Assembly (NCBI GenBank): GCA_016840025.1
Contig: JAEOTF010000251.1
Location: forward strand, 1 to 35,725
Direction: 5' to 3'
From: Candidatus Hodarchaeota archaeon
Lineage (GTDB): Archaea; Asgardarchaeota; Heimdallarchaeia; Hodarchaeales; YT1-039
DNA: 35,725 nt
Position 1 is the stretch's first letter, and each line of letters begins with the position of its first letter. Shown one piece after another: positions 1-35,725 of the stretch. The notes beneath the pieces were generated by a model that saw only the letters and a program-made list of their open reading frames with translations, had not been told where the DNA came from and did no database searches. The translations under genes were made by a program, and so were the position numbers.

Positions 1-3000
1 AATAATTGGTATTGCCATTAAAAGTGACTGTTAACGTATAGTTTCCTGGATTGAAGTCCAAGGTAAAGAGAAAAAGGATAAGCCCCGCGTCATCGGACTC
101 CTCTGCAGTTATGATCGTTTCTTGCTCTCCAGAAAAGAGTGATAAAGAAAAATTAAGGATATCGGAAACTAAATAACCTGTTGTGGTATGAAGACTGCCA
201 TTAAGTAACACTTCCGTGCCATAGATCCCGCTTAACGGTTCCCAGGAAGCAACGAGGATATTTTTCCGAATTTCCACTTCCATTGTAGTGAGAGACGCCT
301 CGTAATAAAAAGACCCCATAAAATCGGCTTTCAGGAAATAAATTCCAGGGGTGAGGGTATTAAACCAGGTTATCCCGCTCGTTCCATTGCTGTCGGTCAT
401 GGCTGTCCCGAGGGAACTCCATGTGTTTCCCTGGTCTGTCGATAACAGGAATTCAATAGATTGATGAGGGATAGGATTATCTAGTTCATCAATAAGTACC
501 GCTGTTATGGTACATGGCTCATAATAACGCAAATCCGTATAAGTAACAGTCAGATGGGCTGTGCTTCGAACAATAAGCGGTTGAGAGACAATAATTTCTT
601 GATAGTATACATCGGGAGATTTGGTCTCACAAGTGATGTCGTACGTGCCTGGTGAGAGTGAAAACGTTAACAATGCCTTCCCATCGGCTGTTGTCGTAGC
701 TACCGCTCTTTCTGTGCCGTTCGCAGCTAAAAGGACGACCACACCGCTTATGGGATCTTCTTGAATACCTTTTATCGTAACTTGAGCTGTCACTCCACTA
801 CCTGTAGAAATCGAAGCTGGAAGATCGAGGAACGCGGTTAAAGGTTCGAGGACAGTAATCGGATAAGAGAATTCCTCGGTAAGGATATATTCCCCACGGA
901 TTTGAATAGTAATCGTATAAAGGCCACGACTTTGAAAACTCAGGACTTGCTGGAATGACCCTGCTGCGTGCCAATCTATAAGGACTACTTGATCTAAGAG
1001 GATCCGAAATTCCTCAGTAACTTGTCCCTCGAAGGGGATAGAAGTTTGAACTTGGGTTTCATTGACCCAATTGGTGAGGGTTACTTGTGTACGGGCAAAG
1101 ATTGTGACTTCCATAAACATTATTTCATTTTCCTGATTCATAAGACGAAGAGATACATTACCTTTAAACGATGGTACATCCCACTCTATATCTCCTTGAC
1201 CCACGGAATCGAGACTCAAAGAAGCGATTGTAAGCCATGAAAGAGGCGAAGAGTTCAGTGGACTCCAGGTTAACTCGAGTTGTTCATAGGGGGCCCCTGT
1301 CACTTCTATAATCGTTGGTTCCATGCTTATAAGTGGGGGATTTATAGTCATATGTAGCGGGGCGCGCACTGTAAGCATACATGCACCCGAATTACTGGCA
1401 GGAAGTCTAAAATTGCCATAGTCACCTGTAAACTGCACTTCAAGCATATGAAGCCCCAAAGTAGCCTCTGTTGGAATGATATAATCATGAAGAAAATCGC
1501 CGTTCGCCAAAGTAAAGACAGTTGCGAACATCAGGTCATTATCCCAGAGTGTGACAGCTACATTCGCAATTCCTTGCCCTATTTCATCCAATAACCGTCC
1601 TGTTATCTCTACGGGCATTCCTGGAACAATATTAGTGCGATTTAGACTTAATGTGTCGAAATAAGGTTGTGAGAAAATCGTTAACGAGAAACTTTGGTGG
1701 GCAGGGCGATATATTTCAGATCCCTCATACTCCCAAACGAGGTTGAGAGACCCAATCGAATGAGTTAGGGGTACTGTATAGATATAATACACGGGACCAG
1801 TTACTTCGGTGGTCCAAATTAACGTTCCATTTTGATGACGGAGATTTAACACCCCTTCGGTGACAAAAATGGAATTTGTTAGAACTGTACAATTAAGAAT
1901 AGCTTGTGTATCGCGTTGAGCACTGCCATGATGTGTCAAAATGAATTCAATGTCGCTACGTATAGCTATCTCTGTGGTTATGGTTGTTTCGGGATACCAT
2001 GGTTCATATGGAACTACTTGGATTTCTACTTGGTGTACACCACCTGCTGTCCCTTGTGGAATTTGCCATTCAAACTCAGCCTTGCCATACATATCCGTAG
2101 TTGTGGGTCCTAGCTCGAATGGAATGGATAAAACTCGTACAGTTACGTTGCTTGAGACAGGTTGTGTAGGTATATCATTTTCAATAGCGTAAACAGTTAG
2201 ATGGACTATATCCCCTGTACTATATTCTTCCCTATCAAATTCATAGATAGTGTTTATTGTATCAATAATAATAGTAGAAACTGTTTCTTGGGTTTCAATA
2301 GTACTGGTTAAGGGGGAAGTAAGAGTAAGCTCAAATTCAATTAATCCTAATTGATAGGCATAGGTGGGGGTAAAGACATATGAGTAGTCACGGGCAGTGA
2401 CATCTGTTTCATCTAACAGTGTTTGTGAGGCATTTTGGATAGCTGTTAATGTAAGATGATGACCACTTGGGTCATCACCTTCTATATGGGCACTGAGGAG
2501 CAAATTGTCATTTTCTCGATTAACAGTTGTCTCATTACAACTTAAAGATATTGAATACCCTTCAACAAGGATTTGAATATTACATGAGCCAACAGATGGT
2601 GCATGGTCAGCATCAAGAGAACCAGTGTAACGTGCTTCGAGTGTATGAAATCCAGATGAATACCAAAATGGAATAAAAATGATAAATTCTGTAGTATAAG
2701 TCACCACTGCTTGTCCAATGATGTCTTGTCTTTGGAGAATAATATTCTCGGTTGTATCCACAAGACTGATGTAACCTCCCGAAAAAAATGGAAAAGCACC
2801 ACCTAAAATAGTGATTGAGACGTTAAAAGTAACAGAAGTCCCTAACCATATGGATGATCTATCAGAAACGATTGCTGTTTCCGTATCCCACGCTCCTGTT
2901 GATACGGGATCACCTATACATACTTCAGTGGTACCAGACGAAGGAGCATAACCAATCGTACCTTCATAGGTCGCAATAAACGTGCACCAACCTGTAGGGG

Positions 3001-3316
3001 TCCAAGGTTGGGCAACCCATTCAAGAAAAACGATACCGTCAACTATTTCACCAGATACCGTATAAAAATAATCAGATGCTTCTCTTATTGTGATTAATCC
3101 GTTGGGTACAGGGGTGTCCTCAGCGGACACATGGACTGTGAAGCTCACCGCATCAAATGTATGAATCTCAATCTTATCTGGAAAAATCTCGGTGATAGTC
3201 ACTTGATCGCTTTGTGGAGCGGCCTTTACCGTATTACTTTTATCAAATATACCACTGATTGTGAAAATGATATAGAGGAATAAGAGCAGAATAAGTAGCT
3301 TTTTCAGTCCTTTCAA
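1..3316 (-). CDS. Giant secreted/surface protein with tandem Ig-like repeats (C-terminus beyond left edge)
   Basis: This frame is open on the minus strand from the left edge to a TTG start at 3316, about 1,105 residues, with no stop where I checked it. The start is preceded by AAAGGTG six bases away; a GTG at 3325 in frame lies inside that site and is less likely. The N-terminus has basic residues, then a run of leucines and isoleucines ending near KAAPQSD, a typical signal peptide. The rest is beta-rich and repeats about every 100-110 residues with phrases such as PGNYTLTVTFNG, PGIYFLKADF and YTDLRYYEPCTITAVL. These are hallmarks of bacterial/archaeal Ig-like (invasin/Big-type) surface domains; roughly ten fit. 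No enzyme motif was seen. Role in adhesion or envelope is inferred from architecture only. The membrane or wall anchor, if any, lies outside the window. Confidence 0.82.
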   Translation of the reverse strand, partial: MKGLKKLLILLLFLYIIFTISGIFDKSNTVKAAPQSDQVTITEIFPDKIEIHTFDAVSFTVHVSAEDTPVPNGLITIREASDYFYTVSGEIVDGIVFLEWVAQPWTPTGWCTFIATYEGTIGYAPSSGTTEVCIGDPVSTGAWDTETAIVSDRSSIWLGTSVTFNVSITILGGAFPFFSGGYISLVDTTENIILQRQDIIGQAVVTYTTEFIIFIPFWYSSGFHTLEARYTGSLDADHAPSVGSCNIQILVEGYSISLSCNETTVNRENDNLLLSAHIEGDDPSGHHLTLTAIQNASQTLLDETDVTARDYSYVFTPTYAYQLGLIEFELTLTSPLTSTIETQETVSTIIIDTINTIYEFDREEYSTGDIVHLTVYAIENDIPTQPVSSNVTVRVLSIPFELGPTTTDMYGKAEFEWQIPQGTAGGVHQVEIQVVPYEPWYPETTITTEIAIRSDIEFILTHHGSAQRDTQAILNCTVLTNSIFVTEGVLNLRHQNGTLIWTTEVTGPVYYIYTVPLTHSIGSLNLVWEYEGSEIYRPAHQSFSLTIFSQPYFDTLSLNRTNIVPGMPVEITGRLLDEIGQGIANVAVTLWDNDLMFATVFTLANGDFLHDYIIPTEATLGLHMLEVQFTGDYGNFRLPASNSGACMLTVRAPLHMTINPPLISMEPTIIEVTGAPYEQLELTWSPLNSSPLSWLTIASLSLDSVGQGDIEWDVPSFKGNVSLRLMNQENEIMFMEVTIFARTQVTLTNWVNETQVQTSIPFEGQVTEEFRILLDQVVLIDWHAAGSFQQVLSFQSRGLYTITIQIRGEYILTEEFSYPITVLEPLTAFLDLPASISTGSGVTAQVTIKGIQEDPISGVVVLLAANGTERAVATTTADGKALLTFSLSPGTYDITCETKSPDVYYQEIIVSQPLIVRSTAHLTVTYTDLRYYEPCTITAVLIDELDNPIPHQSIEFLLSTDQGNTWSSLGTAMTDSNGTSGITWFNTLTPGIYFLKADFMGSFYYEASLTTMEVEIRKNILVASWEPLSGIYGTEVLLNGSLHTTTGYLVSDILNFSLSLFSGEQETIITAEESDDAGLILFLFTLDFNPGNYTLTVTFNGNTNY

Positions 3317-3367
3317 GGTGTACACCTTTTCATTCTTTCACTTATCCCCGCTGTTTTTATTGGTCTG

Positions 3368-3387
3368 AAAAGTCGCTACTGACTTTT
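3368..3387. promoter_or_regulatory. Inverted repeat AAAAGTC-n6-GACTTTT in divergent promoter region
   Basis: A perfect 7-bp inverted repeat (3368-3374 with 3381-3387) separated by six bases lies between the divergently transcribed surface-protein gene and the hypothetical gene at 3436. It sits just beside the TATA box at 3394. It could be an operator for a dimeric regulator or a hairpin in the surface-protein leader. The function is inference only. Confidence 0.3.
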
Positions 3388-3393
3388 TTCTGA

Positions 3394-3404
3394 GCTTTAA
3401 ATAG
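3394..3404 (+). promoter_or_regulatory. TATA box GCTTTAAATAG
   Basis: The A/T core lies 32 bases before the ATG at 3436, which would put transcription start a few bases before the start codon given the usual archaeal spacing of about 25. An identical core GCTTTAAATAG precedes the histone gene on the minus strand. Its opposite strand reads CTATTTAAAGC, so it might also serve the divergent surface-protein gene with a leader of about 55 bases. Confidence 0.45.
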
Positions 3405-3435
3405 GCAAATCAATGGGAAGCGCAAGTGAAAAAAC

Positions 3436-4200
3436 ATGTTTAAGGTACGCTCTAGAAGTACTTCTGGATCAACTCAAGAAGAATATTCTTTTTTTAAACC
3501 TAATCACATTTCTTTCTTCTCAATAGATAAGAACCAGCAGGAAGATTCCAATTCTTTCCAGAATGACACATTATCAATCCGTACATATGCAATACCTCGA
3601 GAAAAGCATGTATTACTTCATCTTTTGACCAATGAAACGTTTAACACATGTTTAGCAGGTTGTGTTTCTGAAATATTATGCTTACTGCCTTTTAATCAAC
3701 GTGGTGCTAAAAATTTATTCGATATCATCCATTTCGGGAACATTAAGCTCATAAAGCGTGTTGTTCGCATTACATCAAATAATAATACCTCACAACAGGA
3801 ATTTATGGGTCTCTTGATCCTTGCTCAAGTAATGGTGTCTTTCCCAGTTACAAAAAATCCCACTAAACAACAATTAAAAGAAGTGGTGAATCAGCTGAAA
3901 GAGGATAGCCAAGTTTATACTAAGGTATTAAAAGTAAATGGCTGTCGAGTGAAAAGATTAACGAGAAAAGAGCAATTACACTATTTGAAGGATGGGGAAG
4001 TTAGACTAAAGGATGTTATATTCTTTCAAAAGGAAGAAGATTTGATATCATTTCTTCCTAAACGAATACAACTTTCTAATCCTTCCTTAGTAAGATCCCC
4101 TACAATGATCCCAGTTAGTAAGATTCCAAAAGTTCCAACTAATATTTTTCACAGATTTTATCAAATACCTACTAAAGAAGTCGCTACCCATAGGAGGTAA
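3436..4200 (+). CDS. Hypothetical protein, 254 aa
   Basis: I do not recognise this family. The protein is soluble, with no signal peptide or membrane segment, and is lysine/glutamine-rich. The centre (about residues 85-135) alternates hydrophobic strands and charged stretches (NLFDIIHFGNIKLIKRVVRI), followed by a helical region (about 140-165). The last 50 residues are rich in proline, serine and lysine and are probably disordered. A TATA box lies close upstream. The stop codon TAA is embedded in the Shine-Dalgarno GGAGGTAA of the next gene, so the two are probably translationally coupled. Confidence 0.6.
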   Translation: MFKVRSRSTSGSTQEEYSFFKPNHISFFSIDKNQQEDSNSFQNDTLSIRTYAIPREKHVLLHLLTNETFNTCLAGCVSEILCLLPFNQRGAKNLFDIIHFGNIKLIKRVVRITSNNNTSQQEFMGLLILAQVMVSFPVTKNPTKQQLKEVVNQLKEDSQVYTKVLKVNGCRVKRLTRKEQLHYLKDGEVRLKDVIFFQKEEDLISFLPKRIQLSNPSLVRSPTMIPVSKIPKVPTNIFHRFYQIPTKEVATHRR

Positions 4201-4205
4201 CTTAA

Positions 4206-4472
4206 GTGTCTAGAACCCTACAGGATTCCAATGTATCCTCTATAATTCCCTTTTTTCATCAACCGCGCGCATTTTTGATGATCGAGTGTGTGTGTGGAAA
4301 AAGACATCAAGTGGACTTAAATAAACTTCCAACAACCACTACCCGTCAAGTTCAAGTGGAACAGGAATGTGAACGTGCAAGACATTTTATCATTCATAGT
4401 GGGTACCCTCGCTACCGGAAGATTCTTCTTATTTCTGAATTTGGGGACGAATTGTGTGATCAATATACTTGA
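4206..4472 (+). CDS. Small hypothetical protein, 88 aa, overlapping the next gene out of frame
   Basis: The GTG start is preceded by a strong GGAGGT site seven bases away, which overlaps the stop codon of the previous gene. This is the best initiation signal in the neighbourhood. The protein has a short CVCGKRH motif at about residues 29-35 that could bind metal but has too few ligands to call a zinc ribbon. It ends inside the membrane-protein gene that starts at 4369 in a different frame, with about 100 bases of overlap. Either these are two overlapping genes, or one membrane protein with a soluble N-terminus has been split by a frameshift near 4370-4470. Confidence 0.45.
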   Translation: MSRTLQDSNVSSIIPFFHQPRAFLMIECVCGKRHQVDLNKLPTTTTRQVQVEQECERARHFIIHSGYPRYRKILLISEFGDELCDQYT

Positions 4473-5226
4473 AGGGATTATAATCGCTGTTTTTTCCGAA
4501 TGCATGGAATGGTATCAGAACAATATTGTAGCGGGTTTTACCCGTTTCCCTTACCTTCTCCTATCTATGGTATTTACTTATGTGTTCATTCAGATATTGT
4601 TTCTATTAATCCCCCCATTAAGAAAATTAATGCTAATTCTTGCACTTCCATTCCGTTACATGCATGTCTGGCTTCACGTAGATGCAGCAAAGAAGGTAAA
4701 CAAGCAGAAAAATGGGGATAATAATAAGACAGTAACGATAAGTTTATGGACCCAATTAAAAGGAAAGGATTGTGCTCAGATCTCCCTTGAAGCCTATTCA
4801 ACACGGGCCGCCTTAAAGATTGCTTCAGCGCCACTAAAAGGCGCTATCGCCTTATTACTCTTTATTATCTTATCAAGTCCTATTCTAGCAAGATTGGGAC
4901 TCTTAGGACTTTTGATTCATATCTATCTTATTTTCAGTTGTTTCGGTGTTGCATGGCCGAGTTTCTCAGATTATTCATTTGTATATCAAGGAGCTATGAT
5001 CCACCCAGATTCGTTTTCCCCAGGTTATTTATTATGGATCTACTTCATTTTCGCGATTTCAGGATACATCACCTTGAACCGTACTGGTTCTGCGGTCTCA
5101 GCTCTAATGGATGGCTTAATTTGGTCCATAATATATTTGGTAGGATTTTTAGTGCTTACAAAAGTACTAAAGCAGGGGAATGTAAATATAAAAAAGAAAT
5201 ACCACTTTTTTAATCGATTAAGTTAG
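4369..5226 (+). CDS. Polytopic membrane protein, 285 aa
   Basis: Several hydrophobic segments are visible: about residues 8-40, 55-90, 158-190, 205-230 and 255-275. Between the second and third is a soluble stretch of about 60 residues beginning PFRYMHVWLHVDAAKK. The spacing of two histidines (HVWLH) followed by AAK, and a later WPSFSDY, faintly recall membrane-embedded site-2-type metalloprotease folds whose HExxH is degenerate. That is weak and I do not assign activity. The GTG start has only a short upstream AGGA. It overlaps the previous small ORF, so the true N-terminus may be that ORF joined by a frameshift. Function unknown. Confidence 0.6.
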   Translation: MNVQDILSFIVGTLATGRFFLFLNLGTNCVINILEGIIIAVFSECMEWYQNNIVAGFTRFPYLLLSMVFTYVFIQILFLLIPPLRKLMLILALPFRYMHVWLHVDAAKKVNKQKNGDNNKTVTISLWTQLKGKDCAQISLEAYSTRAALKIASAPLKGAIALLLFIILSSPILARLGLLGLLIHIYLIFSCFGVAWPSFSDYSFVYQGAMIHPDSFSPGYLLWIYFIFAISGYITLNRTGSAVSALMDGLIWSIIYLVGFLVLTKVLKQGNVNIKKKYHFFNRLS

Positions 5227-5295
5227 AAAATAAGACATTTTCTACCTAATACAATTATAAAACGCGTAATAACTCAGTTTAATGCCAACTATTAT

Positions 5296-5559
5296 TCAAT
5301 TAGTGTAAAACAGGTTATCTATTTCATTTTCCCAGTAATTAATGGCTCTCTTTCTGTTAGTGAAAAATTTCTCGGTTTTTACCACCTCATAATCTCGGTA
5401 AGTTATGACAGATAGATAACGAAAAAAAATGATGCCCTCACAGTAGATTCTTTCCACCCTATGTTGAGAATTAACGTTTGTATAATTCTTTAAGACTTTT
5501 CCTGATCCTCGATTAAGTTTAACTGGAAGGTTGACTTTAATTTCTGGGATTACTGTCAA
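5296..5559 (-). CDS. Small hypothetical protein, 87 aa
   Basis: The TTG start at 5559 is preceded by GGTGA six bases away, a good archaeal ribosome-binding site, which argues that this is real. The product is basic, with a predicted strand-rich middle (RIYCEGIIFFRYLSVITYRDYE) and a C-terminal helix rich in N, R and W. It runs convergent to the membrane-protein gene. I recognise no family. Confidence 0.4.
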   Translation of the reverse strand: MTVIPEIKVNLPVKLNRGSGKVLKNYTNVNSQHRVERIYCEGIIFFRYLSVITYRDYEVVKTEKFFTNRKRAINYWENEIDNLFYTN

Positions 5560-5650
5560 TAGCCGTCACCAAACACCTTTCACTTATCTCCTCTTATCTC
5601 CTCTATTTAAGAGTCTGAAGAAAGAGGTGGCTATTTTTCTATTTCAGACA

Positions 5651-5659
5651 CTTATAAAG
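5651..5659 (+). promoter_or_regulatory. Possible TATA box CTTATAAAG for the 45-aa ORF
   Basis: The element CTTATAAAG lies 30 bases before the ATG at 5689, consistent with a very short leader. Confidence 0.3.
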
Positions 5660-5688
5660 AGCAGGAAAATATTTTTCTGAGGATAAAA

Positions 5689-5826
5689 ATGGAACAACCT
5701 ATCTCACCCCTTCACCCTAAATCTGATAATATTACGTCTCTTGTTTCCTTAATTGCATTATTCTATACTCAAGGCAATACCGCAATGGCAAGACAACTAC
5801 TCAATATATTGCACAATAAGGAATAA
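5689..5826 (+). CDS. Micro-protein, 45 aa
   Basis: ATG is preceded by GAGGAT at a spacing of about six bases, and a TATA-like CTTATAAAG lies 30 bases upstream. The predicted peptide starts MEQPISPLHPKSDN and then forms one or two helices (TSLVSLIALFYTQGN, TAMARQLLNILHNKE) of the kind seen in a single TPR-like hairpin. It is isolated between a minus-strand hypothetical gene and the minus-strand prenyltransferase. The combination of promoter, ribosome-binding site and clean helical composition supports a real small gene. Function unknown. Confidence 0.45.
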   Translation: MEQPISPLHPKSDNITSLVSLIALFYTQGNTAMARQLLNILHNKE

Positions 5827-5980
5827 AAAGAGCATTAATATTCAACTCATATAATTTAAAGTCATTACACAGGTTGATTTGAAAATATCAAATGAAAGAG
5901 GATAATTAGACGTTATTTTTAGTGATAATATAGTTTTGAAGAGATAGGGAGAAAAGAAGCTGAAATAACAGTATTCAGGA

Positions 5981-6913
5981 TCAAATTAAAAAACCAAAGT
6001 TCCCTAGTAATATTGCTAAAACCCGACCGACTACAAGACCTAACGAGGTAATCCATGAGAATCTAGCTAATGATCTTTTCATTCCCTTTTGATGTGTTAG
6101 CACAGCTGGCGTCCTAAGATATTGGAAGAGGAGATACCCCCCATATATCCCAAAAATACTATCTAGTGGAAGTATTCCAAATAAGATCCCTAGGAGGATT
6201 AGACTATAGTTCAAAACGGCATAAAACTGAAGGTTTTTCACTGTTGGTACAATACCAAACACAATAGGGAGAGATCTTACATTATTAGCTTTATCGCCCT
6301 TAATATCGCGCAGATCACCCATAGTAGTGGTTAAGAACATTAATGTCATGAAAAAAGGCAATAACACCATAAATATTCGGGATACGGAGTTCGTTATAGC
6401 TGTATAACTGATCAAGGGCACAAAAGACCAGCCATACGCTACAAAGAACGGTTTAATAAGATAGCTTTTCATCCGAAAGCGAGAATAGGCGATACCCGAA
6501 AAAACAGGACCAGTTAACATAAGAAGTAATGCCAAAAATCGCCCAAACACCAATAACGGCACAATGCTTATCATTAACATACTTGTTAGGAAAAGCTTGC
6601 ACTCACGGACTGTTAATTCACCAGTTACTAAGGGACGTTTTGGGGCATTAATCCGATCTTCTTCTAAATCAGTAAGTTGATTGTAACCATAGGAAAAAGC
6701 TGCTATAGCTGCAATAGAAACAAGGGCAATAATCGCCAAAGATAGATTCTCAACCGTCAATCCAGCATAACAAATACCAACTAAACCATTTATCAGACCC
6801 ATCAAGACAACGGACGGTCGTACTAGTTTCGAATAAGAATGAAGAAGGCGAAGTTGCTGTGGGCTTCCAATAACAGGTTCTTTAGTCGCAAGCATAATAA
6901 GTCGTGTCTCCAA
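5981..6913 (-). CDS. UbiA-family membrane prenyltransferase
   Basis: This is an integral-membrane aromatic/glycerol prenyltransferase of about 310 residues, the usual length. Both Asp-rich motifs that bind Mg-diphosphate are present: NQLTDLEED (residues 78-86) and DLRDIKGD (200-207). The sequence between and after them is made of hydrophobic helices, eight or nine in total. Family members attach polyprenyl chains to quinone precursors, heme or geranylgeranylglyceryl phosphate; in Archaea the last (DGGGP synthase, ether-lipid synthesis) is the commonest role. The exact acceptor cannot be told from the sequence. The TTG start at 6913 follows AGGTG at a spacing of about seven bases. No quinone-pathway genes flank it; the upstream neighbour on the same strand is the TFIIB-like gene, 80 bases away. 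Confidence 0.88.
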   Translation of the reverse strand: METRLIMLATKEPVIGSPQQLRLLHSYSKLVRPSVVLMGLINGLVGICYAGLTVENLSLAIIALVSIAAIAAFSYGYNQLTDLEEDRINAPKRPLVTGELTVRECKLFLTSMLMISIVPLLVFGRFLALLLMLTGPVFSGIAYSRFRMKSYLIKPFFVAYGWSFVPLISYTAITNSVSRIFMVLLPFFMTLMFLTTTMGDLRDIKGDKANNVRSLPIVFGIVPTVKNLQFYAVLNYSLILLGILFGILPLDSIFGIYGGYLLFQYLRTPAVLTHQKGMKRSLARFSWITSLGLVVGRVLAILLGNFGFLI

Positions 6914-6993
6914 TCATCCCCACCTAAGGTTGTACTTTTAAAGATCCAAAAAAATGTAGTTAATAAATAAATGTACAGATTTTTGCTCATTAA

Positions 6994-7890
6994 CTACTTT
7001 TTCTTGCATTGTTTTCGGATATAGTGAATCGCAGTGGAAATTTTCTTTTTCAGGCGTGGATCATGGATCGTCCGTAAATTTCGGGTTTTTAAAACGGTTT
7101 TACAAGCGATCTCAACAATAGCATGTCCGTAGATTTCGGGATCCTTCGGTACCTGCTGCTTACGTTCTAAAAACTTACAGATTTGTTGACTGTGCTCTAG
7201 GATAGGTTTTTTTTGACTTGGATCTACATTTAATTCAGCGATTAGTCGACCGATTTGAAAACGGATCACAGAAAAGGTATCAGTATTTCCACGGTTTTGA
7301 TAGAAACTTTTGAATGCTCCGCCTTGGATCGCTTTGAATTTCGCTGTAGCTACTTTGGTTTTGTCTATGTTAACCTCTAACTCCCCATTAATTTCATGTA
7401 GAGTCTGCCAAGGGATAGTCCGACAAGAAATCCGTAATAGCGCTTCAAGGTATCCGAGAATCCGACAAAGCGCCGTTTCATCTGTCATGACCTTAGATGG
7501 ATCCGTCACATAGAGCTCCGCTATCGCTTGGTCGAGCAAAGACTCAGGAAACCATTGAGACAGGAGACTGGCAAAATGGAGATTCCGTTGAAAAGTTTTA
7601 GATGCAAGATTATTTTCTTTCGAGGTGATTCGGTCGTGAAGGGATTTAAGCTTGTAGAAATCTTTTTTAGAATACTCAGACCTAGAAGGAGCGCTTATTT
7701 TACTACCAAGCTTCCATCGTAGCGGTTTCATACCCGTAGTGTCATAAGAATCTTCTTCAAATTGAACAGGCTTACTTTCGGTCGAATCATTCTCTTTTGC
7801 TGTAAACAAAGTTTCAGAATAACATTCTTTACGGGTAAGTAATTTTACTAAAGAAGGTCCCACTTTTTGTTCTTTATCCTTGGATGGCAT
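6994..7890 (-). CDS. Divergent TFIIB-like protein lacking the zinc ribbon
   Basis: I read this as a transcription factor B paralogue. After a charged N-terminus of about 50 residues comes a stretch (about 54-102) that resembles the B-reader/linker of TFB: KPLRWKLGSKI, then an R/K-rich helix, then SKTFQRNLHFASLL, matching the usual ERNLAFALSEI pattern that opens the first cyclin repeat. Two helical repeats follow (about 103-190 and 205-298). The second contains VPKDPEIYGHAIVEIACKTV and ends with TIHDPRLKKKISTAIHYIRK, in the place of the DNA-contacting TIRNRYKEL helix. The N-terminal Cys4 ribbon that recruits RNA polymerase is absent; the only cysteines are scattered. The family call is by eye and could be wrong; a different cyclin-fold or helical DNA-binding protein is the alternative. 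Confidence 0.5.
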   Translation of the reverse strand: MPSKDKEQKVGPSLVKLLTRKECYSETLFTAKENDSTESKPVQFEEDSYDTTGMKPLRWKLGSKISAPSRSEYSKKDFYKLKSLHDRITSKENNLASKTFQRNLHFASLLSQWFPESLLDQAIAELYVTDPSKVMTDETALCRILGYLEALLRISCRTIPWQTLHEINGELEVNIDKTKVATAKFKAIQGGAFKSFYQNRGNTDTFSVIRFQIGRLIAELNVDPSQKKPILEHSQQICKFLERKQQVPKDPEIYGHAIVEIACKTVLKTRNLRTIHDPRLKKKISTAIHYIRKQCKKK

Positions 7891-8128
7891 TTCATTTCAA
7901 GGATGGTGGAAGAACAAATAAGCGATAACAGACCCTTCATTCCATCTGTTGTCATCTTTAAATCAGCAGAAACGTAAGACTAAATTCAAATTTAAGCCTA
8001 GAAAATAGAAATAACTTCTATTTTACAATTATAACAAGGTCTAATAATATAAGTTGTTTAAAAGATGGTAAGTGCCAAATTGTTCGGTTCTAAGTTCACT
8101 TTGGATTCGTTAAAACTCGTCTTCTGAC

Positions 8129-8137
8129 CTTTAAAAA
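8129..8137 (+). promoter_or_regulatory. Possible TATA box (CCTTTAAAAA)
   Basis: An A/T core lies 29-37 bases before the GTG at 8166, so the transcript would start within about ten bases of the start codon. The 275-base gap before it shows nothing else I can name. Confidence 0.3.
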
Positions 8138-8165
8138 CGGTAAGCAAGCGATAGTACGATAGAAG

Positions 8166-9266
8166 GTGACTCCCTATCGTAAATATACTACCTTTTGTTG
8201 GCTAATAATCTTAGGATCGATTTTTTTAAACAGTTTAATCCTTATTAAGGCAGTAAACGGAAATATAAAGACTGTTAATGAGGAGATCATTGATTTAAAG
8301 ATCCAAAGTACCCTTATGCTTGATACTGAACCATCTAAAACATTTGATCGATCATTTGCCATATCTAAGAAACACGATATCTATTTAATTCATATTAAAT
8401 GCCAAACTACAGAAAATAACATAGTAAAAGTCACTGTGGATGCAACTGTTAATGGAATTAGAACAAAAAAGGCTTTTTGGGACTCTTCGCAAAATAATTC
8501 TGCTCCTCATTCGTTTTTTGCAGGAACTATCCTGACTCTCCAACTTAAGGAAACAAGTCCAATCTATTATCTTTTTAATAGTCTGAATTTGACTATCCAA
8601 ATAGAAACTTCATCCTATTTTAAGATGGAGAAAGGAAACTTTGCTATTGAGGAAACCAGTTTACAAGCTTTGACTCCTCCAACAATTACACCTGATTCCC
8701 AAGAAGAAATGTTCCTTCCCTTAGAAATAGCCCAAGGAGAATGGTATATCCCCCCTTTATCTCTTCTTTCTGAACGAGTTCTCCAAACGCCAATTTTTAT
8801 CTATATTACACACAAATTAGTTTGTCAAATTCAGGTTGAAGTGATACCAATCGCTCTACCGCCCACAACCCTTTCATTTACTATTTTATCGGGTCAAAAA
8901 ACATTCCAGAATAGCTTATATACTGCAAATGAGTTAAAAACTATGGTTTTTGTTGAAGTAGATAAGGGAGAAAGATTAACTCTGGAGCTAAGATTCCGCC
9001 CCACTGCAGAAACAAAAAATAAAATTCTAAAATTCACTATTGACGCAACAGCCTCTGTAACATCATTCCCTAGTAATAAAATAACGACAACTTCATCCTT
9101 TCTCTATGATTTCCTTCCATTGCATCTCAACTTTCTTGAGCTTCTACGAATATCTTGTCTTATAATTCCATTATTTGTATTTTATAAACGCAGAAAACAT
9201 GCAATAACAGATGGTCAACCCGTTATTATAGAAAATACCTCAGGAAAGGAGAAGAATGACTACTAA
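8166..9266 (+). CDS. Membrane-anchored extracellular protein, 366 aa
   Basis: The N-terminus has a short basic lead and a hydrophobic segment (about residues 9-28: FCWLIILGSIFLNSLILIKA), a signal peptide or anchor. A second hydrophobic segment (about 327-345: LLRISCLIIPLFVFYK) is followed by a basic tail, so the bulk (30-325) should face outside. That part is beta-rich, with two similar halves: each has a strand pattern ending in a phrase like TVDATVNG (about 94-101) and TIDATASV (about 295-302), suggesting a duplicated sandwich domain. No catalytic motif. It overlaps the next gene by 11 bases, so the two probably act together. Function unknown. Confidence 0.6.
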   Translation: MTPYRKYTTFCWLIILGSIFLNSLILIKAVNGNIKTVNEEIIDLKIQSTLMLDTEPSKTFDRSFAISKKHDIYLIHIKCQTTENNIVKVTVDATVNGIRTKKAFWDSSQNNSAPHSFFAGTILTLQLKETSPIYYLFNSLNLTIQIETSSYFKMEKGNFAIEETSLQALTPPTITPDSQEEMFLPLEIAQGEWYIPPLSLLSERVLQTPIFIYITHKLVCQIQVEVIPIALPPTTLSFTILSGQKTFQNSLYTANELKTMVFVEVDKGERLTLELRFRPTAETKNKILKFTIDATASVTSFPSNKITTTSSFLYDFLPLHLNFLELLRISCLIIPLFVFYKRRKHAITDGQPVIIENTSGKEKNDY

Positions 9267-9804
9267 AATTACACTTCTAGCGATAATCAGCTTTACAGGG
9301 ACTCTTTATACAGGTTATAGTCTTTGGGATGCATTAATTCTTTTTAATATAGCTGTAATAGTTGGAATAACAGGTGAATTCTTATATTCCCGAAAAGATA
9401 CTGGAATAGATCTTTCCAAGCCTTTTAAAGAAATAGAACTAGATTTGAAAGAAAATAATATTATTAAGTATAAGAGACAAAACTCAATATTCATATTCTA
9501 TCACATAAGTCATTTTCCACAGATAAACTTCTATAAAAAGTTGTGTAATCATGTCGATTCGCAAATACAGATAATAGAGCTGGAAGATTCTGTTTTCCTT
9601 GGATTAAGAATAAGTATACCTAAAAAAAATTGTGAAGTAGACGCATTCATTAAGGAAAATGAGCGAAAGTTCTTGAGAAACATGAAACAACTAATACCAG
9701 GGATTGTTCTTGTTCCAATAACTACAGAGCAATTACTGTGGATCTACGGAAAATTCCCATTTTACGCTGTTGAAGCCACAATGACAGCGCATGCCAGACT
9801 ATAA
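9256..9804 (+). CDS. Membrane-associated hypothetical protein, 182 aa
   Basis: ATG follows AAAGGAG at good spacing inside the end of the previous gene, indicating translational coupling. Residues 4-45 contain two adjacent hydrophobic segments; the remainder (about 50-182) is a soluble alpha/beta domain (SIFIFYHISHFPQINFYKKL, QIQIIELEDSVFLGLRISIP, IPGIVLVPITTEQL). It is probably the cytoplasmic or membrane partner of the exported protein encoded just upstream. I do not recognise a family. Confidence 0.55.
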   Translation: MTTKITLLAIISFTGTLYTGYSLWDALILFNIAVIVGITGEFLYSRKDTGIDLSKPFKEIELDLKENNIIKYKRQNSIFIFYHISHFPQINFYKKLCNHVDSQIQIIELEDSVFLGLRISIPKKNCEVDAFIKENERKFLRNMKQLIPGIVLVPITTEQLLWIYGKFPFYAVEATMTAHARL

Positions 9805-9873
9805 AGCCTGATGGGATTTATTACCCGCATTTATATTTAAAGACAAGGATAATGTGTTTTGGGAGCCATTAGA

Positions 9874-11772
9874 TTAATGAGATTTAAGGAGAGTAAAAAA
9901 GAAGGTGCTACCCTCTCCTATTTGAGATTCTATCCAGATTCTCCCACCATAGGTCTCGACTATTTTCTTGGTGATCGCTAACCCCATACCCGTGCTTTCT
10001 GTGCTCTTGGTAAATACTAAGGGTTGAAACATCTGAAAAATCCGGTCAAAGTATTTTTCGGGAATGCCTCGTCCGTTGTCTGAGACACTGAATTGCCAAT
10101 GAGTAGCTTTCTCCTCAAAGTAAATTTGAATTAACCCTGCAGGTTTATCCATAAATTTAATAGCATTTGAGAGTAAGTTCTCAAAAATTTGAAACAATCG
10201 CGTCTTTTCACCACGAATTATAGGCAGATCAGGTGCTACTTGGATTTTAATATGTGTTGGTGGCACAAGTAATTCTTGGACCTCTTCGAGGAGTGACGAT
10301 AGTTTAATTTCCACACGTTCTTCTTGTTCCTGCCCAACGCAAGAGTATGCGAAAATCCCCGAAATCAACGTTTCCATTAGTTCCACTTGTTTTTTCATCA
10401 TGGCGAAGAGCATTTGGCCTTCTTCATCTAATTTTTCTCCATAATCCTTGAGTAACCAATCCGTAAGTCCGTTAAGTCGTCTTAATGGCGTTTTCAGGTC
10501 ATGAGAGGTCATAGACGCAAACTCCTTGAGACTTTCATTCACCTGCTGGTATGTATTCATGAGATGCTCTTTTTCTTTTTCCTGCTGTTTATGAGCAGTG
10601 ATATCTCGGAGAATTGCGCCGACTCTGAACCTCTTCTGACTTTTTATAACGAATACTGATTGTTGGACAATCCGACTGGATCCATCACCCCCTTGGATTT
10701 CCATGTCCGCCAACTGATTTAGCCAAGGGGAGTGTCCTGTATGAAGTAGATGCTGGATGGCAGTTTGATACCTGCGGTAATGATCTTGTGTTCTTTGCTC
10801 TATGGGTAGTAATTGAAAGAGAACTTTCCAAACCAGCTTACCTTTGATCTCATCCTGTTTTAATCCCGTCATCTTTTCCAATCCCCGATTCCAGTCGGTA
10901 ATATATCCATGTTCATCCACTAGGATAATGCCATCGGGAGAATGTTCAATGAAGTGCCGGAATTTTTGTTCACTCTCCCGTAATGCTTCCTCGGTTTTCT
11001 TTCGGTTGGTGATGTCCATAAAGATGGCCTGGGACGCAAGTTGCCCCATATAATCGATACTACTGCTGACTAGTTCCACATCTATCACTTTCCCATCTTG
11101 GTGCAGGAGCTGAATTTCGATAGGAGGAAAAGGGCCTTTTTTCTTATACAATTGCAGGGCTCTTTCTTTTGTGCTTTCATGGTAAGCGGGATGAATAAAC
11201 TCCCATAAGGATCGCCCGATGAAGTCGGCGGGTGAAGCCCCACCAACCGCTCGAGCTGCGGCGGAATTGAGAAATACAGCCTTTCCGCCACTATGCACCA
11301 CAATTGGAACTGGAGAAAGCTCTACCAACGCGCGATACCGGGCTTCACTCTCCTGCACTGCCTTTTGCGCTCGTTTATGCGAAACAACAGTTGTAATTGC
11401 ATGCAACAGTTCCCTGTATAGGCTCTCGGGGTCAAACCCTTTCTTAATATATCGCGCTGCCCCTAAGTTCAACGCCTGAATCGCGATTTCCTCACGGCCT
11501 CGCCCAGTTAACATAATAAATGGAAGCGTGACTTGTTCTTTCCGTAGCAACTCCAATAATTTTAGTCCATCGATAGCTGGCATCTGGTAATCGGCTATTA
11601 TTACATCATAGTTGGTTTCCTGTACCTTTCTTAGGACTTGAGTTGGATCGACAAGCGATTCTAATTGTACTTTGTCCCTGGCAATCTTCTCCAGATAGTA
11701 TTTTGTCTCTTCTAAGAAGATATCGTCATCGTCTACATGTAATACTCTAAAGCTATCCTCGGATTTCACCAT
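9874..11772 (-). CDS. Receiver-PAS-PAS hybrid histidine kinase
   Basis: A soluble two-component sensor of 632 residues. Receiver domain 8-125: acidic pocket D14-D17, phosphoacceptor D61 in IADYQMP, T89, K110. PAS1 about 142-256 (ESEARYRALVELSP to ITNRKK), PAS2 about 265-395 (ESEQKFRHFIEHSPDGIILVD to ILRDITAHKQ). HisKA about 410-475 with H-box SHDLKTPL, H424. HATPase_c about 520-630 with N-box ENLLSNAIKF (531-540), G1 DNGRGI (565-570) and G2 TGMGLAI (594-600). All catalytic residues are intact. No membrane segment, so the signal is cytoplasmic. The receiver-first order is common in archaeal kinases and implies that it acts downstream of another kinase. No cognate DNA-binding regulator is adjacent. 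The leader is AT-rich and shows no strong Shine-Dalgarno site. Confidence 0.95.
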   Translation of the reverse strand: MVKSEDSFRVLHVDDDDIFLEETKYYLEKIARDKVQLESLVDPTQVLRKVQETNYDVIIADYQMPAIDGLKLLELLRKEQVTLPFIMLTGRGREEIAIQALNLGAARYIKKGFDPESLYRELLHAITTVVSHKRAQKAVQESEARYRALVELSPVPIVVHSGGKAVFLNSAAARAVGGASPADFIGRSLWEFIHPAYHESTKERALQLYKKKGPFPPIEIQLLHQDGKVIDVELVSSSIDYMGQLASQAIFMDITNRKKTEEALRESEQKFRHFIEHSPDGIILVDEHGYITDWNRGLEKMTGLKQDEIKGKLVWKVLFQLLPIEQRTQDHYRRYQTAIQHLLHTGHSPWLNQLADMEIQGGDGSSRIVQQSVFVIKSQKRFRVGAILRDITAHKQQEKEKEHLMNTYQQVNESLKEFASMTSHDLKTPLRRLNGLTDWLLKDYGEKLDEEGQMLFAMMKKQVELMETLISGIFAYSCVGQEQEERVEIKLSSLLEEVQELLVPPTHIKIQVAPDLPIIRGEKTRLFQIFENLLSNAIKFMDKPAGLIQIYFEEKATHWQFSVSDNGRGIPEKYFDRIFQMFQPLVFTKSTESTGMGLAITKKIVETYGGRIWIESQIGEGSTFFFTLLKSH

Positions 11773-12016
11773 AGCAAATCGACTTCTAAGCCTTTCAAGA
11801 TTCTCTCATAGAAAAACATCTGTTTAAGAGTGAAATTGCTATGAAGTTATTATAGTTTAGGTTGAATTGGCTAAACTCCAGTCTCCAAAACTATTATACT
11901 ATTTAAACTAATTAAAATTTATATTAAGTAAATAAACCATTATAAAGTAAATAAACCGCTCCCGTAGTTGAGTTTTATATTTAAGGTGTCTTTCTGCAGA
12001 AATTTTGCGTATGCCC

Positions 12017-12190
12017 TTATTTTTTCTCAATATCTATGGAATAAAGCGCTGCTATGACTCTCGCCTGTATGGCACTATGATGACAAACCTTTTCGATTTT
12101 TACAGGCATTGATCCAGACATCATCCAAAGGTCAGTAGTTGATACCGTTGGTTTTTCAATTAAGCTTCCCATTTTGTTCACTGTCGTCAT
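12017..12190 (-). CDS. Micro-protein, 57 aa
   Basis: ATG at 12190 is preceded by AAGGTGA about nine bases away. The peptide begins MTTVNKMGSLIEKPTV and continues with an LWMMSGSMPVKIEKV segment, then a helix HHSAIQARVIAALYSIDIEKK. It stands alone between the kinase gene (same strand, downstream) and the divergent oxidoreductase pseudogene. The ribosome-binding site and balanced composition suggest a real gene. No family is recognised. Confidence 0.45.
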   Translation of the reverse strand: MTTVNKMGSLIEKPTVSTTDLWMMSGSMPVKIEKVCHHSAIQARVIAALYSIDIEKK

Positions 12191-12413
12191 ATTATCATTT
12201 CACCTTATAAGAATCCAAACTTCAGAGATTCTTCACTTTTATCGCCTGAGTTAAGAAAAGCAAATATAGTCAATAAAAACCGATCTAAGCGAGGGATTTA
12301 CTCCTAAACCTCAATGTATTTTTCCCATTTCATCTGTAGTCCAATGTATGATTAAGATTTAAAAACAGACATTTTAATCCTTGATTATTAATCATTGTCG
12401 AGGAATAAAGCCT

Positions 12414-13251
12414 ATGAAATATGGAATAAATATCCAAAATTATGGAATTGTCTCAACCCCCGATTAAATGGCTGATTTAGCGGTAATGGCTGAAGATGCA
12501 GGTTGGGATGGCTTTTTCATTTGGGATCATCTGATTATTACGCCCCAACTCTTTGATTTTCCGTTTGTTGATCCTACTGTTACATTGTCAGCTATTGCAA
12601 TCAAAACTTCACGTATCCACATAGGAACTTTAATAACCCCTCTACCACGTAGAAGACCTTGGAAAGTGGCTCGCGAAATGGTTTCTATTGACCACTTGGC
12701 AAAAGGTCGGCTTTTTTTTGGGGTTAGGTCTTGGAACACCTGCTTATGAGTATGTAGCCTTTGGAGAGAATTTAAATAATAAAGTAAGAGCGAAAAAATT
12801 AAATGAGGGATTAGAGATACTTCTTGGACTGTGGTCTGGTGAAAAATTCTCCTATAATGGTGAAATTTATCAATTACAAGAACTTAAGTTTACTCCAAAA
12901 CCGTACAATGGTAAGATCCCTATTATTATCGGTGGAAGTTGGCCTAATAAAAAACCCTTTCAACGAGCAGCTCGTTTTGATGGTGTTTGCCCCGTTTCTC
13001 CCAATTGGCCTGAAGTAATAACTCCACAAGATCTTAAGGACATTGTGAAGTATGTGGACTCTTATCGTCAGAAAAATGACCATTATGAGGTGATGATAAT
13101 GGGAAATACCCCATCTAACCTAGAAGAAGAGTCCAAGACTGTTGAACCTTATATTGAAGCAGGAGCTACATGGTGGATTGAAGATTTACATGACATGCGA
13201 GGATGGATCGATGAGATGAAGGAGCGAATTCAAACTGGACCGCCCAAGTAA
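12414..13251 (+). pseudogene. Luciferase-like (LLM, F420/FMN-type) oxidoreductase, broken twice
   Basis: The ATG at 12414 opens with KYGINIQNYGIVSTPD, the first strand of the LLM barrel. An in-frame TAA at 12465-12467 interrupts it, and the frame resumes with MADLAVMAEDAGWDGFFIWDHL, a textbook LLM block. At a run of eight T (12712-12719) the frame shifts: the sequence before reads HLAKGRLFFG and the next frame continues LGLGLGTPAYEYVAFGEN to the end at 13251. Removing one T restores a continuous protein of about 279 residues, the normal family size. Intact relatives are flavin- or F420-dependent monooxygenases or dehydrogenases. The nonsense codon plus the frameshift argue for a true pseudogene, though the poly-T shift alone could be a sequencing error. 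Confidence 0.85.
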
Positions 13252-13601
13252 TTTAGGATCCTTATTGCAGAATTATATAAGGAAAAAAAGGAGTATAATA
13301 TCCTCCTAATTAGTAGTCTTCTTTCTTCTCTAATTAAAATCAAAAATAGAATTATTTGTTTGATTTTTATCCAAGATATCGCACGAAAACCATTCCTTTT
13401 AAGGGATGGCTGAAGTGCATTAGTTAAATCCTATCTTTCTTACCCTCAGGCATGAGTCTACCTATATGCGCGAAAAGGAAACGAAGGAACGAGTAAAACA
13501 CCCAATAACACCGGTTTCACTTCTAGGCGACTCTTGCATTTTCTTATAAAGCATGCCAGCGAAATTCTGGTGAGGCGATTTCACTCAGGATTGCCCTTGC
13601 T
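13252..13601. other. 350-base gap: probable left flank of the TnpB element
   Basis: No gene is seen. It contains a strong hairpin at 13390-13409 framed by GCAC/GTGC arms (see the separate entry). It also contains the stretch before the transposase start, where the left end of the IS605-type element should lie. I cannot fix the exact left boundary. Confidence 0.5.
13381..13418. repeat. Hairpin CCATTCCTT-TT-AAGGGATGG with outer GCAC/GTGC arms
   Basis: The stem pairs 13390-13398 with 13401-13409 (one G-T wobble) around a TT loop. The outer GCAC (13381-13384) pairs with GTGC (13415-13418). Subterminal hairpins like this are typical of IS200/IS605 ends. It lies about 190 bases before the tnpB remnant, so it may be the left-end hairpin. 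A transcription terminator for the upstream pseudogene is the alternative. Confidence 0.35.
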
Positions 13602-14860
13602 GTGTTTATCCGAAAGGCCTTTAAATTCCGCATCTATCCGAGCAAAGCCCAGCGCATTCTTTTAAATAAAACGTTTGGGTGTTGTCGGTTCATCTACAAT
13701 TCAATGTTAGCAGAACGGCAAAAAGTCTATGAAAAATATAAAGAGGAGCGGGAACCCCTTAAGAGTTATCCGTATAAGACCGAAAAGGACTACAAAAGGG
13801 ACTTCGCGTTTTTGAAAGAAGTGGACTCAATCGCCTTACAACAAGCCCGGAAAAATCCGACTATCGCTTTCACCAATTTTTTTGGTCTCCCAAAGTGGGT
13901 TATCCGAAATTTAAAACCCAACAAGCCCGTCAGGCCTATACGACGGTGAATGTCAATCAGAACATCAAAATTGACTTTAAAACGCGCACAATCAAGCTCC
14001 CGAAGATCCACACGCCCGTGAAATACCGCGACCCCCAAAGCTTTGACGACCCTATTCGAAAAGTCACCCTGAGCCGGACGAAAACAGGCAAATATTATGT
14101 GGCTATCTTAGTCGAACGTGACCTCCCCGTGAAAACCAAGCAGGTGATCTCCGAGGATAAGATAGGGGCATATGACATATCTGCCTCCGCTGTTCTGGTG
14201 AGTGAGACCGCCAAACTGGAAAACCAGCGGTTTTACCGCCACATGGAGAAGAAATTATGCCGCCTGCATCGGCGACTCGCGCGGAAGAACCCAGGGTCAA
14301 ACAATTGGTACAAGGCGAAACTCGCTTTGGCACGCCTTTACGAAAGGATTTATCATCAGAAATTAGATTGGACCCATAAGACCACGTTACACCTTAGTCG
14401 CCTCTTTGACGCTATTATTTTAGAGGACCTCCACATTAAAGGCATGCAGCAATTCAATTCGGGCTTGTCTAAGTCGGTTACATTAGATTTTTCGTGACAT
14501 CAGTTTGTGACTCTCCTCAAATATAAGTTGGAATGGCAGGGCAAACACTTAGTCCAAATAGATCGCTTCTTTCCGTCCAGTAAGATCTGTTCGAAGTGCA
14601 GCTATATCAAGCACGATCTAGATCTGAAAGATCGGACATGGCAATGTCCTGTGTGTAACACGGTACATGAGAGAGATCCCAACGCGGCCGGGAATATTCG
14701 TACCGAAGGCAAGCGAATTTTGAGGGAAGTCCGTCACGTGAACATAGTTAACCCCTCTACCGCGGGAACCGCGGAAAGTTACGCCTCTGGAGAAAATGTC
14801 AGACTTCTTCTGAAGCCGTTTTCGAGGAATGAGGAATCTTCCTCTTTTAAGAGGAGGTAG
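13602..14860 (+). pseudogene. tnpB: IS605-family OrfB/TnpB transposase, one frameshift and one stop
   Basis: Three pieces read as one TnpB of about 420 residues. Piece 1 (13602-13949 frame) starts with FKFRIYPSKAQRILLNKTFG, the classical N-terminus. Near a seven-T run (13877-13883) the frame shifts to one reading GYPKFKTQQARQAYTTVNVNQN. An in-frame TGA at 14495-14497 then falls where the family has a Trp in the pattern D-x-S-W-x-x-F (here DFS-stop-HQF), followed by LLKYKLEWQGK. RuvC residues remain: Asp in YDISASAV, Glu in ILEDLHIKGM, Asp in ERDPNAAGNI. The zinc finger is CSKC...CPVC. No tnpA is adjacent, so the element depended on a transposase elsewhere. As written it cannot make an active RNA-guided nuclease. 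The GC content of this piece looks higher than its surroundings, as expected for a mobile import. Confidence 0.93.
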
Positions 14861-14865
14861 TTCAA
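14830..14865 (+). mobile_element. IS605/TnpB right end and probable omega-RNA scaffold terminus
   Basis: The last codons and stop of tnpB form a hairpin: CCTCTT (14841-14846) with AAGAGG (14849-14854), followed by AGGTAGTTCAA to 14865. The arrangement GAGGAA-hairpin-GTAGTTCA just after the TnpB stop matches the known architecture of archaeal IS605 right ends. There the same sequence serves as the 3' part of the TnpB guide RNA, with the guide read from the flank. The boundary and RNA role are inference. An almost identical layout occurs at 19844-19879. Confidence 0.55.
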
Positions 14866-14966
14866 ATTTTGTAAAATTCCCTTGCTTTTGGATTGCTTAG
14901 TTAATGTTAAGTTGATGACTCGAAATCTTCAGCTCTCGCTAGAATTCACTAAAAAGGTGAGTTAAA

Positions 14967-15308
14967 GTGGTAAAGTGTAAAATTACTGTCCTTAAAAGAA
15001 CCCTTCACCAGGATTTAGTCAGAGAATATTGTCAAAGAGAGGTTGGTTTGTGTACAGCGTTTAATGACGGTCAAGAATTTTTCACCGATAGTCCCACGAA
15101 GCAACCAGAAGATTTCAGTTGTGGTTGGGCGTGGATTGATATTCATAGAGGAGTACTGACGCTAATGCAGGGTGGTAACTTTGGGTCAGCATGGCAAAAA
15201 GTCTTCAAAAAGTGGAAATGGATGAAAACGGACGATACATTGATTATGTGTTGTACCGATGGAATTAGACCAGTGATATTTAAAATAGAAAGAATTGATG
15301 ACGATTAA
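14967..15308 (+). CDS. TIGR04076-family protein, 113 aa
   Basis: The start (VKCKITVLKRTLHQDLVREY), the centre (FSCGWAWIDIHRGVLTLMQGG) and the end (CCTDGIRPVIFKIERI) match the small conserved TIGR04076 family found in anaerobic bacteria and archaea. It has no known function. The conserved cysteines at C30, at SCGW and at the MCCTDG pair are present, suggesting a metal or redox role that has not been shown. Length is normal and the gene intact. GTG start, with GGTGAG about eight bases upstream. It lies just after the TnpB element and before the restriction-subunit remnant. Confidence 0.75.
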   Translation: MVKCKITVLKRTLHQDLVREYCQREVGLCTAFNDGQEFFTDSPTKQPEDFSCGWAWIDIHRGVLTLMQGGNFGSAWQKVFKKWKWMKTDDTLIMCCTDGIRPVIFKIERIDDD

Positions 15309-15443
15309 TAGCCATATTCATAACCACTGTCTTAATTCCAGATGATGTCGCTAATAGTGCTGAGATATTGGGAGATGAAACTTTAAAAGAAATTGCTAAA
15401 GAATTGATACAGTATGTAAAAAGATCTGCAACAACTGAATAAA
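15302..15443 (+). pseudogene. Remnant of a type I restriction subunit (HsdR C-terminal region)
   Basis: An open stretch without a start codon encodes VLIPDDVANSAEILGDETL followed by KEIAKELIQYVKRSATTE and a stop. The pattern A-N-S-A-x-x-x-L-G-D-E-x-L-K-x-I-A-x-E-L is typical of the C-terminal helical domain (DUF3387-like) of HsdR proteins, where it is followed by the sequence NVTIDW; here it stops early. No other hsd gene is near, so this is a fossil of a lost restriction-modification locus. The assignment is by motif memory and rests on about 30 residues. Confidence 0.5.
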
Positions 15444-15498
15444 GGTAATCAAAGCACCTTTTTAACTATATTACTATTACCGTCAGGAAGTTGATTTT

Positions 15499-17175
15499 TT
15501 GACGGAGTCTGCTGATGAAATTGTAAATTTATATCTAGAAGCCTTACGAGATACCCCTACTCCTTTTGATAGTTTTGTATCTCGCGCTTCCCTGCCTGAT
15601 GAAATAGATATAGAGAATTCCCACAAAGATGTTGAAAGGGAAGTCTTTCGGGCTCTCAAACGGACAATTAGAGATAGATTAGCACGATTTGTCCCTATTA
15701 TGGGTGAAGCAGGATCTGGCAAGACTCATTTTTACTGGTATCTAAGAGAGCGTCAACGGATCGAAAAAGATTGGGAATGCGTGTATATACCATCTCCTCC
15801 TGCACCAGTCCGTATTGCACTACACATTTACAGCTGTATACAGGATGAAATCGGTCGTAGCTTACTTGCAGGAGTTGCCCAAGAATTTGCTCAAAAATTT
15901 ACAAAACGAGTTGGTTTCCTTCGACGAAAGAAATATCTAGCGGACATGGCTACTAGAACATATCCTGGGCTTGCATCTGATGTTGTTCGAGTTTTAGTTA
16001 CATACGCTACCGATAAAAAATTAAAACCACTCGCAGAACGCTGGTTATTAGCAGAAGATTTGAATGAAGAAGAATTAAAGGCTTTAGGTGTATCTCGAAT
16101 CATTGAAGAAGATGATACTGTAATTGTTACACTTAGAACACTTTTCAAATCTTATCCGAAGACGATCTTGTTGTATTTTGATGAACTCGAGATTCCTTAT
16201 AGAACTCGTGGACCAGAAGCTGAAACTCGTTTTTTTGAATATCTCAAAAGACTCTATAATGAAATTCCGCAGATAATAATAGTTTCAGCGTGTCTCACCG
16301 AAATGTGGGATCGTGTCCTTCAAACAGCAGATACTGCAATGAGAACACGGATGGAACAACCGACGCATTTACAACCCTTTTCAAAAGGGGATTTGGAGAG
16401 ATTTTATCGAGAATCGATGAAAATCTATTGGGAAACAACTCAAAACATTGACCCTCCCTCTTTTAATCCCCTTTTCCCGCTTACTAAAGATGTTTTTTCA
16501 CAGATCATTAAGCAAACACATGGAAACCCTCGTGAGTGTAAGAAATATCTTCGAAATTATCTAGAAAACTTTATTTCTTCCTATGAAGAAATAAAAACAC
16601 ATCCCAATTCTCAAATAGCTTATGAAGCGCTAAAACATGCTACAGCTATTCACTCTTATGAAAGTATTGATGAGATTATGACTATCGAACTTAACCCTTC
16701 TAGTGTTTTATCGGGCATATTAGACTCGATTCTTTTAAGGGCAAAAAGGGCTGACATAACCCTTGATATTGAGCTAGAATACTCTTTCTTCGTTAAAAAC
16801 AATCCCCAACAGATTGCTGCGCGAATCACCATAGAAGGAAAACATGTAGGCATAGAAGTGCCTTCTGTAAGGAGTTTTGATAGAAGCGGAGGAGTTGCAG
16901 CATATTTTTCCCTTCATCGCCTTATCAGTGCCAAAAAGGATGTAGGTATAATAGATACTGGTATATTGATTGTTCCTGCAGGCACAACAGGTAAGAAATT
17001 CCAATCGTTGTGTGAACAAAATAAAGAGGATATTATAGTTGTACAGCTTGACGGATCAGCTGCGGAAGAGATTATAAGGGGAGGACTCAAAAAAAAGATC
17101 GTTTTATCTATGAAAGAAATAATTGAGGTCATTTTCCCGAATTTAGGGTTTAAACATGATGAGGAGGAAGAGTGA
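15499..17175 (+). CDS. P-loop ATPase with unassigned C-terminal domain, 558 aa
   Basis: An AAA/STAND-like ATPase. Walker A GEAGSGKT is at residues 69-76 and Walker B TILLYFDELE at 222-231. A sensor-1 type strand (IIIVSACLTEMWD) is near 259-271, an arginine-rich AMRTRME follows at 280-286, and HGNPRECKKYL at 341-351 resembles the sensor-2 block of Orc/STAND proteins. Residues 385-558 form a separate alpha/beta domain (GKHVGIEVPSVRSFDR, VGIIDTGILIVPAGTTG, DIIVVQLDG). The alternating strands and an Asp-x-Gly could suit a PD-(D/E)xK-like or other effector fold, but I cannot assign it. TTG start with AGGAAG upstream. It stands alone, 55 bases after the HsdR remnant and near a TnpB element, which makes a defence role plausible but unproven. 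Confidence 0.7.
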   Translation: MTESADEIVNLYLEALRDTPTPFDSFVSRASLPDEIDIENSHKDVEREVFRALKRTIRDRLARFVPIMGEAGSGKTHFYWYLRERQRIEKDWECVYIPSPPAPVRIALHIYSCIQDEIGRSLLAGVAQEFAQKFTKRVGFLRRKKYLADMATRTYPGLASDVVRVLVTYATDKKLKPLAERWLLAEDLNEEELKALGVSRIIEEDDTVIVTLRTLFKSYPKTILLYFDELEIPYRTRGPEAETRFFEYLKRLYNEIPQIIIVSACLTEMWDRVLQTADTAMRTRMEQPTHLQPFSKGDLERFYRESMKIYWETTQNIDPPSFNPLFPLTKDVFSQIIKQTHGNPRECKKYLRNYLENFISSYEEIKTHPNSQIAYEALKHATAIHSYESIDEIMTIELNPSSVLSGILDSILLRAKRADITLDIELEYSFFVKNNPQQIAARITIEGKHVGIEVPSVRSFDRSGGVAAYFSLHRLISAKKDVGIIDTGILIVPAGTTGKKFQSLCEQNKEDIIVVQLDGSAAEEIIRGGLKKKIVLSMKEIIEVIFPNLGFKHDEEEE

Positions 17176-17455
17176 ACAATGACTAGGAATATAGACTCAT
17201 ATGATATGTAATCTCTTATTTGTTAAGATAGATGAGAGAAGTAGTTGTTTAACAAAAAAATTATATGACCTATTACTAATCTTTCATAATTACTTCAATC
17301 TGTTGAGATTAGAATTCATCCAGTAGAGTCCAACCTCTTCAGCCAATGAAAATTGGTCCATATTGGAAAATTAAGAATTAATCTGAGTCATTTGATTGAT
17401 TTAGTTTTTATAGGCAAAAGTGATAGAAGAAAATGGAAAGAAAAGTTGATTAAAA

Positions 17456-18538
17456 TTGCCGGCTGTTTGTTTTAGTGTATTTGACCTCACAAGCGGACCT
17501 CGACCTATCTTTTATCCAGGCATAGAGCGGAATATGGCTCTCAAAATTGCCATGAAAAGTCAGATGACTCTTTCCGTGATGGCTGAAAGAACAGTAGAAA
17601 CGTCAGATGCGGTATTACCCTTCCCTGAAGAGGCGAAAATTGCGTATGTTTTCCTGTTCACGATACAGGGAGATTTTGGTTCAAAAAACAAAAGTGTTGC
17701 TTCTCTTAGCTTTATTGTCGATCAAACCCAACAAATGGAGTTTTATAAGCAAGTTTCACTTCTTAGATACCAAGCGGAACAAATTGCTGAAGTAGTTCAG
17801 CAAACATATCACTATTCACCCCAAAACGAGGCTCTCCCAAAAAACCTGGAGAAAACAATTAGAGATTGGGGGAGTGATCTAGCTTCTGTGGAGATGACTG
17901 TAGAGGAAGAGGTTAGGAAAAAGCGGATTACCATTCGCAGGGCAGAACGCCGCGGTAGTCTCTCTTTTCTCCTGAACACCATTAAAAAGAATAGCGATCG
18001 CCTTGTTCGTGCAGTTATCGAAGGAAAGACAGTAATTCTAGTAGGCGATGAAGCGATCATTGATTTGATGGAATCAACATTAGAAAGTTTCGCGCCTCAT
18101 CGAGCCCTCCGTAGAATTGCCTACACCGAAGAATTTGTTCATCCATCAGAAGCCGACATCATCGGAATGAGTACTGATCTCTCAAAACATTACTCTGAAG
18201 AAATTATTGTTGATCTGAGAAAAGGCAAAATTAATCGTGGCACTAATTGTAAGTTTTCTAAGAAATTACTTGATCAGATTAAAAATCTAGATCAAGAAAA
18301 AGCAGAACGTGTAGTTAATAGTCGCGTTAATTTCTTAATCTCCAAAGCTAACGCCTTGGTGGAATTGGCGGGAGGACAAGAAGTAAATGATGCGGCTATA
18401 TCTGCTTTTCAGAAATCGGTGGACAAAGATGCTCTTGAGATTATAACAACCATTGCTTCACAAACTAATCCCATGATTGCAGATCTATTACGTGATAGAG
18501 TTCAAGCAAGATACTCAGAGTGGATGGCGGGGCTCTAA
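17456..18538 (+). CDS. Folliculin-like longin-DENN domain protein, 360 aa (putative)
   Basis: Residues 1-120 have the layout of a longin domain: a first strand plus turn CFSVFDLTSGPRPIFYPG, a helix MALKIAMKSQMTLS, strands AKIAYVFLFTI and SVASLSFIVD, then a long helix FYKQVSLLRYQAEQIAEVV. A coiled charged linker (125-180) follows. Residues 181-300 resemble the start of the DENN core as in folliculin (FLCN): DRLVRAVIEGKTVILVGD, a helix, then RRIAYTEEF, ADIIGMS and EEIIVDLRKGKI, closed by helices. In eukaryotes such proteins regulate Rag, Rab and Arf GTPases at membranes, often next to roadblock/longin partners. Assignment is by eye from order and motifs, not by search. TTG start, weak ribosome-binding site. 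A Cys-rich small gene follows 24 bases later. Confidence 0.5.
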   Translation: MPAVCFSVFDLTSGPRPIFYPGIERNMALKIAMKSQMTLSVMAERTVETSDAVLPFPEEAKIAYVFLFTIQGDFGSKNKSVASLSFIVDQTQQMEFYKQVSLLRYQAEQIAEVVQQTYHYSPQNEALPKNLEKTIRDWGSDLASVEMTVEEEVRKKRITIRRAERRGSLSFLLNTIKKNSDRLVRAVIEGKTVILVGDEAIIDLMESTLESFAPHRALRRIAYTEEFVHPSEADIIGMSTDLSKHYSEEIIVDLRKGKINRGTNCKFSKKLLDQIKNLDQEKAERVVNSRVNFLISKANALVELAGGQEVNDAAISAFQKSVDKDALEIITTIASQTNPMIADLLRDRVQARYSEWMAGL

Positions 18539-18562
18539 TATTTCATTAATGAGGAAATCCCA

Positions 18563-18721
18563 ATGCCTGTACCTAAGGAATGTCTAAATCATCAAAAGTT
18601 CAAATGTATCTTCCAAGTCATTGAATCCTGCACTAAAAATCCTCCAGCCGACTGTAAAAGTTGTTCTGAAGCCAGTTGTGAAAATTGTGATACTGCATCA
18701 GCTTCTTGTTTTTCTAAATAG
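18563..18721 (+). CDS. Cys-rich micro-protein, 52 aa
   Basis: ATG follows GAGG eight bases away and lies 24 bases after the longin-DENN gene, so the two are probably cotranscribed. The peptide has eight cysteines at residues 7, 15, 23, 31, 34, 39, 42 and 49. The central C31-KS-C34 and C39-EN-C42 pairs look like a zinc knuckle or a small metal cluster site. No signal peptide. I recognise no family. Coupling to the folliculin-like gene is the main clue to role. Confidence 0.6.
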   Translation: MPVPKECLNHQKFKCIFQVIESCTKNPPADCKSCSEASCENCDTASASCFSK

Positions 18722-18898
18722 TATTTTGGGTATTTTTGATCCTTAACAATTAGAAAATCATCCTAAAATTTCAATGCGGGATAAAATTACCCATTTCTTT
18801 ACCTTTCATCTTTGCTTTTTGAAGAATAGAGTTGTGAAAAAAGCTGATAAGCGAGAATAATTTTACTTAGTTAACATCAGAGAGGATAATCGAGAGAG

Positions 18899-19756
18899 AT
18901 GAAAATGCTTAATTCGTTAATAAACACTCTCATTGAATATAATTGGCCAATTCTAAATGAGACAGAAGAATTAGCCCATACTGTAGGAACTGTTATCGGC
19001 GGTTTAGGGATTTTAATGATGCTTGGCTGTGCCATTCGTTTATACACGAATTATAGGGCAACAGAAAAGAAACAGTCACTTTATCTCGCTGGAATGTGGT
19101 TTTTTCTCGGTTTAGGTGCGTTGTTCGTTGGATTGGAACAAATTCTCTTTCAAGCAATGGATAACCAAGCAGATGCGGCAGACCCCGCAACTTTTTTCGC
19201 CATTTTAGCCTTTCTTTTTGCGGTTATTGGCTTTTTCCTAGGCAACCTGTTCGCATTATCTTTCTTTGAGAAAAAAATGAAATTAGCGATAATTCCTGTA
19301 ATGCTCCTCATAGCATATTTTGTATATTGGCTTCTGACTATTCATTTTACCGCAAGCGATATTCCAGGTACAGAAGGAGTAGATGTATTTGCACCATGGC
19401 TTGATACGGGAGTAGATATGGACATGTATAGAACTGGAGCTGAAAAAGGCATTCTCGTCCTTCTGATGTTCATCCCAGTTTGGCTTATCTTTGGGGTTCT
19501 TGCTTACGCTACGATTAAAGTTAGAAAACAACCACCTCTCTTTAAAAGATCGTTTCTCCTTGCTTTTTTACAAGTAGGAGTCGGCTTTGCCTATACAATC
19601 GAGATAATAGGTACAGATTTTCTTGAACCAGCACTGGGAGATTCAGCAGTTTGGATGGTGGTCCTTGCTAGAATTAATTATGTTCTTATTCCTCTTTTCG
19701 TTTATATCGTCTATGCAATGCCTCAATGGTTCAAAAATTTGATTGGTTGGGAATAA
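18899..19756 (+). CDS. Seven-transmembrane protein, 285 aa
   Basis: Seven hydrophobic segments are visible, at about residues 27-47, 61-82, 99-125, 130-150, 184-207, 218-238 and 252-275. Between the fourth and fifth is an acidic outer loop of about 35 residues (SDIPGTEGVDVFAPWLDTGVDMDM). Short basic loops (RLYTNYRATEKKQ, KVRKQPP) would face inside. The layout recalls 7-TM sensors, but there is no rhodopsin-type retinal lysine motif or other family mark I can name. ATG start; MKMLNSL. It is followed by a hairpin terminator. Function unknown. Confidence 0.6.
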   Translation: MKMLNSLINTLIEYNWPILNETEELAHTVGTVIGGLGILMMLGCAIRLYTNYRATEKKQSLYLAGMWFFLGLGALFVGLEQILFQAMDNQADAADPATFFAILAFLFAVIGFFLGNLFALSFFEKKMKLAIIPVMLLIAYFVYWLLTIHFTASDIPGTEGVDVFAPWLDTGVDMDMYRTGAEKGILVLLMFIPVWLIFGVLAYATIKVRKQPPLFKRSFLLAFLQVGVGFAYTIEIIGTDFLEPALGDSAVWMVVLARINYVLIPLFVYIVYAMPQWFKNLIGWE

Positions 19757-19772
19757 ACTTCTTACTTGGCTG

Positions 19773-19797
19773 GCCCCTCTATTTAATGAATAGGGGC
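19773..19797 (+). terminator. Hairpin with T-rich tail after the 7-TM gene
   Basis: GCCCCT pairs with AGGGGC, and an inner ATT pairs with AAT across a two-base bulge (loop TAATG). A T-rich stretch follows. It sits 17 bases after the stop codon. Confidence 0.4.
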
Positions 19798-19843
19798 TTT
19801 GACATTTTTCTCTTACTGGAAATCGCAAGTGTTATCGCGGAAC

Positions 19844-19879
19844 GAGGAAGCCCCCCTGCGACCAGCGGGGGGTAGTTCA
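19844..19879 (+). mobile_element. Solo IS605/TnpB-type right end (orphan)
   Basis: GAGGAAG is followed by a stem in which CCCCC-CTG pairs with CAG-(C)-GGGGG and then by GGTAGTTCA. This repeats the layout of the end of the TnpB element (GAGGAA-hairpin-AGGAGGTAGTTCA), including CGGAAC before it where the first copy has GAGGAAT. No tnpB coding remnant remains upstream; the 7-TM gene ends 88 bases before. The likely reading is the scar of a deleted IS605-type element or a small non-autonomous derivative. A plain terminator for the 7-TM gene is the alternative. Confidence 0.5.
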
Positions 19880-20015
19880 CTATTTATTATAAAAATACGA
19901 ACAAATGATCTTAGAATCTAATAAGTACTATTTGGAAAGCCTCAATTGGGATTTTATTACTGCTATAAAAAGAAAGTAACTATCTCCCACGCCCCCAACA
20001 TGGAGATTGCTAATT

Positions 20016-20231
20016 CTACTTCTCAGCAGCGAGCTTAATGTCACCCTCTTTGATGGTCTTTCGACCAGAGTGACGAGCCAATTCTACAGCATAACGGGCA
20101 ATTTCCATCGCGAGTTCAGTTAGAACTTCATTAAGTCGTTCAATTGCTTCAGCAGAAACTCGTTGAGCCCCTGCTTGTCTCATTATTCTTTCAACTCGAG
20201 CATTCGCAAATCCTGCCAAAATATTCACCAT
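20016..20231 (-). CDS. Archaeal histone, 71 aa
   Basis: The complete sequence is a single histone fold of the HMfA/HMfB type: a short first helix (ANARVERIMRQAG), loop 1 AQRVSAEAIERL, the long central helix (NEVLTELAMEIARYAVELARHSG) and the RKTIKEGDIKLAAEK end, where T54 in RKTI contacts DNA. It has no tail and normal length. It should form dimers that wrap DNA. The N-terminus (MVNILAGFANARV) differs from the usual LPIAPIGRI start, while the arginine that caps helix 1 is retained. The gene has its own TATA box and is monocistronic. Confidence 0.96.
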   Translation of the reverse strand: MVNILAGFANARVERIMRQAGAQRVSAEAIERLNEVLTELAMEIARYAVELARHSGRKTIKEGDIKLAAEK

Positions 20232-20576
20232 ATCACTAAATTGATAGCATTTCTTCTTTTTTCTACTATTTAAAGCTTTTTATTGCTATTAGAGCTAATC
20301 TTATTATTAGATTGCTTATTAACAACGAGATTAATAGTATTTGTAACTTAATTTTGAAAATCAGAGGAAAATCCTTTAAAAATAAATTTCTAATCTAAAT
20401 TTTTGTCATTTTTCTAATTTTAGAGAATTTTGGGTCACAAAAGAAGTTTACCAGTCATTGATCTTTTAGATCTATGTATAATTTGAATTGAATATAAAAA
20501 AGTGGCTTACAGGAAAATTAATCTTGAAATATTGAAAAAAAAAGAGTTAAAAGGGTTTAAATCTTCACCTTATGGA
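20232..20576. other. 345-base AT-rich gap upstream of the histone gene
   Basis: No ORF of note. It contains the histone promoter at its left side and, on its right, the 3' flank of the acyl-CoA operon. The remainder is A/T-rich with many short A and T runs and nothing else I can assign. Confidence 0.5.
20266..20276 (-). promoter_or_regulatory. Histone-gene TATA box (GCTTTAAATAG)
   Basis: Reading on the minus strand, the element GCTTTAAATAG lies 35 bases before the ATG at 20231, giving a leader of roughly 10-15 bases. It equals the element at 3394-3404 in all 11 positions. Confidence 0.5.
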
Positions 20577-20996
20577 TTATCCCTTTATAAATTTGAAAAC
20601 TATACCTTCTCCATCATCTAAATCTTGTTTAGGGACTATTTTGAGTGGCATGCCGACTTTCGGTTTCCTAATACCTGCCAAATGTCCTAGAATTCGTTGT
20701 CCATCTGAGAGCTCTGCGATACCAACCATATAGGGTAACCTAGTTTGCATTGCTTCTGGAGGCATACCCATTTCTCCATAAAAGCAGAATGTATAGAGGG
20801 TAGCTCCTTCAAGTGGGGCTGGATGCCAGTCCATTTCTGTTGCACCACACTGACAGAAACGTCGCGGAGGTAGATATTTTGCACTACATTTCTTACATTG
20901 CGTATAGCGTAGTTCATTGTCCTCTAGACCCTTGATAAATTCTTCAGGTACTGCTGGTTGGACTAATTTATCAAAAATGTAACCAAATCTCTTCAT
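20577..20996 (-). CDS. DUF35 zinc-ribbon/OB-fold acyl-CoA-binding partner of thiolase
   Basis: A 139-residue protein. The N-terminal zinc ribbon is C34-x2-C37-x11-C49-x-C51 (YTQCKKCSAKY ... RRFCQCG), followed by an OB-fold (ATLYTFCFYGEMG ... LPYMVGIAELSDGQRILGHLAG ... VGMPLKIV). In Archaea such proteins bridge an SCP-x-type thiolase to another acyl-CoA enzyme and bind the CoA ester; this one follows the thiolase by about 20 bases. ATG at 20996 is chosen over GTG 21005 because GGTGA sits just before it. Last gene of the operon. Confidence 0.9.
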   Translation of the reverse strand: MKRFGYIFDKLVQPAVPEEFIKGLEDNELRYTQCKKCSAKYLPPRRFCQCGATEMDWHPAPLEGATLYTFCFYGEMGMPPEAMQTRLPYMVGIAELSDGQRILGHLAGIRKPKVGMPLKIVPKQDLDDGEGIVFKFIKG

Positions 20997-21016
20997 TATA
21001 TTCACCGTTGCCTATG

Positions 21017-22205
21017 TTAGCGTTGATAAACAATACAGTGTACAAACTGACCCGATTGTCCAACATTGTGGGACATAGCAATCTTAGCGTCAGCTCGTTG
21101 CCGACCTTGATCTGCTTTGCCTCGTAATTGTTTGGTAAGTTCAACACCCATTGAGACGCCAGTAGCCCCTACGGGGTGACCTTTTGATTTGAGCCCACCA
21201 TCTATGTTTACAGCGACGTCACCATCAATATCAGATCTACCATCTTCAACGAATTTACCGCCTTCACCTTTTTCACACCAACCACAATCCTCGTATGCCA
21301 TAATTTCTGCGATTGTAAAACAGTCATGAACCGTCGCGACGTCAATATCGGTAGGTTTGATTCCCGCCATATCATAGGCAGTGCGTGAGGCCATCTGAGC
21401 TCCAATAAGACCTGTTAGTGATGGTCTGTCAGCTACCATATTATAATCACCACCTGAGCCAATGGCCATGATCCAAACAGGGTCGTCTGTCAGTTGTTTT
21501 GTTTTTTCCTCACTGGCTAAGATTACTGCAGCAGCACCATCAGAAATAAGGGAACAATCATAGAGATTCAAGGGATAAACGATGTTAATGGACTTTTTCG
21601 CCTCTTCTAGGGTGATCTGTTTCCGGAGATGAGCAAGTGGATTTTTGTATCCATATTTGTGGTTTTTCACACTAACCATTGATAATTGGTCTCGGGTGGT
21701 TCCAAGTTCTGCCATATGTCGGCTAGCATGCAGTGCATAAAAACCCGGAAAAGAAACACCAAAAGGATATTCCCAAGCAAGATCACCTGCACGACTCATT
21801 AATTCGGTGACAATGGGGGTAGATTGGTCACACATTTTTTCGGTTCCAATCACCATCATAAGATCATGGAATCCTGCATTAATAAGTCCAACAGCTGTTT
21901 TTATTGCAGCAGAACCCGAAGCACAAGCGGATTCAACACGAATCACAGGCATGGGTGATAATCCAACATAATCGGAAATCAGAGCGCCAGGGGCACCTTG
22001 GCCCGAGTCAAATAACGTTTTGATTCGTTTGACCGTTAAATTGATCCCCGGCTAAACTAAATATTGAGGCTTCGATATCCTTAGGCTCTAAACCAGCATC
22101 CAAAAAGCTTTCACGAACAGCTTCGTGTGCCAGTTCACGGAGAGAGACATCTGGTCGTTTTCCAAACTTGCTATGGCCTACACCAACGACTCCAACACGC
22201 TTCAT
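21017..22205 (-). CDS. SCP-x-type thiolase (acetyl-CoA acyltransferase), frameshifted
   Basis: The N-terminal part MKRVGVVGVGHSKFGKR is in one frame and stops at 22008. The rest (FDSGQGAPGALISDYVGL, then VESACASGSAA) is in another frame from about 22018 down, so a single-base shift splits an otherwise normal protein of about 395 residues. The nucleophilic Cys is in ESACASG; further marks are VHDCFTIAE and the GHPVGATG loop. Such thiolases cleave or form 3-ketoacyl-CoA and work with a DUF35 protein, which is the next gene. Gene order with hydratase and dehydrogenase supports beta-oxidation. The shift region has only short A and T runs (AAAACGTTATTTGAC), so the disruption may be real or an assembly error. 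ATG 22205 was chosen over GTG 22217. Confidence 0.9.
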
Positions 22206-22296
22206 TTTAATCAACACTGAAATAATTTTTTTATAGCTTGAAAAATGTTTGCTGTTAAGAAAAAACTCAAAAAGAAAAAAAGAAAAGGATGATCAA

Positions 22297-23100
22297 CTAT
22301 TTACCTTTGAATTGTCCTTTTCTCTTCTCAAAGACAGATTTAATGCCTTCTTGAAGATCCTCAGTCGTAATGAGTTTCATAACAGCGTCGTATTCGGCCT
22401 TATTTCCTTCTTCCACTGGTATGTCCATTGATATATTCACAATCTGTTTGGCTGCTTGGACAGCAAGGGGTGCATTTCCTGCAATCTTAGAAGCCATAAA
22501 TTCCCATGTACTCTCCAGTTCATCAAATGGCACAGCTTTATTTACTAGACCAATTTTTTCGGCTTCTTTACCACTTAATTGTCCACCCGTTAGGATCATT
22601 TCCTTCGCACGCCCCATACCGACAATTTTTGCGAGCCGTGAACAGCCACCCCAGGCTGGGATGAGCCCAATTCCTACTTCCACAGTACCAAGTTTAGCAG
22701 TTTCACTGGCAATTCGTATGTCACAGGCTAGTGCAATCTCTAATCCACCACCAAAGGCAATACCGTTAATTGCTGCTATTGTGGGCTTAGAGAACTTTTC
22801 TAGTTTTTGGAAGAGTTTTTGTCCTTGCTCTGTAAATACTGCTGAATCCTCTGGTTTCATAGTTGTTGCTGTCTTCAAATCCATACCGGCAGAGAAAGCT
22901 TTTTCTCCTTCGGCAGTGATAACTACTACTCTAACCTCATCATCCTTGTCAATCTCATCTAACAGAGCATCTAGATCTTTCAGAACCTGTGGGCTAAACG
23001 CATTGTAAGCTGCAGGTCGGTTAAGAGTGATTACTCCTATGTTTTCTTCTTCAGCTAGGAACGATCCTGTCTTCTCAAACTTAATTGTTTCATATGTCAT
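22297..23100 (-). CDS. Enoyl-CoA hydratase (crotonase family)
   Basis: A 267-residue crotonase. The oxyanion-hole region AFSAGMDLKT is at about residues 68-77. The first catalytic Glu is in FGGGLEIALACD (about 115-126) and the second in GTVEVGIGLIPAWGG (about 138-152), so it is a probable hydratase rather than an isomerase. ATG at 23100 with AGGTGA just upstream. It hydrates trans-2-enoyl-CoA to 3-hydroxyacyl-CoA, feeding the dehydrogenase encoded upstream. Intact. Confidence 0.95.
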   Translation of the reverse strand: MTYETIKFEKTGSFLAEEENIGVITLNRPAAYNAFSPQVLKDLDALLDEIDKDDEVRVVVITAEGEKAFSAGMDLKTATTMKPEDSAVFTEQGQKLFQKLEKFSKPTIAAINGIAFGGGLEIALACDIRIASETAKLGTVEVGIGLIPAWGGCSRLAKIVGMGRAKEMILTGGQLSGKEAEKIGLVNKAVPFDELESTWEFMASKIAGNAPLAVQAAKQIVNISMDIPVEEGNKAEYDAVMKLITTEDLQEGIKSVFEKRKGQFKGK

Positions 23101-23147
23101 TCATTTCACCTATTTTCCTCTTATTTGCAATAGTTTCTTTGGCTTTT

Positions 23148-24302
23148 TTATTTACAACAATCTCCTGTTCCTGATGCCAACTTACGTAGGCATTCCGACG
23201 GAGCATAGAATTCACTCCTGCTCCCAATTTCTTTTTGTAGTGCTTCTAGAATTTCAACAACCTTTTGAAAGCCAAGTTCCTTTCCAATTTCGAAAGGTCC
23301 TTTCGACCAATTCGCACCCAGCTTCATTCCAAGGTTAATATCCTCAATAGAAGCAATCTTTTCATCACCATGGCATTTGCAAGCTTCATTGACGATCACC
23401 GCCAAATTCCGATTGCTAATGTATTCAGGGGGTTTACTCGTCTCAAATTGTTCATCCTGATCTAATAGACCGGAACCTGTCTTATTGCCATAGTTGCCTG
23501 CTTCAACCGTCTTCGTTAGTAAATCCGCGGGTTCATATAGAGGTCCTAGTTTTGAGGCCACTCCTTTCGCAGAATGGTATGCTACATCAAGTCCCACGAA
23601 ATCGAAGAGCGCAAAGCTACCAAGTGGGAATAATCCTGATTCCATTGCAAGAGTGTCAATGGTCTCCATACTGGCAACTCGTTCCTCGAACATACGAACT
23701 ACGTCATTGCCAATGGGAACAAGGATTCGATTAACAATGAATCCAGGACCATCTTTAGCCACCACTACTGTTTTACCAACTTTTTCACCGACTTCTTTGG
23801 CAACCGCTATGGTTTCTTCAGCTGTTTTTTCTCCCTTAACCAGTTCCAATAATTTCATTGCTGCGACAGGAGAAAAGAAATGCATCCCTATGACCTTCTC
23901 TGGGCGATCGGTTACACTTGCAATCTCTGTAATGCTCAGTGTAGAGGTGTTTGACGCCAGAATCGTATGTTCTGGAACATGTTTACAGAACTTGGCAAAC
24001 AGTTCTTTCTTCAGTTCCATTTTTTCGAAGACTGCTTCAATGACTAGATCTGCCTCCTTTAGGGCGGTATCTAGATCAACTTCGCCTTTAATACGTTTAA
24101 TAATGCCCTTTCCTTCATTGGGAGACAGTTTTCCTTTATCTATTCCAGTTAATACATCCGTTTTGATTTGCTTAAGTCCTTTCTTAATGAAATCCTGACT
24201 GGTGTCATTGATTGTCATATTATAGCCTGCAACAGCGCCAACATAAGCAATACCTGCCCCCATGAATCCTGATCCAACAACTGTGATATTATTGATAGTC
24301 AT
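23148..24302 (-). CDS. 3-hydroxyacyl-CoA dehydrogenase
   Basis: The N-terminal Rossmann motif VVGSGFMGAGIAYVGA opens the protein. ASNTSTLSITEIA and the catalytic His region GMHFFSPVAAMKLLELV lie in the middle, and the C-terminal helical domain (GPGFIVNRILVPIGNDVV, then a second helical unit ending GPFEIGKELG) follows. Length 384 residues, somewhat longer than single-domain HBD enzymes, with a second C-terminal helical half. I chose ATG 24302 over GTG 24314 because AGGTGA spans the latter and is eight bases before the ATG. It oxidises L-3-hydroxyacyl-CoA with NAD. Intact. Confidence 0.95.
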   Translation of the reverse strand: MTINNITVVGSGFMGAGIAYVGAVAGYNMTINDTSQDFIKKGLKQIKTDVLTGIDKGKLSPNEGKGIIKRIKGEVDLDTALKEADLVIEAVFEKMELKKELFAKFCKHVPEHTILASNTSTLSITEIASVTDRPEKVIGMHFFSPVAAMKLLELVKGEKTAEETIAVAKEVGEKVGKTVVVAKDGPGFIVNRILVPIGNDVVRMFEERVASMETIDTLAMESGLFPLGSFALFDFVGLDVAYHSAKGVASKLGPLYEPADLLTKTVEAGNYGNKTGSGLLDQDEQFETSKPPEYISNRNLAVIVNEACKCHGDEKIASIEDINLGMKLGANWSKGPFEIGKELGFQKVVEILEALQKEIGSRSEFYAPSECLRKLASGTGDCCK

Positions 24303-24325
24303 CGCGATAATCACCTGCTAAGAAC

Positions 24326-24691
24326 TTACATATTCATTAAAGCTTGCAGGATTAGCTCACTGAGGGGTACCGACTCATGTGCTGAACCAATCACCATTAG
24401 CTCCCAGCTTTTAATGGGATTCCAGAAGGGAATTTTCCCCGTGAAGATACCGAGTAATATATCGCTGTTTGCCCGGTAGATGACGTCTGGGGAGGGATAT
24501 TCTCCTTCATGTAGATTCATTTTCCCGTCTTTGGTGAGCACAGAATAAAAGAATTCGCCGTCTGTTTCTACCTGGAAGACTTTCCCGTCATAGGGATAAA
24601 CCCACTCTTTAACGAATTCCTGCATATCTTCATTATTCTTTAGCTGGCTTTGGATCATTTTCATGAATTTACGGACTTTATCAGCGCTCAT
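24326..24691 (-). CDS. SCP2 sterol-carrier-like protein
   Basis: A 121-residue SCP2-fold protein (DGKVFQVETDGEFFYSVLTK ... GEYPSPDVIYRANSDILLGIFTGKI ... ALMNM). The family binds lipids or acyl-CoA in a hydrophobic tunnel; here it probably hands acyl chains to the beta-oxidation enzymes. ATG 24691 follows AAGGAGGA six bases away and overlaps the TGA of the upstream gene (ATGA), so translation is coupled. A further upstream start would run through that site. Confidence 0.8.
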   Translation of the reverse strand: MSADKVRKFMKMIQSQLKNNEDMQEFVKEWVYPYDGKVFQVETDGEFFYSVLTKDGKMNLHEGEYPSPDVIYRANSDILLGIFTGKIPFWNPIKSWELMVIGSAHESVPLSELILQALMNM

Positions 24692-24963
24692 TGAGATTCC
24701 TCCTTCATCCAAGCTAGTATTGCATCTTTGGCAGCTTTTTCGAGGTTATCCGCAGATAGTTCTCCCATTCGCTTTTCAACGACTGATTTCAATTCACGGA
24801 TCTCGTCCACTGTGAATTTAATGACTATACGCGCTTTAAGGTTTTCTTGCATGCTTAATGCTGTCCATGGGCTAAGCTGCCAGTACTCTTGAGGAATATC
24901 TTCTTTTTTGAGTCCAGGAAAACCTGGCCATTCCCCATCTGGGTGTTTTCTGAACTTTGCCAT
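24688..24963 (-). CDS. Small conserved-operon protein, 91 aa, unknown
   Basis: It lies between the SCP2-like gene (ATGA overlap) and the next small gene (its ATG overlaps that gene's TAA). Residues 1-35 are Trp/Pro-rich (GEWPGFPGLKKEDIPQEYWQLSPW); 45-91 form a charged helix pair (TVDEIRELKSVVEKRMGELS, NLEKAAKDAILAWMKEE). Likely a soluble accessory subunit of the acyl-CoA machinery. I recognise no family. Confidence 0.6.
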   Translation of the reverse strand: MAKFRKHPDGEWPGFPGLKKEDIPQEYWQLSPWTALSMQENLKARIVIKFTVDEIRELKSVVEKRMGELSADNLEKAAKDAILAWMKEESQ

Positions 24964-25202
24964 TAGATTTCATCTCCTTTCTTTTTTGTGAATCCACTCT
25001 TGAACGGCCATTGCACTGCAAAACGAAAACCTTTTTTATCATCTACAGCCCCACGTTTCCAGCTACCTACATAAATACGTCCGCCTGGCTGTTCCACAAA
25101 TTGCTCGAGAATAATTGCAGCTGCAACTTCAACCGAGATTGCAGCTTCTTCTGCAATCACTTTGAACTTCTCTAAATGTTCGCCTTCTAACTTAACATCC
25201 AT
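24963..25202 (-). CDS. Small conserved-operon protein, 79 aa, unknown
   Basis: Starts MDVKLEGEHLEKFKVIAEEA and ends RFAVQWPFKSGFTKKKGDEI. Predicted as one helix followed by a strand-rich half (GRIYVGSWKRGAVDDKKGFRFAVQW). ATG 25202 was chosen over GTG 25211, which overlaps the TGA of the nitroreductase gene; either implies coupling. The fixed place between a flavoprotein and an acyl carrier suggests a partner subunit. Family unknown. Confidence 0.55.
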   Translation of the reverse strand: MDVKLEGEHLEKFKVIAEEAAISVEVAAAIILEQFVEQPGGRIYVGSWKRGAVDDKKGFRFAVQWPFKSGFTKKKGDEI

Positions 25203-25207
25203 GCCAT

Positions 25208-25909
25208 TCACTTCCTAAATACAATACGGGTGTAGGGGTCACCCCAACGTTCAGAAAACATAACACTTTCAAGTGGCCATCGTGATGGGCCTAACATTCG
25301 GTTAGCTTCTGGAACACCTATACAGAACGCTGCTAATGGTCTCCAGTTACGGGGCATTCCAATTTTATCACATATTAGCTCTGTGTGTCGCGGATCTGAG
25401 AAAGGGAATGCTTGATAAGCACAAGCGATCTTATGACCTTCAGATAATAACTTCGTTACAACCAACCACATTTGGAGCAAGCCCATTCCTACAACGACTG
25501 ATCCAAACAGTTCATTAGGGTAGATATATCCAGAATCTTGGTAGCTTTCACTCGCACACCCAAGAATTACAGTATCCGCTTTTTCGGGGTAACGAAAGAG
25601 ATCGCCGTCCTTCATAACTTCATATGTCGCAGCACGACCAGGGTCACCCATCCACCAGAGTCGTCCAGTAGTTGCCTCGTAAGGGGCAGAACCGAATGTG
25701 CGGGACGCCATCTCTTGTGAGATATCCGCAATATACTTTTTTAGAGCTTGGTCTTTTCTAATAACCACATATCGCCACATTTGCATATTTTCAGGACTCG
25801 GCGCGTATTTGGCAGCATCTAAGACGCGTTCTATTAACTCATCAGGAATAGACTCGCCTGTAAACTCCCGAATACTACGCCTTGTACGTATAGCTTCAAC
25901 TACATCCAT
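25208..25909 (-). CDS. Nitroreductase-family FMN oxidoreductase
   Basis: A 233-residue member. The N-terminal IRTRRSIREFTGESI is the FMN-phosphate-binding segment; APSPENMQMWRYVVI (about 37-51) is the second conserved block; ACAYQAFPFSDPRH and GMPRNWRPLAAFCIGVPE close the fold. These enzymes use NAD(P)H to reduce quinones, nitro compounds or enoyl/flavin-linked substrates; in this operon a redox step on acyl-CoA or an electron-transfer role is plausible but unproven. First gene of the operon; ATG with GGAG eight bases upstream. Confidence 0.92.
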   Translation of the reverse strand: MDVVEAIRTRRSIREFTGESIPDELIERVLDAAKYAPSPENMQMWRYVVIRKDQALKKYIADISQEMASRTFGSAPYEATTGRLWWMGDPGRAATYEVMKDGDLFRYPEKADTVILGCASESYQDSGYIYPNELFGSVVVGMGLLQMWLVVTKLLSEGHKIACAYQAFPFSDPRHTELICDKIGMPRNWRPLAAFCIGVPEANRMLGPSRWPLESVMFSERWGDPYTRIVFRK

Positions 25910-26233
25910 TGCCGTGTCTCCGTCTTTTTTTAATCGAAAAAATACTCCTACGGGAATATTAACTATTATTCAAATAATTCTTTTGGCTATATAATTAAGG
26001 CAATTAACTGAATTAAGAATGAACTTGGTTGCAGAGGGGTGAGGAAGAGGATTTATTAAAGTACTCAATGCGTTAGAGTGCATTATATTATAGGCTGTAT
26101 CGCCAAATCAAAATAAATACTCACAAAGTATCTCTTCTGGGCTTTTTTTATAAAAAATAAATGTTTTGAATGAGATTATACTACTCATCATTTCGCGCGT
26201 CATTTCGATCATCATACAGCACTAATCGGACAA
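25910..26233. other. 324-base gap: operon promoter region
   Basis: No gene is seen. Reading on the minus strand it holds a TATA-like box about 80 bases before the nitroreductase start. The TrmB-type regulator gene ends at its right side. Short imperfect repeats are present but none stands out. Confidence 0.5.
25985..25996 (-). promoter_or_regulatory. Possible TATA box of the acyl-CoA operon (ATTATATAGCC)
   Basis: The element reads AATTATATAGCC on the minus strand, about 80 bases before the nitroreductase ATG, implying a leader of about 50 bases. Confidence 0.3.
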
Positions 26234-27925
26234 TTAAGCTGTGGGGAGATTATTCTTCATATGAACAGGTTGACATATTTCCCACAAATTTTTAAAGATT
26301 CGAACCGTCTGTTTCACCATGGTAGAGTTACTTGTAGCAAGAAATGTCCATTCATCTTCTTGAGCACGTTCTAGTGAGGGAATTACAAATGTCTTTTCAT
26401 CTATAAGAATAAATACCCCCATTGATCCTGTTAAAGTCCATGAACGTATATTAATTGTAGCCAAGGAGTTCTCGGGTAATTTTAACTGAGGGATAATGAG
26501 TTTTAGCATTTCATCGTTTACAATAATGTCAAAAGTGATTGAAGGGAGAGCTTGTTGAGTGATAGTATTCCAGATATCGATCATTTTAGTAATGACTTTT
26601 CTATGAAAATCCGAGAGATCAAGAAGAAACACTATTGTTACTTTACTCTGTGCTTCGTTTATAAATGCCCGAATTGCGTCTATAGCTGATTTATAACTAT
26701 AAAAAATACTACTTTCTTTTGGCTCAGACGCTGGGAAGGGAACATAAGGAGGAAACTCAATTAAAGAGCCTTCAACAACCTTTTCACAATCTAATGACAA
26801 TTTACCACGACTAAGAAGTCGAAATTCATGAGAAGAATGCCATAGTTCTTCAAAATATGCCTGTTTTGCAACGGCGGGTTCTTTGGACTCTACATATATT
26901 GCCAATCCAGGAATTACAGAGATATATTCAACAAAAACCCGAGTATCTGGAAGAATCATCACGTCAACCGAAGGAAATTCACGATCTGTCACTCGAATCT
27001 GAAGATCAGGAAACCGTGATAGGATTTCTTTCAGGTCCTCTTCTGATTGAATAGCTAAATAAGACTCCAATAATTCCATACCCAAAATAAGTCGTGCTTT
27101 AGCTCCTCGTTGAGCAGCTTTCAAAGTGGCTCGTGTTAATTCTACGATAATTCTCCTTAATTGATCATCACTTAAACTTCGGGTGAAACTGGAGGTTGAA
27201 CGAGCTAGACAGATTTCTTGAGATTCACCAAGAATTCTAGTCACCTTTTCAAGGATTTGTTGGCCTTGAAGAAGCAATATTTCACCCATTTCTTCGGGAG
27301 AGGAAGCAGTTCCTGATAGCTTCCTAATTTTTTGGTTTAATACCTCAATTCTCTTAATGCCATTTTCCATTTGTCGTATTTGTTTTTCTTTTTCAAGTTT
27401 TATTAATTCTGACGTAGGAAAGATTCTATATTGCTTGGGGCGCGTATCTGAACCAGCTTCCAATAGTCCACGTCGAACGAGAGAACGAATCACGGAGCGA
27501 ATTTTAGTTGGAGAAAGATGTGGAAGAAGCTGAGTAGCCTTTTTAACAGTTAACATTCCATTGGTAGTCTTTAAAAGAAGTGACTCCTCGTCTGTTAGGT
27601 TTAGGAATTCTTTTATATTTGTTTCATCAAAATCAGGGCTCTTTAAACGTTGAATTTGTTCATTCAATTGGCGAAGGAGCCTGTCAATTGAAAACGGATC
27701 AAATCGATATTTACGAGGATAGGAAGGGATTATTTCCAGTAATCTTCGTTCTTCACTAAGAACCCTAAGAATCTCAAAAACATAATATCGAGTGATCTTA
27801 CTGTGTTGAGCGATTTCATTTCCGCTCATTGGTTTAGAATTACGGATTAAATGTTCAAGGATTTTAGAGGAACTTTCAGAAAGCCCTAAGGTCTGAAGTT
27901 CTTTCCAGAGGTCAGACATTGCCAT
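26234..27925 (-). CDS. TrmB-type transcriptional regulator with two HTH domains, 563 aa
   Basis: The N-terminal winged helix (about 6-75: LGLSESSSKILEHLIRNSKPMSGNEIAQHSKITRYYV, given in part) is of TrmB type. A second winged helix spans about 110-170 (TDEESLLLKTTNGMLTVKKA ... SVIRSLVRRGLLEAGSDTRP). A coiled coil follows (about 172-205), then a sensory region of about 350 residues with a phospholipase-D-like alternation of strands and helices (IVELTRATLKAAQRGAKARLI). TrmB proteins usually bind sugars; this one is longer and its ligand is unknown. It lies directly upstream of the acyl-CoA operon on the same strand, so it may control that operon. ATG 27925 was used; ATG 27919 with AGGT before it is a close alternative. 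Confidence 0.8.
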   Translation of the reverse strand: MAMSDLWKELQTLGLSESSSKILEHLIRNSKPMSGNEIAQHSKITRYYVFEILRVLSEERRLLEIIPSYPRKYRFDPFSIDRLLRQLNEQIQRLKSPDFDETNIKEFLNLTDEESLLLKTTNGMLTVKKATQLLPHLSPTKIRSVIRSLVRRGLLEAGSDTRPKQYRIFPTSELIKLEKEKQIRQMENGIKRIEVLNQKIRKLSGTASSPEEMGEILLLQGQQILEKVTRILGESQEICLARSTSSFTRSLSDDQLRRIIVELTRATLKAAQRGAKARLILGMELLESYLAIQSEEDLKEILSRFPDLQIRVTDREFPSVDVMILPDTRVFVEYISVIPGLAIYVESKEPAVAKQAYFEELWHSSHEFRLLSRGKLSLDCEKVVEGSLIEFPPYVPFPASEPKESSIFYSYKSAIDAIRAFINEAQSKVTIVFLLDLSDFHRKVITKMIDIWNTITQQALPSITFDIIVNDEMLKLIIPQLKLPENSLATINIRSWTLTGSMGVFILIDEKTFVIPSLERAQEDEWTFLATSNSTMVKQTVRIFKNLWEICQPVHMKNNLPTA

Positions 27926-28227
27926 TACCTGCAGAAAAATTGTTAGAACTACTTCAATTGAGAAGGACTCATCATAATGTTTATTGTATTATGTAACTTA
28001 ATCCTTAATACTATTCACTTATTTTTTTATCCTCATTTGTGATGGGTGATTCAGAAATTTTTGCCGTGGATTTCAAGGCTTGGTACTCTTAATAGGGTTC
28101 CAAGCCTTCCTCCGTCTCCATTTTCAGCATAAAAGGGAAGAGAACGATCTTTTCACTTTTCACTTTCGTTTCTTTGGTGTAACCGAAGTATTTTTTTCAT
28201 GGACTTTTGCTTCTCATTGTGTTTCCC
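27926..28227. other. 302-base divergent gap between regulator and nuclease genes
   Basis: Holds the promoters of both neighbours. T-rich segments flank 28186. There is no clear ribosome-binding site for the plus-strand gene. Nothing else recognisable. Confidence 0.4.
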
Positions 28228-30396
28228 ATGTCCATTTCAACATCACCCCTAGCTACTCTACGAGCAGAGGTCGACCAACTATCCGACTTAATCCAATCTG
28301 GGACGATTAAAACCCGATCCGAGTTAATCCAGCGGCTTCCAGCTAATAACTCTACAAAATTCAGAATTTTCTCATTACTTTCTCATAACTTTCCTGAGGA
28401 GGAACTTTTCAGTGAGGAAATAAGAGCAACCGATGTCTATAATCAAATATGTTGGCAAAGCTACTCGAAAGAGGATAAAACACTAAACTCACAAGTATAT
28501 TTTATCGCAGAAGCTAAATTTCTTTCAGATGAAGGAAGTCTAGAAGATTTTCGTCCTTTAGTCCTTTATCTCTATCGCCAGGGTTTACTTAGCCCTGAAA
28601 AACAGGAAAGCATTATAGAAGCGCTCTTACTTAAAATTCTTCACACAGAACATGAACCTAAGCTAATAATTCAGCTCTTACTGACTGGGTTAGATTTTAT
28701 GGGGCTTCCTATTAATCCTCCTCGAGATATAGCTACTATTACGCAAAAGATGGATCTATTGGATCTAACGAATCTTCTTTCCGAATTAGATACTGTTGAT
28801 GTGATTTTTTCGCGTCCAACCTATTTGGAAGAAATTGTAGAAAATTTAGACTGGGCACATTTCAAAGAGGAATCTACGGGTTGGTTATCTCAAAAAGTCA
28901 TGGCTCGCGCATTTTCTGCCTATTTTTCGCAACTTCTTCAGGAAGTAAAGGATCAGTTTGATGATACAGAGAAAAAACCTATAGAAGAAGCTATTCCCCA
29001 AATTGAGAATTTCTTAACTGAAAAAAGCCTTGACTTACCGATTTCTTTTTCAAGTGTTTTTCGTTATCTTACAGAGTTAGTTTCACCAACTCCTATCACT
29101 ATGGATTCCATCGATCAAATTCCTCAAGAAATTCTCTCTCATATGCTTCCAAAGTATTCATATAGCACAAAGAAAAAGAATAGGCTTCGATCAATCCACT
29201 TTATCGGAGGATGTGGGATTGGGCGGAGTAGCATTTTGGTAAGCACAGATAAAGCTAATATTCTAATGGATTGGGGATTAGCAGTATCTAACAGCCAAAT
29301 ACCTCATTGGACTCCACAACTTCATGGACTTGATGCAGTACTTATTTCACATGCGCATTTAGATCACGTAGGCGCTTTACCTTTTCTTTATAGCGATTTA
29401 ATAGGTTTTGATGGACCATGGTTCTCATTACCTCTAACAAAACAATTTGCCTCAATACTTCTAAGTAATAACCGAATGTTGCTCACTAAAGGTGTGAAAA
29501 AAAGAGTCAGAAAGAACCATCCCTCGATTTCTGAGTGCATCTCCTCTACTAATCTTGCCAGAGCATTTGATAATTATATCCGTTTAAAACTTAATAATAA
29601 AAAAATTGAGATTTCTCCTGAGGTTCTACTTACTGTTTATCCCGCAGGCCATATTTATGGAAGTGCCGCATTTTATTTGGAAGTTGGAGACAAAACGATC
29701 TTGTATACTGGTGATTTGAATTTAGAAAATTCTGCTTCCTTAAAAGGGGCGGATATTCCTCGTGATGCAGACATAACAATTTTCGATGGAACTTATTGGG
29801 GGAGACCCCCATTCAACCAAGAAAACGCTGAGAAAACTCTAGTTGAAGCAGTGACAAATCACAAACGCACGATTATTCCTGCTTTTTCTTTGGGTAGAAC
29901 TCAGGAGATACTTACTTTACTGGAGCGAAACTCATTAACCAAAGACCGTTTAGTAAGTTTGATAGGTATGGGTGCTCGAATCTCCAAAATTGTTAATCTA
30001 CAGGGAAACTACTCAGTCCCACGCCATTTTGATATAAATTCATTTGAAGAAGACTCAATTCTTATTGCAGGTGGAGGTATGCTCCAAGGCGGCCTAGCGC
30101 GTGAATTACTCGATCACACCCGTGATGATTCACAAACTTCTGTGGTTCTCTGTGGTTATCAAGCTCCGCGAACGCTTGGATGGGCCCTAGATAATGGACT
30201 AACCAAAGATATTTACAAACAGACTATTTATCGAGCACGAATATCCGCACATACGTCTTCTGATGCGCTTCAAACCTTCATCAAGGAAGTAAAAGGTAAA
30301 AAAATTATGGTGCACACTCCATTCAATGAACAAGATGCGATACCCAAGATTCCCTCAGTTACTATTCCTCGTGTTGGTACTAGCATCCAATTCTAA
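28228..30396 (+). CDS. Beta-CASP metallo-beta-lactamase nuclease with long helical N-terminus, 722 aa
   Basis: The C-terminal 400 residues are an RNase of the CPSF/RNase J type. GGCGIGRSS opens the fold at about 327-335, the zinc motif is HAHLDHVG (375-382), the third-motif His is in PAGHIYGSAAF (about 472-482), and the Asp is in YTGDLNLE (about 493-500). The beta-CASP marks are DGTYWG, PAFSLGRTQE, RISAHTSS and VHTPFNEQD. All metal ligands are present. The first 310 residues (NLLSELDTVDVIFSRP and similar) are helical and unlike the KH domains of archaeal FusA/CPSF proteins; I do not recognise them. It probably cuts or trims RNA. ATG 28228 was chosen over TTG 28207; no Shine-Dalgarno site is seen for either. 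Confidence 0.88.
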   Translation: MSISTSPLATLRAEVDQLSDLIQSGTIKTRSELIQRLPANNSTKFRIFSLLSHNFPEEELFSEEIRATDVYNQICWQSYSKEDKTLNSQVYFIAEAKFLSDEGSLEDFRPLVLYLYRQGLLSPEKQESIIEALLLKILHTEHEPKLIIQLLLTGLDFMGLPINPPRDIATITQKMDLLDLTNLLSELDTVDVIFSRPTYLEEIVENLDWAHFKEESTGWLSQKVMARAFSAYFSQLLQEVKDQFDDTEKKPIEEAIPQIENFLTEKSLDLPISFSSVFRYLTELVSPTPITMDSIDQIPQEILSHMLPKYSYSTKKKNRLRSIHFIGGCGIGRSSILVSTDKANILMDWGLAVSNSQIPHWTPQLHGLDAVLISHAHLDHVGALPFLYSDLIGFDGPWFSLPLTKQFASILLSNNRMLLTKGVKKRVRKNHPSISECISSTNLARAFDNYIRLKLNNKKIEISPEVLLTVYPAGHIYGSAAFYLEVGDKTILYTGDLNLENSASLKGADIPRDADITIFDGTYWGRPPFNQENAEKTLVEAVTNHKRTIIPAFSLGRTQEILTLLERNSLTKDRLVSLIGMGARISKIVNLQGNYSVPRHFDINSFEEDSILIAGGGMLQGGLARELLDHTRDDSQTSVVLCGYQAPRTLGWALDNGLTKDIYKQTIYRARISAHTSSDALQTFIKEVKGKKIMVHTPFNEQDAIPKIPSVTIPRVGTSIQF

Positions 30397-30585
30397 AATA
30401 TGTACGTTTAATTTTTAAAAAATAGGAATTAAGGTCGAATAAGAAAATAGATGACTGATGGATTAAAAATGAAAAAGAATATGAGGATAGAATGAAATAA
30501 CGTAAAAATACGAAGCTAATAGAATTTTAGAAAGCCTAATATTGAAAAAGTGAACATAAGTTGCTATGATCAGGAGTGATTTGAA

Positions 30586-31812
30586 ATGAAGAAATGGACG
30601 TTCATGGTTTATTTAGCTGGTGATAATAATCTCGAAGGCTGTGGAACTGAAGATATAAACGAAATGGAACAGGCAGGATCCACGGATGACGTCAATATAC
30701 TTGTACAATTTGACCGAATCCAGGGTTATGACCCTAGTAATGAAGACTGGCGAGGTACAAAACGATTTTACATTACTAAAGGTGGATCGCCTGGTAAAAT
30801 TGAATCAGAGGAAGTAGGGGATTTGGGAGAAACGAATATGGGTAATCCTAAGGTATTGGAAGATTTCATCGAATGGGGTATGAAGAATTATCCTGCAGAG
30901 AAATATGCTTTAATCATCTGGAATCATGGTTCAGGTTGGAAAGAAGACGATGTTTACAGAGCAGCCGAAGATAAAAAGCTTAAATTTGTGAAAGGGCGAT
31001 TTAATCGCGTTGATTGGCGGAATATTTCTCAGGTTTTATTTTCCCCTACATTACAAGAAACTGTAACCATAGCTCCTGATAAGTCAATTGCTTTTGATGA
31101 TTCTAATAGAGACTTCCTTGACAATAGAGAATTAAGGAATGCCATTCATAATGCTACTAAAGGCAAAAAGGGAATCGACGTTTTAGGGATGGATGCTTGC
31201 CTGATGGCTATGATAGAAGTAATATATTACTTGAAAGACTACGTTAAAGTAGTTGTTGCTTCTCAAGAAGTTGAGCCAGGCGATGGATGGCCATATGAAC
31301 GAATATGTACAAATCTTGTTAAAAACCCTGCTATGTCTGCTAATGAACTCGCGAAAATAATTGTTAAAGACTATCTCAAGTCATATGACGAGATTGATGT
31401 CGAAGCAACTCAATCTGCCACTTCAACAGAAAATCTTGAGACCTTCATTACTCAGATTTCCAACCTCGCAGCAGTACTCTTAACCAAGATTCAGACTCCA
31501 GATATACATCAAGCGATCTTTGGCGCTCTCCAAAAAGTCAAACGCTTCTATGATGCCGATTATATAGACTTATATGATTTTTGTAGATTAATCCACAAAA
31601 AAGTCTCTGACAAAAAGATAAAACAACACGCAAAGGATGTTATGGATGCTTTTTCAGAAGTAATAGTGGAAGAGGCACACAACGAGAAAGCGGAGATACA
31701 TGGACTTGCAATCTATTGGCCACAATATCACTACAACAAAAAGTACAACAACTTAGAGTGGTCCAAGAAAACCAAATGGGATGACCTAATAAGAAAATAT
31801 CTTGATGTTTAA
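30586..31812 (+). CDS. Clostripain-family (C11) cysteine peptidase, 408 aa
   Basis: The sequence opens with KKWTFMVYLAGDNNLE, the family's first strand, and has the catalytic pair H114 (LIIWNHGSGW) and C205 (VLGMDACLMAMIEV). There is no signal peptide and no membrane segment, so it is cytosolic, unlike secreted clostripains. It probably cleaves after basic residues. The second half (about 260-380) is helical, and the C-terminus EIHGLAIYWPQYHYN is the usual end block. ATG start with a weak upstream AGGAG. It stands alone with T-rich sequence after the stop. Confidence 0.88.
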   Translation: MKKWTFMVYLAGDNNLEGCGTEDINEMEQAGSTDDVNILVQFDRIQGYDPSNEDWRGTKRFYITKGGSPGKIESEEVGDLGETNMGNPKVLEDFIEWGMKNYPAEKYALIIWNHGSGWKEDDVYRAAEDKKLKFVKGRFNRVDWRNISQVLFSPTLQETVTIAPDKSIAFDDSNRDFLDNRELRNAIHNATKGKKGIDVLGMDACLMAMIEVIYYLKDYVKVVVASQEVEPGDGWPYERICTNLVKNPAMSANELAKIIVKDYLKSYDEIDVEATQSATSTENLETFITQISNLAAVLLTKIQTPDIHQAIFGALQKVKRFYDADYIDLYDFCRLIHKKVSDKKIKQHAKDVMDAFSEVIVEEAHNEKAEIHGLAIYWPQYHYNKKYNNLEWSKKTKWDDLIRKYLDV

Positions 31813-31842
31813 ACATCCTACCCTTTCTTTCTTTTTTAGATA
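31813..31842 (+). terminator. Pyrimidine-rich terminator after the C11 peptidase gene
   Basis: A CT-rich tract including runs of T (CCCTTTCTTTCTTTTTT) directly follows the stop. No hairpin; archaeal termination often uses such T-rich tracts. Confidence 0.35.
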
Positions 31843-31890
31843 TTTAGTATAAGTTTAATTGGCAGTTAAACCCTTAGTAGGGAAGTAAGT

Positions 31891-32334
31891 TTGGTGTCAT
31901 CTTTTAAAATAGATTGGATTATAGACAATGTTCTTGCTGCGTCTAGTCGCCCCAAACGTACAGATCTTCAGACGATATGGAAACAAGGAATACGAATTAT
32001 AGTCACTCTTAGATCTAACCCTTTACCCAATGATTGGCTAGCAGATTTTCAGTTTGAATATCTACACCTACCCATTCGTGACTTTTCTACTCCTACTTTC
32101 AAACAAATTAATCATTTTGTGAAGTTTACCAACTCAGCTCAAAAAAGTGAGCAGCCAGTTCTTGTTCATTGTTTTGCAGGCTTAGGACGAACTGGCACTA
32201 TGATAAGTTGTTATTTAGTGACGAAAGGTATGACGGCAGAAAAGGCCGTACAATTCGTTCGTCAGATTCGTCCAGGCAGTGTTGAGACTATAGAGCAACT
32301 AAAAACCATTAAAGAATATGAAAAGCGCCTGTAA
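31891..32334 (+). CDS. Dual-specificity/PTP-type phosphatase, 147 aa
   Basis: The P-loop HCFAGLGRTGT (about 93-103) has nucleophile C94 and R100; the general acid is D64 in PIRDFSTP. The fold is compact, with no extra domain, in the range of archaeal DSPs. It removes phosphate from Tyr or Ser/Thr of proteins, or possibly from small molecules. The TTG start follows AGGGA seven bases away; the gene lies 78 bases after the C11 protease gene, with no shared operon evident. Confidence 0.9.
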   Translation: MVSSFKIDWIIDNVLAASSRPKRTDLQTIWKQGIRIIVTLRSNPLPNDWLADFQFEYLHLPIRDFSTPTFKQINHFVKFTNSAQKSEQPVLVHCFAGLGRTGTMISCYLVTKGMTAEKAVQFVRQIRPGSVETIEQLKTIKEYEKRL

Positions 32335-32709
32335 TTATCTTAATAAAGTTAAAAATATCTCTAAACCAGAACTAGTAAAGAAGGTCATAAGATAAGATCA
32401 TAAATGGAATAATAACGCTCTAAAATTCGATAATTGGCATGATATCTTCCTGAAACGCTCTAATTACTGGAATCATAAGATAGTTTCCATCTCTCTATAC
32501 AAAAGAAATATTGTCGGCTCAAAAACAAACGAGCGATTTCTGTTAAATCCCTTGTTGTCTCTATTTTGAGTAATTGTAAGTACTGAATTCTATTAAAAAC
32601 AATTGGAATAGGGTGTTTTAAGTTCTTACTTAGATAGAATAGGAAACTTAGCATTATTATGCCCGCTATTCTAAGTAAAACAACCATTAATTAAAAAGGA
32701 AGAGGTAAT
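32335..32709. other. 375-base gap with one weak minus-strand ORF
   Basis: A 75-residue minus-strand ORF (32460-32687) has no ribosome-binding site and no recognisable family. Its N-terminus looks like a single hydrophobic helix. I give it low odds. No RNA gene or repeat is seen in the rest. Confidence 0.35.
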
Positions 32710-32949
32710 ATGAAAATACCATCAATAACTGATAAGAAATGGGAAGAAATCGTTACTGGAAAAAGGCAATACGAATATGCTTTTTTTCCTGTTAAATTAC
32801 TTTTAACATGACAAATGATAGCAATAAAACGAAACCCAGGACCAATGACTGTTCTGAAAGGTGCTCGGGAGTTAAGAGAGATGTTTGTTAAAAATAAACA
32901 ACTACCTAAAGTACAAAAGGATATAAAAACAATTTTTGGAGAGAAATAA
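32710..32949 (+). pseudogene. Small gene with an in-frame TGA (codon 34)
   Basis: ATG with AGAGGT just upstream starts KIPSITDKKWEEIVTGKRQY and runs to LLLT, then TGA at 32809-32811. The same frame continues with QMIAIKRNPGPMTVLKGARE and ends at TAA 32947-32949 (codon 80), directly before the next gene. Both halves have coherent charged/helical composition. The reading fits a single 79-residue protein with a nonsense change at codon 34, perhaps from CGA or AGA. The downstream gene follows at once, so the two formed an operon. Recoding of TGA is unlikely, because other genes here stop with TGA. Confidence 0.55.
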
Positions 32950-32950
32950 T

Positions 32951-33946
32951 ATGAGTAACAGAGTAATGTTTGATTTGGAAGAAGTAAAAGCGCAAATTGC
33001 ACAGCAAAAAAATCTTTTATTAGCTGGTGATGAGGAGACTTTAAAGCAACTACCTACTGGTAACTGGATTGGTGGAACCATACCTTATTTTATGGGAGAG
33101 GATGGAGGGCTTTCTACCCGAGAAAAGATTTATGTTACAGAATTACCTGATTTTATTGTCAATGCAGCTATAAAGGTATATGACGAGGAAACCATCAACA
33201 CAGTATATAATGATGCTCCTGAAAACGGTTTTAGTGTAATTATTATCCCTGCTTCGAGTGCAATACATCTTTCATTTGCATTAAATGCACCAGACTACCC
33301 CAGTTTTGCAACACGTCCATTAATTGGTTGGATTTCAGGAATGCACTTGGATGATCTAGGGAAAACTTCTGCCAAGGTGGTTAACGGTAAAACTATGGAA
33401 GTATTTGAAAATTCTGCTGTTGTAATGCACATCACTCTCCCAGAAAATAAGTATGCAGAAATTAATATTCTTAATATCTTTAATCAAGGTGAAAGCGATG
33501 TAATCTCCTTTCTAGAAGACAGTTTTAGTGCTAAGGAGGCATATATTAATGGAAAAAAGCAAATTTTCGCAGAATATGTTAAAGAAAAGGGATTGGACAC
33601 CCGATTTCCTCTTGTTGCAAACTATTTTGGAGAAATGATTAACATTAGCTTTCAAAACGTGGATGAGGAGAATAAAATAGTTAATTTTTATGCTCCTGTC
33701 TTTAAAGGGATAGACTATCGTCAAGCTGCCGAAGTAGGTGACTATGTGTCAGAATTTACAACTCAAATGCCGAAGGTTACGGAGAAAATAGCCTTTTCCT
33801 GTAATTGTATTCTTAACTATCTGTATTCGGAACTCGAAGGAAAACAGACAGGTGTACCTGGACCTATGACATTCGGTGAAATTGCTTACCAATTATTAAA
33901 TCAGACACTGGCATATATAACAATTAACGACATTGATTCAGAATAA
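32951..33946 (+). CDS. FIST-C-like hypothetical protein, 331 aa
   Basis: ATG 32951 was chosen because GGAG lies about nine bases before it and the alternative TTG 32936 sits on that site. It is a soluble protein. The last third (KIAFSCNCILNYLYSELEGK ... PMTFGEIAYQLLNQTLAYITI) resembles the end of the FIST C domain: a Cys-containing strand, an E-x-E helix, GEIA and an N-x-T strand. The first part has alternating strands and helices (FSVIIIPASSAIHLSFALN). FIST proteins are thought to bind small ligands. The match is weak. It follows the small broken gene without a gap. Confidence 0.5.
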   Translation: MSNRVMFDLEEVKAQIAQQKNLLLAGDEETLKQLPTGNWIGGTIPYFMGEDGGLSTREKIYVTELPDFIVNAAIKVYDEETINTVYNDAPENGFSVIIIPASSAIHLSFALNAPDYPSFATRPLIGWISGMHLDDLGKTSAKVVNGKTMEVFENSAVVMHITLPENKYAEINILNIFNQGESDVISFLEDSFSAKEAYINGKKQIFAEYVKEKGLDTRFPLVANYFGEMINISFQNVDEENKIVNFYAPVFKGIDYRQAAEVGDYVSEFTTQMPKVTEKIAFSCNCILNYLYSELEGKQTGVPGPMTFGEIAYQLLNQTLAYITINDIDSE

Positions 33947-34098
33947 ACAGCTAATTTATTAGCTCCCCCATCTTTTTTTTTCAATAGTATTTTAAGTAAA
34001 TTTCTGTGTAAAAATCCTCTAAATTTTAAAACTGGTTTAAAAAATAGAAACTGTAAGTAGTTACATTGTTTATTTAGTTGAAGAAAGGAGTAAGAGTC

Positions 34099-34848
34099 AT
34101 GTATAAAGTAGTTATGCTTCGCCACGGTGAGAGTATTTGGAACAAATTAAATAAATTCACTGGCTGGACTGATGTTGACTTATCAGAAAAAGGAATTGAA
34201 GAAGCGAAGAAAGCTGGGCAGGTACTAAAGCAGGAGGGATATTCATTTGATATAGTTTACGAATCTGTTTTGATAAGAGCACTCCACACGACAGATATAG
34301 TTTTAAAAGTCATGGATCTAAAAAATATCCCCAGAAAACAAACTTGGAAGCTTAATGAACGGATGTATGGAGCACTTCAAGGTCTTAACAAAGCTGAAAC
34401 AGCCGCTAAACATGGTGAAGAACAAGTCCTCATTTGGCGACGTAGTTATGACATAAGACCGCCTTCTTTAGAAAAAAGTGATGAAAGATATCCTGGACAT
34501 GACCCAAACTATAGTAATTTGGATGAAAAAGACATTCCTCTAACGGAATGTTTGAAAGACACGGTAGCAAGGGTTCTACCATACTGGAATGAAGTTATTG
34601 TTCCAACCATTAGATCTGGAAAGAAAGTATTTATTTCAGCACATGGTAACAGTCTACGAGCATTGGTAAAACACCTTGATAATGTTCCAGAAGATGTGAT
34701 ACTCAAGCTCAATATTCCAACAGGAATTCCTCTTGTGTATGAACTGGCAGATGATTTGAAACCAATTAAGCACTATTACCTTGGTGATCCCGAAGCTGTC
34801 AAAAAAGCAATGCAGGCTGTAGCAGATCAGGGTAAGGTAAAAAAATGA
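34099..34848 (+). CDS. gpmA: 2,3-bisphosphoglycerate-dependent phosphoglycerate mutase, 249 aa
   Basis: The phosphohistidine motif is LRHGESIWN (H9), with LSEKG near 28-32, [14 protein letters not shown] (E87) and the second histidine [10 protein letters not shown] (H182). All match the dPGM family of bacteria and eukaryotes, of typical length. It interconverts 3- and 2-phosphoglycerate in glycolysis/gluconeogenesis. Most Archaea use the unrelated cofactor-independent enzyme, so this gene was probably acquired from bacteria. ATG 34099 was chosen over TTG 34078 because AAAGGAG lies eight bases before it. Confidence 0.95.
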
Positions 34849-35189
34849 AGTGAGTGTTACGCTGAGGACCAAGATTCTCGCGTTAAACTGCCTTATACGA
34901 GCACCATCATTAAGAAGATGCCTAAGATCGGCAGGCAACTAATGAACCCGATTGTTAGGGAACGAACGACTTTTCCAAACTTTTTCTTCTTTTCTTTGCT
35001 TTGCTTTGCCATCTTTCGTCTGAGTAATCTATCGTTAAGGTGAAAGAAAAGGATATGCATCATAAACTAAAAGATCTATATAGATACAATTAATGGAACT
35101 CTTAATTTCAATCTAAGAAAAGGAGTAGTACAGCTTTACTGATTTGATATCCATGCTTAATTACTTGATTTCTTTCAATATTCCCTATT
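34849..35189. other. 341-base gap
   Basis: No gene seen. It includes a pyrimidine-rich tract (about 34969-35010) with three copies of TTTGC, perhaps a terminator for the mutase gene, and otherwise AT-rich sequence. Confidence 0.4.
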
Positions 35190-35525
35190 CTATATTTGTA
35201 CCTTACATCCTTTGGCTTTAAGTGTCTCCACCCAGGGTTTCAGATTTTTAGGGAGAGATCTATGTTGTTTTTTGTCTTTCCAGTTAATTCCAAGTATTTG
35301 TAGATTCTTGAGGTTACTTAAACTCTCGGGAAGCGACTTCAATGGATTATTAAATATATTCAATTCTTTCAGGTTGCGCAAGTTGCCTAATCCCTCAGGA
35401 AGTGAAGTTAACTGATTATCTTGAAGCCAAAACTTTTCGAGACTAACTAAATTTCCTATACTTTTGGGTAAAAATAAGAATTGTCTACCATTAACAGGGC
35501 TTACAGTTTCAGAAATATTAATCAT
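35190..35525 (-). CDS. Short leucine-rich-repeat protein, 111 aa
   Basis: About three repeats of the plant/ROCO-like pattern L-P-x-x-L-x-x-L-x-x-L-x-x-L (SIGNLVSLEKFWLQDNQLTS, GLGNLRNLKELNIFNNPLKS, SLSNLKNLQILGI) and a capping end (PKNLKPWVETLKAKGCKVQI). It is shorter than most LRR proteins and starts abruptly at ATG 35525 directly after an in-frame TAA. It may be the remnant of a larger gene or a free-standing small binding protein. No GTPase domain is in the window. Confidence 0.7.
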   Translation of the reverse strand: MINISETVSPVNGRQFLFLPKSIGNLVSLEKFWLQDNQLTSLPEGLGNLRNLKELNIFNNPLKSLPESLSNLKNLQILGINWKDKKQHRSLPKNLKPWVETLKAKGCKVQI

Positions 35526-35553
35526 TTAAAAAAGAAAAATGAAGTTATAGATC

Positions 35554-35725
35554 CTAATCTGCTTTTTTTATTGTTTTTCGGTATTTTACCACCGTCATTA
35601 CGAAAAACGATGTTAAAACGAAGAAAATACTCGATTGTTTGAATTCAGGAATCGCAGAACCAACAATAGTGACATCATCAAAGAATATTGTTTCATTTAG
35701 TGTGGGGTGCAAAGGATTTCTTCGG
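35554..35725 (-). CDS. C-terminal anchor of a surface protein (N-terminus beyond right edge)
   Basis: The minus-strand frame is open from the right edge to TAG at 35554-35556, 56 residues. It ends with TIFFDDVTIVGSAIPEFKQ, a hydrophobic segment (SIFFVLTSFFVMTVVKYRK) and a short basic tail. The combination IPEF, then a transmembrane helix, then K/R is the usual C-terminal anchor of archaeal secreted proteins. The strand pattern before it suggests a beta-rich extracellular part. Confidence 0.65.
   Translation of the reverse strand, partial: RRNPLHPTLNETIFFDDVTIVGSAIPEFKQSSIFFVLTSFFVMTVVKYRKTIKKAD

Follow-up and report, generated by a model that had tools for sequence, protein, structure and literature searches.

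The stretch of DNA analysed here, called the window, covers 35,725 nucleotides of a contig from an Asgard archaeon, a member of the archaeal group closest to eukaryotes. It was originally predicted to hold a longin-DENN protein of an Asgard lineage at 17456-18538 on the plus strand, coupled to a small Cys-rich protein. The reading frame lies at this place with the quoted sequence motifs, and the Asgard placement agrees with the informatively named relatives of its product, which are Promethearchaeota, Hodarchaeota and Hodarchaeales. The features of the locus are as follows.

17456..18538, plus strand: longin-DENN protein, 360 aa, TTG start (ORF, relatives, fold model and structure matches)
17456..17887, plus strand: longin domain, residues 1-144
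17681..17683, plus strand: codon of Ser76, in the position of FLCN's finger arginine, Arg164 (two alignment methods, 56 proteins)
17888..17944, plus strand: linker, residues 145-163, of low model confidence (pLDDT <50 at 144-164)
17945..18469, plus strand: DENN and d-DENN part, residues 164-338
18563..18721, plus strand: 52-aa ORF with eight Cys, judged to lie outside the system
18899..19756, plus strand: 285-aa predicted seven-helix membrane (7TM) protein, a recurrent neighbour (counterparts in related loci, model, loop charges)

The window also encodes a 558-aa AAA-type ATPase (15499-17175, plus strand) with weak matches to the Sll1717 family of NCBIfam (28 bits, cut-off 75) and to BrxC/BrxD of Pfam (20.8, cut-off 22.2). 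Three successive ORFs at 13602-14860 (plus strand) look like a single TnpB/OrfB-type transposon gene that has broken up, and a 71-aa ORF at 20016-20231 (minus strand) resembles an archaeal histone.

The TTG start of the longin-DENN gene is supported by the relative P0002 (78% identical), which has its N-terminus at the same position; another source's call of the window gene (P0001) starts 26 codons later. The predicted fold of the window protein, modelled on nine sequences (pLDDT 78.7, pTM 0.75), bears out the domain order of longin, linker and DENN. In both Foldseek and VIA comparisons it matches FLCN and chains of the C9orf72-SMCR8 complex, and the protein has the tripartite DENN module of an N-terminal longin, then DENN, then d-DENN. 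The second-ranked Foldseek match is 7mge_C, taken as C9orf72, the C9orf72 chains being assigned by entry title and residue range. The six best Foldseek matches include DENND1B and DENND10 as well, and the Z scores for the FLCN and SMCR8 chains are 17.1 and 13.4 versus 10.1 for DENND1B. The whole-chain rmsd to the FLCN and C9orf72-SMCR8 chains is high (11-24 Å), as the mutual orientation of the two halves differs. The match might be an artefact of prediction with no relation to DENN proteins, as the model comes from nine sequences and the protein falls under all Pfam cut-offs, but it agrees domain by domain with independent sequence evidence in the relatives, and an accident of this kind is highly improbable. 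The model thus almost certainly captures a longin-DENN fold, and homology to the eukaryotic longin-DENN module is very probable; an Asgard archaeon would carry a protein built like human folliculin, a regulator of molecular switches that has been regarded as an invention of eukaryotes.

By sequence, the case depends on the relatives more than on the window protein itself. Nine relatives were found in a large protein database, one of which is its own shorter call, and the three with informative names belong to Promethearchaeota, Hodarchaeota and Hodarchaeales, at 78, 40 and 31% identity respectively. The protein stays under every Pfam and NCBIfam family cut-off; Folliculin_C (PF16692) matches at E 0.0017 (18.4 bits, cut-off 27) and the C9orf72-like family PF15019 weakly at E 0.0036, and the Pfam scan returned no match to PF11704. 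Unrelated families score like the folliculin ones, for example DUF3867 in Pfam (E 0.0037) and K-ATPase subunit C in NCBIfam (E 0.0016). A search of PDB sequences with the single protein gave one match at E 1.2, rejected as chance.

The wider family is better marked. A longin-DENN family profile has matches in 129 of 227 Asgard genomes, with up to nine per genome, a count that takes in longin-only and partial matches, such as those covering positions 3-188 within ORFs some 490 aa long; by a hand count among the matches listed, at least 39 of the 227 have a single match covering at least 300 of the 362 profile positions. The folliculin longin family PF11704 is above its curated cut-off in 40 of the 227 genomes and in none of 14 controls, and single proteins reach 25.3 bits (L021) and 32.6 bits (L041) at a cut-off of 23.3. 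Likewise, Folliculin_C PF16692 is found in 12 of the 227 at E <= 0.01, above the cut-off in one of them, and in no control (0/14). Precomputed tables carry the tag PF11704.14 on five of 35 relatives of L021. Public databases hence hold a hint of Asgard folliculin-type proteins, for which no accompanying report was found.

Profile matches to eukaryotic chains of the PDB are weak, with SMCR8 at E 0.077 and FLCN at E 0.09, below RsbS chains; the RsbS and spectrin chains of the search that matched FLCN were judged to be chance. A profile of the window protein's own clade matched TM_1646 (E 0.007) and many haemagglutinin chains among the best 60 of 98 matches, through the C-terminal helices, which was set aside as coiled-coil noise. 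A further precomputed Pfam tag, PF27109.1, stands on P0006, P0009, P0038-P0040 and P0042 and is not in the local Pfam scans. Several ORFs of 740-780 aa have their DENN part matched twice (G059:C1:30946-32097, G060:C221, G055:C58 and others), which suggests tandem DENN modules within one Asgard clade.

The catalytic finger of FLCN is reported as Arg164 (PMC7464330), and that of SMCR8 as the equivalent Arg147 in a trapped complex of which C9orf72 is the finger-less half (PMC8213707). A profile match to FLCN aligns the invariant arginine of an Asgard (A)RGG motif with residue 164, as counted from the alignment, and the window protein has Ser76 at this place. Two alignment methods were applied to 56 representative full-length longin-DENN proteins (thinned from 85), which were grouped with a quick tree built without bootstraps or eukaryotic rows and having long branches, including P0044 and L066. 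Arginine occupies the finger place in none of 18 members of the window clade (SH-aLRT 95), in all 23 of the RGG clade (SH-aLRT only 90), and in all seven of a third clade with the motif KRSP; the remaining groups have it in 1/3, 0/4 and 0/1. Five of the 18 window-clade loops, the window protein's not among them, hold an arginine within about four residues of the column, where the finger may have shifted. The RGG clade, with its invariant RG(G) motif, comprises P0010-P0040, L041, L042, L044, L046, L047, L049 and L052; several of its members are above the Pfam Folliculin cut-off, and as a clade it comes closer to folliculin than the window's does.

The assignment of the window protein to the FLCN/SMCR8 type therefore stands for the fold, which is FLCN/C9orf72-like, and fails for the catalytic arginine of FLCN, SMCR8 and NPRL2, which is absent. 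Orthology to folliculin is rejected on the same ground. As judged from the sequence, the window protein could hardly act as a stand-alone GAP of the FLCN type; because the catalytic arginine is absent, it is likened to the finger-less half (FNIP, C9orf72) rather than to folliculin, and its features would suit either such a half within a GAP pair or else a guanine nucleotide exchange factor (GEF).

The 52-residue ORF with eight cysteines is present as originally described, starting 24 bases after the longin-DENN ORF. ATG ORFs of 40-70 aa with at least eight Cys occurred in none of 40 first-order (dinucleotide-based) random sequences of window length, versus one of the 64 ORFs of such length in the window, and since none of the random sequences held one, the ORF is unusual for the base composition. 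Pfam and NCBIfam scans found nothing for it at E <= 10. Across the 227 Asgard genomes no credible homologue was found, the best match (E 0.006) having an internal stop codon, and the 45 genomes with a match at E <= 1 are at about chance level. Similarly, no comparable ORF was found downstream of 11 related longin-DENN genes; the Cys-containing frames at L001 and L014 lie at least 300 bases downstream and are unlike it by eye. In P0002's genome, the longin-DENN and 7TM proteins bear the locus tags _00160 and _00155, numbers that hint at no annotated gene in between. The short gap and the rarity of so many cysteines by chance speak for a module in which the two proteins work together, but its absence from the relatives makes such a coupling very unlikely, and this part of the original prediction is given up. 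The ORF probably represents a small gene that is specific to its lineage and has nothing to do with the longin-DENN gene.

The likelier partner, missed in that prediction, is the 7TM protein. Among the window ORFs of at least 100 aa, only 17456-18538 and 18899-19756 have counterparts in nine related loci. In 11 genomes with a window-clade member in the tree or its close sequence (G001-G003, G045-G050, G053, G054), the 7TM gene is adjacent to the longin-DENN gene in eight, 3.4 kb away in one and absent from its contig in two. These two are G054, with a contig of only 3.6 kb, and G053, whose contig extends for more than 8 kb upstream of the longin-DENN gene and for 2.3 kb downstream without a 7TM match. 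The two genes are convergent in six of the nine loci, and therefore do not share an operon there. The model of the 7TM protein (pLDDT 72.3) matches GPCR/rhodopsin-type structures in Foldseek at E 3.6e-3, and Pfam gave no family match at a meaningful score. A functional coupling of the longin-DENN protein to the 7TM protein is somewhat favoured.

Relatives of the 7TM gene also occur in other genomes, G051, G080 and G083 among them. A retinal-binding rhodopsin was rejected, as no lysine was seen by eye in the last helix (TM7), the place of the retinal lysine in rhodopsins. A multi-TM neighbour of a paralogue (L066:4140-4775), alike by eye, showed no relation to the 7TM protein in BLASTP (E 0.63). 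Near the longin-DENN/7TM pair, eight loci also have a membrane protein of 861-909 aa with long helical parts (for example L001:9646-12258, minus strand), for which no significant Pfam match was found; in L041, L042, L044 and L046 a protein alike by eye is encoded ahead of the finger-bearing genes.

Genes for Rag- and Ras-like GTPases are numerous: PF04670 (Gtr1/RagA) has 12-39 matches per genome in all 14 related genomes tested. The model also matches in two of 14 controls, so many of these are general Ras-like GTPases. Roadblock-like genes are found as well, near other longin genes in related genomes. By eye, eight of the nine genomes of the related loci also encode, elsewhere and close to a roadblock-like gene, a finger-bearing longin protein (427-442 aa, Arg-Gly motif); the G001 copies, the only ones scanned, match Robl_LC7 at E 0.0048 and Folliculin at E 2.8e-4, both under cut-off. 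A recurrent order of a roadblock-like gene (162-164 aa), the finger-bearing longin gene, a gene for a 459-467-aa protein and another conserved gene was seen across L059, L062, L065, L068, L070, L073, L075, L077 and L078. The 459-467-aa protein is, by its look, presumably a PHP-type phosphoesterase.

The wealth of candidate GTPases, together with longin and DENN domains kept at full length throughout the window clade, speaks against a role as scaffold or adaptor in trafficking, for which the longin-DENN protein would have given up GTPase regulation. Such a loss would suit the disappearance of the finger from the whole clade (0/18), and other roles are described for longin domains too (in the parts of PMC10933270 drawn on here), but it is improbable. 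The window protein probably regulates a GTPase.

A candidate for the substrate is a Rab-like GTPase encoded 5-6 kb from the longin-DENN gene in seven of nine related loci (L097, L098, L092-L096), whose G001 copy matches Pfam Ras at E 1.2e-40; no counterpart was found in the window. In six loci a 262-aa gene, longin-like by eye, lies beside it. The main rival to a finger-less subunit of a GAP pair takes the window protein as a DENN-type GEF for a Rab-like GTPase, finger-free as DENND1 is; DENND1 proteins presumably act as GEFs, and the Foldseek entry titles name GEF domains. Exchange has no need of a finger, a Rab-like gene is close in most related loci, and DENND1B and DENND10 rank high among the structure matches, but FLCN and SMCR8 have the higher Z scores and the window is without the GTPase gene. 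A GEF role is hence rather unlikely, and the non-catalytic half is tentatively preferred over it, at somewhat less than even odds.

The preferred reading is a compact, finger-less Asgard longin-DENN regulator of a GTPase, tied to a 7TM protein, with a probability of about 0.6. It draws on the predicted fold, on the missing finger, on the 7TM neighbourhood and on the protein's relationship to Asgard proteins scored as Folliculin by Pfam, and from these we infer GTPase binding, dimerisation and recruitment. The window protein would most likely work in the cytosol and regulate a Ras/Rab/Rag-like GTPase, its longin domain dimerising with that of another longin protein. The longin pair would cup the GTPase, the window protein supplying no catalytic arginine, for which C9orf72 beside SMCR8 and FNIP beside FLCN are the precedent. 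The DENN half would help to hold the dimer, and the 7TM neighbour would most likely recruit or control the protein at the membrane.

Zhang et al. (2012; PMC3521125, in the part drawn on here) assign the fusion of longin, DENN and d-DENN to the stem lineage of eukaryotes. No report on Asgard DENN proteins was found among the papers listed from the open-access literature (bioRxiv excluded, few subscription papers included), nor, by title and abstract, a paper with an Asgard folliculin-type protein as its subject. DENN, folliculin and GATOR do not appear in the portion of the main text of a 2023 Asgard reconstruction considered here (PMC10307638), nor DENN in that of a paper on Asgard GTPases and roadblock proteins (PMC10933270), which mentions folliculin a single time. 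Gene flow from (proto-)eukaryotes into Heimdallarchaeia has been argued (PMC12395588, in part) and could have brought in the longin-DENN family, which would then not be ancestral. The matches in 129 of 227 genomes, the split into several deep clades, each genome having separate paralogues, and the repeated closeness to a 7TM gene of archaeal type argue against this, and a transfer is quite unlikely. A widespread Asgard longin-DENN family that is partly finger-bearing would push the origin of the fusion before the eukaryotic stem, and would open the evolution of FLCN-FNIP, C9orf72-SMCR8 and DENND proteins to study with small archaeal proteins. The 7TM neighbour is a concrete candidate for signalling from the membrane to Ras-like GTPases in archaea. 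More speculative, and doubtful at present, is a membrane-signalling circuit of Asgard archaea that puts the longin-DENN regulator of small GTPases under the control of a GPCR-like 7TM protein. The finger-bearing and finger-less proteins together would, on this reading, mean that the asymmetric GAP pair of FLCN-FNIP and SMCR8-C9orf72 type predates eukaryotes.

Among known systems, the Lokiarchaeal roadblock-longin protein of PDB 8YQG differs from the window protein in having no DENN part in its title or solved chain. The 7TM neighbour stands apart from GPCRs and microbial rhodopsins, as it has no Pfam family match and a Foldseek E of only 3.6e-3. DENND1 and DENND10, the classical DENN proteins, have lower Z scores than FLCN against the window model. 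Folliculin (PDB 6NZD, 6ULG, 8DHB, 3V42) is longer, with 579 residues in the 6ULG chain versus 360 aa; its domains are oriented differently (whole-chain rmsd 23-24 Å), it has the finger Arg164 that the window's clade lacks, and the window protein is under the cut-offs of both its Pfam families, PF11704 and PF16692. C9orf72 and FNIP pair with the finger-bearing SMCR8 and FLCN, and although the sequence match to C9orf72 is under cut-off, both share with the window protein the longin-DENN build and a finger place without the catalytic arginine.
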